A program made the translations under genes and the position numbers. Source: an uncultured Actinomycetes bacterium (GTDB lineage: Bacteria > Actinomycetota > Actinomycetes > S36-B12). Taken from it: a stretch of DNA of 52,260 nt. Under the pieces are notes generated by a model. That model had not been told where the DNA came from. It saw nothing but the letters and a program-made list of their open reading frames with translations, and searched no databases. The stretch is from assembly GCA_903832025.1 (NCBI GenBank), contig CAIKZY010000076.1, positions 1 to 52,260 on the forward strand. Direction: 5' to 3'. Within the stretch, counting starts at the first letter, position 1. Each line of letters opens with the position of its first letter. Positions 1 through 52,260 of this stretch are shown here, piece by piece.

Positions 1-118
1 AGGTCAGCTGTCGATCGAGACGTCTTTCCGCTGCCAATCAGGGAATCTGTCTTTCTGACAGTTTGTAATGTTGACATCTTGACTCTATGGCTTTCTGTAA
101 TACTCCCGGCATCGCTGA

Positions 119-168
119 CTGGCTCACCGGCTGGCTCACCGGCTGGCTCACCGGCTGGCTCACCGGCT
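119..168. repeat. 12-bp tandem direct repeat (ctggctcaccgg x4), possible iteron/centromere-like array
   Basis: Four perfect consecutive copies of ctggctcaccgg about 150 bp upstream of the parA start. Confidence 0.85.
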
Positions 169-315
169 GACCCCCTGCCTCACCACCTCACTCAACGCCC
201 TGACGCCTGGCCATCCGTCAGACTGGATGACTCACCGAACTGCGGCGTGTCTGCCCAAGTGCATGTCAGCTTGTAACTACTGTTTCCCGTGTTACTGCAG
301 GGATGTGGAGGTCTC

Positions 316-1152
316 ATGGCTGTTGTCCTTTGTCTCGCCGCTGAAAAAGGTGGCGTGGGCAAGTCCACCGTGGCCGCGAACTTGGCTGCCGCATTCGCGC
401 GGAGCGGATACGCAACGGTGCTCATTGACCTCGATCCGCAGGGCACGGCATCCAGTGCCTGGCTCGGGGTAACCTCTGACACCATTTCCAGTGCGGACTA
501 CCTCGTGCGGCCCGAGGCCGGGTCCACGATGGTGGTGGGGGAGGGCTGGATCCCAGCACCGGGGGTTCCAGGGCTCTGGGTGGTGCCGGCCGATCACGAT
601 CCCCTGGTTATCCGCGGCCGCGCCATGGTGACCGAGATGAATGCGGCTTTGATCCTGCGCAATCGCCTGCAGGCCCTCCAGGACGGCACACTCGGGGAGT
701 ACGCCGACATCGTCATCATCGACACCAAGGGCGCAGATCCGCATGAGCCGCTGGTGGCGGCGGGCTTGATTGCCGCTGACTTCGTTCTCCCGGTGCTCAT
801 TCCTGAGCCAGCCCAACTCGACGGGATCGCTCGGGTGGTGACCGCGGTGCACGCATTTGCCGAAGACGGTGTCTCCCAAGCGCAAGTGCTGCCACCATTG
901 GTAAATCAGTTCCCGCACGCGAATCAGGGCCGCAAGTCGGCAAATGTTGCCCAGAAACTTCTGGACGATGCCGGAGTGCCCCTTGCCGAAACCCGCATTC
1001 ATGCCTGGTCGGACGTGCGCATGGCGCAGTCAGAGAACACTCCGGTATGCGTGCACGCCCCAAAATCCAAGGCTGCGGGGGAGTACCACGCACTGGCCAA
1101 GGAACTGCGCAAGTCCATGGGCATAGGTAAGGCGCGAAAGGCGGTGTCCTGA
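316..1152 (+). CDS. parA: ParA/MinD-type partition ATPase
   Basis: AAEKGGVGKSTVAANLA deviant Walker A; DLDPQGTASSAW; start set at ATG 316 preceded by ggatgtggaggt. Confidence 0.9.
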   Translation: MAVVLCLAAEKGGVGKSTVAANLAAAFARSGYATVLIDLDPQGTASSAWLGVTSDTISSADYLVRPEAGSTMVVGEGWIPAPGVPGLWVVPADHDPLVIRGRAMVTEMNAALILRNRLQALQDGTLGEYADIVIIDTKGADPHEPLVAAGLIAADFVLPVLIPEPAQLDGIARVVTAVHAFAEDGVSQAQVLPPLVNQFPHANQGRKSANVAQKLLDDAGVPLAETRIHAWSDVRMAQSENTPVCVHAPKSKAAGEYHALAKELRKSMGIGKARKAVS

Positions 1153-1964
1153 TGTCGACGACCAATCAAGAGCGCGCCAAGAACTTGGCCGGGCTATTCG
1201 GCAAGCCTGCAGCGCGGGCTAACGAGGTGTCGGACGAGCCATCGGCAGACCCGACACCGAATGCTCCTGTGGCCAGGCAATCAGCAAAGTCGTCATCACG
1301 CCCGCCAGTGCGCGAATCCCGCGGTGGCAATGCACGACCGGTCTCCCCAAAGGCAGCTGCTCCATTGGTCGAAGAAAGTCATGCGATTGCCGCCGCAGTT
1401 GGCGTAATGGGCAAGGTCATCACGATCGCGGCGACAGATGCAGACCCCGGCTCGGTGGTGGGTGAGGCTGCAGATAACCCCACAGCAGTGGATGTGCACC
1501 CAATTGACCTTTCGCCCAGGCCAGTCGAACCGGCAACGCCGGAATCCTCCGCTGATCTCGTAACGGCCAAAGTGATCGAACTGCTGTGCACGCCAACGCG
1601 TTTGTCCGGCACCTCTGAGCGACATAACGTCCAAGTACCGCAGGCAACCTTGGATTTGTTGCGCGAGGTGGACAAGCGCCTGGCTCAGTCAGGGCGACCG
1701 GTGGTCTCGCGGAATGCGCTGCTGGCAGCAGCCGCGGAGCGGATCATCACCGACCCGGCACGCTTTGAGCATATGCAGGCTCCGGTCGCCCGCACCGGAA
1801 GTGCCGGAGTGCAAGGGCGCATCAGTCCCAATCTTCGAGTCCGCCTTCGTGCTGCGGTCTACAGCACTGACACACCGCTGGTGACTGCGCACGCCATGGC
1901 TCACGCCGTGAACGAATTGCTGGCGGCCGCCAAGCGTGGACTGCGGCTGTCTTCTCGTTCGTGA
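1152..1964 (+). CDS. ParA-partner DNA-binding protein (ribbon-helix-helix-like C-terminus, disordered N-terminus)
   Basis: Overlaps the parA stop; VQVPQATLDLLREVDKRL..SRNALLAAAAERII resembles RHH segments; position next to parA. Confidence 0.55.
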   Translation: MSTTNQERAKNLAGLFGKPAARANEVSDEPSADPTPNAPVARQSAKSSSRPPVRESRGGNARPVSPKAAAPLVEESHAIAAAVGVMGKVITIAATDADPGSVVGEAADNPTAVDVHPIDLSPRPVEPATPESSADLVTAKVIELLCTPTRLSGTSERHNVQVPQATLDLLREVDKRLAQSGRPVVSRNALLAAAAERIITDPARFEHMQAPVARTGSAGVQGRISPNLRVRLRAAVYSTDTPLVTAHAMAHAVNELLAAAKRGLRLSSRS

Positions 1965-2557
1965 CCAGCGGGGGAGCAGTTCACGCAGCACTGCGCCGAC
2001 GCGGACTCACCCTGGAATGGGCGACCTTGTCCTGGAATGTGATTGGCGTCCTGGTCTTGCTCGGCACCGCACTGACCGCCCATTCAGTTGCCCTGGGTGC
2101 GTTTGGCTTGGATTCGCTGCTCGAAATCGGCGCCAGCACCGTGGTGATCTGGGAGCTCAGCGAATCCAGCGAACGGCGCCAGGAGATGGGGCTGCGCATC
2201 ATTGGCCTTGCCTTCGCCGTGCTGGCGCTATACCTGGCAGTGCAATCGGTGATGGCGTTGACCGGCAACTGGGTAGCGCAGACCAGCCCATTGGGGATTG
2301 TCTGGACGGCGGTCACCGCGGTGGTGATGTTTGCCCTGGCTCGAGGAAAATCCATCACCGGTCAGGCGCTGGGCAATCCCGTACTGATCGCCGAGGCGCG
2401 CGTGACCGTGGTCGATGCCTGTTTGGCGTGTGTGGTGTTGCTTGGCCTGGTGTGCAACGCAATCCTTGGCTGGTGGTGGGCCGACCCGATTGCCGGCCTC
2501 GTGATTGCTGGCTACGCGGTGCGCGAAGCACGACATGCATGGTCAGCTGCGTCCTGA
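1961..2557 (+). CDS. Cation-efflux (CDF)-like membrane protein
   Basis: Multiple hydrophobic helices; GAFGLDSLLEIGASTVVIWEL and WWADPIAGLVIAGYAVREA resemble CDF membrane segments. Confidence 0.65.
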   Translation: MTSGGAVHAALRRRGLTLEWATLSWNVIGVLVLLGTALTAHSVALGAFGLDSLLEIGASTVVIWELSESSERRQEMGLRIIGLAFAVLALYLAVQSVMALTGNWVAQTSPLGIVWTAVTAVVMFALARGKSITGQALGNPVLIAEARVTVVDACLACVVLLGLVCNAILGWWWADPIAGLVIAGYAVREARHAWSAAS

Positions 2558-2605
2558 CCCGTGCACGTGATCGCCCCGCGAGGCACCGCACCATCGCCTC
2601 AACGG

Positions 2606-3874
2606 TTATCTCGCTGGGGTCATCAAAGACGCTAACGTGCTGCGGTCATACAGCGCCAGCGTGGACACCTCGCCTGTCCGGCCATGGCGATTCTTGGCCA
2701 CGATCAACCACAGGCTTTCGGGGAATTCCGCATCGCGATGCAGCAAGATCACCGCATCGGAGTCAGCTTCCAGCTGGCCGGACTCTCGCAGGTCTGCCAG
2801 GGTCGGGCGCTTTTCCGCCCGAGCCTCTGATGCTCGGTTGAGCTGCGATGCGGCGATGACTGCAACGCGCTCTTCGATCGCCAGTCGCTTGAGAGCACGG
2901 GAGATCGCTGCGACCTCAGTCTGTCGATTCTCCGACGTTCCTGTCGGGGGAGTGAGCAACTGCAAGTAGTCGATGAGCACGACCTCGATGGGATGCTTGC
3001 CCCGTCGCGAGACCCGAATCGCCGCAGCGATATCCGACACGGACATTGATGCGTCCACGATCGTGATCGGCTCCAGCGCAGCGGGAAGCGCAGTTGGCTT
3101 ATCCAATCGCAATTGGCTCATCGGCGTTGCGGTGTAGTTCGCCAGGCACCGTTCGAGAACTTCGCGACTAGTCATTTCCAATGTTACGTACAGCACGCCA
3201 TGACCACTTGCGGCAATGGACACTGCGGCCTGCGCCAGCGCGGTGGATTTCCCCGTTGCCGGCCTGGCGGCGATCAGCATCATGTGCCCGGGGATGGCAC
3301 CGCGAATATCGGTCTGGCTGGCCAGGTCTGGCAATCCGATCGAAATGGCCGGCGAGGTGGTTGCGGTCAACCATTCATCAAAGACGTCAGCGATCGGCAC
3401 CACAGCGCGCTGAGTTTCCCCTGCCACTGCCGACTCAATCTGCTCCCAGGCAAATCGATGCAGTGCCTCGGCGTCCTCGCTGGTAGCCGGCGTGGGGTTA
3501 GCTTCCACGGCTTGTTGAATGCGCAGTGAGGCAACCTGCAACTGGCGCAGTGAGGCAGATTCCAGGATGCGCTGGGCATACCAGGGGATCGAGGCGGCAA
3601 GGCACCCGTCGTGCACCAGGTCGGTAACTGCCGTTGCGCCCCCGATTCGCTCCAGCAGCCCATCGGCACGCAACTGGACCACCACCGCAGCGACATCACC
3701 GCCCAGCACCGGGTTTTGGTGGTACACCGCTAACGCGGCGCCATAGATCGATGCCAGGCGCTGATCGGTGAAGTGCTCCGTTCGAACAGGGGATTCCAGT
3801 CGGTCCGTCTCGCTCGGTGCGATCAGGACTCCACCGACAAATGCGCGCTCTAGAGAATCCTGGGCGGGGTTCAT
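2606..3874 (-). CDS. Replicative DNA helicase, DnaB family
   Basis: N-terminal DnaB-like domain (ERAFVGGVLI); AARPATGKSTALAQAA Walker A; VVLIDYLQLLTPP; SQLNRASEARAEKRPTLADLRESGQLEADSD. Confidence 0.9.
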   Translation of the reverse strand: MNPAQDSLERAFVGGVLIAPSETDRLESPVRTEHFTDQRLASIYGAALAVYHQNPVLGGDVAAVVVQLRADGLLERIGGATAVTDLVHDGCLAASIPWYAQRILESASLRQLQVASLRIQQAVEANPTPATSEDAEALHRFAWEQIESAVAGETQRAVVPIADVFDEWLTATTSPAISIGLPDLASQTDIRGAIPGHMMLIAARPATGKSTALAQAAVSIAASGHGVLYVTLEMTSREVLERCLANYTATPMSQLRLDKPTALPAALEPITIVDASMSVSDIAAAIRVSRRGKHPIEVVLIDYLQLLTPPTGTSENRQTEVAAISRALKRLAIEERVAVIAASQLNRASEARAEKRPTLADLRESGQLEADSDAVILLHRDAEFPESLWLIVAKNRHGRTGEVSTLALYDRSTLASLMTPAR

Positions 3875-4803
3875 GGACCGGCCTGCTCAGTGCTGATTGG
3901 CAGCAGCGCTGCCGATGTAAGGATGTAACGTACGTCGACCTTGGCTCCATCATTTGCTGCCAGGGCAGTGGCGTGGTCCAGGACCTGCTGTGCCCACTTG
4001 GGATAGCGCGTGGACAGTGCCAGGTACTGGCTGCCATCCATCAACGGGGTTGCAGCCTGTTCGGTAGCCAGGGGTTCACCCGCCAAGAACCCGTCAATGG
4101 CCTCCGGTCCGGATCGAAGGATCCAGTTGAGATACCGGGGAGGGGAGTCGATGCCACCGCGGTCGCGGACTGCCTCGACCAGGCGGAGCAACTTCTCGGC
4201 TCCTACCTGAGACACGATCTGCTCCGGCAGTTGTCCGACAAATCCGATCGAGGACAAGGCATCGGTCAGCCAGCGGGGAGTTGCTCCCGAGTGCTGTGTG
4301 TTCATAGGAGAAACAGCAACAACAGGATCGGGGAACTTGTGCCCGCTGTTTGCCACCGTCGGTGAGGGAACGCGTGGTTTGACGGGGTAGGCAATGACCT
4401 GCGCATTATTCCCGCGGGAATCTTTCCCCCGGGAAATCTTCCCTGGTCTAAGTGGATCAGGATCCGGCGACGTGAGTCCGGGAATGCATGTAACAAAGTA
4501 ACGTGTGGGAGTCGCGCCGAGGCCTCGCCCAAGCCGCTTGCCGTCAACGCGCACGATCAACCCCGCTGCGTTGAGATCCGCCAGCCATTTGGCGCAGGTC
4601 TTTCGAGTCACTCCAAGTGACGCCGCAAGGTCGTCGGCACTGATGTTGGTGCACCAGCCGCCGGGAACATCGGCAGAAGGGGCAGCCAGGTGGCACAGGC
4701 GCAGCAGCGCACCGAATAGGGCAGTGCCCAATTGCGCGGCAAGCTCGGCATCGCTGGCCAGTTCTGGAAAGCCTGGTGGCACGACAGTGCGCGAGGTCAG
4801 CAC
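3871..4803 (-). CDS. Winged-helix protein, candidate replication initiator/helicase loader
   Basis: 4-bp overlap with the downstream DnaB-like gene; ISADDLAASLGVTRKTCAKWLADLNAAGLIVRVDGKRLGRG resembles a wHTH. Confidence 0.5.
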   Translation of the reverse strand: MLTSRTVVPPGFPELASDAELAAQLGTALFGALLRLCHLAAPSADVPGGWCTNISADDLAASLGVTRKTCAKWLADLNAAGLIVRVDGKRLGRGLGATPTRYFVTCIPGLTSPDPDPLRPGKISRGKDSRGNNAQVIAYPVKPRVPSPTVANSGHKFPDPVVAVSPMNTQHSGATPRWLTDALSSIGFVGQLPEQIVSQVGAEKLLRLVEAVRDRGGIDSPPRYLNWILRSGPEAIDGFLAGEPLATEQAATPLMDGSQYLALSTRYPKWAQQVLDHATALAANDGAKVDVRYILTSAALLPISTEQAGP

Positions 4804-4825
4804 CAGATCACCTGGTCATCAGTGC

Positions 4826-5191
4826 TCATACCCACTGCTCTCGCAGATCGGTGTACCAGCGACCGATTTGTAGGCAGGCAACGGGGAATTGACGAAGTCG
4901 GTCGAGCGCACCCAGAGCTTGCAGCATCGTGGGCAGGATCTCGGCGGCTTCATGGCTGACCATCGGTGCGATCAACACGTCTTCAGCGCCGATGGAATCC
5001 GGCTTGGCAGGAAGCCCTGCTTGGCGCAGTCCCGGGGTGGTCAGCACTTTGGCCCACACCAGATCGGCTGCAGTCCAGGTGTCTGCAGGGGGGAGTACTC
5101 CTTCACGCTCCAGTTTGCGCGCGGTGGCTTCATTAATCCCGGTGAGACGGCATGCATGCGCCCTGGAGCGTGGGTCCAGGGGACGAGCCAT
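4826..5191 (-). CDS. MerR/HTH-like small regulator
   Basis: ORF 4826..5236, likely start at MARPLDPRSRAHACRLTGINEATARKLEREGVLPPADTWTAADLVWAKVL; HTH-like. Confidence 0.45.
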   Translation of the reverse strand: MARPLDPRSRAHACRLTGINEATARKLEREGVLPPADTWTAADLVWAKVLTTPGLRQAGLPAKPDSIGAEDVLIAPMVSHEAAEILPTMLQALGALDRLRQFPVACLQIGRWYTDLREQWV

Positions 5192-5388
5192 GCCCACATC
5201 TTTGTGCTCAATGAGGGTATTGAGCGGTAATGACACACCTGTTACTCGTACGCCTTGCGCTTTATCGATATTACGCGGGATTCATACGCATAATGCCATG
5301 AGTTATCCGTACGTTGTCCGAATATATTTCCCCGCATGCGGCACCCGGCTGGGCGGTAGGCGATCCTGTGCTGTCGCCAAAGTGAGGA

Positions 5389-6015
5389 ATGCGCATGTCC
5401 GACCTGCTCGCCCTGACCGTCTCAACTCGTGGACAGCAGTCGTGGTCGCTGCGGGTTCTGGAGGTGTTCCTGGCCCAGTTCGCCACGCGTTACGCCGATG
5501 CCGAAGTGTGTATGCGCGATCTCAACGCCCTGCCCCACATCAGCTTGGGCGCCCTGCAGGCTGGGCGGACCCCGGTCGACCAGCACACTGCGCAGCAGCG
5601 GCAGGACTTCGCCCTGCAGGCTGAACTTGTCGATGAGGTCGCCGCTTGTTAGCACCTGGTGATCGCTACCCCGATGTACAACTGGGGTCCACCCAGTGCC
5701 CTGAAGGCCTGGGTGGACCACTTCGTCAATATCCGCACCTTCTACGGCTCGCCCAGTCCGTTCGCCGGGAAGCAGATCACCGTCATCGTCTGCTCGGCAG
5801 GGCTGTATTCCCGAGGGGAGCTGATGGATGATGACGGGTTGAGGCCATGGTTGCGGATTGTGTTCCGCCGTCTAGGAAGTTCAGACGTTCATTTCATCGA
5901 CTGCGACCCCACCGGCCCGCTGGATCGAGGGACCGTGCAACTTGAAGATCCAGCCAGTGCTTGGGCCCAGGCCATGCGGCAGGTCACCGATCGGATTGCG
6001 GAATTGTCCGCTTAG
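5389..6015 (+). pseudogene. FMN-dependent NADH-azoreductase/flavodoxin-fold protein interrupted by one in-frame TAG
   Basis: ORFs 5389..5652 and 5659..6015 are in the same frame, separated by TAG 5650-5652; the second contains HLVIATPMYNWGPPSALKAWVDHFV. Confidence 0.75.
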
Positions 6016-6211
6016 GCCCATTGCATGCTGACCGCTGACTACCAGGAACTCTCACCCTCAAGGAGACAGTTGCGCTGATTGGCAGATCACGCCGATAGCT
6101 AGTGGTCGGGGCAAAGGGGCTATCGACTGGAACCGGGAGTTGACCCGGCTGATCTGGCATAAGCGCGTGCAATGGGTGAGGCGAAGCGAGGATCAATCCC
6201 GTGTCGAGGAT

Positions 6212-7687
6212 CTATCTCGGGCGCACAGCGCCCATCTGGTCGAGGAGTTCATCGACGTCAATGGTGGCAATCCGTGTCCCGGTGTCGCTGAATCCGTAGG
6301 GAAGGATTAGGCGCTTTCCGTGAATCACTCCGCCGCACGAGTAAACAACGTTGGGGACGTAGCCATTGCGCTCACTGGCAATGGGCTCCAGCAGCGGGCT
6401 GTCCAATGAACCCAGGAGTACCGTGGGGTCGTCCAGGTCGAGCAGGATCGCTCCCAGCACGTACTTGCGCATCGGCCCGGTGCCATGCGTGATGACGAGC
6501 CAACCGGCCTCGGTCTCCATCGGTGATCCGCAGTTGCCACTTTGGACCAACTCCCACGGCTGGGAGGACTGCGCAAATGTCTTTCCTCGCGACCAGTGAT
6601 ACCCGTCATCAGAGGTGGCGATTGAGTTCGCTTCCCGATCCCAGCGCGACAGGGCCATGTACGTGCCTCCGACCTGGCGAGGGAACAGTGCAATGCCCTT
6701 GTTCAAGGCTGCCGGACCGGTCAAGTCCGTGGAGGAAAAGCATCGAAAGTCGACAGTCTCCAGAACACGGGGGACAACGGACTGCCCATCGAATCCGGTG
6801 TAGGTGCAGCGATAACTAGTTTCCCCGCCGGGACCGGTGAACCGAACCCACCTGGCGTCCTCGATACCGCGCCGTTCGTTGGAAGCGGTCGGCCAGATAA
6901 CCCGCTCGCTCAGGACCGTGTCATCACCGAAGTCCACCTCATAGCTACTTCGCGCAATCACTTGCAAACGCTCGGCGATGGCGTCCACGCCTGCGACATG
7001 AAAGCGCTTGGAATGCAGTTGGGCCAATGTGACATCGAGTTCCTCAGGGGTGAAGCTGTCCGGCAGCATGCCCAAGACGAACATAAGGTCGTCTAATGGG
7101 AGCCCGGCATCGGTGGCGGCCTGCAGGACCAGCTTGCTGCGGAGCACGGTGTATCGACGAGCTTGGGTGGTGGCATAGGCAGTGGCATCGTCAACGCGTA
7201 TTGATCCGTCAGAGTCGAGCATCCCTGACCGGAAGACCATCGAGCTGATGTGGCCTTCGCCGACTGCACGGATGCTCATGATGAATCGCATCTGGCCGTC
7301 AGATAGCCCGGATTGGTCTGGGGCAGGAACCATTGATGGGTTGAAGTACGCCGTCGCCTCGAAGGCATACTCCTGGGTCAGATAGGCCCCGATGAGCAAC
7401 CGCCGTGCCTCACTGAGCTCGTTGTCCGGGTCGACCAGACCCGCTACGGCACCAAAGTGCAGCTCAAATTGCTGAATCAGGTCCTTGTGACGATCACGGA
7501 ATTCCACGATGGTGGAGTCCAAGACTTCGGCAACCACTGCATCGGGCAATGACATGGCGCGCGCGATGACACCTTTCGCCCGTGAGGTACCTCGTATCAG
7601 TTCTTCCTCGCCGGGGATGAAAATGCGACACATCACCCGATCTGGGTTCGGTCGCAATATGGTGTCCGTGCGAGTGACTAGACCCAT
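6212..7687 (-). CDS. Glycoside phosphorylase/hydrolase, GH130-like
   Basis: Beta-propeller style motifs (IEDARWVRFTGPGGETSYRCTYTGFDG; GNCGSPMETEAGWLVITHGTGPMRKYVLGAILLDLDDP). Confidence 0.75.
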   Translation of the reverse strand: MGLVTRTDTILRPNPDRVMCRIFIPGEEELIRGTSRAKGVIARAMSLPDAVVAEVLDSTIVEFRDRHKDLIQQFELHFGAVAGLVDPDNELSEARRLLIGAYLTQEYAFEATAYFNPSMVPAPDQSGLSDGQMRFIMSIRAVGEGHISSMVFRSGMLDSDGSIRVDDATAYATTQARRYTVLRSKLVLQAATDAGLPLDDLMFVLGMLPDSFTPEELDVTLAQLHSKRFHVAGVDAIAERLQVIARSSYEVDFGDDTVLSERVIWPTASNERRGIEDARWVRFTGPGGETSYRCTYTGFDGQSVVPRVLETVDFRCFSSTDLTGPAALNKGIALFPRQVGGTYMALSRWDREANSIATSDDGYHWSRGKTFAQSSQPWELVQSGNCGSPMETEAGWLVITHGTGPMRKYVLGAILLDLDDPTVLLGSLDSPLLEPIASERNGYVPNVVYSCGGVIHGKRLILPYGFSDTGTRIATIDVDELLDQMGAVRPR

Positions 7688-8718
7688 CGCATGTCTCCGA
7701 TCAAGGCGAGTCGACGCTGGTCAGTCATCAGGTATGCCAGCGTGGATTCTGCACCCTGATTGGTGTTGCGGCCGTGAATGGTGAGTCCGTCATAGCCCGC
7801 GCCAGTACGGGGATCGAACATGCGGGTTTGAGTGTCGTTGACCCCGTCAAACCAGCCGTACGCTGCTTCGATCGTTGCGAGCCACTGCCGCTCCTCGGTG
7901 ATCTCATATGCGGTTGAGACCGCATCAGTGATCGTGCTGAGCTCGATGGGTTGCTGATCGAAGCGTTGGCGAGTCTCATTCGGTCCCCAACCCCCAACTG
8001 CGGTGACGGAGAAGGCATCGGCATGCATCTCAACGGTCAACAGCCAGGTGAGCAGAGCTAATCCAGCATCGGTGACGGCGGGCCGGCCCAGCAATGCCCC
8101 ACCCGCGATCAGCACCTCAGGCAAGGCCGCATTGGCATACGTCAATCGAGGTTGAGGCCAAGGCCAGCTCGGTTCGGCCGGTTCGGGGATCATGTCGATG
8201 GCAGCATGAAGGAGGTCTTGCGATGGTCGATGGTGGGGAATGAGCCGAAGCACCTCGGCAGCTCCCAGCGCGGCGAACAGCATCGAATGCAACCACGGAC
8301 TTCGACGAGAAACCGAGAACTCATAGCGAGACAGGGCATCGCTGCGCACCATCGGATCAGGGTCATGGGTGGTCACGGTTCCCAAAGCCCAGATGGCGCG
8401 GCCCCAGGCGTCGGCGCACTCGGCAGGTCCTGACCAACGTCCAAGCACGTCGCAGCGATTGACGAACCCACCGCCGGCACCTTGAGCATGAGACAAGAAG
8501 CGCAGGTAGGTCAGCACGAGCCCGCGCAGTTCCGGGGATCGCACCCGGCTGCGCTCCATGACGATCAGCCCGCGGGCAACGTCGTCCACGCAGTAGCCAT
8601 GCTCACGCCTGGCAGAGGATCCGAGCGCGTGTTCGAAGAGTCCTCGGGCATCCGACATCGCCAGGAGGTGTTCGAAATTCAACTCTGGCTGGGTCAATTC
8701 AGCTCCCAGTCGGTGCAA
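7678..8718 (-). CDS. Glycosidase-like (alpha/alpha-toroid) protein linked to GH130
   Basis: Overlaps the 6212 gene; HGYCVDDVARGLIVMER, WPWPQPRLTYANAALPEVLIAGG. Confidence 0.55.
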   Translation of the reverse strand: MHRLGAELTQPELNFEHLLAMSDARGLFEHALGSSARREHGYCVDDVARGLIVMERSRVRSPELRGLVLTYLRFLSHAQGAGGGFVNRCDVLGRWSGPAECADAWGRAIWALGTVTTHDPDPMVRSDALSRYEFSVSRRSPWLHSMLFAALGAAEVLRLIPHHRPSQDLLHAAIDMIPEPAEPSWPWPQPRLTYANAALPEVLIAGGALLGRPAVTDAGLALLTWLLTVEMHADAFSVTAVGGWGPNETRQRFDQQPIELSTITDAVSTAYEITEERQWLATIEAAYGWFDGVNDTQTRMFDPRTGAGYDGLTIHGRNTNQGAESTLAYLMTDQRRLALIGDMRWV

Positions 8719-9883
8719 GGGTGATCAAAGTCGTATCGACGCCAGCGAGTTGGTGCTCAGTCGCTCGTCGGCTCTTCCTGGCAATCAACTCCTGCGCCAG
8801 GGTGACGTAGTCATCGGCGATTGCCGGCCACAAGAACATCGCTCCCTTTCTGGCCGCACGCTGTTGCAAGTCCTGGCGCAGGCCGTTGTTGCACAGGATC
8901 GCGCGGATGGCGCCGGCGATTGCTGTCGGATTGGCCTGTTCCACGAGGATTCCTGTTCCATCACCGAGCAATTCCATGGCATGGGGGAAGCGTGTGGAGA
9001 TCACCGGTTTCCCTGCCACAATTGCCTCCACCAGGACTCCGGAGGTTACCTGTTCCTTGGAGTCATATGGCAGGAGCACGACATCGGCGGAGTTGATGAT
9101 CTGGCTCAGGGATGGGGCATCCAGGTAGGCGTCGATGAATTCGACATCAGCAGATACTTTGCCAATCATTGCCCGATGCGTCAGTGATACTCGATAGTGC
9201 TCACCCTGGATCTCACGCACTTTGGGATGAGTTTGCCCGGCAATGACGTACTGCGGACGCGGGGAGAGATCAGCCAATTGCGCCAGCGCATCGATGCCCC
9301 ATTCGATGCCCTTCCCCTCGCTGAGCAGTCCCCAGGTGAGGACGATCGGCCGTTGCCCCTGGCGAAGCCCGTGCTGAGTGACTCGCAGGTCGGCTGAGCC
9401 GTGGGCGATCACGCGCACCTTCTCCTGAGCGACCGCGTAGTGCCGCAACAAGTTGCGTCGTCCGGTGAAGGTCATCGTGACCACCGCGTGAGCAGTATCC
9501 AAGATGGCTTGCATGATTTTTCGCTGATGTGAAGTAGGCGCTTTCAGCACGGTGTGGGCAACCACGATGATCGGAATGTGCACGTTGGACAGGATGTCGA
9601 CGATGTCCTGGCCATCCGAGCCGTCGAAAATGCCAAACTCGTGCTGCACGATCACGGCATCATGAGCATTGATCGTCTGCCATGTGGCGACATGGCCATT
9701 TCGAGCCCGGTGCCGCAGCACGACTGGATCAGAAATGACCGACTGCGCGATGTTCGAGCCGACCTCGATTACCGAGACACCAGTGCCATGCCGCCGCATC
9801 GCCGTGACCAGCGAGTGCGTGAAGGTTGCGATCCCGCACTGCGTTGGGGGAAACGTTCCAATCATCGCTACGTTGATCGACAT
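8699..9883 (-). CDS. Glycosyltransferase family 4 (GT-B)
   Basis: GTFPPTQCGIATFTHSLVTAM N-terminus; LLPYDSKEQVTSGVLVEAIVAGKPVISTRFPHAMELLGDGTGILV. Confidence 0.85.
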   Translation of the reverse strand: MSINVAMIGTFPPTQCGIATFTHSLVTAMRRHGTGVSVIEVGSNIAQSVISDPVVLRHRARNGHVATWQTINAHDAVIVQHEFGIFDGSDGQDIVDILSNVHIPIIVVAHTVLKAPTSHQRKIMQAILDTAHAVVTMTFTGRRNLLRHYAVAQEKVRVIAHGSADLRVTQHGLRQGQRPIVLTWGLLSEGKGIEWGIDALAQLADLSPRPQYVIAGQTHPKVREIQGEHYRVSLTHRAMIGKVSADVEFIDAYLDAPSLSQIINSADVVLLPYDSKEQVTSGVLVEAIVAGKPVISTRFPHAMELLGDGTGILVEQANPTAIAGAIRAILCNNGLRQDLQQRAARKGAMFLWPAIADDYVTLAQELIARKSRRATEHQLAGVDTTLITLAPTGS

Positions 9884-9963
9884 ATTTGCTCCTTGAGCGT
9901 GGTGAAGTCTTGGCGCATCGATCTAACCACGTAGAATGAGCGCATCAGGTGATATGTGCACGT

Positions 9964-9996
9964 ACTGTTCGGTCACTGTTCGGTCACTGTTCGAGC
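9964..9996. repeat. 11-bp direct repeats (actgttcggtc x2 plus actgttcgagc)
   Basis: Three consecutive 11-bp units in the intergenic region between divergent genes. Confidence 0.8.
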
Positions 9997-10228
9997 ACGG
10001 CTCATTGGTGTTGTGCCACAGTCCGCCGGTCGTGCGGGTCCACTGGTCAGTGCAGGCGGAGCGCTTCTTCTCACCCAGCCGTGATGACATCACGCGGGAT
10101 GCGGCCGAGAACCTGAACTTGGTACCGCCGCACGCTGCACAGTCGATGTTTAGACACATCCGAACATGTCTGCGCACAATGCAAAGCGCAGGCAGTTTGG
10201 CAACGCCAATACGGCAGAGGGGGACACG

Positions 10229-11143
10229 ATGACATCGGTAGTTTGCACCGCAGTAACGGGGCCGTTGACAACGGACCGTCGTCGGCCGGAATTTGATCGA
10301 CGTTCAGACGCGTTGAGCGTGCTGGCCATGGTGGATTACCTGCGCTCGCAACCGAGCATCGATCAGATCGCCGAGTATCTGGTGCTTCTTCTCATGCCCA
10401 GCAGAGGCGTGACGGCCGCCGCAATCTGCCTGATTGAATCGGACAGCCGGATGCGAATCGTCGGGTCATTCGGCATGTCTGAGTCAATGATCGAGCCGCT
10501 CAGTCGGTTAGCGCTGATCGATCAGGCACCCATGTGCGAGGCGTTGCGTAGTGGTGAGCCAGTCATCATTGGAACAGCGCAGGAAGTGATGACTCGCTTC
10601 CCATGGACATCGTCGAATCCTGAACTGTGTGTCCCGACAGCTGCCTGGCCACTGTCCATCCCGAGCAGACGTGTTGGAGCGATCCAGTTGTTCTTCGGCA
10701 ATCCCGCTGATCACGCGGTGATGAGCGAATCACTGGAAGGACTGACAGGGTTGTTGTCACTGGTGCTCAGCGGGCTGAGCTGGTCAGGACTGTTCCATAA
10801 CCGCGAGCAAGTTCAACAGACAGGTCATGGCCGGGATGGGGCAAGTGATCCTGGCAACCATTCCGGCTACTCGGGCGTAGGGTTTTCGCAGCGACGAGCT
10901 AATGGCAAGGATGCAGTCGATGAGTTGTCCGCTCGGCAGTTTCGCGTGCTGCAGATGATGGCGGAAGGACTGACCAATGCGCAGATTGCGCGACGAATTG
11001 GCTTCTCGGAATCGACGGTTCGCCAGGAAACCATGGCCGTGTTTCGATTCCTGCAAGTGCACAATCGCCATGAAGCGGTTCGAGTTGCTGGACCCAAGGG
11101 GTTGCTGACCGCGCCGGCGGAGCAAACCGTGGCTCATGACTAG
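10229..11143 (+). CDS. GAF-like sensor with C-terminal LuxR-type HTH
   Basis: LSARQFRVLQMMAEGLTNAQIARRIGFSESTVRQETMAVFRFLQVHNRHEAV; start ATG 10229 after gcagaggggg RBS. Confidence 0.8.
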   Translation: MTSVVCTAVTGPLTTDRRRPEFDRRSDALSVLAMVDYLRSQPSIDQIAEYLVLLLMPSRGVTAAAICLIESDSRMRIVGSFGMSESMIEPLSRLALIDQAPMCEALRSGEPVIIGTAQEVMTRFPWTSSNPELCVPTAAWPLSIPSRRVGAIQLFFGNPADHAVMSESLEGLTGLLSLVLSGLSWSGLFHNREQVQQTGHGRDGASDPGNHSGYSGVGFSQRRANGKDAVDELSARQFRVLQMMAEGLTNAQIARRIGFSESTVRQETMAVFRFLQVHNRHEAVRVAGPKGLLTAPAEQTVAHD

Positions 11144-11253
11144 ACATTGGCTGGCATGCTCGGTCACGGGTTCGCGAACAGCCTGTTCTTCCAAGCGAAA
11201 AAGAGCCACTGTCAGGTGAAGGCATTTCGTCCTCACATCGACAGGGGCACACC

Positions 11254-11652
11254 ATGGCCACGCAGAAAACGAATCATGAGGGTCGCTCGTCAGCTGGACT
11301 GAGTTCACGTCGGGCGATTGCCATTGGCGTGGCAATCTCGGCAACGTCCTTGGCAGTCGGCGGGGTGATGTTGGCTGAAGCCAACGCAGCACCAGTCCAA
11401 ACACAGGTCGTCACCGATACGCCAATTCAAGTCAATGGTGCGTGCGACAACCCGGGAAATCAGGGTGACAACAATGGATGCCGGCCCACAGAAACGGTGA
11501 CGGCTACCACGACCGTGACAGCCACGGCGACGAAAACGGTGCCCGGCCCCACGACCACGGTGCCCGGCCCCAGGGACTGGTCATGTCACCTCGCAAGGCC
11601 GAAAACTGCGCTTGAGGCTACCGAGCCCAAAGAGACCGCGGGGCGATTTTGA
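11254..11652 (+). CDS. Secreted/anchored protein with TTTVPGP repeats
   Basis: AIAIGVAISATSLAVGGVMLAEANA signal-like segment, then TVTATTTVTATATKTVPGPTTTVPGP. Confidence 0.5.
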   Translation: MATQKTNHEGRSSAGLSSRRAIAIGVAISATSLAVGGVMLAEANAAPVQTQVVTDTPIQVNGACDNPGNQGDNNGCRPTETVTATTTVTATATKTVPGPTTTVPGPRDWSCHLARPKTALEATEPKETAGRF

Positions 11653-11724
11653 TCAAGTCGCGAGTCTTGCGCCCTATATGTCGGAAATCAGCGCATTGAC
11701 CGTGAGCGCATCGCCAATCCGGGG

Positions 11725-12489
11725 TCAGGCCCAGATCGCTGCGGGCAACTGGTCAGAGAATCGCTCCGGTGGATCGGGCAGGCTGATGGCCTGCGCCGAT
11801 GTCCAACGCACCATGGTCCACGCCACGGCCAAGGCATCGACCACGTCGTCGACGCTTGCGTGCCGTGTGACATCAGGATCAAGCCCGGTCACATCCAGCC
11901 CGGCCGCGGTGAGCAGTCGGCGGCGTTCCTCAATGCCTGCCCAGCTGTGCTTGCTGTACGTCAGTGGTGCACCGGCCATGGCCGTGAAACTCAGTTCCGG
12001 ATGCACTTCCAGCATGGGGAGGGCGGTCGATCTCACCACGGCATCGACTTCCAGGATGCGAGCGCGCAGCGCGTACGCCATTGCCGAGATACCTTCGCCG
12101 GCCAGCTCCTTGTTGCGTGCGCTGGCCAGTGCATGCGTGGGTTGTTCCACGGCAGCGCGCGTGGGCGTCAAGAAGACGGTGCTGGCCCGTTTCCCCCCGA
12201 CCGCCTGCTTGGCCAGGACGTCCGCCTGTCGACGCGTGCGATCCGGTAGACCGATCGGCATGTCGATACCGACTCCGGCCAGGGGCTGCATTGATTGCCC
12301 GAGCGTGATCAACTCGGCGATGGACTGGGCATACAGCGCAGTGATGGCACCTCGGTGCACATGCATGCCGATCCAGCCCTTCACAGGTCCCACGGCACAG
12401 CCATCCACACCCAGGACTGCGCCATTGTTCATGGCGTGATCATGACATCGGATGAATACTGATGATTGCCACCAGGGCAAGCCCGCCAA
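11725..12489 (-). CDS. DUF429-like predicted nuclease
   Basis: VLGVDGCAVGPVKGWIGM; GVGIDMPIGLPDRTRRQADVLAKQAVGGKRASTVFLTPTRAA. Confidence 0.75.
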   Translation of the reverse strand: MAGLPWWQSSVFIRCHDHAMNNGAVLGVDGCAVGPVKGWIGMHVHRGAITALYAQSIAELITLGQSMQPLAGVGIDMPIGLPDRTRRQADVLAKQAVGGKRASTVFLTPTRAAVEQPTHALASARNKELAGEGISAMAYALRARILEVDAVVRSTALPMLEVHPELSFTAMAGAPLTYSKHSWAGIEERRRLLTAAGLDVTGLDPDVTRHASVDDVVDALAVAWTMVRWTSAQAISLPDPPERFSDQLPAAIWA

Positions 12490-12730
12490 CCAGCCACCAC
12501 AAGGCGATCAGGATCGCGGCAGTGGACATGCCGACGCCCTGGCCGATTGCTTCGGCCCGCTTGCGTCCCACGATTGCCAAGATCAATCCGATGACTGCGG
12601 GAATGAGGCAGATGAACCCCAGGCAGGAACAGACCAATGCTGCAAGCACGATGCCCGGTGCTCGAGGGGTTGTTACCTCGGGAACTGACCGATGCGTTGG
12701 CTGCTCCGATGTGGCGTGCGGATCCTCCAT
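12440..12730 (-). CDS. DUF4190-like small membrane protein
   Basis: APGIVLAALVCSCLGFICLIPAVIGLILAIVGRKRAEA. Confidence 0.6.
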   Translation of the reverse strand: MEDPHATSEQPTHRSVPEVTTPRAPGIVLAALVCSCLGFICLIPAVIGLILAIVGRKRAEAIGQGVGMSTAAILIALWWLVGGLALVAIISIHPMS

Positions 12731-12799
12731 GCCGTAACGCTACTGGGCACTTCGGCAGTGCGCCGATCGCCATAATGAGGTCTGACTCAGGAGGATCGG

Positions 12800-13561
12800 A
12801 TGGCGATATCGGCAGTACGCTTTGATGGCCAGGTCGCCATCGTGACCGGGGCAACGCGTGGCATTGGCTTGGCGATCGCGCAACGTCTTGTTGACGAAGG
12901 CGGACGTGTGGTGATTACCGGACGAAAGTCGGCCGGGATTACGCAGGCCGTCGCCCAACTCGGCGCTGACCGGTGCCTGGGCGTGGCTGGCGCGTCAGAT
13001 GACACCGAGCATCAAGATGACGTCCTTGCCCAAGCCCTGACAACGTTCGGTCGACTTGATGTCCTGGTCAACAACACCGGCGTCAATCCGCATTTCGGCA
13101 CCGTCCTGGATATGCCTGAAGACGCCAAGCGCAAGACCGCTGACGTCAACATCTTCGGCACGTTGTCCTGGATCACCAAGGCCTACCAGGTGCACATGCA
13201 TCGGCATGGCGGAGCAATCGTCAACGTCGCATCCGTGGCCGGCATCCTGCCAGCGGGCGGCATTGGCTTTTATGGCGTGACCAAAGCTGCGGTGATCCAG
13301 TTGACTCGACAACTTGCGGTGGAGCTAGCACCGAGTGTGCGAGTCAATGCCGTGGCGCCGGCGGTGATCAGGACCCGGTTTGCCGAGGCGTTGTTTGCGG
13401 GCAAGGAAGCCCAGGTCGCCGCTGACTATCCGCTTGGACGCTTGGGTGAGCCGGAGGATGTTGCTGCTGCCGTGGCATTCCTGGCCAGTGCGGACGCGGG
13501 GTGGATGACGGGGCAAACGCTCACTGTGGACGGAGGGTTGACCCTGGGTGGAGGCGTGTGA
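12800..13561 (+). CDS. SDR family oxidoreductase
   Basis: AIVTGATRGIGLAIAQRL; YGVTKAA; PLGRLGEPEDVAAAVAFLASADAGWMTGQTLTVDGG. Confidence 0.9.
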   Translation: MAISAVRFDGQVAIVTGATRGIGLAIAQRLVDEGGRVVITGRKSAGITQAVAQLGADRCLGVAGASDDTEHQDDVLAQALTTFGRLDVLVNNTGVNPHFGTVLDMPEDAKRKTADVNIFGTLSWITKAYQVHMHRHGGAIVNVASVAGILPAGGIGFYGVTKAAVIQLTRQLAVELAPSVRVNAVAPAVIRTRFAEALFAGKEAQVAADYPLGRLGEPEDVAAAVAFLASADAGWMTGQTLTVDGGLTLGGGV

Positions 13562-13637
13562 TCGATCGGCGCTCGCGCTGCCTGACGCGATCACGCGCGT
13601 GAGCCGAACTTCAGCAACGCGCAGGTAGGGTGCAACG

Positions 13638-14609
13638 GTGATCAATCGTGAGCACGGCGGCCAGTCTGCCTCCCCAGGCACAGAAGGACGAGTCCTGCAG
13701 CAGCCAACGGGCACGGGACCCGGGGAACAACGATCACGTGGACACCGGGCACCGCGCCATCGGTTCTCCAAGGTCCCTGAGGTCACCGCGTTCTTCTGGA
13801 TTATCAAGATTTTGACCACTGGCATGGGGGAGACGGCATCGGACTGGATGGCGCACACGATCGGCCCACTGGCATCGGTACCGCTGGGTTTTGTCGTATT
13901 CGTCGTTGCCATGGCAATCCAGCTGCGATCCAAGCGCTACACCCCGTGGAAGTACTGGCTGGCGGTAGTCATGGTCTCGGTGTTCGGCACGATGATCGCC
14001 GACGCCATCCACGTTGGCCTTGGTGTGCCGTATGTGGTGTCGACCGTGGTGTTCGCCATAGTCCTGGCGGCAGTGCTGTATTACTGGCACGCCAGTCAGG
14101 GAACCTTGTCGGTCCACTCAATCAACACCAAGCAGCGTGAGCTGTATTACTGGGCGACGGTGATCACGACCTTCGCCTTGGGCACGGCGGCCGGAGACAT
14201 GACCGCGGTCACCTTCCACTGGGGCTATCTGGGCTCTGCGGTGGTGTTCGCTATCGCCTTTGCGATTCCGATGATGCTCGGCCGAATCGGGGTCAATCAC
14301 GTTGCCATGTTCTGGACTGCCTACATCATTACGCGGCCGCTGGGGGCCTCAATTGCCGACTGGATGGGCATGCCGGCTACCCGCGGCGGACTTGGTTGGG
14401 GTACCGGCACGGTGACGGTGCTGTGGTCATTCATGATCGTGGTGTGCGTCATCGTGCTCGGCCGTTCGCATAAGGACGTGGATCCATCGGATCTTCCACG
14501 TGCCCAGCGGCCAACGACGCAGGCGGCGAACGGGCACTGGTCCGTCAGGGACCAGCGTCGCCCCGCTCGTCAGGCTGATGTGTCAGCATCCAAGCGCCGC
14601 TTTCAGTAG
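13638..14609 (+). CDS. COG4705-like uncharacterised membrane protein
   Basis: FFWIIKILTTGMGETASDWM...; multiple TM helices; GASIADWMGMPATRGGLGWGTGTVTV. Confidence 0.7.
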   Translation: MINREHGGQSASPGTEGRVLQQPTGTGPGEQRSRGHRAPRHRFSKVPEVTAFFWIIKILTTGMGETASDWMAHTIGPLASVPLGFVVFVVAMAIQLRSKRYTPWKYWLAVVMVSVFGTMIADAIHVGLGVPYVVSTVVFAIVLAAVLYYWHASQGTLSVHSINTKQRELYYWATVITTFALGTAAGDMTAVTFHWGYLGSAVVFAIAFAIPMMLGRIGVNHVAMFWTAYIITRPLGASIADWMGMPATRGGLGWGTGTVTVLWSFMIVVCVIVLGRSHKDVDPSDLPRAQRPTTQAANGHWSVRDQRRPARQADVSASKRRFQ

Positions 14610-14683
14610 GCGCGGTCGGGCCTGACGACAGGCACGCCTCAGCCAATGTCTGCGAAGGCAACCTGTGGCCTCATACTTGTCCG

Positions 14684-15625
14684 GTGCGTGTTCGCTTCCC
14701 CGTGATCGCTGGTGTCGCAGCGATCCTGGCCATCGGCCTGTCGGGCTGCGCTCGATCCACCACGGCGCTGGCGCCAATTCCTGCCCCATCGGCAGCGGTG
14801 ACCAGTCCGGTACCCACGTTGGCGCCGCCGTCCATGCCCGCAGCAAGCGCGATGGCTGGCGAGGCGGGCGCCGGCGAGATGTCGAGCATGGGCGCACAGA
14901 TGGACACGGCCGTTCCCACGGCAGGGGCCAGCCAGTCGGCAGCGCCACTACCAACCGGCATCCCGTCAACCCTGCCGCCTGGAGCAGTGCCATCGGGTGC
15001 GCCCGCATCGGGTGTCACGGTGAGGATCCCGGCGACACAGGGCGGTCTGGCTCCGGTCATCCACCAGGTCGACACCACCGATCCGGTGGTCTTCATCACC
15101 ATTGATGACGGGTACTACAAGTCACCGGCTGTCGCGGAATTTTTGGCCGCCAACAAGATTCCGGTGACGCCGTTTCTGGCCATGAACGCCATCACCAGCG
15201 ATCCCCACTATTTCAACGTCATTCAGGGGGTGACTGGTCAGGTTCCTCAAGACCATTCCATGACGCACCCGTTCTTGTCCAAACTGTCCTACAGCCAGCA
15301 GAAGGCGCAGATTTGCCAGGCCGCGGATGAGGAGTTGCGGTACTACGGCACTCGGCCCTGGCTATTTCGTCCCCCGTTCGGTGATTTCAATGCCGATACC
15401 CAGCGAGCAGCAGCCGCATGCGGGATGCGGGCATTGGTGATGTGGGATGCGTCCTTGCCGCACGCCATCGTGCGATTTGCGGCAGGGGACCATTTCCGTG
15501 CCGGTGACATTCTCCTGGTGCACTGGCGACCAAATATGGCCAGAGACATCGCCGGGGCGGTTGCACAGATCAAGGCACAAGGATTGCGCGTGGCGGCCTT
15601 GCAGGATTACCTGCCGATCCCGTAG
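14684..15625 (+). CDS. Lipoprotein-like polysaccharide deacetylase
   Basis: Lipobox-like LSGCARS; VFITIDDGYYKSPAVAEFLAANKIPVTPF; QDHSMTHPFLSKLSYSQQKAQI; FRPPFGDFN. Confidence 0.8.
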   Translation: MRVRFPVIAGVAAILAIGLSGCARSTTALAPIPAPSAAVTSPVPTLAPPSMPAASAMAGEAGAGEMSSMGAQMDTAVPTAGASQSAAPLPTGIPSTLPPGAVPSGAPASGVTVRIPATQGGLAPVIHQVDTTDPVVFITIDDGYYKSPAVAEFLAANKIPVTPFLAMNAITSDPHYFNVIQGVTGQVPQDHSMTHPFLSKLSYSQQKAQICQAADEELRYYGTRPWLFRPPFGDFNADTQRAAAACGMRALVMWDASLPHAIVRFAAGDHFRAGDILLVHWRPNMARDIAGAVAQIKAQGLRVAALQDYLPIP

Positions 15626-15712
15626 GTGCCCTCAGCACCAGGCAACGGGCACCAGACACCACGCACCACGCACCACGCACCATGGCACACGTGAGCCACG
15701 AGCCAAGGCGCG

Positions 15713-15955
15713 CTAGCGGACGATCCGCCGCAGGCTCATCACCAAGGCCACGACCCAGCCGATCAGCGTCCAGCCGAGCAGAAGGTCGATCCAGAAGATT
15801 GCCGTGCTGTTGCGGAGCCCGCGAAAGATCGCGATGGTCCACGGGAGCATGTAGCCACCGGTCACGATCGCCACGATCACGGCGATGACCTGGATCGTCG
15901 TGGAATACTGGCGGGGCTCATCTGTGGCCACGTAGACAGTCGGATATTCAGCCAT
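15713..15955 (-). CDS. Superinfection-immunity-like small membrane protein
   Basis: MLPWTIAIFRGLRNSTAIFWIDLLLGWTLIGWVVALVMSL resembles the Imm_superinfect family. Confidence 0.65.
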   Translation of the reverse strand: MAEYPTVYVATDEPRQYSTTIQVIAVIVAIVTGGYMLPWTIAIFRGLRNSTAIFWIDLLLGWTLIGWVVALVMSLRRIVR

Positions 15956-16057
15956 GCGGCAATGCTAGCTACCGCAGTGCCACCCGAAGCCCCCAACACG
16001 TGCGTCGATGATTGCGTGATCACCACCGCCGAGAGCCCAACGCCGTAGGCTGAGGCC

Positions 16058-16477
16058 ATGACCTCTCCCACTGACCACATCGCCGTTCATGCTCGCCTGC
16101 GTCGACTGGGGGCAATGATGATCGGTTCGCTGATCATTGAGATGCTGCTGGGCACGGCCAATGCGCTGTGGCTGAAACTGCCCGACACGGGATCCGGGTG
16201 GAGCAGCGCGACACCGATGTGGTTGGTGTCCTTGCACATGATCTGGGGCCTGGCAATCTTGTTCCTGGCGATCTGGATTGCCGTCCTGGCCTGGCGGAAC
16301 AAGATCGCGAAGTGGAACCTGTGGAACCTGGCCGGCATCATCGGCATCATCATCGCCTTCGCCGGCGGCAGTTCCTTCCTGTCCGAAGTCAGCAACAACG
16401 GCGCCTCGTTCACGATGGCAGTCGGCTGGGCCATCGCCATTGGCGCATATGCGTTGGCGTTAGTGAGCGTCGACTAA
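16058..16477 (+). CDS. Hypothetical four-helix membrane protein
   Basis: Hydrophobic segments; PMWLVSLHMIWGLAILFLAIWIAVLAWRN. Confidence 0.6.
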   Translation: MTSPTDHIAVHARLRRLGAMMIGSLIIEMLLGTANALWLKLPDTGSGWSSATPMWLVSLHMIWGLAILFLAIWIAVLAWRNKIAKWNLWNLAGIIGIIIAFAGGSSFLSEVSNNGASFTMAVGWAIAIGAYALALVSVD

Positions 16478-16551
16478 TGTTCCACTTGCACCAGGGGTGC
16501 TCACGGTGAGATCGGTCAAGGATTGCATACTCGACCCCCAGTCAAGGGCGC

Positions 16552-17103
16552 GTGATGAGTGAGGAACCGCCACGGGCATCACTGTTCCAGCGCGTGAAAC
16601 CGGTGGACCCGGCCCAACGTCTTCAGGTGACCCGGCTGGTGCCGCTGGTCCTGGTCGAGACTGCTGGCCTGGCAATGTTGTTTGCCCTGTATCGGCTACT
16701 CCACGTTTCCGGATCGGTGTTAGCACCGATCGTCATCCCGCCGATCGTGAGCTTTGTCCTGGTCTTCGCCACGGCGCACACTCCGGCATCACGCCCCCTT
16801 CGTGTGTTCACGTCCTACGTCATCGCGGCCATATTCGGACTGGGCATGGCCGCCATTCCGGGCCCGCGCGTGGTCGATGCGGTTATTGCCGCCGCGCTGA
16901 CCTTGTTCGCCATGCATGGCATCGGGGCCTTTCACGCACCAGCCATTGCGGTGTCCATGGCCTCAGTACTGGGAGAGCCGACATGGCAGGACGCGATACG
17001 TGCGTTTCCCTTGCTGCTGGGAACCGTGGTCCTGGTGCTGCTCATGGCCTGGGCGGCGCACAAGATTCTCGGTGACGAGACGTATCCGGTCGCCTGGTGG
17101 TAA
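16552..17103 (+). CDS. HPP-like membrane protein
   Basis: TM segments; MHGIGAFHAPAIAVSMASVLG; start coordinate uncertain. Confidence 0.5.
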   Translation: MMSEEPPRASLFQRVKPVDPAQRLQVTRLVPLVLVETAGLAMLFALYRLLHVSGSVLAPIVIPPIVSFVLVFATAHTPASRPLRVFTSYVIAAIFGLGMAAIPGPRVVDAVIAAALTLFAMHGIGAFHAPAIAVSMASVLGEPTWQDAIRAFPLLLGTVVLVLLMAWAAHKILGDETYPVAWW

Positions 17104-17276
17104 TCGGCCGTGCGTGCGGGGTAGCGCCAGGTTCACATCGGAATGCATGAGCACTGCAGTGCTCGAGCATGGCCGTGATGGGTGACCAGGCGCAGTCCGC
17201 CGCTGTTCGTGGCCAAGATTGGCGCTGTGTCACACCGCGATGTCGTTGACCTGGCCGTGCCGGCAGGGCTTGGCGT

Positions 17277-17645
17277 CTACTGGTTCGGCTGCTGGTGATG
17301 TAACTCAAGAAGCAACTGCTTGATGGCTTTCATCTCCTCCACGTGCGAGGCTCGCTGGGTCTTGGCCAGCTCAAATTCCGCGAGCGAGGCATCATGGGTC
17401 TCATCCATCTTCTGTGCCACACCCATGGCTTGCTGGTCCTGGCCAACCATGATGATGGACAGCAGGACCAGCTGCAGGAATGTTTGTGCCACCCAGGCAA
17501 CGATGATGATCGGGTCATGGGTCCGGATAGCAGCCGGCAGGCTGATCAGGGCTATCGCGGCAAACAGGTAGGCGCACCACATGGTGCCGACGAATCCGGT
17601 GATCTTGCGGGCCAGGCCGGCATTGAAGGAATTGAGTGCGTGCAT
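17277..17645 (-). CDS. Small membrane protein (DUF1003-like topology)
   Basis: Likely start MHALNSFNAGLARKITGFVGTMW inside ORF 17277..17939. Confidence 0.45.
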   Translation of the reverse strand: MHALNSFNAGLARKITGFVGTMWCAYLFAAIALISLPAAIRTHDPIIIVAWVAQTFLQLVLLSIIMVGQDQQAMGVAQKMDETHDASLAEFELAKTQRASHVEEMKAIKQLLLELHHQQPNQ

Positions 17646-17962
17646 CTGGGCTCCAGGGTGACGTTGACCAAGGCGGACTTCGCGGCTGTGCGCGCGAAGA
17701 TGTACCGCCAGCGTAGAACGCACGACCGCACATCGGGCAACGGCGCACGCGTCAGCCGCCACCTGTGTCACCGGCGCGTCCAGGGAACGCAACCGCGAAC
17801 AGGCAAGCTCCAAACACTCGGTCATGGTTCGTGCCGGAACAGCCGGCTCGACGCGGATGGGCTGTTTCGAACAGTGGGTGCGCGAGTGCGGCACTTGACC
17901 GCGCGTACCGTTCAGGTCTTGACTGGCGCTATCGCGCACTGTGGACCTGGTGAGGAAAACGC

Positions 17963-18235
17963 ATGAACTCTTTTATGGTTGTCTGCTCATTCGCCCCGGG
18001 TACCGACATGACTGAGGTGATGGCCGTCGTTGCCGCTGAGCAGGCAAAGGTCGCCGAGTTGAAGGCTACCGGTCAGATTGGCGCTGTCTACCTGTCGACA
18101 CTGGAACGTGGCACGGTCTTCCTGGAGATCTTTGCCGAGGAGGCAGATGCCGCGCGCTCGATCGTGACGTCCTTACCCATGGCACGGTGGTGGGACCTGG
18201 ATATCTATCCGATCAACGCCCCTGTTCAACGGTGA
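17963..18235 (+). CDS. Muconolactone isomerase/YciI-like small protein
   Basis: VVCSFAPGTDMTEVMAVVAAEQAKVAELKATGQIG; compact ferredoxin-like fold pattern. Confidence 0.55.
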   Translation: MNSFMVVCSFAPGTDMTEVMAVVAAEQAKVAELKATGQIGAVYLSTLERGTVFLEIFAEEADAARSIVTSLPMARWWDLDIYPINAPVQR

Positions 18236-18637
18236 GTGAAGGAGTCACCCATGAGTGCCTTTACCCCTGCTGAGATCCAGTACCTGCGCACCCAGCCGCT
18301 CATGCGCTTTGCCAGCGCATCACTGACTGGTCGACCTGATGTCGCACCGGTGATCTTCGAGTTGGACGGCGATGACATCCTCACCGCTGGATTCGACATC
18401 CCCAAGACCGTTCGATACAAGAACGTCCAGTCCAATCCTCGGGCGACCGTCGTGGTTGACGACCTGGCTGCAATGGATCCGTGGTCTCCTCGCGGCATCA
18501 AGGTCATTGGCTCATGCGTCGTGGAGAGCCACGGAGGGGGAGAGCGATTTCGCATCCGCCCCGAGGTGATCATCAGTTGGGCGATCAACGACACCACTCC
18601 GGGTATCCCGACGATGGAGCGACGCGTCGTGGGCTAG
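18236..18637 (+). CDS. PPOX-class pyridoxamine 5'-phosphate oxidase family protein
   Basis: EIQYLRTQPLMRFASASLTGRPDVAPVIFELDGDDI; YKNVQSNPRATVVVDDL. Confidence 0.8.
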   Translation: MKESPMSAFTPAEIQYLRTQPLMRFASASLTGRPDVAPVIFELDGDDILTAGFDIPKTVRYKNVQSNPRATVVVDDLAAMDPWSPRGIKVIGSCVVESHGGGERFRIRPEVIISWAINDTTPGIPTMERRVVG

Positions 18638-18638
18638 G

Positions 18639-18674
18639 CCCAGCAATGTGGTCTCGTGAGACCACATTGCTGGG
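18639..18674. terminator. Bidirectional terminator-like hairpin
   Basis: Perfect 17-bp inverted repeat cccagcaatgtggtctc-gt-gagaccacattgctggg lying exactly between two convergent stop codons. Confidence 0.85.
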
Positions 18675-21332
18675 TCAGTCCAAGGTAATGGTGGGCACGA
18701 CCTTGCCAAGCCACGCCGGCATCCACCAGTTCGCCCGGCCCAGCAGGGACATCAGTGATGGCACCAGGATCAAGCGCACCAAGAACGCGTCAATGACCAC
18801 TGCCGACGCCAGTGCCACGCCGAACAACTTGATCGTGTCATTGGGCGTGGGAATGAAGGCACCGAACACGAAGGTCATGATCGATGCGGCAATGACGACA
18901 ACTCGTCCGGATCCGGCCAGGCCCAGCCGAACAGACAGGGAGCTGTCATGCGAATGCTCCCAGCTTTCCTTCATCCGCGAGACTAAGAAGACCTGGTAGT
19001 CCATGGACAGACCGAACAAGATGGCAAACACCATCAGCGGCAAGAACGGCAGGATCGGCCCGGTCCCGGTGACGCCCAGCAGGGTATCGGCGAACCCGTT
19101 CTGGAAGACCGCCACCGTGATACCCAAGGCGGCGGCGAATGACAGCAGACTGGTTATGGCCGCTGTCAAGGGAATCACCAACGAGTGAAACAGCAGCACC
19201 AGGGCAATGAAGCCCAGGCCGATGACCAAGATGAGGAAGATCGGCAGTGCCTTGTTGAGCACGCTAGTGAAGTCGGTGGACACGGCCTGTGATCCGCCGA
19301 CGTAGATGTCCACCCCGTGCGCGGCCTTCAGTTGCGGAGCTGTGGTGTTCCGAATGCGTGTCAGCAACGCCGCCGTCTCCGGTGATTGCGGGTCGGTCGT
19401 GGGATACACGATGACCGAGGTGACGGTGCCGTTATCGCCAAAGATGCTCGTGTCGTATGTGAGCAGGGGGAGCATCGCGGCTGTGGGCAGCGTGCGGGCG
19501 ACACCGGGTGTGGACTGCAGTGCAGTGATCGCCTGGCCCAGACCCTGGACGTTATTGACCCTGCTGTCTTGGATGGCGACAAAGAACGGGCCGTTGACCC
19601 CTGCGCCAAAGCCCTTGGCCATCAGGTCAAAGCCCGTGCGCAAGGGGGTGCCAACCTTCTGCGTTCCGTCGTCGGGGAATCCGGTCGTCATCTTCAATGC
19701 CGGAGCGGCCAGGACGCCGATCAGCACCAGCACGACGATGATCGGAATCAGCGGGGCTCTTTGCAGCAGGCGCCCATAGGCGTTCCAGGAACTGGTGTGG
19801 GGATCGGCGGGCTTGAGCCTGCGAGCCCAGGGAAGTCGCAGGCCAAGGGCATGGGTTCCCAACAGTGACAGCAAGGCCGGCAGGAACCACAACGCCGAGG
19901 CCATCACCAGCAGCACGGCCAGCCCGGCGGCCACAGCCAAGCCATTGAAGAATCCGATCCCGAGGACGAACATGCCCAGCAGCGCCACGATGACGGTGCT
20001 CCCGGCGAACAGCACGGCCCGCCCCGCCGTGCCCACTGCCTTGCTCGCCGCAGCGTGAGGCTCCAGTCCCTCCTGGAGTCCTTGACGAAATCGGTTCAGG
20101 ATGAACAAGGCGTAATCGATACCCACGCCAAGTCCGATCATGGCGGCCAGAGTCGGGGCGAACGTGGCAACGGACATGAAGTGGGCAGCGATCACGATGG
20201 CCAGTTGCCCGCCGATCAGGCCGGTGATGGCGACGAAGATGGGCAGCCCGGCGGCGATGATCGAGCCGAAGGCGATGAGCAATATCAGGATGGCGGCCAG
20301 CAAGCCGACAGCGTCGGAGTTCGTCTGCTCAGCCCCCGCGCCCTCCAGGATGGATCCTTGGGCCCCGACGGTGATGGCTGACGTGGACGCGGTGTGCACG
20401 ATGTCGTAGATCTGGGAGACCGTGGCGGCCGATGGTGCGTTGGTGTTCAGATTCACCGTTGCGTAGGCGATTGAGTGAGCAGCGGCGACTTGGCTGCCTG
20501 CAGCGTCGGCAGCATCTGCGGCTGCCATGATCGAGGCAACGGTGGACTGAGCGCTTGCCCAGTCTCGTTCCAGTGCAGATACCTGTGCCGGGATTCTCTC
20601 CGCTGCCGCCTGCAGCGCCGGACTCTTGCTCTTGGCCAGTGCGGACAACGTGGCCTGCGGCAGCTTGGACAAGGAGTCCAGCAGCGCAAAGCCATCCGCC
20701 AGTTCCTTGGCGGCAGCGGGGCTGACGCCGGGCACCTTCGCCCACTGCGTCGCGGTGACCTGTGCCCATTGGCTCCAATTCCAGCTCGGGTTCTTTGCCA
20801 GGGCAGCGAGCGTGGGGAGCTCTGCGGCAAGTGCGCCCAGGTCTTTGGGATTGGCGCGGCCCAGGGGTGCCAGTTGTTGCAGGAGCGGCCCGATCTTGGC
20901 GATATCCGACGCCGGCAGCCCGGTGTATTTCGTGAATTGCGTGTTGATCGCGTTGGTGATCGTCTGCCGCACGCTGCGCGGGTGCAAGGTCGGGCATTGG
21001 GTCCCGTAATTGCGCCCGTACGGGCCTGCCACGCAGGCGGTGGCATCCAACGCGGCAAGTTTGCCCAGTGTCGGTGCGATAGCTGCCTGAATTGCTGGAT
21101 CGGTCACTGAGCCGGTCTTGGCCTGCCACACCACCGTGACTGAGGCATGTGGGTTCGACGATGCCGGGAGGCGTTCCAGCAGATCCTGGGCGATGGTGGA
21201 TTGCGCCCCGGGGAGCACGAAGGAGTCGTTGAACTTCCCGGCGGTGGCCTTGGCCGCCGCGCCGATCACCACCAGCAGCACGATCCAGGTGACCAACGCC
21301 CACACTGGATGGCGAACCGCCCACTTACTCAT
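18675..21332 (-). CDS. MMPL/RND-family exporter
   Basis: Twelve-TM layout; LAAMIGLGVGIDYALFILNRFRQGLQ; FAILFGLSMDYQVFLVSRMKESWE; start at MSKWAVRHPVW. Confidence 0.9.
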   Translation of the reverse strand: MSKWAVRHPVWALVTWIVLLVVIGAAAKATAGKFNDSFVLPGAQSTIAQDLLERLPASSNPHASVTVVWQAKTGSVTDPAIQAAIAPTLGKLAALDATACVAGPYGRNYGTQCPTLHPRSVRQTITNAINTQFTKYTGLPASDIAKIGPLLQQLAPLGRANPKDLGALAAELPTLAALAKNPSWNWSQWAQVTATQWAKVPGVSPAAAKELADGFALLDSLSKLPQATLSALAKSKSPALQAAAERIPAQVSALERDWASAQSTVASIMAAADAADAAGSQVAAAHSIAYATVNLNTNAPSAATVSQIYDIVHTASTSAITVGAQGSILEGAGAEQTNSDAVGLLAAILILLIAFGSIIAAGLPIFVAITGLIGGQLAIVIAAHFMSVATFAPTLAAMIGLGVGIDYALFILNRFRQGLQEGLEPHAAASKAVGTAGRAVLFAGSTVIVALLGMFVLGIGFFNGLAVAAGLAVLLVMASALWFLPALLSLLGTHALGLRLPWARRLKPADPHTSSWNAYGRLLQRAPLIPIIVVLVLIGVLAAPALKMTTGFPDDGTQKVGTPLRTGFDLMAKGFGAGVNGPFFVAIQDSRVNNVQGLGQAITALQSTPGVARTLPTAAMLPLLTYDTSIFGDNGTVTSVIVYPTTDPQSPETAALLTRIRNTTAPQLKAAHGVDIYVGGSQAVSTDFTSVLNKALPIFLILVIGLGFIALVLLFHSLVIPLTAAITSLLSFAAALGITVAVFQNGFADTLLGVTGTGPILPFLPLMVFAILFGLSMDYQVFLVSRMKESWEHSHDSSLSVRLGLAGSGRVVVIAASIMTFVFGAFIPTPNDTIKLFGVALASAVVIDAFLVRLILVPSLMSLLGRANWWMPAWLGKVVPTITLD

Positions 21333-21544
21333 GACTGAGCCGTGCTCCATGGGGCCTTGCTGGATCGGGCCATGGAGCGGACAGTAGTGGATGGAGGGAC
21401 CGGTCAGGTTCATTGTCGGTGGACCGGGTGTGACCATTTCGGGGATGGATGCAGACCCGTCAGCCAGGAGGTGGTGGGCATCGTGTGCCTCCCGCGCCCG
21501 GCAATCTCCCGCACAGCAGGTCCTGCCTGGGCTACCGTGGCGCT

Positions 21545-21745
21545 ATGGCATCCAATAACCCCTCCACCGTCCGCTACTTCATGGAAGTCATTGGCTTGGC
21601 CGCCTTGGCGCTGTACTTCATCATCGACCTGGTCAAGCATGGCTTTCACACCACAACCTGGCTGTTGATCATCGCGATCGTTGCCTTGGGCGTATCCACA
21701 TTGCTGGACATGCGTGCCCGCGATCGACGACCGCACAAATCCTGA
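21545..21745 (+). CDS. Small hypothetical membrane protein
   Basis: MASNNPSTVRYFMEVIGLAALALYFIIDLVKHGFHTTTWLLIIAIVALG. Confidence 0.5.
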   Translation: MASNNPSTVRYFMEVIGLAALALYFIIDLVKHGFHTTTWLLIIAIVALGVSTLLDMRARDRRPHKS

Positions 21746-21947
21746 CCCCCCGCTGCTCCTTCCGCTGGCTGCCGTCACGGTGTTGGTGAGGACTAGATGT
21801 CGCAATCCGCACCGCTGGACCGGGCCAGCTCCAGCACTCGTCAGGGCATGCTCAGGGTGAGAACTTTGGCCACGACCTATTCCGCAGTTCACCGACGCGA
21901 GCGTTCAACGGGGATACGCTGGCGGAAAACGTCAGCATCAGGGATCG

Positions 21948-22151
21948 ATGCTGACGACGTCAGGAGTGATCATGGGGTTCATCACCACACCGCTGGGAGC
22001 GCATTACTTCCAGTGGGGCTGGTTCTCAGTGTCCATCGGCAACATCGCCACGATCTCGGCAGTCGTTGCCCTTCTGGTCCTGGCAATCGTGGTGCCCTTC
22101 CCCAAGGAGCATGACGTCACGCCCATCCAGCGAGAGCAGGATCAGGCGTGA
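21948..22151 (+). CDS. Small single-TM protein of the cytochrome b locus
   Basis: GWFSVSIGNIATISAVVALLVLAIVVPFPKE; overlaps the downstream cytochrome b ORF; start may be 21972. Confidence 0.55.
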   Translation: MLTTSGVIMGFITTPLGAHYFQWGWFSVSIGNIATISAVVALLVLAIVVPFPKEHDVTPIQREQDQA

Positions 22152-22816
22152 GCGACCAGGTTGAGGAAGTCAAGATCACCTGGACGGGTCGCATCCGCAA
22201 CCGCGCGGAGAAGAACCTGCCCTACGACCGGTTGATGCCGGACACCCAGCCCGCATACGTCGTGTCCTGGATCTATGTCGCCGGCGTGCTGACCATCGCG
22301 GCGCTGGCAGGGATCATCGGCTCGGGGGTCATCTTGACCTTCAAAGGTCCGACCTGGTGGCACACCTCCGCTTCGGGGCATTTCGTCAACAGCTTGCACT
22401 TTTGGTCCGTGCAGCTGTTCTTCATCTTCATGGTCGTCCATCTCTGGGGCAATTTCTGGATGGCGGCGTGGCGAGGTGGCCGCTGGAAAACCTGGATCTC
22501 GGGCCTTGTGGCATTCGCGGTATCCATCGGCGCCGGCCTGAGTGGCTATGCGATTCAGACCAACGTGGACTCCCAGTGGATCGCTTTCCAAGCCAAGGAT
22601 GGGATCAACGCAACCGGCGTGGGGGCGATGTTCGATATCGCCAACTTCGGTCAGATGATGATGTTCCACATCTTCTTGTTCCCCGGCATCATCTCCCTGG
22701 TCGTGCTTGCCCACGTGGTCTGGGTACGCATCAAGGGGGTGGTGCCGCCGATTGATGCAGCCAAGGTGGAAGCCGCGATCGCCGAGCATGCCGCATCGAC
22801 GCAGGCTGGTGCATGA
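22148..22816 (+). CDS. Cytochrome b N-terminal domain protein (b6-like)
   Basis: Two His pairs: HFWSVQLFFIFMVVH (HX13H) and HIFLFPGIISLVVLAH (HX14H); SGYAIQTNVDSQW. Confidence 0.85.
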   Translation: MSDQVEEVKITWTGRIRNRAEKNLPYDRLMPDTQPAYVVSWIYVAGVLTIAALAGIIGSGVILTFKGPTWWHTSASGHFVNSLHFWSVQLFFIFMVVHLWGNFWMAAWRGGRWKTWISGLVAFAVSIGAGLSGYAIQTNVDSQWIAFQAKDGINATGVGAMFDIANFGQMMMFHIFLFPGIISLVVLAHVVWVRIKGVVPPIDAAKVEAAIAEHAASTQAGA

Positions 22817-23805
22817 TGGATCTCAAGGCCCGTCAGAAGGAAATCGAGCGCACCCATTGGACCGGGCCACTGCGCCGCTACGACATCGTCAAAGAGGGCA
22901 TCATCGCCTGCATTGTCGTGGCCGCACTGGTCATCGGCTTGTCGGCACTGTTTAGCTCCCCCGACGACAAGGCCCTGACCTTTCGTGGCTGGGCGACCGC
23001 GATGCCGAAAGACTTCTTCGCCACCACGGTCAAGGAGTTGGCTGGCACATCGGACTCGGCCACGTATGGTCCGCCCTATAACGCCAGCGGCGATGGACAG
23101 GCCGTGGGCCCCATCACCATGCAGAAGTGGATTGGCGTGCATGAGCCGATCCACACAGCCAATGATTTCGTGATCAATCCGCTCATTCACCAGCAGCAGG
23201 CACAGATCGTGCAGAACGCCGTGGTGACCTGGCTCAAGGCAAGCCCGGCACAGCAGGCAACCTGGGCGACCAACCTGGACAACGCCATTCAGGATCCCAA
23301 GGGCGCCAACGGGGATCCGAGCAAGGTCCCGAATGGTGACTACGGTCCAACGCCGCTGCTGGCATCGGGCCTGTTGGCCATGGCCAGTTCCGGCGCGCTG
23401 GATGGCATCCTGCCCGCACCGGGCGACTTCTATAACTCCAACAACACCAAGCAAATCCTGTTCATGGGGGACGGCTCGTATCTACCCGGCTTCGGTGATG
23501 CCAATCACCTGAGTGGCAATCAGTGGGGCATGATGAACGAGATCGGTGATTGGCCGGGGCAGCAATGGCTGATGCCATTCAGTTTCTGGTACCAGATGCC
23601 GTTCGTGAACTCCGATGCGACCAGCGGTCTGTCGGCCACGATGACGGCCAATGGGGACGTCTATGTCCTTGCGATCATCACGATCATCATGCTGCTCCAC
23701 TTCCTCATCCCGTTCATCCCGGGCCTGAGGGATATTCCCCGCTGGATCCCGGTGCACAAGCTGATTTGGCGGCAGTACTACCGGCGCGCCAAGCAGACCT
23801 CGTAG
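22813..23805 (+). CDS. Large partner protein of the cytochrome b (N- and C-terminal TM, big extracytoplasmic domain)
   Basis: 4-bp overlap with the cytochrome b gene; GIIACIVVAALVIGLSALF and YVLAIITIIMLLHFLIPFIPG flank about 220 soluble residues. Confidence 0.6.
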   Translation: MMDLKARQKEIERTHWTGPLRRYDIVKEGIIACIVVAALVIGLSALFSSPDDKALTFRGWATAMPKDFFATTVKELAGTSDSATYGPPYNASGDGQAVGPITMQKWIGVHEPIHTANDFVINPLIHQQQAQIVQNAVVTWLKASPAQQATWATNLDNAIQDPKGANGDPSKVPNGDYGPTPLLASGLLAMASSGALDGILPAPGDFYNSNNTKQILFMGDGSYLPGFGDANHLSGNQWGMMNEIGDWPGQQWLMPFSFWYQMPFVNSDATSGLSATMTANGDVYVLAIITIIMLLHFLIPFIPGLRDIPRWIPVHKLIWRQYYRRAKQTS

Positions 23806-24197
23806 AAGCTAACGGCTGAGCCACGTCCTGGCTTGACTGACGAGTAGCACGCCGTCGCGCACAGCAAAGCGCCGCGGTGGTCCTTGGTCAGCAGGCACCG
23901 ACGATGATTCGAACACGGTCGGGCACGTAACGAACTGAAGCCGCGTTCCCACACGGGGCAGGCAACGTTCGCGCACACTGCTAATTGCCGGGCACGACCA
24001 GCAGGCATGAAGTCCACAGGCCATCGAGCCCGCTGGGCATTCAGTGAGCTGCACATGATGGGCTCTGACGCGCCATGGTGGGGAGGCCATGGATCGTGAT
24101 GTTCGTCGCGGACCAGGGCGTGACTTTCCTTGGCAATTTCCCCACACCGCAGGTGCCAGTGCCGCACAATGGAGCCTCCAGCGTGGGAGGAGCCATC

Positions 24198-25733
24198 ATG
24201 TTGTCCTTGGCAATGTTGCTCGAAGACGCCGCGCACAACTACCCCGACCGCATTGCACTGATTCAGGGTGATCGTTCCATCACCTACCGGGAAACCGACG
24301 CTGCAGCACGACGTGTGGCCGACGTGCTGGCCGAACGTGGCATCGGGATCGGAGACACCGTCGCGCTGGCCTGTCCGAACATCGCCGAGTTTCCGATCAT
24401 CTACTTCGGCATCCTCAAGGCCGGTGCGACGGTCGTGCCCTTGAACGTCTTGTTGAAAGCCGAGGAAATCGAGTACTACCTCAATGACTCCGGAGCCACG
24501 GCCTTTTTCTGCTTCGCGGGAACACCACAGTTGGATCTTGGCGCCCAGGGCCGAGGTGGCTTCGATCGGGTGGCCAGTTGCAAGCACTTCATCCTGATCG
24601 CAACCGCAGATGGGGTTGAGGGGGAGTCCTACGAGCAGTTGCTCGCAGCGGCAAATCCCACCTACGAGTCAGTGAGCACGGTGGAGACCGATACCGCCGT
24701 GATTCTGTATACCTCCGGAACGACAGGAGTGGCCAAAGGCGCCGAACTGTCGCATTCGAACCTGGTGCTCAACGCACTTGGCTGCAATCGCCTGTTCGAT
24801 ACCCACGCAGATCGCCACGACACGATGCTGGTCTGCTTGCCGCTGTTCCACACCTTTGGCGCCACGGTGCTGATGAACGGCGGATTCGCGTCGGCATCCA
24901 CGCTGGTGTTAGTGCCACGATTCACCGGTGAGGCTGCCTTGGAGCTCATGGATGCTCACGAGGTGACGATCTTTGCCGGCGTTCCGACCATGTACTGGGC
25001 CTTGCTCAATGCCCTGACCGATCAAGTGAACGTGACCAAGCTGGCCACCAATCTGCGTATCGCGATGAGCGGGGGCGCCGCGTTGCCCCTGCAGATCCTG
25101 ACCGATTTTGCCAACCGATTCGGGGTGAACATCCTGGAGGGCTATGGGTTGTCCGAAACCAGCCCGGTGGCCACGTTCAACCACCTTGGCCGCCCCACCA
25201 AGGCCGGATCCATTGGCCAAGCGCTATGGGGAGTGCAAGTGCGTTTGATCGATGAGGATTGGCACACGGTCAGCGGGGAGGACTCGATCGGGGAGATCGC
25301 GGTTCGGGGATACAACGTCATGAAGGGCTACCTCAATCGTCCCGAAGCCACCGCAGCGGTCATGCACGATGGCTGGTTTCGCACCGGCGATCTGGCTCGC
25401 CAGGATGATCAGGGGTACTTCTTCATCGTCGATCGTGCCAAGGACATGATCATTCGCGGGGGGTTCAATGTGTACCCACGCGAGATCGAGGAGGTGCTCA
25501 TGAAGCACCCGGCAGTGTCACTTGCTGCCGTCATTGGAGTCCCGGACCCAGAGCATGGCGAGGAGATCAAGGCGTGTGTGGTCAAGCAGCCCGGTGACGC
25601 AACCACCGACGCCGAACTCATCGATTACTGCAGGCAGCACATGGCGGCATACAAGTACCCGCGAACGGTGGAGTTCCTTGACGCGCTGCCGATGACCAGT
25701 ACCGGCAAGATCCTCAAGCGAGAACTGCGCTGA
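24198..25733 (+). CDS. Acyl-CoA synthetase (AMP-forming)
   Basis: LYTSGTTGVAKGAELSHSN; GYGLSETSPV; GWFRTGDLARQDDQGYFFIVDRAKDMIIRGGFNVYPREIEEVL; TSTGKILKRELR. Confidence 0.92.
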   Translation: MLSLAMLLEDAAHNYPDRIALIQGDRSITYRETDAAARRVADVLAERGIGIGDTVALACPNIAEFPIIYFGILKAGATVVPLNVLLKAEEIEYYLNDSGATAFFCFAGTPQLDLGAQGRGGFDRVASCKHFILIATADGVEGESYEQLLAAANPTYESVSTVETDTAVILYTSGTTGVAKGAELSHSNLVLNALGCNRLFDTHADRHDTMLVCLPLFHTFGATVLMNGGFASASTLVLVPRFTGEAALELMDAHEVTIFAGVPTMYWALLNALTDQVNVTKLATNLRIAMSGGAALPLQILTDFANRFGVNILEGYGLSETSPVATFNHLGRPTKAGSIGQALWGVQVRLIDEDWHTVSGEDSIGEIAVRGYNVMKGYLNRPEATAAVMHDGWFRTGDLARQDDQGYFFIVDRAKDMIIRGGFNVYPREIEEVLMKHPAVSLAAVIGVPDPEHGEEIKACVVKQPGDATTDAELIDYCRQHMAAYKYPRTVEFLDALPMTSTGKILKRELR

Positions 25734-25902
25734 ACCACGGCACACGCCCATAGGCGGCAAGATCGCCGACCAAGACATGCCCGTCGCATGCCTGGCGATC
25801 GCTGGCTGGACATCTGCGTGCAGGACTCAGGGGTGGCATAACATGAGCGCGTTGAGGAGCCATTTCCTCGCGAAATCCTGATCACGAGTGTGGAGGCTGG
25901 CG

Positions 25903-26322
25903 ATGTCGACATTTCGACCGAGGCAGATGGGCATCGTTCACGACGTGATTGAGGGTCAAGTGCTGATCATTCGCAGTGACTCTGGCGCCTACTACTCGAT
26001 GGAGGGAACGGGCACTGTGGTGTGGGAAGGCATCCTGCGCGGTGAGTCAGTCGATGCGATCACAGCCAGCGCCGTGCAGCGATACCCGGATACCCCTGAA
26101 CTGGCAGCGGACATCCGGTACCTGTTCGCTGATCTGCAGCGCGAGCAGCTCATCGAAGAGACAACGAGCGCATCCAGCCCCGGCACGACAACGAGCACCC
26201 CGTGGCCGGATACCTGGACAGCTCCGGCACTGGCGATCTTCAATGACATGAAGGATCTGCTGCTGTTTGATCCGATTCACGAAGTTGGTCCCGAAGGCTG
26301 GCCATACGCATCACATGAGTGA
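25903..26322 (+). CDS. PqqD-family peptide chaperone with HPr-rel-A-type C-terminal tail
   Basis: VIEGQVLIIRSDSGAYYSMEGTGTVVWEGILRGESVDAI PqqD core; tail TAPALAIFNDMKDLLLFDPIHEVGPEGWP. Confidence 0.75.
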   Translation: MSTFRPRQMGIVHDVIEGQVLIIRSDSGAYYSMEGTGTVVWEGILRGESVDAITASAVQRYPDTPELAADIRYLFADLQREQLIEETTSASSPGTTTSTPWPDTWTAPALAIFNDMKDLLLFDPIHEVGPEGWPYASHE

Positions 26323-27316
26323 AGCCGATGCCGCGATCGCCTCGGTCTTGCAGCGCGCCCTGGCCGTCCAAGGCCTGACGCACGCCCAGGCTGCCTTCGG
26401 GCCGATGCAGCTTGAGCTCGGCTGCGATGACGATGAATTCGTGCGGTCCGTACAGCGCGCAGCGATCGCCGAGCAGTCGGCGCACGCGTGGCCGACCCTG
26501 CGGGTGCTGATGCTGACCGCTGCATCACTGCCGTTGGAGCACCTCCCGACGCCACTGCGGCCCACATTCAGGCATGCGGCGGTGCGCGTGATCACCACAC
26601 CCCGGTTTAGCTGTCTGGTCAATCAACACCTCCTCTGGGTCGCCGATCGTCAATCGGCGACGGTCCTGAGGTGGTCCCTGTCCTGCGAAGCAGTTCCGGA
26701 CTGGGAGTCGACCCGTCCATTGCGGTATGCGCTGAACTGGTGGGCCGCCGAGCATGGATCAGCCCTGCTTCATGCTGGCGTGGTCGCGTATCAGGGGAAA
26801 TCAGTCATCTTGACGGGAAAGGGAGGGACGGGGAAGTCCACAACCGTCTGCGCCTGTTTGGACTCACCGCTGTCGGTACTGGCCGATGATTACTGCCTCG
26901 TCCAACCGGCAACTGCTGATTCCGATGCCACCGCGCATGCCCTCTTCAGGGTCGGGCACGTTGATGCCCAGACAATCGCCTTACTGCCCTCACTGCGCAG
27001 CAGGGTCATCGTGGACGATCCGCAGTCAAAGTCGCTCGTGCGACTGATCGAGCAGCCACCGCGACCGGCGAGTATTGCCGCATTCGCCTCGATTACCCGT
27101 GCTCCCGGCGCGGACACGCTCATGCGTCCGACGTCCGCCAGTGCAGTGCTCCAGCAGGCAGCTCCCAGCACCATCGCACAAAGCTATGCCGGGCAGGAGC
27201 ACATCTGGCGAGTTCTGACGCAGATGGTCCAATCCAGCATCTGCGTCGATCTGCAGGTCGGCTCACTGTCGGACGTCCCGCAAGCGTTGCTGCAGACACT
27301 GCGGGACCAACCATGA
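26315..27316 (+). CDS. HPr-kinase-like protein (HprK-related kinase A type)
   Basis: HAGVVAYQGKSVILTGKGGTGKSTTVCAC Walker A; start ATG 26315 overlaps the PqqD stop. Confidence 0.75.
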   Translation: MSEADAAIASVLQRALAVQGLTHAQAAFGPMQLELGCDDDEFVRSVQRAAIAEQSAHAWPTLRVLMLTAASLPLEHLPTPLRPTFRHAAVRVITTPRFSCLVNQHLLWVADRQSATVLRWSLSCEAVPDWESTRPLRYALNWWAAEHGSALLHAGVVAYQGKSVILTGKGGTGKSTTVCACLDSPLSVLADDYCLVQPATADSDATAHALFRVGHVDAQTIALLPSLRSRVIVDDPQSKSLVRLIEQPPRPASIAAFASITRAPGADTLMRPTSASAVLQQAAPSTIAQSYAGQEHIWRVLTQMVQSSICVDLQVGSLSDVPQALLQTLRDQP

Positions 27317-28029
27317 TCACCCGTCCGGTGACCGTGGTCATCCCTGCGCACAATGCCGCGGGAACGATTGCCGCAACGTTGCGTTCACTGGGCAATCCCG
27401 CGCGCATCATTGTCGTCAATGATCGCTCACAGGACAGCACCGTGGAACAGATCACTGCATGCGGCATCGATGTTGACGTGCTCCACAGCACGCACCCAGG
27501 ACCTGGTGCTGCCAGGAACCACGGAGCGGTGCACGTCAGGACGCCATACATTGCGTTTTGCGATGCTGATGATCAATGGGTCCCGGGACGACTTGATGCG
27601 GACCTGGACATCCTGAGCCGCCGACCCGACATCGAGATTCTCCTGGGCAGCACCCGGTATGAAGCAACCGATGCAGCCTTGCTGGCCGGCCACGTGTTCC
27701 CCGACGACACGCAGAGCCAGGTGATCGCCCACTTCGGAGCGGCAACGATGCGCACGGCTGCCTTTCACCGGGTGGGTCCGATTCGCGAGGACAAAGCCAA
27801 CTTTGAGGATCTGGAGTGGTTCCTGCGTGCTCGCGATCTCGGTGTCGGCCTGGTAGCCCACCGCCGCATCGTTCAGCGTCGACTCATGCATCCATCAAGC
27901 ACCAGTCATGTGCATCCTGGCCGGCCCACGGACATGCTGGCGGTGCTGGCTGAATCGGTACGCCGCCGTGCAGACTCCGGTGTGGAGGTCCTGTCGTTGC
28001 AGGACAGTATTGATATGAATCTGCCATGA
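27313..28029 (+). CDS. Glycosyltransferase family 2
   Basis: PVTVVIPAHNAAGTIAATLRSL; FCDADDQWVPGRL; 4-bp overlap with both neighbours. Confidence 0.85.
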   Translation: MITRPVTVVIPAHNAAGTIAATLRSLGNPARIIVVNDRSQDSTVEQITACGIDVDVLHSTHPGPGAARNHGAVHVRTPYIAFCDADDQWVPGRLDADLDILSRRPDIEILLGSTRYEATDAALLAGHVFPDDTQSQVIAHFGAATMRTAAFHRVGPIREDKANFEDLEWFLRARDLGVGLVAHRRIVQRRLMHPSSTSHVHPGRPTDMLAVLAESVRRRADSGVEVLSLQDSIDMNLP

Positions 28030-29813
28030 AGGTGCTGTGGTGGACTGGGGAGTACCCTCCCGATGTCGGGGGCATCGCGACCGTTGCGCAACAGACCCTG
28101 GCGGCTCTGGCAGCACGTGGGATCAATGCCCATGCATTGATCGCCGCACGAGGTGACGAAGACGGCGTGGACGGCGCGATACCGCTGACGCGCCGGCCGA
28201 TTGCCGAATCGCTTATCGACAGCGACGCTGCCGCGTTCGCGCAGTGGATTGCCTTTGTTCGGAATTTCAAGGATCACCAGCGGGCCGATGTCTACCATGT
28301 GCACCCGGCTGACCCAAGCGTGCTCGCGCACCTGATGACCTTGTCGGCGCATCCTGCCCCGACCATCGTGACCTTTCACCAGCAGATGTTCTCCGTGCTT
28401 CCCTCCGCCGCACCCCAGTCGTTGATCGGACGACTGATCGCCCAGGCGCAGATTGTCACTGCGGTCTCGGCGGCCAGTGCGAACCAGGCGGTTGCGACAT
28501 TGCCGGAGATCGCCGACAAATTGATCGTGATTCCCAACGGACTGCAGGTGTCCGGACCGGTTCTTCCCCTGCCCAGTGCACCGCGGATCGTGGCCGTCGG
28601 TCGTCTTGTGCCCGTGAAGGGTTTCCATGACCTGATCCGGGCAATGGTCACCGTTGTTGAGCAGGTTCCCGACGCTCACCTGCACATCGTTGGTGATGGA
28701 CCTGAGCGTGGCGCGCTGGAGCAGATGTGCGAGCGGCTCGGCCTGACGACATCGATCACGTTCACCGGTGCGGTTGGGCAGGACCAGGTCCGCGCCCTGA
28801 TGGACGCCAGCACGATCGTGGCCATGCCGTCGACGGTTGAGGGCATGCCCATGGTGGCGCTGGAAGCATCTGAACGAGGCCGAGCCATCGTCGGTTCCAA
28901 TATCGGCGGCATTAACGAAGTCGTGCTGGATGGTGTTTCCGGTGTGCTCATTGACCGCAATGACGATTTTATTGACACCTTCGCCAGGATGCTGACCGAC
29001 CTCTTGACAGATCTGCAGCGGGCCGAGGCACTCGGTCTTGCCGCACGGGCACGCCTGGAAGACCGGCAGTCCGTGGATCGAGTGGCAGCCCTCTACGAGA
29101 TCGCGTATCGCGCGGTATGCAGCGATCGACCTGCGCCCCTGGTCAGCGTGATCATGCCCGCGCACAATGGCGAAGCCTTCATTCGACAAGCGGTTGAGTC
29201 GGTGCTCGAACAAGGTCTTGCAGATCTGGAACTCATCATCGTCGATGACGGCTCCACGGATGCAACGCTTCGGGTGCTTGCGCACGTGAGCGACCCACGC
29301 CTGATCGTCCTACCGCAGCCGAATCGGGGAAGCGGCAGTGCCCGAAATGCCGGCATCGCTATCGCCCGCGGTCAGTACATCGCCCACATTGATCACGACG
29401 ATCTGTGGCCCCATGATCGCCTGGCTTGCCTGTGGCAGGTGCTGGACGCGGACCCCGAAATGGATGCCTGCTTTGGGACGGCGATTGAATTCGCTGATCC
29501 GTCGATGCGTGGGAACTACGCGGTGCGCAGCGAGCCGAGGACCACGCGGTTCCCGACCACCGGACTGATTCGGGCTGCATTTCATCGCTCGGTCGGTCCA
29601 TTTCACAGCGAGCCCTTCGGGGACCAAGTGGATTGGTCAATACGGGCCCTGGATGCGGGTATGCGCTACGCCGAGCTCGCGAATATCGTCCTGAGACGGC
29701 GCATCCATGATTCGAACATGTCGCATCGAAATCCCCTCGACAAGGACATGAACAAGCTGCGGCTCCTCAAGCGCTCGCTGGATCAGCGCAAGGGCGACGA
29801 GGACCGGGCCTGA
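28026..29813 (+). CDS. Two-domain glycosyltransferase (GT4 fused to GT2)
   Basis: N-terminal GT4 (GEYPPDVGGIATVAQ..; VAMPSTVEGMPMVALEASERGRAIVGSNIGGINEVV) then GT2 (PLVSVIMPAHNGEAFIRQAVESVLEQGLADLELIIVDDGSTD). Confidence 0.85.
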   Translation: MKVLWWTGEYPPDVGGIATVAQQTLAALAARGINAHALIAARGDEDGVDGAIPLTRRPIAESLIDSDAAAFAQWIAFVRNFKDHQRADVYHVHPADPSVLAHLMTLSAHPAPTIVTFHQQMFSVLPSAAPQSLIGRLIAQAQIVTAVSAASANQAVATLPEIADKLIVIPNGLQVSGPVLPLPSAPRIVAVGRLVPVKGFHDLIRAMVTVVEQVPDAHLHIVGDGPERGALEQMCERLGLTTSITFTGAVGQDQVRALMDASTIVAMPSTVEGMPMVALEASERGRAIVGSNIGGINEVVLDGVSGVLIDRNDDFIDTFARMLTDLLTDLQRAEALGLAARARLEDRQSVDRVAALYEIAYRAVCSDRPAPLVSVIMPAHNGEAFIRQAVESVLEQGLADLELIIVDDGSTDATLRVLAHVSDPRLIVLPQPNRGSGSARNAGIAIARGQYIAHIDHDDLWPHDRLACLWQVLDADPEMDACFGTAIEFADPSMRGNYAVRSEPRTTRFPTTGLIRAAFHRSVGPFHSEPFGDQVDWSIRALDAGMRYAELANIVLRRRIHDSNMSHRNPLDKDMNKLRLLKRSLDQRKGDEDRA

Positions 29814-30814
29814 AGGAATCGGATCCCGCTGCTCCACGGGGAAACTCGCGGAACAGCTGACCACGGCGGGCCTTGGCGGGCCTGCCGGATGTCATGGCGC
29901 CGCCGGGCAGCTGCCTGCATCCGCTGCCACGCCCCACCGGCAGCGATCTCGTGCAGGACGACCGCATCCATGGGCGCTGCGGACAGTTGCTCAATCACAG
30001 ACCGGGGAATATCGGCACCAACCTGACTCATGAGCCAGTTCAGTCCTTCAGCCACAAGTGGCCCGTACCCGCTGTCCACGGAATGTGCAAGGACGGACTG
30101 CCAAAATTCCGATGTGCGTGAGCCGTCCTGGAGCAACTGCATGGCATCAAGTGGCCACGTGATCGCTGCACTGGCGGGCGCCGTGATTCCCTCAACGATG
30201 GCAAGGGTCAGCAGACACCCATCCGATAGGGAATCCGCGACCGTGGATTCCATGGCTCCGCGTGCAAAGTTGGGCGGTGTTCGACGCAGCTGCGGGAACT
30301 CCCTGCCCCAGGTCAGCACCAGTGAGCGGCCATTGTCGTCAAGAAAGGCGCTGGTCATGCTGGCACGGGGACGATGGCGCATCGCCCATCCGTGAGCCGG
30401 CAGCACCTCCAAGGATCGCGTCCAGTCAGCGGCGCCAATCCACAGGTCGACCGTGGTGACCGGACGGTACGTGGACATGCTGGGGTCCAGCAGCAGGGCG
30501 CTGCCGCGGATCGGTCGGGCGGTGATGTCGTATCGCGTCAGCGCATCACGGGCCTGATGCAGGTGCAGCAGGGTCTGCTGATTGACCACCCAGGCTCGTT
30601 TCCTGAGTCCAAGGAGTAGCGGTGCGTCGGTGCCAAAGTCCAGGTACTGATCTCGGTGTGCCAGGTGATGGAGGATGGCGAATTCTCGGGATGCAGATTG
30701 CTGCAGATCATGTTCGGCGCGCCATGCGTCCCACGCCTGGACAGCGGCGTCTTCATCGGCCAAGGCTGCCCTCAGGAGCAGAGTGTCTGAGTCCGTCAGC
30801 GAGAGAATGCGCAC
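29783..30814 (-). CDS. Nucleotidyltransferase-like protein (NTP_transf_5-like), paralogue 1
   Basis: RPIRGSALLLDPSMSTYRPVTTVDLWIGAADWTRSLEVLPAHGW; probable GTG start 30814. Confidence 0.6.
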   Translation of the reverse strand: MRILSLTDSDTLLLRAALADEDAAVQAWDAWRAEHDLQQSASREFAILHHLAHRDQYLDFGTDAPLLLGLRKRAWVVNQQTLLHLHQARDALTRYDITARPIRGSALLLDPSMSTYRPVTTVDLWIGAADWTRSLEVLPAHGWAMRHRPRASMTSAFLDDNGRSLVLTWGREFPQLRRTPPNFARGAMESTVADSLSDGCLLTLAIVEGITAPASAAITWPLDAMQLLQDGSRTSEFWQSVLAHSVDSGYGPLVAEGLNWLMSQVGADIPRSVIEQLSAAPMDAVVLHEIAAGGAWQRMQAAARRRHDIRQARQGPPWSAVPRVSPWSSGIRFLQARSSSPLR

Positions 30815-31010
30815 CGAGCCGCTCCTGTTCCGTGCCGTGATCGGCAGCGCGGCACCATTGCGTGTCGATGGCTCGCAGATGACCGCGTACGCGTGGAGGA
30901 ATCCTGGCACAGGTGCTCTTGGTATGGATCCACCGTGTCCTGACAGCCGCCACCGGTCGGCCGCACCGTAACGCCAAATGCTCGGCAAGCAACTGCATCA
31001 GCACACTCCG

Positions 31011-32744
31011 ATGACACAGGTGGCACACTGGTGGATCATGGTGGGCCAGACGTTGACCTTGCGGATCACTCCATCAGCGGCGGACTGCGTGGAGAATGTG
31101 TCCTCATCGAGGAACTGGACCCTTGACGATGGCCGCGTGCTGGCCGTCATCGCCGGTCCGCATGCCCTGGACCACACCGCAGTGGTGCAGTGGATGGATG
31201 CAGGCTGCCCGGATCCGGCACCGGTTCGCCAGGGATTCGCCGCGATCCTGGTCGACCCACGATCCGGTTCCACCCAGATGGCCAGCGGCGCACGCAGTGA
31301 GGTCACCCTGCATTGGGCCCTGGAGGGGCAAAGCCTGCTCGTGTCATCGCACCTGCGGGCGTTGTTGGAAGCGCAGGCCACACCGACCTTTGATGAGGAG
31401 GGGATGGCGCGCTACCTGTGGCGTGCCAGTGACCCTTCAGAGACGATGTATGCAGGGGTCACGCGGCTGCCTGCCGGCCATCACGCACGGTGGCGCCCGG
31501 GAACGCGGCCGCACCTCATGCGCTGGTTCTGGCCACAGCGCACGGACGTTTCCACTGCTGCGAACTTTCCAGGTCAGCTCGGTGACGTCATTGCCGATGC
31601 GGTGCGACAGTCACTGCCGTCAGGCGGCACGGTTGCCTCACATCTGTCCGGCGGACTGGACTCCACGACCGTGACTGCCCTGGCTGCCGCGCAGGTTCGC
31701 GGTCATGGCGGTACGATCCAGGCGCTGAGCCACCTGGTCACCCCGGAACGCTGGCCAGCGTGGCTGAGTCCTGATGCCGATGATTCCCCGTTCGTCGAGG
31801 CGTTTGTCCGAGGCACACCGGGTGTGCAACTCCATCGATTCGATACCCCGCGCCGGAGCATCCTGTCGGCAACGCGAGCGGTGTTTGAGGCAACGGCGTA
31901 CCCCATGCTCAATCCCATAAATGCCCCCTGGCTGCTGGACATCGATGATTGGGTGCGGGCCAACGACGTTGCCCTGGTCCTGACGGGCGTGCATGGCAGC
32001 TTGGGGTTCTCGATCACCCGAGGCCATCAGTACCGACGAGCGATCAGATCAGGCCAGTTTGGGCTCCTGAAACGCGACATGGTTGCCCGACACAGGCTGG
32101 GTGACCGATGGCGAAATATTGGCGCCACGACGGTGTATGAGTTCGCCCCGCGGGCCACTACGACGGTGTTGCGGGTAATCGGCCGCCATGAACCGCGTGC
32201 CAGCACAAACCCGTTGATCATTGCGCCCAAACCCACGGACATGGTCGAGCCAGGAGTCCACAAGGCGGATCGGGAATGGTGGAGCCAGTCCGTCCTTCTG
32301 GATCAACCGGCCCAGTCGCTGATGCAGTTCCCGGTGACAGGGGCGTGGGCCAGTGATCCGCTGGGTGACAGCGAGGTGATTCGCACCCTGTTCTCCGCGC
32401 CAGCATCGGCCTGGCTCGGTGACGGCATGGACCGCGCGTTAGCCCGACGAACGATGCAGGGAGTGGTCGTCGATGAGGTGCGCTTGCGTGCCGGACGAGG
32501 TCTGCAGGGCGCGGACTTCGGTGAGGCGGCGCGCAGCCAGGATCGCGAATTTCAGGAAGCGCTCGAAGAGGTCTCTGCTTCCCCGCTGGCCAACCGATTC
32601 ATCGATGTGCCCAGGCTCGCGTCCACGATGCGGCCGCATACTCCGTACGCCGGCCGATCAGCGCTGGACTGGCAACTGCTTGAAGGACGCATGCTCGGCT
32701 TTGGCCTGTATCTGGCCTGGATCGAAGGATTCCTGCGCCGATGA
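31011..32744 (+). CDS. Asparagine-synthetase-like lasso cyclase (B/C protein)
   Basis: SHLSGGLDSTTVTALAAAQ PP-loop; N-terminal domain without an MC catalytic Cys; next to PqqD. Confidence 0.85.
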   Translation: MTQVAHWWIMVGQTLTLRITPSAADCVENVSSSRNWTLDDGRVLAVIAGPHALDHTAVVQWMDAGCPDPAPVRQGFAAILVDPRSGSTQMASGARSEVTLHWALEGQSLLVSSHLRALLEAQATPTFDEEGMARYLWRASDPSETMYAGVTRLPAGHHARWRPGTRPHLMRWFWPQRTDVSTAANFPGQLGDVIADAVRQSLPSGGTVASHLSGGLDSTTVTALAAAQVRGHGGTIQALSHLVTPERWPAWLSPDADDSPFVEAFVRGTPGVQLHRFDTPRRSILSATRAVFEATAYPMLNPINAPWLLDIDDWVRANDVALVLTGVHGSLGFSITRGHQYRRAIRSGQFGLLKRDMVARHRLGDRWRNIGATTVYEFAPRATTTVLRVIGRHEPRASTNPLIIAPKPTDMVEPGVHKADREWWSQSVLLDQPAQSLMQFPVTGAWASDPLGDSEVIRTLFSAPASAWLGDGMDRALARRTMQGVVVDEVRLRAGRGLQGADFGEAARSQDREFQEALEEVSASPLANRFIDVPRLASTMRPHTPYAGRSALDWQLLEGRMLGFGLYLAWIEGFLRR

Positions 32745-32813
32745 GCGGGCCCACCGACCCGTTCCGCCGCTCCTCGGCATAGGCGTCAGTACAGTGACTG
32801 CTATGGAGCAAGC

Positions 32814-33071
32814 ATGAAGGTGATTAGAAGGGTTGGCGTGGTCGATTCCCATATTGATGGGCGCCTGGTCGCGTTGAATTCCGATCTTGAGTTCGTGGAG
32901 CTCGACGTCATGGGGGAGTTCATCTGGTCGCAGACCGCTACTCCCACCGATACAGATCGCATCGTCCAGGCGGTGACCGCCCAATTTGAGGTCGATGTTG
33001 CTACCTGCCGCGAGGATGTCATCCGCTTTCTCCATGAGCTCCACAGTGCCCACTTGATTGACCTCAGCTAG
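32814..33071 (+). CDS. PqqD/RRE protein (lasso B1)
   Basis: RLVALNSDLEFVELDVMGEFIWSQTATPTDTDRIVQAVTAQFEVDVATCREDVIRFLHELHSAHLID. Confidence 0.85.
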   Translation: MKVIRRVGVVDSHIDGRLVALNSDLEFVELDVMGEFIWSQTATPTDTDRIVQAVTAQFEVDVATCREDVIRFLHELHSAHLIDLS

Positions 33072-33174
33072 ATCGCAGGGCCCAATGCGGCGTTCGAGCG
33101 ATCCCTGGGCGATGGTCGAGCATGTGACCTTGGCATGATGTGGACGTGCGCCGAACCCCCGATGGTCTGCAGCA

Positions 33175-34164
33175 GTGACGTCATTGGGCGAGTGTGATTC
33201 CAACCTGGCGTGCCTGCATGGTATCCACCTTCGCGCTGACTTCGCATTGCGTGGATGGCCGGCAGCAGACCTCGCGAATCCGCAGGACTGCTGGACGCTA
33301 GAAGTCCATCGCGGGCAGATCGTGAATGCCGACCCGATTCAACGCGATCTGGGTCTGGTGACCGGCAACCTGCGCCACGAGGTCATCAGCGGGCGCGAAC
33401 ACGTAGCGTTGACGATGCGCAGTTTGCAGGACTTCACGGAAACAAGTATCAACGTTGATCTCTCGCGGCGGCAGATCAGCGTGCAGTGTGATCTGTGGTT
33501 TCCCGGAAGTGAAGCCCTTCTGCTCTACCTCCTGCACACCCGCGTCATCCCCGCAATCGCCGCGCTCACCCGGAAGTCCGCGGTACTGCATGCAACAGCC
33601 ACGCACGTGCCTGAAGGCGCGATCGTGATCTGCGGTCGGTCAGGTGTGGGAAAGTCGACGCTCGCCGCCGGGCTGATCAGTTCAGGTGCGCTGCTCTTGG
33701 GCGATGAGCCGATCGTGATCGATCGGGGTGTCCACCGCAGCGTGGCCCAGCCAAGCGTGCGATCCCTTCGCCTTGAGCAGGCGACCTTCGCTGCAGAGCT
33801 TCTTGCCAATCAGGGATGGACCAGCCATGCCGGACACGACAAGTCGGTCTGGTCCCCGCCGATTGCGGCGGGCCACGCCGAAGTGAGCCCGGTTGCCGCA
33901 GTCCTGGTTCTCGGCGAACGCATTCAGTCAGGTTCGACGCCGGATTTCGTGCGCCTTTCCCCGGTTGCGGCGACGCAGGCCCTCATGGATCAATCGCACC
34001 TTTCCGTCGACCTCATTGATGCGCAGGCCCGTCGATTCACCGCGGCGGCGGCCATTGTGGAGTCCACTCCGGTGTTCGAAGTGCACATGCCCGATGACGC
34101 GGACTCGATCCACTCGGCCGTGAGGCTGCTTCGCGCGGGCATTTCCGAAGCCGGCGTGCGATGA
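33175..34164 (+). CDS. HPr-kinase-like lasso peptide kinase
   Basis: KSAVLHATATHVPEGAIVICGRSGVGKSTLAAGLISSGALLLGDEPIVID. Confidence 0.8.
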   Translation: MTSLGECDSNLACLHGIHLRADFALRGWPAADLANPQDCWTLEVHRGQIVNADPIQRDLGLVTGNLRHEVISGREHVALTMRSLQDFTETSINVDLSRRQISVQCDLWFPGSEALLLYLLHTRVIPAIAALTRKSAVLHATATHVPEGAIVICGRSGVGKSTLAAGLISSGALLLGDEPIVIDRGVHRSVAQPSVRSLRLEQATFAAELLANQGWTSHAGHDKSVWSPPIAAGHAEVSPVAAVLVLGERIQSGSTPDFVRLSPVAATQALMDQSHLSVDLIDAQARRFTAAAAIVESTPVFEVHMPDDADSIHSAVRLLRAGISEAGVR

Positions 34165-35333
34165 CTGGGGAGCACCATCCACAACCGAAGGTCGTCGCGG
34201 ATCCGGCCACGCAGCAGCTGCTGACTGAGGCCATCCGATATGTCATGTCAATCGAGCATGGCTCCCGACCGGCAGCATCCAATCTGTCGCAGATCGATCG
34301 CGCAGCGTTCCTTGCTGCGGTTCGTCGTCAGCGCATGGAGATATTCTTGAGCCCCCATCTGGAAGATCTGAGGCTTCCTGATGAGGTCTGTGAGCAGATC
34401 AGCGCGTGGGCTGGTCAGCTCAAGATGCGCGCCATGTCCTGCGCAGTGGCAACGCGCGAGGTCTGGGCCGCGCTGACTGCATGTGGGATTGATGCGCTGA
34501 TCATCAAGGGAATTCTACTCAGCCTGCAGACGACTGGCACCGTGGCCGGCAGAGGCCCCGGTGACGTCGACCTCTGGGTTCGGGGAGCCGACGTCGGTGC
34601 TGCTGCCGAAGAACTGCACCTGCTTGGCTATCGCCGAAGTGCCTGGGCACCCACATCGGATTTCACCACCTGGCGCGGTCGCTACACGCAATGGGCTGCC
34701 TTTGAGTTGCCAATGGACCGAAACGGCCTACCCCTTGACCTCCATTGGCAACTCGCGGGGGCACGCCATGGGCTACCGACGTTTGACGAAGCCTGGAAGC
34801 AGCGTGCCGTGGTCGATATTGGCGGCACGCCGGTGAGCACGTTATCCGCAGAGCATGCGTTCGTGCACAGCTGTTCACACGCTCATCGTGATGGCTGGGG
34901 CTGGCTGCGTTCATTGATTGACATCGATCGGCTTTCGCGCCTGGTGACGTTCGACCCAGCAACTGCCCGGTCATCACGAGCCGTCCGACTGTCGACTGCG
35001 ATGGCCTATGACGTTACGGGAAGCGCCTCGCTTGGTCCGTGGATGCAGTCGGACAGCCCTGCGGTCAAGCGCGCTCGGCGAATCGCGCACACCAAGCAAT
35101 CAGATCTCGGATGGTCTGTTGCCGGTGCCTGGACCGTCCAGTCGACGTGGGACTGGCTGCACCAGTCATTGCAGCTGACCGGCAATGCGGGCGATATCTG
35201 CCGGGTACTGTCATCGTTCGCGCTGCCGCCTGAGTTTTTCGTCGAGCCGTCCTCAGACGGGCCTGTGCCCGTGCCTCGGGCGCTGTTGGCCCGCTTTCGG
35301 AAAATGGCCCGCAGAGTCAGTCACCAGGAGTGA
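34161..35333 (+). CDS. Nucleotidyltransferase-like protein, paralogue 2
   Basis: GIDALIIKGILLSLQTTGTVAGRGPGDVDLWVRGADVGAAAEELHLLGYRRS; 4-bp overlap with the kinase. Confidence 0.75.
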   Translation: MTGEHHPQPKVVADPATQQLLTEAIRYVMSIEHGSRPAASNLSQIDRAAFLAAVRRQRMEIFLSPHLEDLRLPDEVCEQISAWAGQLKMRAMSCAVATREVWAALTACGIDALIIKGILLSLQTTGTVAGRGPGDVDLWVRGADVGAAAEELHLLGYRRSAWAPTSDFTTWRGRYTQWAAFELPMDRNGLPLDLHWQLAGARHGLPTFDEAWKQRAVVDIGGTPVSTLSAEHAFVHSCSHAHRDGWGWLRSLIDIDRLSRLVTFDPATARSSRAVRLSTAMAYDVTGSASLGPWMQSDSPAVKRARRIAHTKQSDLGWSVAGAWTVQSTWDWLHQSLQLTGNAGDICRVLSSFALPPEFFVEPSSDGPVPVPRALLARFRKMARRVSHQE

Positions 35334-35856
35334 CATTGATGTCGTCAGGCTCCAGACCGGATGGCACGGCAAGGACCATGGTGGGCTGAAACCCGTCAGC
35401 AGCAGGTCCGCCTACCACCGCTCCGCGACGGCCAACCAGCCATGCGTGCGCATCCCAGGTACTGTCAGGGTTTCGACGCAGACCGATGACCACGACACCG
35501 CTGGCACCTCTGCGGCGGAGCATGATCTGGGCAGCTGCTGCCTGGGCCAGGCAGCTGGGCTGGCCGGGCAGCCAGCGAACGCCGCGATGAACAGCCCAGC
35601 TCACCGACGCCTCCAACTGGTTGTCTGCTGCTGTTGGCATGGTGCGGTCTGGGTATTCAGTCCACGCCGTTGGCACCGGGCGCACCGAACCGAGCACTCC
35701 GGCCCACCAGCGCATCGGCAGCATGGCGCGCGCGAAGGTTGCCAGGGCAATCAGCGTTATCGCTTCGCCGGTGAGCGCACGTCCATGCCAGCGATCGGCG
35801 ATCGGCGTCTGAGGTCCGTCAGTCATCATCTGAAGCATACGTGCAGGGCATAGCAT
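35317..35856 (-). CDS. Lasso peptide B2 (transglutaminase-fold leader protease)
   Basis: QPSCLAQAAAAQIMLRRRGASGVVVIGLRR..DSTWDAHAWLVGRRGAVVGG: Cys and His of the B2 family. Confidence 0.85.
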   Translation of the reverse strand: MLCPARMLQMMTDGPQTPIADRWHGRALTGEAITLIALATFARAMLPMRWWAGVLGSVRPVPTAWTEYPDRTMPTAADNQLEASVSWAVHRGVRWLPGQPSCLAQAAAAQIMLRRRGASGVVVIGLRRNPDSTWDAHAWLVGRRGAVVGGPAADGFQPTMVLAVPSGLEPDDINVTPGD

Positions 35857-35862
35857 TCCAAC

Positions 35863-37623
35863 GTGGTCGGCGAAAACGAAGCAGGGATATTCGCGTCCCT
35901 GCGATCAGATGCGCTGTCACTGCTGCGCACGGCCTTTCGGCTCTCTCCGCGAAGAAGCGTCCTGCAACTGCTGTTTTTGAGCATCAGTGGATTTACCGGG
36001 AGTGTCGGCCTGCTCCTGCTCATTCCCATCGTTGACACCATCGCGCATCCAGGTGCTCGACTCACGCTTCCGCTGGTGGGGAGTGTGAGTCTGGGAGCCT
36101 TCCCGTTGTGGAGCATGCTCCTGGCCTTCGTCTGCCTCATTGGCGTGCAGGCAGCCGTTCAACGTCTTGGCCTGATTAATGCCATGCGCATCCAGCAGGA
36201 AATTGTCGATTTCCTTCGGCAGCAGGCGTTCAATGCTGTGCTGCACGCACGCTGGGAATTCATCCTGTCCAAGCGGCGAAGCGATTTCGTCGAAGTGATC
36301 ACCGTCGGCGCGATGCGATCAGGCATTGCGTTTCAGCAGCTGACGCAAGCTGCTGTGGCACTCGTGTTCGGCTTGGCAACCGCAGCCGTGGCGATCCTGG
36401 TCTCGCCGGTGATCGCCGGACTGTCAATTCTCGGGGTGGTCCTGGCTGGCTGGATTCAGCTCAGAAGCGCTCGGCCCGCATATGCCCTCGGCCGGCAATA
36501 CGGGGAACGCTCACGTCATCTGCAAGCGGTGGTCACCGACTCGATGGACTCACTGCGACTGATTCGAGCCCACGACGCCTCGCGGCTGTGGGCCGAGCGC
36601 ATGTCCGAGGCATTTACTCTGGCCCGCGATGTTCAGGTCTCGACAGTCAAGAGGACATCGGCGACTGCCGCGTGGACCTCGGTGCTCCTGGCCGGGGCAG
36701 CCGCGCTGCTGATCCTGATTGCGGTGCAACTGTCCGTACCGCCGACACTGATTATCGTGATCGTGCTGCTCGTGGCACGCATGGCACGACAGATGCAGCT
36801 GCTGGCCACGTTGTTCGTGCAACTTGCCGGATTGCTCCCTGCGGTGGGGGACCTTGCCGATCTCACCCGACAGGCTCGGGACTGCGCGGAGGTGCCGGCT
36901 GATGGACACGGTGACTCACTGGGATCCGTGGTTTCAGCCGATCCTCTCGTGGAACTTCGTCAGGTCACGTACTGCTATCCCGGGTCCCATGCCGGGGTGC
37001 GTGAGGTCAACATGATGTTGCGCAGAGGAGCAATCACCGCGCTCAGCGGTCGCACCGGTTCAGGAAAGTCCACGACGGCCGACCTGGTTCTTGGCCTCTT
37101 GACTCCGCAATCCGGCGAGGTCCTCGTGTCCGGCGAGGTGTTGACCTCGGCTGATCTTGCAGCGTGGCGGCGCCATGTTGCGTACGTACCGCAGGAGACC
37201 GTGCTGATTCCCGGGACACTCCGCGAGAACCTGACGTGGTCGGCGCCCACTGCTGTGTCGGACGAGCAATGCTGGAAGGCCCTGGACCGCTCCGCTGCCA
37301 CATTCGCCCATCAGCTGCCCGAGGGCCTGGACACCCTGCTCGGTGATCGCGGCGTGCGTCTGTCGGGCGGGGAACGCCAACGTGTGTCCATTGCTCGAGC
37401 ACTCCTGCGCGAGCCACAGCTTCTGGTCCTAGACGAGGCGACGTCGGCATTGGATGACGACACGGAGGAGGAGATTCTCCACCTGTTGTCGCAACTCATT
37501 CCTCAGGTGACCGTCTTGGTGATTGCCCATCGACGCTCGACCCTGGAGGCGGCCGACACCGTGGTCCACCTCAGCCATGGTCGTGAAGATGGGAATTCGC
37601 GTCGGCCCATGCGTCGGCCATAG
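35863..37623 (+). CDS. ABC transporter, fused permease-ATPase (RiPP exporter)
   Basis: GRTGSGKSTTADLVLGLL; LSGGERQRVSIARALLREPQLLVLDEATSALD; N-terminal TMD. Confidence 0.92.
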   Translation: MVGENEAGIFASLRSDALSLLRTAFRLSPRRSVLQLLFLSISGFTGSVGLLLLIPIVDTIAHPGARLTLPLVGSVSLGAFPLWSMLLAFVCLIGVQAAVQRLGLINAMRIQQEIVDFLRQQAFNAVLHARWEFILSKRRSDFVEVITVGAMRSGIAFQQLTQAAVALVFGLATAAVAILVSPVIAGLSILGVVLAGWIQLRSARPAYALGRQYGERSRHLQAVVTDSMDSLRLIRAHDASRLWAERMSEAFTLARDVQVSTVKRTSATAAWTSVLLAGAAALLILIAVQLSVPPTLIIVIVLLVARMARQMQLLATLFVQLAGLLPAVGDLADLTRQARDCAEVPADGHGDSLGSVVSADPLVELRQVTYCYPGSHAGVREVNMMLRRGAITALSGRTGSGKSTTADLVLGLLTPQSGEVLVSGEVLTSADLAAWRRHVAYVPQETVLIPGTLRENLTWSAPTAVSDEQCWKALDRSAATFAHQLPEGLDTLLGDRGVRLSGGERQRVSIARALLREPQLLVLDEATSALDDDTEEEILHLLSQLIPQVTVLVIAHRRSTLEAADTVVHLSHGREDGNSRRPMRRP

Positions 37624-37631
37624 ACTTAGGC

Positions 37632-37767
37632 ATGGAGTCCACGACACGCCAGCCCTATCAAGCCCCCCCTACCGCCCCGAATTGTGGTCGCCCTTCAGTC
37701 GGCCCAGGGGAACACCGGTCAGCCCGGTAGCGACGGCTACCTCAATTACGGCTCCGCACCGTTCTAA
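37632..37767 (+). pseudogene. Fourth lasso-like precursor, split by a +1 frameshift in a CCCCCCC tract
   Basis: Frame 0: MESTTRQPYQAP; after removing one C, frame 1 reads LPPRIVVALQSAQGNTGQPGSDGYLNYGSAPF*, matching the leader and core layout of the intact precursors. Confidence 0.7.
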
Positions 37768-37836
37768 CGTGTCGCATCAGGCGAATGCCCCAATACACCG
37801 AAGATCGACCAGCCACCATCAAGCCAGGTATATCCT

Positions 37837-37860
37837 GACCACGCACGCGCGTGCGGGGTC
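37837..37860. promoter_or_regulatory. 24-bp near-perfect inverted repeat
   Basis: gacc-a-cgcacgcgcgtgcg-g-ggtc; the inner 14 bp (37842-37855) is a perfect palindrome. Confidence 0.6.
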
Positions 37861-37861
37861 T

Positions 37862-37891
37862 GGTGAGCATCCAAACGGTGAGCATCCAAAC
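37862..37891. repeat. 15-bp tandem direct repeat upstream of precursor 1
   Basis: ggtgagcatccaaac x2, perfect, ending 11 bp before the ATG. Confidence 0.85.
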
Positions 37892-37902
37892 GAGGGAGTC
37901 AT

Positions 37903-38034
37903 ATGTCGGACAACGAGCATCGCAAGCCATACGCAGCGCCGCAAACGCCGCGCGTGGTCTCGACGCTGGCACTGTCATCCGCGACATTCACGTATGCAGG
38001 GACAGACTCGGGCTTCTACGCCTCAGTCACCTGA
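37903..38034 (+). CDS. Lasso-like RiPP precursor 1 (43 aa)
   Basis: MSDNEHRKPYAAPQTPRVVSTLALSSATFTYAGTDSGFYASVT*; absent from the ORF track because of length. Confidence 0.85.
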   Translation: MSDNEHRKPYAAPQTPRVVSTLALSSATFTYAGTDSGFYASVT

Positions 38035-38209
38035 GCGATCCCAGCATGCTGAAGGACCGATACGCAGATCTCCCCGGTTGGCGTGGATCGGAAACTGAGC
38101 ACTGCAGTATGGGGAGCCGTTGGCTCACAGTCCGGTGGGGCTCGCGACCGTTCCGATCGAGACCGTTCCGCCGAGACAGACATTCCTCGAAGGCTTCGGT
38201 ATAGGGTGA

Positions 38210-38232
38210 TGACCTGAGCATCAGTCAGGTCA
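38210..38232. promoter_or_regulatory. Inverted repeat upstream of precursor 2
   Basis: tgacctga-N7-tcaggtca, perfect 8-bp arms, 27 bp before the ATG at 38259. Confidence 0.5.
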
Positions 38233-38258
38233 GCTCGGATTGGTATTAGAGGAGTGTC

Positions 38259-38396
38259 ATGTCAGAAAACGTAGATCGCAAGCCGTACGTAGCACCTGAG
38301 GCGCCGCGCGTTGTCTCGACACTCGCGATGTCAGCTTCGATGTACTTTGGCGGGTCTGGAGCTGACAACGCCTTGTACTCTTCCACACCTGTGTAA
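38259..38396 (+). CDS. Lasso-like RiPP precursor 2 (45 aa)
   Basis: MSENVDRKPYVAPEAPRVVSTLAMSASMYFGGSGADNALYSSTPV*; RBS-like gaggag upstream. Confidence 0.88.
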   Translation: MSENVDRKPYVAPEAPRVVSTLAMSASMYFGGSGADNALYSSTPV

Positions 38397-38612
38397 CCAC
38401 CTCGCCGAAGTCAGCAGGATTCCGAACTTCTGGGCGGACGGGTTCGGCACGTGAAGATTGCAGCGTGGGGAATCTCGATTCCTGGTCCTGCCGATGTCGT
38501 AATCGTTCAGCGGGAGACCGGTACCGCAAGTCCGACATCCAGCTTGGGCAGCAGTCGGGGAATGAATTGGATGCCAGAATGGTGTCCAATCGCATCGGTA
38601 GGGAGGGATTTC

Positions 38613-38747
38613 ATGTCCGACATCGCAGATCGCAGGCCCTATGTAGCGCCGGCCGCTCCACAGGTTGTCGCGACGATCGTGGGAGCGGCGGTGACCTACT
38701 ACGGTGGGTCTGGAGCCGATAGTGGTTTCTACGCTTCATACAACTGA
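38613..38747 (+). CDS. Lasso-like RiPP precursor 3 (44 aa)
   Basis: MSDIADRRPYVAPAAPQVVATIVGAAVTYYGGSGADSGFYASYN*; RBS-like gggaggga; listed ORF 38451..38747 overextends upstream. Confidence 0.88.
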   Translation: MSDIADRRPYVAPAAPQVVATIVGAAVTYYGGSGADSGFYASYN

Positions 38748-38879
38748 ACGATCGACGCTGCGTGATCAGGCATGACCCCTATGCACCTGCTGTCCAGGTT
38801 CTGCCGTTGAGGACTTCGTCGCCAGGAAGCCAAGATTGACCGTGTCGAAGTCTTACTGGGCTCACGGTGGAGGAGGCCT

Positions 38880-39857
38880 GTGGACGTGAAGCACTCCTTG
38901 CCCTCAACACCGTTGGTGAGCGTCATCATTCCTGTCCAGGATCGAATTGATTTCCTGGGTGCTGCACTGGCAAGTGTCCGAAATCAAACCGTCCATGACC
39001 TAGAAGTGATCATCGTCGATGCCGGGTCGACCCAGGATGTCGGCGGGTTCGTCAGGCATATTCAACGGACCGACTCCCGGTTTCGCTTCGTGCGAAGCGA
39101 TGCCAGGCTGAGCGCGGCAGAGGCCAGAAACCTGGGTTTGCAGCAAGTGCGGGCGCCGTACGTCGCTCATCACGACTCAGACGACATCATGCAGCCGATG
39201 CGGTTGCACCAGCAATTGTCTGCTTTCGACGCACCAGATCTTGAGTGTGTGGCTGGATGCATGCTGGGGATGAGTGCAGCAGGACTGCGTCTTTCGACCA
39301 TGGCCTCGCAAGGGACGACGGATGCTGCAACGGCGATGACTGATCTAGAAGTCAGATGGCGCTTTCCAATTTTGATGCCTTCGATGACCTCAACGCTCAT
39401 GATGCGGACGCAAACCCTGCGGGATATGGGCGGATTTTCTACGAACTACACCACCTGCGATGACTATGTCACCATGGCTACTCTGCTTGACCGGGGAAGA
39501 GTCGTGCGCATTGGCGAATATGTCACAAAGTACCGACAGCACGACCGTCAAATTTCCACGTCGAGGAATATCGAGCAACAAGTGCAGCTGTCGCTGCTGC
39601 GACAGCGCATCATCGCCTCGCGAGTCAGCGCCAAGGTCGCACTCGGTCCGGTCATGACCCTCACCCTGCCCAACCTGCCCGAATCAACGACGCACCGATA
39701 TCACCGTGAGGCGCTGTCCCTGCTCGACGCGCTGTTAGAGAGCTTTCTGGACGAGCATCAGCCACGTGAACAGGATCAAAAGTGGATCCTGCACGACTAT
39801 CGACAGCGAAGGCACGCCTTGATGCAGCAAGCCGGCCTTCGTGATGACACCGCATGA
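38880..39857 (+). CDS. Glycosyltransferase family 2
   Basis: PLVSVIIPVQDRIDFLGAALASVRNQTVHDLEVIIVDAGST; HHDSDDIMQPMRL. Confidence 0.82.
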   Translation: MDVKHSLPSTPLVSVIIPVQDRIDFLGAALASVRNQTVHDLEVIIVDAGSTQDVGGFVRHIQRTDSRFRFVRSDARLSAAEARNLGLQQVRAPYVAHHDSDDIMQPMRLHQQLSAFDAPDLECVAGCMLGMSAAGLRLSTMASQGTTDAATAMTDLEVRWRFPILMPSMTSTLMMRTQTLRDMGGFSTNYTTCDDYVTMATLLDRGRVVRIGEYVTKYRQHDRQISTSRNIEQQVQLSLLRQRIIASRVSAKVALGPVMTLTLPNLPESTTHRYHREALSLLDALLESFLDEHQPREQDQKWILHDYRQRRHALMQQAGLRDDTA

Positions 39858-39888
39858 CGCGGCAGCCCCGCCCACGGCTCATGAACTG

Positions 39889-40989
39889 CTAGATGACAGG
39901 GACCTGCCAGAAGACGGCGGACCAGTCGATTACCTGGAGCTCTGCTGTGATGTGGTGCTTTGCGCGGAACTCCTCCACCGCCGCACGGCAGGTATCAATG
40001 CAGTAGTCGTCGATGATGACGAAACCACCTGGAGTGACTTTCGCGTAGAGCGACTCCAGCACTTCAGTGGTGGACTGGTGGAGATCGCCGTCCAGACGCA
40101 GCAGGGCGATCTGATGGATTGGCGCCGTCGGCATCGTGTCGCTAAACCAGCCTTGCAGGAATTCAACCCGATCGTCCAGGAGCCCGAAGGCCGCAAAGTT
40201 CTCACGCACGTCGTCAAGCGAGACGGCAATTTTCCCTGCGGATTTGGCCCAGAACGCGTCATCGGGATATCGCTCAATGTCGGGGACCGGTAGCCCTTCG
40301 AATGAATCGCACACCCACACGCGTCGCTGCGGGTCTTCGTGTGCCTCCAGTACGGCCTTCATCATGATGGTCGCCCCGCCCCGCCAGACTCCTGTCTCGA
40401 CGAAGTCGCCGGGAATCTGCTCATTCATGACGTATTCAGCGAGCGCGCGGACATTTCGCAGTCGTGGAAAGCCAATCATCGTGAATCCCGGCATGCTTCG
40501 AAGGCCATGGTTGACCGCGTAGCCTGCGAGCAAGGAATCCACGTCGGGGCCTTGCGGGCCATTCTCGGGCGCCTTGTACAACAGGCCCAGCAGCGCGCGC
40601 TCGGTCAGGTCCAGGTAGCGGGCACGGAGGTCCCGAGAAGCCTGAGCGGACGTAGGCACCGGCTGGATGTCACCCTCAACGAGTCCCAGGGATCGAAGAT
40701 CCTCAGTAAAGCGTCGCACATCGGACTGAAGTTGTTCAGCTTCCGCGTCAAACTCCTCGAGCAGGCGACTGACGGTCTTGTCAACCGAGGATGTCTCGCG
40801 CAAGGCGGTCCACATCGAGCGACCAACCTCGTCAAGCTCGATGAGCTCCAAGGTCACCATGTTCACCACGACGCACGCTTGATCATCAAACTCCTCGTGA
40901 GCATGTGAGATCACCCGCACTTCGTCCCAGGGCGTTGGGGAAGATTCGTTGGTGCTCATCACATGGACCCTCTCATTGAGTGCAGTCAT
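39889..40989 (-). CDS. PqqD(RRE)-TylF/MycF-type O-methyltransferase fusion
   Basis: N-terminus QACVVVNMVTLELIELDEVGRSMWTALRETSSVDKTVSRLLEEFDAEAEQLQSDVRRFTEDLRSLGLVE (PqqD-like); C-terminus GDFVETGVWRGGATIMMKAVL...VWVCDSFEGLPVPD...LLRLDGDLHQSTTEVLESLYAKVTPGGFVIIDDYCID (TylF). Confidence 0.88.
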   Translation of the reverse strand: MTALNERVHVMSTNESSPTPWDEVRVISHAHEEFDDQACVVVNMVTLELIELDEVGRSMWTALRETSSVDKTVSRLLEEFDAEAEQLQSDVRRFTEDLRSLGLVEGDIQPVPTSAQASRDLRARYLDLTERALLGLLYKAPENGPQGPDVDSLLAGYAVNHGLRSMPGFTMIGFPRLRNVRALAEYVMNEQIPGDFVETGVWRGGATIMMKAVLEAHEDPQRRVWVCDSFEGLPVPDIERYPDDAFWAKSAGKIAVSLDDVRENFAAFGLLDDRVEFLQGWFSDTMPTAPIHQIALLRLDGDLHQSTTEVLESLYAKVTPGGFVIIDDYCIDTCRAAVEEFRAKHHITAELQVIDWSAVFWQVPVI

Positions 40990-41232
40990 CCGCGAATTTC
41001 CTGCGCGCGAACTCCTTGAGGTTACAGGGCGACTGATTCCAGGTGGTGGTGAGCCGCATGTGCGCAAGCAAAACTCCCCCTCGGGAGTCCGAAACCGTGT
41101 TCGGGCATGGGAATCACGGGCAGACCACGATGGGCAACTGCGATCACGCGGTCGCACTGGGGTTCAAGAAGTCACGCATCAACCGCACCCGGCCCGGCTG
41201 AGCCATTGCCCAGTAGTCCGTGGGGCGAAGTC

Positions 41233-42060
41233 CTACGCGCCGGCCAGTGTCACGATGGCATCGGTGGCGAAGCCGAGCAGCAGCCCAATGAAGATGCCCC
41301 ATGTGGTGACGGTCTTGACGTTCATCTTGCGCGCGACGGACAGCAGTTCGATGATCACGTACAAAATCGAGCCAGCCGCCAGCGTCAAGAAGATCACTGA
41401 CGCCACATCTGAGGTGTATCGCTGGCCGACTACAGTGCCCAGCAGTGTTGGACCGCCGCCGATGACACCCAGCAGCAACAGATACCCCCAGCTGGGCCGC
41501 ACCCGCTCTGCGGCCATTGGAGCCACGATGCCGAATCCTTCGGTGGCATTGTGCGCAGCGAATCCGATCACCAGCAGCACGGCCAGGCTGACTGCGCCAT
41601 TGGCTGCGCTATTGCCAATGGCCAAGCCCTCGGCAAAGTTGTGCAGGCCAATACCTACAGCGATCATCATGGCCAGGGATTTCACCGTGTGCGTGTGCGC
41701 CGCAGGGCTGAATTCCGCCACTGCCGCTGCGCCAGGACCGATGGGCTTGCGTGCGGCCGCGGTGCGGGCAATCCAGCGGTCGAAGTAGACCAGGGTGATT
41801 AAGCCGGTGCCGATCCCCACGGCAAACAGGAACGCCAGCCCAGCCACGGTGCCCGGTTGCTTGGCCGTCAGTGCACTGTCGATCGGCTGCCACGCATGGG
41901 TCAACACGTCCCAGAGCAAGAAGAGCAAGATGCCGATAGCCAGGGCGTTGAGCCAGGCCCGGGTCTTGGGCATCTTGGCGCGAATGCGGCCCAGGGGAAG
42001 CCCCAGCAAGATCGTGGCCCCGGCGATGGCGCCGAGCAGCGTGATCTGCACAGAACTCAT
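41233..42060 (-). CDS. ZIP family metal transporter
   Basis: IAVGIGLHNFAEGLAIGNSAANGAVSLAVLLVIGFAAHNATEGFGIVAPM. Confidence 0.88.
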   Translation of the reverse strand: MSSVQITLLGAIAGATILLGLPLGRIRAKMPKTRAWLNALAIGILLFLLWDVLTHAWQPIDSALTAKQPGTVAGLAFLFAVGIGTGLITLVYFDRWIARTAAARKPIGPGAAAVAEFSPAAHTHTVKSLAMMIAVGIGLHNFAEGLAIGNSAANGAVSLAVLLVIGFAAHNATEGFGIVAPMAAERVRPSWGYLLLLGVIGGGPTLLGTVVGQRYTSDVASVIFLTLAAGSILYVIIELLSVARKMNVKTVTTWGIFIGLLLGFATDAIVTLAGA

Positions 42061-42086
42061 TGGTAATTCCCCTTATCCGTGACGAG

Positions 42087-42105
42087 TGAGGTAAGGCTAC
42101 CCTAA
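42087..42105 (-). promoter_or_regulatory. DtxR/IdeR-like iron box
   Basis: tgaggtaaggctaccctaa matches 16/19 of the recalled consensus TTAGGTTAGGCTAACCTAA; about 27 bp upstream of the ZIP start. Confidence 0.6.
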
Positions 42106-42559
42106 CTTCGTGGTCGGCGCTCCCAGAGCAGCCGACGGGATGCGACGAATAGGTCACATTGAGCAGCTCCGTGGGCCAGGCAGGCTGTGGCATTGGGACA
42201 GCTGGGCCTCTTTGTGGGTCACCTTTCGGCCTCAGCGCGCTTCGTCAGCCAGATCCTGAGCCCGACGATATGTCCTGACCCGTGCGGCCCCGGGCCGATT
42301 TCCCGGTTGCCGTACTGAGCACCGAGCCACCCGCAGGGACTGCACCTTGGCGCTCAGTGCGCTGGGGAAGTCCGCTGAGTCCATGCCCACTGCTGCCCAA
42401 TCGGGGATGTCACATATCGAAGTGCAGGTCGGCGATTCGGGCCAGGTTCGTGCAGGTCCCTGGGTCAGGTGATGCACCATCACGTCCACGACGGGCGTGT
42501 CCGATCTCTCCAAGCAGCATGCAAGAACTCTGGTGGCGTGCGTGCGCCGTGAGCCCGAG

Positions 42560-44521
42560 CTAGCGGACCTTTGACTTTCCGGCCTTAGCCTTTCCCGCTT
42601 TGGTCTTTCCCGCTTTTGCAGCCGGCTTGCCGGGCTTGCCAGCTTTCACTTTCGATCGCGGCTTCTTGCCTGCCACCCCATCGCGGGCCGATGAGCGTGC
42701 ATCGGTGCTGCCAGGCCTGGTCGCGCGCGGCTTTCCCGTTGCGCCTTGGGCATCGATGTATCGCTCAGTTCGGGACGTTGCGGTCCGCGGAGGGCGAGGA
42801 GCATCCGCATCATTGACTCGGGACGGACGTGATCCGCTGGGACGCTGAGTCGACGGCGCAACGCGGCTACTGCGACGGGGTGCCCCCTCGGACTCGAACG
42901 AGCGGGGAGCACGGTCGCTTCGCTCCGCACGCTGCGGCCGATCTGATCGACTCGTGCGCTCTGCCTGCTCAGTTCGCGCCGGGCGGGTGTATCGCTCGTC
43001 GCGAACCGGTCGGTCAGATCGATCCGGCCGACCGGGGCGGTCTGCCTGCTCGGTACGTGCGGGTCGAGTTTGGCGTGCAGGACGTTCGGTGCGCTCAGGT
43101 CGGATGTAGCGATCTGCCTTGGTCGGCCGATCCGCCGGCGGTGTCCAGTCCGGACGAGAAGTCCGTTCAGTGCGCTCGGGGCGATCGGCGCGCTCAAATC
43201 GTACTGCGCCGGCCGGGCGATCGGCGCGCTCAAATCGCTCCGTACGTCCAGGCTTGCGAGGCCCGCCGCTGCGGCCCTTGAAACCGCCGCTGCGTTGATG
43301 TGAAGCGCGGTTGACCCGTGAGTGTGATGCTTCCTTCGGCGGGATCCACGGGATGCCCGATGGCTGCTGTGCACCGGTGATGTCAACCAGGACGTCATCA
43401 ACGGGGCGAACCCGGCTGACTGTCGGCTTGACTCCCGCCTTGGCCGTGAGGCCATCGACGCCGCGTTGCTGCTTTGGCGCAGTGATCGTGACCACGGTTC
43501 CCGATGCACCGGCGCGTGCTGTGCGGCCGGCGCGGTGGACGTAGTCCTTGGGGTCGCGTGGGGCATCGATGTTGACGACCAGGGAGATGCCATCGACGTG
43601 GATACCGCGCGCGGCGACATCGGTGGCGACCAGCACGTTGATCGTGCCGTCCTTGAACTGAGCCAAGGTCTTGGTGCGCACGGCCTGTGACTTGCCACCA
43701 TGCAGCGCGCCTGCGGCCACGCCTCGCGAGTGCAATGTTTCGGTGATGCGATCCACGCCCAGCTGCGTGCGAGCAAACAGCATCGTCTTGCCGTCTCGGC
43801 TGGCAATCCGCGCGGTGATCTCATCCTTGTCCATTGGGTGCACGACCAGTACGTGGTGCTCCATGGTGCTGACGTGTGCCTGACCGGAGGCAATCTCGTG
43901 CCTGGCTGGGTTGTGCATGTATGCACGAACCAGCTTGTCGACGTCTCCATCCAGCGTCGCGCTGAACAGCAGCCGCTGTCCGCGGGCGCGGGTCTGATCC
44001 AAGATCTCCTGCACGATCTCGGTGAAGCCCATATCGGCCATCTGGTCTGCTTCGTCCAGCACAGTAACCGCGATCTGGGCCAAGTCGACGTTGCCGCGAT
44101 TGACCAGGTCAACCAGCCGTCCCGGCGTCGCAATGAGAATGTGCACGCCGCGATCAAGTGCCTGGATTTGCTTGGCATAGGGCATGCCGCCTGCGATGAG
44201 GCGGATGCGCAGGCCGCATGCCTCAGCCAGGGGAGTCAGGCCGTCGCTGACTTGCATGGCCAATTCACGAGTGGGAACGAGCACGAGGCCTTGTGGTTGA
44301 CGCGGGATCGCCGGCTTTCCGATCAGGCGCACGATCAGCGGAAGGCCGAACGCCAGGGTCTTGCCCGACCCGGTCTGGGCACGTGCGAGCACGTCGCGGC
44401 CAGCGATGCCATCGGGAAGTGTCGCCTTCTGGATCGCGAACGGCTCATTGACGCCGGAGCGACGCAATGCAGCCAGCAGGGGGATGGGAATGCCGAGTTC
44501 TTCAAAGGTCAAAGCGGTCAT
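42560..44521 (-). CDS. DEAD-box RNA helicase with RPERTER/GKAKAG-rich tail
   Basis: LARAQTGSGKTLAFGLPL; VLDEADQMADMGF; HRAGRTARAG; low-complexity basic C-terminus. Confidence 0.93.
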   Translation of the reverse strand: MTALTFEELGIPIPLLAALRRSGVNEPFAIQKATLPDGIAGRDVLARAQTGSGKTLAFGLPLIVRLIGKPAIPRQPQGLVLVPTRELAMQVSDGLTPLAEACGLRIRLIAGGMPYAKQIQALDRGVHILIATPGRLVDLVNRGNVDLAQIAVTVLDEADQMADMGFTEIVQEILDQTRARGQRLLFSATLDGDVDKLVRAYMHNPARHEIASGQAHVSTMEHHVLVVHPMDKDEITARIASRDGKTMLFARTQLGVDRITETLHSRGVAAGALHGGKSQAVRTKTLAQFKDGTINVLVATDVAARGIHVDGISLVVNIDAPRDPKDYVHRAGRTARAGASGTVVTITAPKQQRGVDGLTAKAGVKPTVSRVRPVDDVLVDITGAQQPSGIPWIPPKEASHSRVNRASHQRSGGFKGRSGGPRKPGRTERFERADRPAGAVRFERADRPERTERTSRPDWTPPADRPTKADRYIRPERTERPARQTRPARTEQADRPGRPDRSDRPVRDERYTRPARTEQAERTSRSDRPQRAERSDRAPRSFESEGAPRRSSRVAPSTQRPSGSRPSRVNDADAPRPPRTATSRTERYIDAQGATGKPRATRPGSTDARSSARDGVAGKKPRSKVKAGKPGKPAAKAGKTKAGKAKAGKSKVR

Positions 44522-44802
44522 GGTGCAGCCTTCTGTAGCGGGGAATCGTTCAGGACATCAAGCGCGTCCAGAACGCGATCCCTATTCGTGATCGCCGCTA
44601 AAGCCAAGACTCGCAAGAGGGCATCAGGTGCCCAGTGGTCGCGACAAGTACCTTGTGCACTTGTGCAACACCCTTACCGTACTCGGTAGGAGTCAGAAAA
44701 CGGAAATCCGCGCCCTCAGGGCGCGTCGACAACGACGTTCGATTTCCCAGATGCACGTTGGCAGGCATTGATGGGCACTTCGGTTCGCGTTACATTTTCA
44801 CG

Positions 44803-45492
44803 ATGCAGCGCCTGCTCCTGACAGTGACCGCCATGGGCATGGTTGCATCAACGGCGTTGATTCCCATCGGTTCATTCGATGACGGACGTGGACACGCAGT
44901 GACCCCGGCAAGTACTTTCTTCGCCATTTGGGGTCTGGTCATCGTGTTGTGCTTGATTGTTGCTGCACTGTCATGGCGTCGGTCGGCCACCCCTGCCTAC
45001 CGGGTAGCCGGTTGGCCATTGGTGATCGCGCAGTTGGGCTTTTCCGTATGGCTGTTGGTTGCCTGGGCACAATCGGCGTGGGGAACAGTGGTGGTGTTCG
45101 CCGGCATCCTGGCCGCGCTAGTGGTGGGCTTGTATCGACTCCGCACGCAATCAGATGTTCGGCGGAATGGTCTTGTCGCCTCCACGCTCGGGCTCTACGC
45201 CGGATGGTCCACTGCTGCGATCTGGTTGAACCTGGTGACGAACCTGCCTGCTCGCTATGCCGATGCTGGCTGGATGCAGTCGCTGTGCCTGGTTGGCGCA
45301 GGAGTCAGTGCATTAGCGGTGATCGTGTGGATTCGACCCGGTGTTGCGTACGTTCTTGCTGTTGAGTGGGCGTTGGTGGGCGTGGCAATCGCAGCTGCCA
45401 GGTACGCCGCCTGGGCCCCATTCACGATTACGGTGATCAGTGCGGTAGCAGTTGCGGCAACGTTCCTTCAGGTTCGCAGATCAGGGGCTTGA
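44803..45492 (+). CDS. TspO/MBR-like membrane protein
   Basis: Multiple TM; STLGLYAGWSTAAIWLNLVTNLPA; start at ATG 44803. Confidence 0.55.
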   Translation: MQRLLLTVTAMGMVASTALIPIGSFDDGRGHAVTPASTFFAIWGLVIVLCLIVAALSWRRSATPAYRVAGWPLVIAQLGFSVWLLVAWAQSAWGTVVVFAGILAALVVGLYRLRTQSDVRRNGLVASTLGLYAGWSTAAIWLNLVTNLPARYADAGWMQSLCLVGAGVSALAVIVWIRPGVAYVLAVEWALVGVAIAAARYAAWAPFTITVISAVAVAATFLQVRRSGA

Positions 45493-45668
45493 CGACCGCA
45501 CCGAAGGTGTGGATGCACTGTTTCTGGCAACAGCCTGCTCAGCACGATGTCTGAAGCTCTTCCCGTCGGCAGGCACGAGCGGTGAATGACCCCGTTCGCC
45601 AGCGAGCTATGTCTCGTGAAGTGAGCCGTTGACCCAGCCCTGCAGCGTGGTCGACCGGTCAGTGCCGG

Positions 45669-46457
45669 TTATCGCCCATCCCACGCAGTGGTCTGTGAGG
45701 GATCTGAGGCACCCCATCCTTGACTTGGGCTCTGCATCCACGCCGAACCGTTCCAGAACACGGTCCGATTGCACACGGAGCCGCCGGTGGCAGCCACCGC
45801 CCACTGCGCCCACGACGGGCTCCAGCCGGGTCGACAGGACTGGCTGGCCGAGCGGCCGTAGGACTGAAGCCACGCGGGCATTTGTGCATCGGGGGCACTT
45901 GCCGGGGCACCGTCCCACACGATCGCGATCGTGGTGCCGGCCGGCGGTCCATTGTTGACTTCGAAGCTGGCGATCTGATCACCGGGCGTCAAGGGAACAC
46001 CAGCATTGATCGGGGAGTTCGCCCCGGCCGGCGGAATCCCCAGGAGCACGGCCGTGACTGACGATGCCGGGCCAGGCCCAGGTGTTCCGTACCAGTCGTT
46101 TGGGCCGAAGGAGCCGTAACTGCCCCAGGTCGACCAGCTTCCGGTGGACGAAATCGGTTGACCGAGATAGCCGATGCCGTCTGCGGCATCGTGCGGGCCA
46201 ACGATGTTGGCCATGTCGCTATCGCCCCCTCCGCCAGGAGTCAGGCAGTCGCCGCTGAACGTAAACGTGATGGCGTCTCCGATGTTCGCCGTCACGTGAA
46301 CCGTGGCAGCGTCGCAAGCCATGGATACCGAGACATTCCCAGCTTGGGCCGGGCTGGCAACCAGCATGGCCCCGCTCACAGTCAGGACTGATGCCAGTGC
46401 CACCACTGCACTTCGGCGAGTGCGCATCCATTGGGGTAATGCAGTCAACCTGGTCAT
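45669..46457 (-). CDS. Secreted protein with C-terminal Cys/Trp (PSWAQW..GGSVCN) domain
   Basis: Signal-like AVVALASVLTVSGAMLVASPAQA; SQSCRPGWSPSWAQWAVAATGGSVCNR. Confidence 0.65.
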   Translation of the reverse strand: MTRLTALPQWMRTRRSAVVALASVLTVSGAMLVASPAQAGNVSVSMACDAATVHVTANIGDAITFTFSGDCLTPGGGGDSDMANIVGPHDAADGIGYLGQPISSTGSWSTWGSYGSFGPNDWYGTPGPGPASSVTAVLLGIPPAGANSPINAGVPLTPGDQIASFEVNNGPPAGTTIAIVWDGAPASAPDAQMPAWLQSYGRSASQSCRPGWSPSWAQWAVAATGGSVCNRTVFWNGSAWMQSPSQGWGASDPSQTTAWDGR

Positions 46458-46915
46458 GCGTGCCTCCGCGGTTCGGCGAACACCCAAGTCTACCGACGTT
46501 CAGGACACATGGGGAGTGCATGCGGCACTCGTGGTCACGCTCCTGGGTGGGGCAGTACCCGTCGATCCGACGCATGCCAGCGGCAGTGGGGGATGCCGCA
46601 ACTGCGAACATGTCACCTCCGGCGCTCGGCCGGGATATCTAGGTGCGAATCGCGGCTAGGCCTGCACCCACGGAGAACACACCGGGTGCTCATGGATGCT
46701 CGGCGGTTTCGCCGCGCACATGTGGGACAAAGTACGGAGCAGGCGGTCCGCATTCGCTGAAGTCTCAAGTAGTCCTTCAACAATCTCTCAAGGGCAGGTT
46801 CAGGCTTCTTAGGGGGGAAACGAATTACAACCTTGTGACTCAGGTGTCTCATTGGCCACATGTGCCACTTTCGTGTCAAAGTGCGCGGGTGCACATGGGG
46901 CCAAGAGCACCACGA

Positions 46916-48340
46916 ATGCGTCGACGCATATATATGCGTCGACGTTCACGTCGTGCCCTCGCCACCCTGGCCGCGGGCATCGGTGCACTGCTCGTGGTCA
47001 GTGCGTCCATCATCGCCCCTGGCGCGGTGGCCGCGAACAGCCCACAGGACGATCCGGCACCGGCCTTGCCGCAGGTTGGCTCCACGACGACATTGGCTCA
47101 GGCCAGCAGTAGTTCGTTCCAGGCAATTGGCACGGCCCTGGCCTATGACTCAGCAAATGGGGACGGGCCAATGCAGCCGGGAACAGCGCGCATCGTGTCC
47201 TTGTCGGGTCTGCCCACCAATGCCCATAGTGCATTGATTCTCATGACGGCCCACGACGCATCAGCCGCCGGCGAGGTGACAGTGTCGCGCACGCCAACGG
47301 GTCGTGCTGTGGCCAAATTCGATTTCATTGGCCAGGCAACGAAGTCTGCGGTAATGCTCGTGCCGGTGTCTGAGGGCCACGTATTTCTCACAGACTCCAA
47401 GGCATCAAGTGTCAATCTGAAAGTGAATCTCCTGGGCTTCGGGCTCAGTGCTGCACCTCCGATGGCCCAGGGGCGACCGGCGGTCGCGTTGGCCCATGGG
47501 ATGTGGAAGGCAGGCACCGAGCAAACCGTGGCGCTGGCTCATCAGTACGGCACCCCGGGCGCGAAGAAACTGGTCGCTGCGTTGCTGAAGATCACCACGC
47601 ATCAGGCTGCAGCGCCCGGTGGCGTTCAGGTCTACCCGCTGGGCAGCACACCGCCCGGTCCGGTGGCACCCATTGTCAGTGGCCAGGAAACCTCGACAAT
47701 CGCCCTGGTGCCCACCGGGAAGGCCGGCCAGCTCAACATCAGCTCAACGGTCGATGCTCGCGTTCGCGTCGACCTGATTGGATACGTCGCCGACTCCGAG
47801 GCCCCGGCCACCAGTGCGGTGCCCGCACCGGCTGCCTCGGGCAGCGCTCAGCCGCCCGGTACGTCCCAAGCTCCGGCCACAGGGATGCAGCCACTGGCTC
47901 AGGTGGAGCAGGAAACCGGCGCGACCGGGCCTGCCGCAGTGGCGGTGCAATACGCCCTGTCCAAGATTGGTGATCGATACGTGGCGAGCACTGCCGGACC
48001 GGATACGTTCGACTGCTCCGGCTTGACGATGGCAGCCTGGGCAGCGGCCGGTGTCAAGCTGACCCACTTGAGTTACACCCAGTACGACCAGACGCAGCAC
48101 ATCGCCCTGTCAGCCATTCAACCTGGCGACTTGCTGTTCTACTTCGGCGGCGGCGTGCACCACGTGACGATGTATATCGGACATGGGCTGATGGCCAATG
48201 CCGCCAACCACATCTCAGGCGTGGTCATCACCGCGGTCTCGGAGGGTTGGTACATGGAGCACCTCGCCGGTGTTGGCCATGTCGATCCGTCCAACCCGGC
48301 TCCGAGTCCGTCACCGGCTGTGACCGCGTCGACCAAGTAG
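46916..48340 (+). CDS. NlpC/P60 family cell-wall hydrolase
   Basis: C-terminus ALSKIGDRYVASTAGPDTFDCSGLTMAAWAAAG...LQPGDLLFYF-like (IQPGDLLFYFGGGVHHVTMYIG). Confidence 0.88.
   Translation: MRRRIYMRRRSRRALATLAAGIGALLVVSASIIAPGAVAANSPQDDPAPALPQVGSTTTLAQASSSSFQAIGTALAYDSANGDGPMQPGTARIVSLSGLPTNAHSALILMTAHDASAAGEVTVSRTPTGRAVAKFDFIGQATKSAVMLVPVSEGHVFLTDSKASSVNLKVNLLGFGLSAAPPMAQGRPAVALAHGMWKAGTEQTVALAHQYGTPGAKKLVAALLKITTHQAAAPGGVQVYPLGSTPPGPVAPIVSGQETSTIALVPTGKAGQLNISSTVDARVRVDLIGYVADSEAPATSAVPAPAASGSAQPPGTSQAPATGMQPLAQVEQETGATGPAAVAVQYALSKIGDRYVASTAGPDTFDCSGLTMAAWAAAGVKLTHLSYTQYDQTQHIALSAIQPGDLLFYFGGGVHHVTMYIGHGLMANAANHISGVVITAVSEGWYMEHLAGVGHVDPSNPAPSPSPAVTASTK
46919..46944. repeat. Perfect 26-bp palindrome at the NlpC/P60 start codon
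   Basis: cgtcgacgcatatatatgcgtcgacg is its own reverse complement; possible ATG starts at 46916 and 46934. Confidence 0.95.
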
Positions 48341-48673
48341 GAGCGATCCTGTCCTGAGCAGCGGGATTTCCTGATCGACACCGTGCCACTGCTTGGCCAA
48401 CGCCTGGTGCTGCATCGTTGGAACTCTCGTGGCCTGGGCGTTGGTGCACGTCACCGTGCGTGCTACCGATCCTGCGATCGTGAATCCATGACTGCATATC
48501 TCCTGCTGAGTATTACGGTCGCGCCTGCCACGCGACTCGTGAACTCCTGTGCTCGTGTCCGGGCATGCTGGCGGCGCAATCTGCTGCGTCAACTCGTGCG
48601 TGAGTGAAGCTGGCCTGGGCCACCAGCAGTGCAAGGCAGCGCCCCAGAGCCGCAGCACCCAAGCGCCAAGTCG

Positions 48674-49333
48674 CTAGTCGCGCAGGAGTTTGCGGTTGGC
48701 GATCAGGCCGAGGATGAAGGCGAGGATGACCGGGCAGAGCACGAGGATCCAACCCGCGCTGTCACCGACGCCTGCAATGTTGGCGGGATCGTCAGGGCAC
48801 ATGCCCGCCTGGCATTCGGGAATCACCGAGATCGCCACGATGAGCAAGTCAATGAAGGTCCAGAAGACGGTGGTGAACGCCAAGATGCGCATCCGGGGGG
48901 ATGCGTCGCGAATGCCACGGTCGTGGGCCAAGAGCGGGGTCTCCCACAGGAGCAGTACTGCGCAGCCGACGATCGCGATGATGAAGGTGATCAGCGCCCA
49001 CGTGTAGAGGTGGTATCCGGCGAATGCGGGGCCGTAGCCCGGGTCGCTCGGGGTATAGATATGCAGCAGCACCTGGCGGATGCTTCCTGCTGAGCCGGCG
49101 CACGCTGCCAGGATGCTCAGCGCGTAATGCCTGGCGCGAATTCCCCACCACAGGTTCATTGCCGGACCGATTGCCAGTCCGAACATTCCTGATCGTTGCA
49201 CCAGGCAGAGCGGGCACGGCTGTTCACCAACGCCGAACTGCAGGTGCAACGACCCGGCTAGCACTCCAAGCAAGGCAAGGAGCGCCAGGATGTTGAGCAG
49301 GCGTGAAATCGTGACGGAACGTTCGGTATTCAT
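48674..49333 (-). CDS. DsbB-like disulfide bond formation protein
   Basis: FGVGEQPCPLCLVQRSGMFGLAIGPAMN; four TM helices; second Cys pair CQAGMC. Confidence 0.75.
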   Translation of the reverse strand: MNTERSVTISRLLNILALLALLGVLAGSLHLQFGVGEQPCPLCLVQRSGMFGLAIGPAMNLWWGIRARHYALSILAACAGSAGSIRQVLLHIYTPSDPGYGPAFAGYHLYTWALITFIIAIVGCAVLLLWETPLLAHDRGIRDASPRMRILAFTTVFWTFIDLLIVAISVIPECQAGMCPDDPANIAGVGDSAGWILVLCPVILAFILGLIANRKLLRD

Positions 49334-49340
49334 CGCAGCC

Positions 49341-49490
49341 CTAGAAGTTCAGTGGGAGGGCCGAGGATATGTGCAACTTCAGCAGGACCAGCGTCCACAC
49401 CAACGTCACAATGACCAGTGCCGGCGTCCAACGCCACTTGAGGAAGATCCCGAGGAATGCGCCGATCCACAGCAAGAACATGGAGAACAT
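49341..49490 (-). CDS. Small membrane protein upstream of dsbB-like gene
   Basis: Direct translation: MFSMFLLWIGAFLGIFLKWRWTPALVIVTLVWTLVLLKLHISSALPLNF*. Confidence 0.5.
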   Translation of the reverse strand: MFSMFLLWIGAFLGIFLKWRWTPALVIVTLVWTLVLLKLHISSALPLNF

Positions 49491-50291
49491 CACGGGCAGC
49501 ACTGTAGTGGGGATTCATCGGTACTCGCGGCCGAACCACGGCGGAAATGACTGAGTGGCTCCCCGCACGTACCTGCGCTTGCCGCGAGCCCGAGCAATGT
49601 TCGGGCAGAGGCCGCCGACTCGCCGGTTCAGATCACAACGTGTCAACGCGTTCCGAATCAGGCGGTTCCCTCGACGGCGTTGGCATGTCCTGGAAGGTAT
49701 TCGCCAGCAGGCTCTGAGTCGCTAAGTGTTCCACGTACACCGGAACTACGGCGGGAGCCGCACGCTTCGTGCAGGACATCTTCAGTTCAGGAGCGGTCAC
49801 CCGTGCGACCACGGGCGCCAACAGCCAGATGACCGCCTTCAGATCGACCGGTGCGCGCTGCTGGCTTCCGGGGAAATGTGTGTTTCGCCACCACGGCGGG
49901 TTCTAGGACGGCCAGGTGAACGTGACTGTTTGGCCGGACCTGCTGACCCGTGGTGGAGAATCTGCCTCAGGGTCGACCACTCCCAGGCGAACGAGTAACT
50001 CGTACACGCCAATCTCGAGCGCAGCAGCGAGCGCTTCCAGTGCATCCACACGCGGACTTTGCAGGTGCCGAAAGATCCTCGACAGGTTTCCCTTGTCGGA
50101 CCCGCAACGGCTCGGCAGCCAAGCAGCGCGGATCGGTGCCGCTTCGGGCTAGCACGGTGGGCCCTGAAGCCAACTGTGAGCGATCAATATTTCGCGCGCC
50201 ACGTGGTAGCGGTTCGCCAATCTCGCACGTCCTGGGCACGAGCGGGACTACGGTGAGGAACATCGGGTGTGCAAACGACAGGAGCGTGAGC

Positions 50292-50636
50292 GTGAATCGT
50301 GCAGTGCTAGCAGGGACGGCCGTCTCGGCAGTTGCCTTAGCCGCGGTAGCGGGTGTCCTGTTCGCCGGCTCGGCGCAAGCAAGCCCTGCCGGTCCACCCG
50401 GATACAACCTGGTGCAGGTGCAGTCCTACGTGCGCAGCGGACCGACGGCTTCGTGTGATGCACCGCCGATGGTGTTGAGTACCTGGCAGTCGGGCTGGGC
50501 CGATCCGAGCAATCCCATTTCCGGTCCGACCTGGCATCCGTCCTATGAGCAGTGGCCGAATGGCAATACCGGGGGATGGACCTGCATCCGCGCCATCACC
50601 TGGGGGTCATTCGCCGCACTCGACATTCTCAATTAG
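50292..50636 (+). CDS. Secreted Cys/Trp-domain protein, paralogue 1
   Basis: GTG start, NRAVLAGTAVSAVALAAVAGVLFAGSAQA signal, VQSYVRSGPTASC...HPSYEQWPNGNTGGWTC. Confidence 0.7.
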   Translation: MNRAVLAGTAVSAVALAAVAGVLFAGSAQASPAGPPGYNLVQVQSYVRSGPTASCDAPPMVLSTWQSGWADPSNPISGPTWHPSYEQWPNGNTGGWTCIRAITWGSFAALDILN

Positions 50637-50672
50637 GCGCAGTGAGCAGGCGTGATTGACGAGGGAGACACA

Positions 50673-51020
50673 ATGAGCCGGACAAGTACGAGCCTGCTGG
50701 TATCCGGGGTGCTAGCTGTCGCCGCCAGTGCCGTCGTGACGGCAATGCCGGCCAGCGCCGGCAGATTGCCCGACAGTTCGCCAGGAACCGCGCTTGTGCA
50801 GGTGCAGTCCTACGTGCGCAGCGGACCGACGGCTCCGTGTGATGCACCGCCGATGGTGTTGAGTACCTGGCGGTCGGGCTGGGCCGATCCGAGCAATCCC
50901 ATTTCCGGTCCGACCTGGCATCCGTCGTATGAGCAGTGGCCCAACGGCAACACCGGGGGATGGACCTGCATCCGCGCTATCACCTGGGGCAGTTTTGCGA
51001 ATCTGATGCCGGCGGGCTAG
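50673..51020 (+). CDS. Secreted Cys/Trp-domain protein, paralogue 2
   Basis: MSRTSTSLLVSGVLAVAASAVVTAMPASA signal, then a near-identical domain to paralogue 1. Confidence 0.7.
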   Translation: MSRTSTSLLVSGVLAVAASAVVTAMPASAGRLPDSSPGTALVQVQSYVRSGPTAPCDAPPMVLSTWRSGWADPSNPISGPTWHPSYEQWPNGNTGGWTCIRAITWGSFANLMPAG

Positions 51021-51190
51021 CGCTGTGCCGCATCTTGAACGGCGATGCGCCATGCAGTCCAGGACAGGAAGCGACCTGCGCCGAAGGCGACTGGGTTAGC
51101 AGGGCGCTTTTGCCTGCACCACTGAATCCCACGGGCCCTCAAGGGATCTCGGAACGCTGTTGGGGATCACCGGTCGGTTGCGTACCTGGC

Positions 51191-51970
51191 TTACAGCGTT
51201 GATTGCTTGTTGCAGACGAACCCGCCGGCGCCATTGTTGGGCCACTGCGCCCAGCTGGGGTCATACCCACTGGGGCATGGGGCATCGACGGCAGCGCGCC
51301 CCACCGATTGCAACCAGGGCGTGCCCGTCGGGATCGCAGTTGAATCGGTGACCGGCACATCGGGGTAGTAGCGGTAGGTCTGCTTGTTGCAGACGAACCC
51401 GCCGGCGCCATTGTTGGGCCACTGCGCCCAACTGGGTTGCCAGCCGTCAGGGCATGTGCTTGCAGTGCTGTCACGCCCGATGGACTGGTACCAGATCGTC
51501 TTATCGGGATCTCCATCGGCAATGGTGAACGACATCACGCCGCCGACTTCCGTAGGCGTTGGCGCGGGATCGCCGTTTTGATAGACGGCAGAAAATGCCG
51601 CCATCACGTAATTACCGGGGGGTAAGCGAGTCGATCCGGTCAGGCCATACACCGGGGTGTCGGTGGTGATAACGGTGCTGGTCGAACCATCGGCAAGGAA
51701 GTCGAAGTACAGGCCATTTTGGTTGTTGCAGTTATCCGCCTGATCGAGGGAGCAGATGATCAGGACATCACCGACGGGAAAGCCAACGTTGTTGACGGTC
51801 TGACTGGTCGCGGTTCCAGACCAGGACACGGTCACGGCGGTGGTGCCAGATCCCGAGATCGTGATCGGTGCCGCAATGCACCCAGAGAGCCCGAATACCA
51901 GCGATGCGGACACCGCTGCCAGCAGTCCAGCCTTGGCCCAGGAGCGCCGCTTCCTCAGAAACCCGAGCAT
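51191..51970 (-). CDS. Lipoprotein-like secreted protein with two Cys/Trp domains
   Basis: LVFGLSGCIA lipobox; two copies of C-P-x-G-x-x-PSWAQWPNNGAGGFVCNKQ. Confidence 0.75.
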   Translation of the reverse strand: MLGFLRKRRSWAKAGLLAAVSASLVFGLSGCIAAPITISGSGTTAVTVSWSGTATSQTVNNVGFPVGDVLIICSLDQADNCNNQNGLYFDFLADGSTSTVITTDTPVYGLTGSTRLPPGNYVMAAFSAVYQNGDPAPTPTEVGGVMSFTIADGDPDKTIWYQSIGRDSTASTCPDGWQPSWAQWPNNGAGGFVCNKQTYRYYPDVPVTDSTAIPTGTPWLQSVGRAAVDAPCPSGYDPSWAQWPNNGAGGFVCNKQSTL

Positions 51971-52208
51971 GCCCTCACTGTAGTCCGCCGTGGCGTCTCA
52001 GCCTCCCGTCTGGCGCTGGGCGTAAGAGTTTTACTCGGTAGAACGGATCAACTCGGTTGTGCGGAAAGCACGCCACGTATGCCGTCCGCCTCCTAGGCAT
52101 GAGGCATCGGACGACCTGTCAAAACTTACGCGTCCCTGGTTGGGACTGCCCCGAGTTTGGTTGCCTCCTGACCTGTGAGGATTCGTCCTCGCTGGAAGGA
52201 TGTTTGTC

Positions 52209-52260
52209 ATGCCGAAAGCATTTCCGATCGAGTTCCGCCGCGATGTCGTCGCGGTTGCTC
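52209..52260 (+). mobile_element. 5' end of an IS3-family transposase OrfA (truncated by the window)
   Basis: MPKAFPIEFRRDVVAVA.. resembles IS3-type OrfA N-termini; upstream ggactgccccgagtttggttgcc may be the left IR. Confidence 0.6.

Follow-up and report, generated by a model that had tools for sequence, protein, structure and literature searches.

Lasso peptides known so far have rings of 7-9 residues, and the kinases known so far to act on them modify a C-terminal Ser. An O-methyltransferase gene within the lasso cluster is found for lassomycin and for StspM, an enzyme that reportedly methylates the peptide C-terminus and is said to have been modelled on mitomycin-7-O-methyltransferase. 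The described systems closest to the locus analysed here are those of paeninodin (Pade), ThcoA, SyanA, and BsfA (Bradymonas), in which a YxxP leader is accompanied by a discrete B1 RRE, a B2 peptidase, an AsnB-type C protein, and an HprK-like kinase. For the BsfA precursor, which has been studied by experiment, YxxPxL lies at positions -17 to -12, Gly1 is joined to Asp8, and a Ser other than the C-terminal one can be used; Thr at -2 is the rule among lasso precursors, with Ile/Val exceptions, and predicted precursors with Ile, Val, or Ala at -2 have been cited too (PMC10368454). Kinase action on lasso precursors precedes folding, and in pseudomycoidin (Psm) PsmK phosphorylates the C-terminal Ser, whereupon one or two hexoses are attached to the phospho-Ser by PsmN, which is homologous to nucleotidyltransferases (PMC8498205, PMC9266682).

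The stretch of DNA analysed here, called the window in the following, comprises 52,260 nucleotides from an uncultured actinobacterium, the genome of which (2.2 Mb in 187 contigs) is 98% complete with 0.4% contamination. The window shares all components listed above for the phosphorylated lasso peptides, and it resembles BsfA in the Tyr predicted at -17 and in a residue other than Thr at -2, which is Ile in BsfA. In contrast to these systems, Ser or Ala occupies the predicted -2 position, YxxP is followed by PxxPxV instead of PxL, and the intact precursors have neither Gly1 nor a C-terminal Ser. The window also differs in its actinobacterial host, in its additional sugar enzymes, and in having more than one precursor, the copies being paralogous. 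With pseudomycoidin the window has in common a kinase and a nucleotidyltransferase-family protein (PsmK/PsmN) beside lasso genes, but the precursor sequence is unrelated, and a family 2 glycosyltransferase (GT2) and an RRE-fused sugar O-methyltransferase are added.

Gene content of the locus

The following genes were recognized in the window (positions, strand, and assignment).

26267..27316, plus strand: P-loop protein, weakly HprK-like (weak match), possible second kinase
27313..28029, plus strand: family 2 glycosyltransferase
28026..29813, plus strand: GT4-GT2 fusion glycosyltransferase
29783..30988, minus strand: divergent NTP_transf_5-like protein (E 0.0016, below cut-off)
30978..32744, plus strand: AsnB-type macrolactam synthetase (C protein); PF00733 56.5 bits (cut-off 21), ATP-binding SGGLDS intact
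32814..33071, plus strand: discrete RRE/PqqD-like B1; PF05402 54.6 bits, matches the lasso RRE TbiB1 (PDB set)
33175..34164, plus strand: HprK-related kinase, predicted peptide Ser kinase; motifs H...GKST...GDE, PF07475 27.8 bits, below cut-off
34161..35333, plus strand: NTP_transf_5, predicted phosphopeptide glycosyl/nucleotidyl transferase of the PsmN type; PF14907 111.8 bits
35317..35856, minus strand: B2 leader peptidase (Transglut_core3); PF13471 61.8 bits (cut-off 26)
35863..37623, plus strand: ABC exporter, predicted D protein; family assigned by Pfam/NCBIfam
37632..37766, plus strand: degenerate fourth precursor, frame-broken, directly 3' of the ABC transporter gene
37903..38034, plus strand: precursor A1 of 43 aa, with 26 residues from Tyr to Asp; the core is predicted as ATFTYAGTD-SGFYASVT or a version shortened by one residue
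38259..38396, plus strand: precursor A2 of 45 aa, with 27 residues from Tyr to Asp
38613..38747, plus strand: precursor A3 of 44 aa, with 27 residues from Tyr to Asp; ATG 38613 with its own ribosome-binding site
38880..39857, plus strand: GT2; conserved, adjoins AsnB in relatives
39889..40959, minus strand: RRE (PqqD) fused to a sugar O-methyltransferase of the TylF/MycF/NovP type (RRE-TylF); Pfam/NCBIfam and profile matches

The best NCBIfam match of the AsnB-type protein was the lasso cyclase model NF033535, far below its cut-off (71 versus 525 bits). The B2 gene on the minus strand lies between the NTP_transf_5 and ABC transporter genes and is convergent with the former, an arrangement common to the loci L009 and L067. 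An earlier note on this DNA does not contain the fourth precursor copy or the genes for the HprK-related kinase, NTP_transf_5, GT2, and RRE-TylF. The upstream group at 26267-30988 (HprK-like, GT2, GT4-GT2, NTP_transf_5-like) was not seen in the relatives described below.

Judged by their sequences, A1-A3 appear to be lasso-type precursors, an assignment that is well supported at the gene level. The earlier note had suggested a divergent lasso subclass. This is partly borne out: the lasso-type assignment is supported by the adjacent AsnB, B1 RRE, and B2, by the YxxP leader and the invariant Asp, and by an arrangement kept in two other genomes, and the chemistry is predicted. An explanation that we consider probable is that A1-A3 encode lasso-type macrolactam precursors that are phosphorylated, glycosylated, sugar-methylated, closed on Asp, and exported. 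Counting against it are the absence of Gly1 and Thr(-2) from the intact copies and the distance of AsnB from the cut-offs of curated lasso cyclases. The longer Tyr-to-Asp spacing of four copies, the missing C-terminal Ser, and the lack of an exporter gene beside the precursors of the relatives also weigh against it.

Leader, core, and predicted ring

A1-A3 are present and intact, with sequences exactly as in the earlier note. Purine-rich Shine-Dalgarno sequences are located a few bases 5' of each ATG (GAGGGAG for A1, GAGGAG for A2, GGGAGGG for A3), and A3 is likely to start at ATG 38613 and not at GTG 38451 of a longer open reading frame. Precursor relatives beside AsnB and B2 genes, which the earlier note proposed to search for by the leader motif, were found in the actinobacterial MAG LacPavin_0818_WC45 (G087) and in a second genome (G088) as arrays of three to five with the same gene set. 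Together, these genomes contain 11 further intact precursors (three at L008, three at L009, and five at L010) and one fragment at a contig end. The relatives read M[ST]EREPYSKPAEPVLVGSVEMSEVTYSGSGSDLSIYSS.. and are surrounded by genes for AsnB, GT2, RRE-TylF, HprK-like kinase, B1, NTP_transf_5, and a B2 on the minus strand. L010 and L008 break off within the cluster, so that the gene set is not fully visible at each locus. No ABC exporter adjoins the precursors in the relatives.

The three copies of the window and the 11 relatives were aligned, counting positions from the leader Tyr as 1. A1-A3 have R[KR]PYxAPxxPxVV in common, and the RRE-type YxxP motif noticed before is invariant in all 14 copies, as are the individual leader residues Y1, P4, P7, and V10. 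Position 12 is Ser in 11 copies and Thr in three, followed by Val, Leu, or Ile; position 16, the predicted -2 residue, is Ser in 12 and Ala in two; position 19 is always polar or Met and position 20 always Tyr or Phe. Then follow Ser/Thr/Gly-rich residues, an invariant Gly two residues before Asp, and the Asp itself. This Asp (residue 35, 36, and 36 in A1, A2, and A3), singled out already from the three window copies, is conserved in 14 of 14, and the window copies have no other acidic residue behind the leader. The Asp occupies position 26 in ten copies and 27 in four (A2, A3, L009a, and L009c). Behind it the consensus x-x-[IFL]-[YH]-x leads to a Ser at Asp+6 that is present in all 14 copies, two to four residues from the end; a terminal Ser, the expected kinase target, is absent.

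The fourth copy begins with ATG 37632 and the leader MESTTRQPYQAP, reading ...RQPYQAP in the frame of the ATG. The frame is broken in a C-rich stretch at 37660-37680, and PRIVVALQSAQGNTGQPGSDGYLNYGSAPF continues in the next frame to a stop at about 37766. This second frame reads PRIVVALQSAQ-GNTGQPGSD-GYLNYGSAPF and has no start codon between its upstream stop and PRIVV. The break may be genuine, the copy then being a pseudogene, or it may stem from an error in the assembly. With Tyr at -17, Gly is found at position 18 and Asp becomes core residue 9, a canonical-looking Gly1/Asp9 pair.

Intact copies have indeed no Gly1 and no invariant Thr at -2, as the earlier note had remarked. In view of the documented Ile/Val exceptions, Thr(-2) is taken as typical and not as defining (PMC10368454). 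If Tyr is at -17 as in BsfA, the core starts at position 18. The spacing in BsfA and the Gly at position 18 of the fourth copy agree, and therefore Ser or Ala would stand at -2 instead of Thr. A core start at position 18 and a 9-residue ring are thus predicted. By these two observations, the cleavage site and the ring size of 7-9, both called unclear in the earlier note, are narrowed; they are given as predictions, since leader and Asp are one residue further apart in four of the 14 copies. With a start at 18, Asp is core residue 9 in ten copies and 10 in four; with a start at 19, it is residue 8 and 9, respectively. A fixed start combined with a 9-residue ring cannot accommodate the four copies with a spacing of 27 residues, so that a fixed cut would give rings of 9 and 10 or of 8 and 9. 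For the longer copies, a cut shifted by one residue is ranked first, followed by a start shifted by one residue in all cores, with rings of 8 and 9, and a 10-residue ring comes last. Because spacings of 26 and 27 residues coexist in one array, the locus is a natural experiment both on the residues that a lasso B2 peptidase tolerates at -2 and on the limit of ring size.

A later cut within the same lasso system is possible but less probable. The core would then start either at position 19, for rings of 8 and 9 residues, or at residue 20, an aromatic one, for rings of 7 and 8. Such a cut would keep every copy inside the known range with a leader of fixed length, and the regularity of residues 19 and 20 would be in accord with it. 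The residue at -2 would then be Glu, Ala, Ser, or Gln for a start at 19 and Val, Asn, Ser, Ala, or Lys for a start at 20. However, the fourth copy would begin at Asn or Thr and not at its Gly, Tyr would move from -17 to -18 or -19, and position 16, Ser in most copies, would lose its role as -2.

It is improbable that the products are glycosylated and phosphorylated RiPPs without a lasso ring, with an AsnB that forms another amide or is inactive and with sugar enzymes dominating. The many glycosyltransferases, the sugar O-methyltransferase, and an AsnB distant from curated lasso cyclases would suit such a product, but AsnB, B1, and B2 occur together in the window and in G088, and across two contig ends in G087, and a single Asp is invariant. 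Still less is to be said for a B2 cut after position 13, by which AsnB would make an unprecedented and probably unthreaded ring of 13-14 residues. In this case position 12, then -2, would be Ser or Thr in every intact copy, yet leader binding explains the conservation of positions 11-13 equally well, the ring would be far beyond 7-9 residues, Tyr would be at -13, and the broken fourth copy has Ala at that position.

Sugar-tailoring enzymes and proposed pathway

NovP and MycF transfer methyl groups to the hydroxyls of sugars in antibiotics. To our knowledge, the NovP, MycF, and TylF enzymes described so far lack an RRE, and their substrates are sugars of antibiotics that are small molecules. 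The RRE-TylF fusion is present in four clusters, in the window and at L008, L009, and L010, where identity is 49-50%. A profile of the four members matched NovP (5e-86) and MycF with its C-terminal part (E 1e-78 to 1e-86), and the LRLDGD and IIDDY motifs shared by the catalytic domains of NovP, MycF, and TylF are kept. Unlike these enzymes, the fusion carries an RRE: residues 12-91 matched TbiB1 (9e-9), a lasso RRE of solved structure, and a 'lasso peptide biosynthesis PqqD family chaperone', as did the discrete B1 RRE. In an AlphaFold model of the fusion, the N-terminus has the order strand-strand-strand-helix-helix-helix, though the models of RRE-TylF and AsnB are of low confidence (pLDDT 42 and 45). 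StspM differs from the window enzyme, which belongs to the NovP/MycF family acting on sugar hydroxyls and has its own RRE.

As NovP and MycF are sugar O-methyltransferases, the fusion suggests sugar O-methylation on a leader-bound lasso precursor, and the gene content suggests phosphoglycosylated, sugar-O-methylated lasso peptides as products of the cluster. RRE-TylF is probably the most novel enzyme encoded there. RRE fusions to glycosyltransferases are mentioned in two RRE-mining papers, the main texts of which do not contain the term TylF (PMC7470986, PMC12710340). In the literature searched, no report of sugar methylation of lasso peptides and none joining 'lasso peptide' with 'macrocin O-methyltransferase' was found, which is no proof that it is unreported. 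TylF relatives occurred in 24 plasmid records, none of which matched at least 80% of the fusion; the plasmid matches listed covered at most the last few residues of the RRE part.

For cyclisation on Asp, ring size, threading, kinase site, sugar addition and methylation, the order of steps, and export, we infer the following pathway. The discrete B1 RRE would grip the leader at YxxPxxPxV, and the HprK-like kinase would phosphorylate a core Ser with the leader attached, most likely the invariant Ser of the tail at Asp+6. One or more sugars would be added by NTP_transf_5 and GT2, and RRE-TylF, binding the leader by its own RRE, would O-methylate the sugar. B2 would then cut after position 17, with Ser or Ala at -2 for Thr, or, where the copies are longer, after the next residue. 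AsnB would activate the invariant Asp and close a ring, most likely of nine residues, on the new N-terminus, leaving a tail of 8-10 residues of the FYAS or IYSS type. The ABC transporter would export the product, and the paralogous cores would give several products per cluster. That an O-methylated sugar is installed on phosphoserine by the RRE-bearing methyltransferase while the precursor is leader-bound, and that A2, A3, and two relatives in addition form a 10-residue ring, larger than the known 7-9, is an unlikely combination.

Conservation and distribution of the precursor genes

A1-A3 are 49-53% identical to one another. In tblastn searches they matched each other with E values of 2e-9 to 2e-13 and precursors of independent genomes with 1e-5 to 1e-7; a profile of the 14 precursors gave 1e-17 to 1e-25. 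Within the window, synonymous differences (pS) were 0.59-0.67 and non-synonymous ones (pN) 0.25-0.33 for the pairs (A1/A2: 0.59 and 0.25). In the L010 array the values were 0.44-0.84 and 0.04-0.21, with 0.46 and 0.04 for L10a/L10c, and one pair in G087 showed no differences over the compared codons. With pS well above pN within and between arrays, the precursors are under purifying selection. Although A1-A3 are small and match no Pfam or NCBIfam model, chance open reading frames can be dismissed, because these genes match one another and precursors in independent genomes and are under purifying selection. Lack of conservation of the small frames at homologous loci, named in the earlier note as an observation that would speak against its lasso reading, was looked for, and the frames were found to be conserved.

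The description of A1-A3 as unannotated also held for their relatives, none of which is matched by Pfam or NCBIfam models, and comparison of the precursors with PDB gave no match. They represent a precursor family from uncultivated actinobacteria that, from its sequences, appears to be a new and rare lasso-type family. Its leaders end in a non-canonical way, each cluster encodes several paralogous cores, and the accompanying set of sugar-tailoring enzymes is unusual.

The precursor family is rare and patchy. In a sample of 398 genomes of the phylum, the profile of the 14 precursors matched only the window genome, and no precursor relatives were detected in viral contigs. AsnB relatives with 43-45% identity are present in G087 and G088, which belong to the same order, and with 35-36% in G116, but none was found in the other genomes of the order, of which 168 were covered in all, or in a sample of 396 genomes of the class. 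Two genes flanking the cluster in the window are absent from two congeners too. Among the matches listed in an AsnB alignment scan of genome contigs, most were distant asparagine synthases and only L012, from the same MAG as G087, was informative. G088 harbors two copies of the cluster, L010 and L009, with different precursor arrays of five and three genes, respectively. The short contig 56 of G116 (L011), on which no precursor was recognizable, carries two tandem AsnB genes together with NTP_transf_5, an ABC transporter, and a B2 gene on the minus strand.

Follow-up and report, generated by a model that had tools for sequence, protein, structure and literature searches.

The window analyzed here, 52,260 nucleotides of contig sequence from an uncultured actinobacterium, encodes exported proteins that share a short cysteine-tryptophan domain, raising the question of what this domain is and what it does for the proteins that carry it. 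The initial annotation counted five copies in four exported proteins; all five are found where it placed them, with single-genome profile E-values from 2e-21 to 1e-15, and these are thus not chance matches. The module is ~45-70 amino acids long with one cysteine pair and a conserved Trp-rich motif, and each of the four carriers has an export signal.

Window carriers and predicted fold of the module

All four carriers are open reading frames. Carrier 1 (51191..51970, minus strand) is a lipoprotein with the lipobox LSGC, in which a beta-rich N-terminal part is followed by two tandem C-terminal modules: copy 1, of the short subtype A (IWYQSIGRDSTASTCPDGWQPSWAQWPNNGAGGFVCNKQ; 51374..51496, minus strand; profile E 2.1e-21), and copy 2, of subtype A (PWLQSVGRAAVDAPCPSGYDPSWAQWPNNGAGGFVCNKQ; 51194..51319, minus strand; E 4.4e-21). 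Its scaffold has homologues at five other loci (L004, L031, L034, L056, and L118). Carrier 2 (45669..46427, minus strand, the start being a choice within the open frame) is exported by the signal MRTRRSAVVALASVLTVSGAMLVASPAQA and ends in copy 3 (subtype A, AWLQSYGRSASQSCRPGWSPSWAQWAVAATGGSVCNRTVFWNGSAWMQ; 45732..45875, minus strand; E 9.1e-20), where AVAAT replaces the usual PNxGT. Carrier 3 (50292..50636, plus strand) is small and exported, and in its mature form amounts to little more than a single subtype C module, copy 4 (50415..50612, plus strand; E 1.1e-15); its start is GTG at 50286 or 50292, and the reading frame is open from 49950. Carrier 4 (50673..51020, plus strand, with an ATG start at 50673 in a frame that is open from GTG 50652) is its small exported tandem paralogue and contains copy 5 (subtype C; 50799..50996, plus strand; E 1.2e-16). 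The genes for Carriers 3 and 4 have 86% DNA identity across their last 231 bases.

Profile-profile comparison shows the module subtypes to be homologous (E 1e-11 to 1e-20). Between the first Cys and 'HPSYEQW', the plus-strand copies have ~25 residues beyond those in the abbreviated alignment first proposed. The subtypes differ in placement: subtype C lies directly after the signal peptide, at the N-terminus of the mature protein, and subtypes A, B, and D are at the C-terminus of their carriers. Both Cys persist throughout the complete carrier copies with a single exception (L007 1872-2534, where Phe replaces a Cys), consistent with a predicted disulfide bond, and the earlier description of a disulfide microdomain stands.

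Comparison of 42 module sequences with Pfam and NCBIfam returned no family at useful E-values, neither the phage module copies nor the two window carriers compared had a match in PHROGs, and a sequence search of the PDB with hmmsearch reached only E 0.24 over a short chance stretch. Foldseek searches with two models gave best E-values of 1.0 and 3.6, with little power at 53-76 residues. Matches to a chromodomain, a Fab, and P2X in the PDB and Foldseek searches were rejected as chance (E 0.24 or worse). A DUF726 match of the lipoprotein, which lies below the cut-off and covers the signal-peptide region only, was also rejected. The module was initially reported as unrecognised, and an already described Pfam domain was sought specifically; there is none in Pfam, nor any match in NCBIfam, PHROGs, or the PDB. 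By these sequence comparisons the module is an undescribed protein domain, and it would merit a new Pfam-type entry. AlphaFold2 predicts a small three-stranded beta fold for the two subtypes modelled, with pLDDT of about 80 (81.8 for copy 3 of subtype A and 79.3 for copy 5 of subtype C).

Distribution and exchange of the module

The family is larger than the five copies described earlier: the source genome (2.2 Mb) has 31 profile matches, or about 30 copies, at least three of the 31 matches being broken by a stop or frameshift. Within this genome's own bacterial family, 51 of 85 genomes have the module, compared with 0 of 81 genomes from the order's other families, and wider samples of 297 phylum and 395 class genomes contain no credible match outside the one family. 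Two phylum-level matches (L089 and L090) were rejected as weak, the L089 frame resembling a non-coding shadow frame. The module is restricted to this family and to part of the accompanying viruses, and because 34 of the 85 family genomes have no copy it is not essential. The relatives derive from environmental metagenomes, and the named ones are nearly all actinobacterial MAGs, one of them labelled Ca. Nanopelagicales; many genomes have a single copy.

Sorting the 69 carriers by scaffold gives 43 groups, and most full-length carriers have export signals. Module pairs that are 84-89% identical occur on proteins without detectable similarity, and DNA identity of 70-84% within the module drops to 20-37% just beyond both borders. 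Within modules dN/dS is about 0.04-0.24, and the module is under purifying rather than diversifying selection, suggesting that its partner is constant while the cargo changes. The fused scaffolds include beta-propellers, GLUG, pentapeptide, delta-60, TIG, C-type-lectin, Gly-rich, beta-helix, and Lcl_C types, which are non-catalytic display or adhesin-type modules; neither a glycoside hydrolase nor any other catalytic domain was found in the carriers scanned. One propeller scaffold in this family has alternative ends, being followed by the module, by Fn3, by a tail that to the eye resembles InlB-B repeats, or by nothing. There are also lipoproteins with two distal module copies, and tandem small secreted proteins consisting of one stand-alone module (window 50292-51020 and L021).

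One carrier (L126) is a choice_anch_Q protein (NF041518) scoring over the cut-off, in which the module fills the C-terminal anchor slot; a choice_anch_I match among the carriers is below cut-off. The choice_anch_Q family is named for its variable anchors. The names of such choice-of-anchor families refer to the scaffold; the anchor is the part for which the module is a candidate.

Neighbouring genes and phage copies

A gene for a DsbB-like membrane protein (48674..49333, minus strand; PF02600, E 2.1e-10) and one for an NlpC/P60 wall hydrolase that has no module (46934..48340, plus strand; PF00877, E 2.8e-18) are neighbours that are not shown to belong with the carriers. The initial annotation drew attention to the former, but neither co-occurrence nor position supports a special link to the module. 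DsbB was found in 36/59 relatives independently of the module: six module-bearing genomes (G007, G008, G011, G025, G029, and G033) gave no DsbB match, many genomes, and families f3, f4, and f7 of the order, have DsbB but no module, and in G001 and G002 the DsbB gene is far from every carrier or on a different contig. The module has the conserved Cys pair that a DsbB-dependent protein would need but does not co-occur with DsbB, and the link was rejected.

Sortase was found neither in G000, with its 30 copies, nor in G004, G010, G013, G016, G017, G025, G029, and G033; all of these genomes contain the module, and drafts may miss genes. That none was found in the module-rich G000 suggests that sortase is dispensable for the module, and dependence on it was rejected. 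In the 20 stretches around G000 matches, with genes called by a simple script and neighbours annotated unsystematically, no dedicated operon or secretion gene was seen beside the carriers; these, single or in tandem, are flanked by unrelated genes of housekeeping type.

The module also occurs in two phage groups that are unrelated to each other. In the L165 and L167 phages it sits behind a hydrophobic N-terminal segment, and the L128/L164 copy has no recognisable signal peptide. No subtype C or D copies were found in IMG/VR, and named phage and plasmid collections gave no module match. The capsid of the L167 phage is about 29% identical to those of Streptomyces phages and has one weak match (G014) in the 85 family genomes; any host assignment for this phage is thus tentative. 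The ORF beside its module copy was considered as a lysin, without confirmation.

Proposed retention at the cell envelope and its alternatives

We favor, at about even confidence, a role for the module in lineage-specific, exchangeable, non-covalent retention at the cell envelope. Carriers would be exported through a Sec or lipoprotein signal, and the module would fold outside the membrane into its small three-stranded beta unit, which a single disulfide linking the conserved Cys pair would probably close. A conserved W/R/Q-rich face would then bind a component of the cell's own envelope non-covalently, candidates being a glycan or polymer of the wall and a receptor fixed at the surface, and the fused scaffolds would thereby be displayed on the cell surface, the module being copied between unrelated proteins. 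Because such binding would need only the folded module, it would work C-terminally, after the signal peptide, in tandem, or alone. Carbohydrate or wall binding is plausible, and restriction of the module to one family points to a self target more than to a glycan widespread in the environment. More tentatively, the whole may be a hitherto undescribed protein-display system of one freshwater actinobacterial family, in which the module, copied onto dozens of unrelated proteins, recognises an envelope component specific to the lineage, with at least two phage groups having acquired it for use on the same envelope component during infection.

The closest known counterparts are non-covalent wall-binding modules of monoderm bacteria such as CWB2 (PF04122), SLH (PF00395), and WXL (PF13731) (reviewed in PMC5817068). 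Like these, the module is short, is carried by many unrelated exported proteins per genome, and does not need sortase, and host wall-binding modules likewise appear in phage proteins, a host-derived CWB2-like domain being present in the phage endolysin CD16/50L (PMC9045149). Unlike these, it has no sequence match, has one Cys pair and a W-rich core, is often single copy, and is confined to one actinobacterial family.

Several observations sit against retention. Lipoprotein carriers are already membrane-anchored, and retention would be redundant there; no wall-hydrolase domain is found in the carriers seen, unlike many wall-binding families. The L128/L164 phage copy, with no recognisable signal peptide, the lack of Foldseek similarity to any known binding domain, and the family genomes without a copy likewise count against it.

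The module could instead bind an external substrate such as algal or plant polysaccharide, chitin, or particles, as the sticky end of carriers that serve as adhesins or substrate-capture proteins, which we consider rather unlikely. Small carbohydrate-binding modules are aromatic-rich, disulfide-stabilised small beta domains, which the Trp-rich motif, likely single disulfide, and small beta fold recall; C-type lectin, TIG, GLUG, and Lcl_C scaffolds, two-module lipoproteins that look like membrane-tethered binders, and the environmental origin of the relatives also fit. However, modules for common external glycans usually span many phyla, whereas this one is lineage-restricted, is without a Pfam, PDB, or Foldseek match, and is fused to no enzyme in the carriers scanned, and why phages keep it would be left unexplained. 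Homotypic assembly, with copies binding one another to build a surface layer or matrix of many proteins, is improbable: the many paralogues per genome and tandem gene pairs are consistent with it, and one-module proteins and double-module lipoproteins could serve as linkers, but there is no sign of a single dominant array protein, three copies are disrupted, and singletons in many genomes could assemble little.

More doubtful again is a tag that a dedicated machine for secretion or processing would recognise, used as are T9SS, PEP-CTERM, MYXO-CTERM, and sortase tags. The module is mostly C-terminal, and as in the LPXTG/sortase, PEP-CTERM/exosortase, GlyGly-CTERM/rhombosortase, and MYXO-CTERM/myxosortase systems (PMC11980579, PMC3237569, PMC1569441) it is a short region of homology, specific to one lineage, that dozens of unrelated exported proteins share, some with choice-of-anchor-type scaffolds. 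It differs from these in being predicted to fold as a domain, where those tags are tripartite tails, with no hydrophobic segment in or after it and no helix and basic tail, and subtype C lies at the mature N-terminus; a tag of the sortase or exosortase type was rejected on these grounds, and neither a sortase nor a dedicated gene adjoining the carriers was found in G000. Least probable, and only slightly credible, is a conflict or antimicrobial element in which other cells would be the targets of small secreted modules and the phage copies would serve as decoys or exclusion factors. The tandem stand-alone proteins of the window and L021, the phage copies (some with a membrane segment), and birth and death with broken copies would agree with this, but we noticed no immunity-like neighbors in the examined stretches, large structural scaffolds bear most of the copies, and selection on the module is purifying, not diversifying.

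The cell surface of free-living freshwater actinobacteria of this kind has been little studied, and the module marks about 30 proteins per genome that at present share no annotation. Within a single bacterial family it spreads among unrelated proteins while under strong selection; it links freshwater actinobacteria with phages bearing the same module, and offers a short protein probe for the putative envelope ligand.

A Cys-Trp module in the window and its genome

The five copies of a short Cys-Trp domain named in the initial annotation were located in four ORFs of the window, at 51191-51970 (minus strand, with two copies), 45669-46427 (minus strand), 50292-50636 (plus strand) and 50673-51020 (plus strand). 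The domain was unrecognised then, and it indeed has no match in Pfam, NCBIfam, PHROGs or PDB; its core string is absent from the literature searched, and as a protein family the module is undescribed in every library searched. It follows the pattern Q[SAQ]-x2-[GAV]R...C...(insert)...[GW]-W-x-x-SWAQW-x-N-x-G-x-GG-x-[VT]-C-x-[RK], with the first Cys, the W of QW, the GG and the second Cys as the invariant columns. The only full-length module lacking the second Cys, L007:1872-2534, has Phe there and retains a lone Cys.

Four subtypes are told apart by the insert that separates the SWAQW core from the first Cys: it is short in A, WVNWPGIA.. in B, and ~22-29 residues long in C, which often ends in CTRxITWA after GG; D has LNWGG.. 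and GGPVCTRTL. Profile-profile comparisons (A versus B, C and D; D versus C) give E values of 1e-11 to 1e-20, showing that all four belong to one family. Subtypes A, B and D are C-terminal, with no more than ~39 residues beyond the last Cys, and complete subtype C copies lie directly behind a signal peptide. AlphaFold2 predicts strands at residues 3-10, 21-26 and 33-43, with a fourth, short one at 48-50, for the module at 45732-45875 (29 sequences; pLDDT 81.8, pTM 0.58), and three strands in corresponding positions (3-9, 44-48 and 57-65) for the subtype C module at 50790-51017 (pLDDT 79.3, pTM 0.66), although the two models share most alignment rows and are thus not fully independent. No Foldseek hit has an E value better than 0.6, which for such a small fold is weak evidence of absence.

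The window is the whole of contig C76 (52,260 b) in a draft genome of 2.21 Mb with 98% completeness. Searching this genome with a single copy finds the module in ~30 places, and the 42-sequence profile A1 gives 31 matches, 29 of them at E <1e-7. At least three copies are disrupted by a stop or frameshift, and the family therefore turns over. The module genes at L028, L019 and L018 (contigs C6, C170 and C85) are cut by an in-frame TAG or frameshift, and are either pseudogenes or draft errors.

Carriers in 20 stretches of this genome are solitary or in tandem pairs among unrelated genes, with no dedicated partner gene beside them. The proposed link to the DsbB-like gene at 48674 does not hold, as DsbB does not track the module across genomes; neither does sortase. 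DsbB and the NlpC/P60 hydrolase (46934-48340) look like ordinary neighbours. More than 300 residues of the N-terminal part of the latter are without a Pfam match.

Taxonomic range and phage copies

The module is present in 51 of 166 genomes in the order-level search, all from the window's own family (51/85 genomes, versus 0/81 from other families of the order), which is probably GTDB S36-B12, a freshwater group. Copy number ranges from 1 to ~30 per genome and is highest in the window's genus (18-30). Class (395 genomes) and phylum (297) samples gave no credible match beyond the family, and a pattern scan of 84,980 species genomes returned 18 loci, nearly all titled actinobacterial MAGs, one being called Candidatus Nanopelagicales. 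Another of these loci, L117 (CAMDKJ010000076.1), is from a metagenomic bin titled Bifidobacterium breve, and has a carrier typical of the window's actinobacterial family; the name is probably wrong.

Two unrelated phage groups among IMG/VR contigs also carry the module. One (L128/L164 and L165), from a single metagenome source, has primase, terminase, portal and protease genes; its small module protein begins with a hydrophobic N-terminal segment in L165:3421-3633 and lacks this in L128:2979-3167. The other comprises three near-identical contigs (L166-L168) in which a 173-residue ORF with a signal or membrane segment, module and extension adjoins structural genes and an actinophage-type capsid; in L167:5896-6417 the small module protein likewise has the module behind a hydrophobic N-terminal segment. 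There is precedent in a Clostridioides phage endolysin with a host-derived CWB2-like wall-binding domain (PMC9045149).

A constant module on changing scaffolds

The 69 carriers that have 60 or more residues outside the module sort into 43 scaffold groups without detectable similarity. Scaffolds of known type are YVTN/lactonase propeller, GLUG, Lcl_C, pentapeptide, delta-60/DUF5122, TIG, C-type lectin, Gly-rich, PMP repeat and choice_anch_Q proteins; no catalytic domain was seen among the carrier scaffolds. In pairs such as L003/L005 and L035/L093, the modules are 84-89% identical in residues although their scaffolds are unrelated. Module DNA in these pairs is 70-84% identical, falling to 20-37%, as low as between unrelated sequences, in the 60 b on each side, and dN/dS is ~0.04-0.24, a rough estimate (NG86, 44 codons) with several pairs saturated at synonymous sites. 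It follows that the module was copied from gene to gene and has since been kept constant while its partners differ. One kind of propeller in the window's family ends in the module, Fn3, an InlB-B-repeat-like tail (L183, recognised by eye) or nothing; the module thus occupies an optional slot. In L126:3177-5234, a choice_anch_Q beta-helix protein, the module takes the anchor position.

A putative role at the envelope

The chief rival to a role in envelope retention is that the module binds external glycans, and a main doubt about retention is that lipoprotein carriers are already anchored. The module fits best as a putative non-covalent envelope-retention module, because it stays constant while its cargo changes, sits at either protein end, is exported, is restricted to its own lineage and has been taken up by phages. 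Considered as a device, it is similar to surface-retention modules that are already known.
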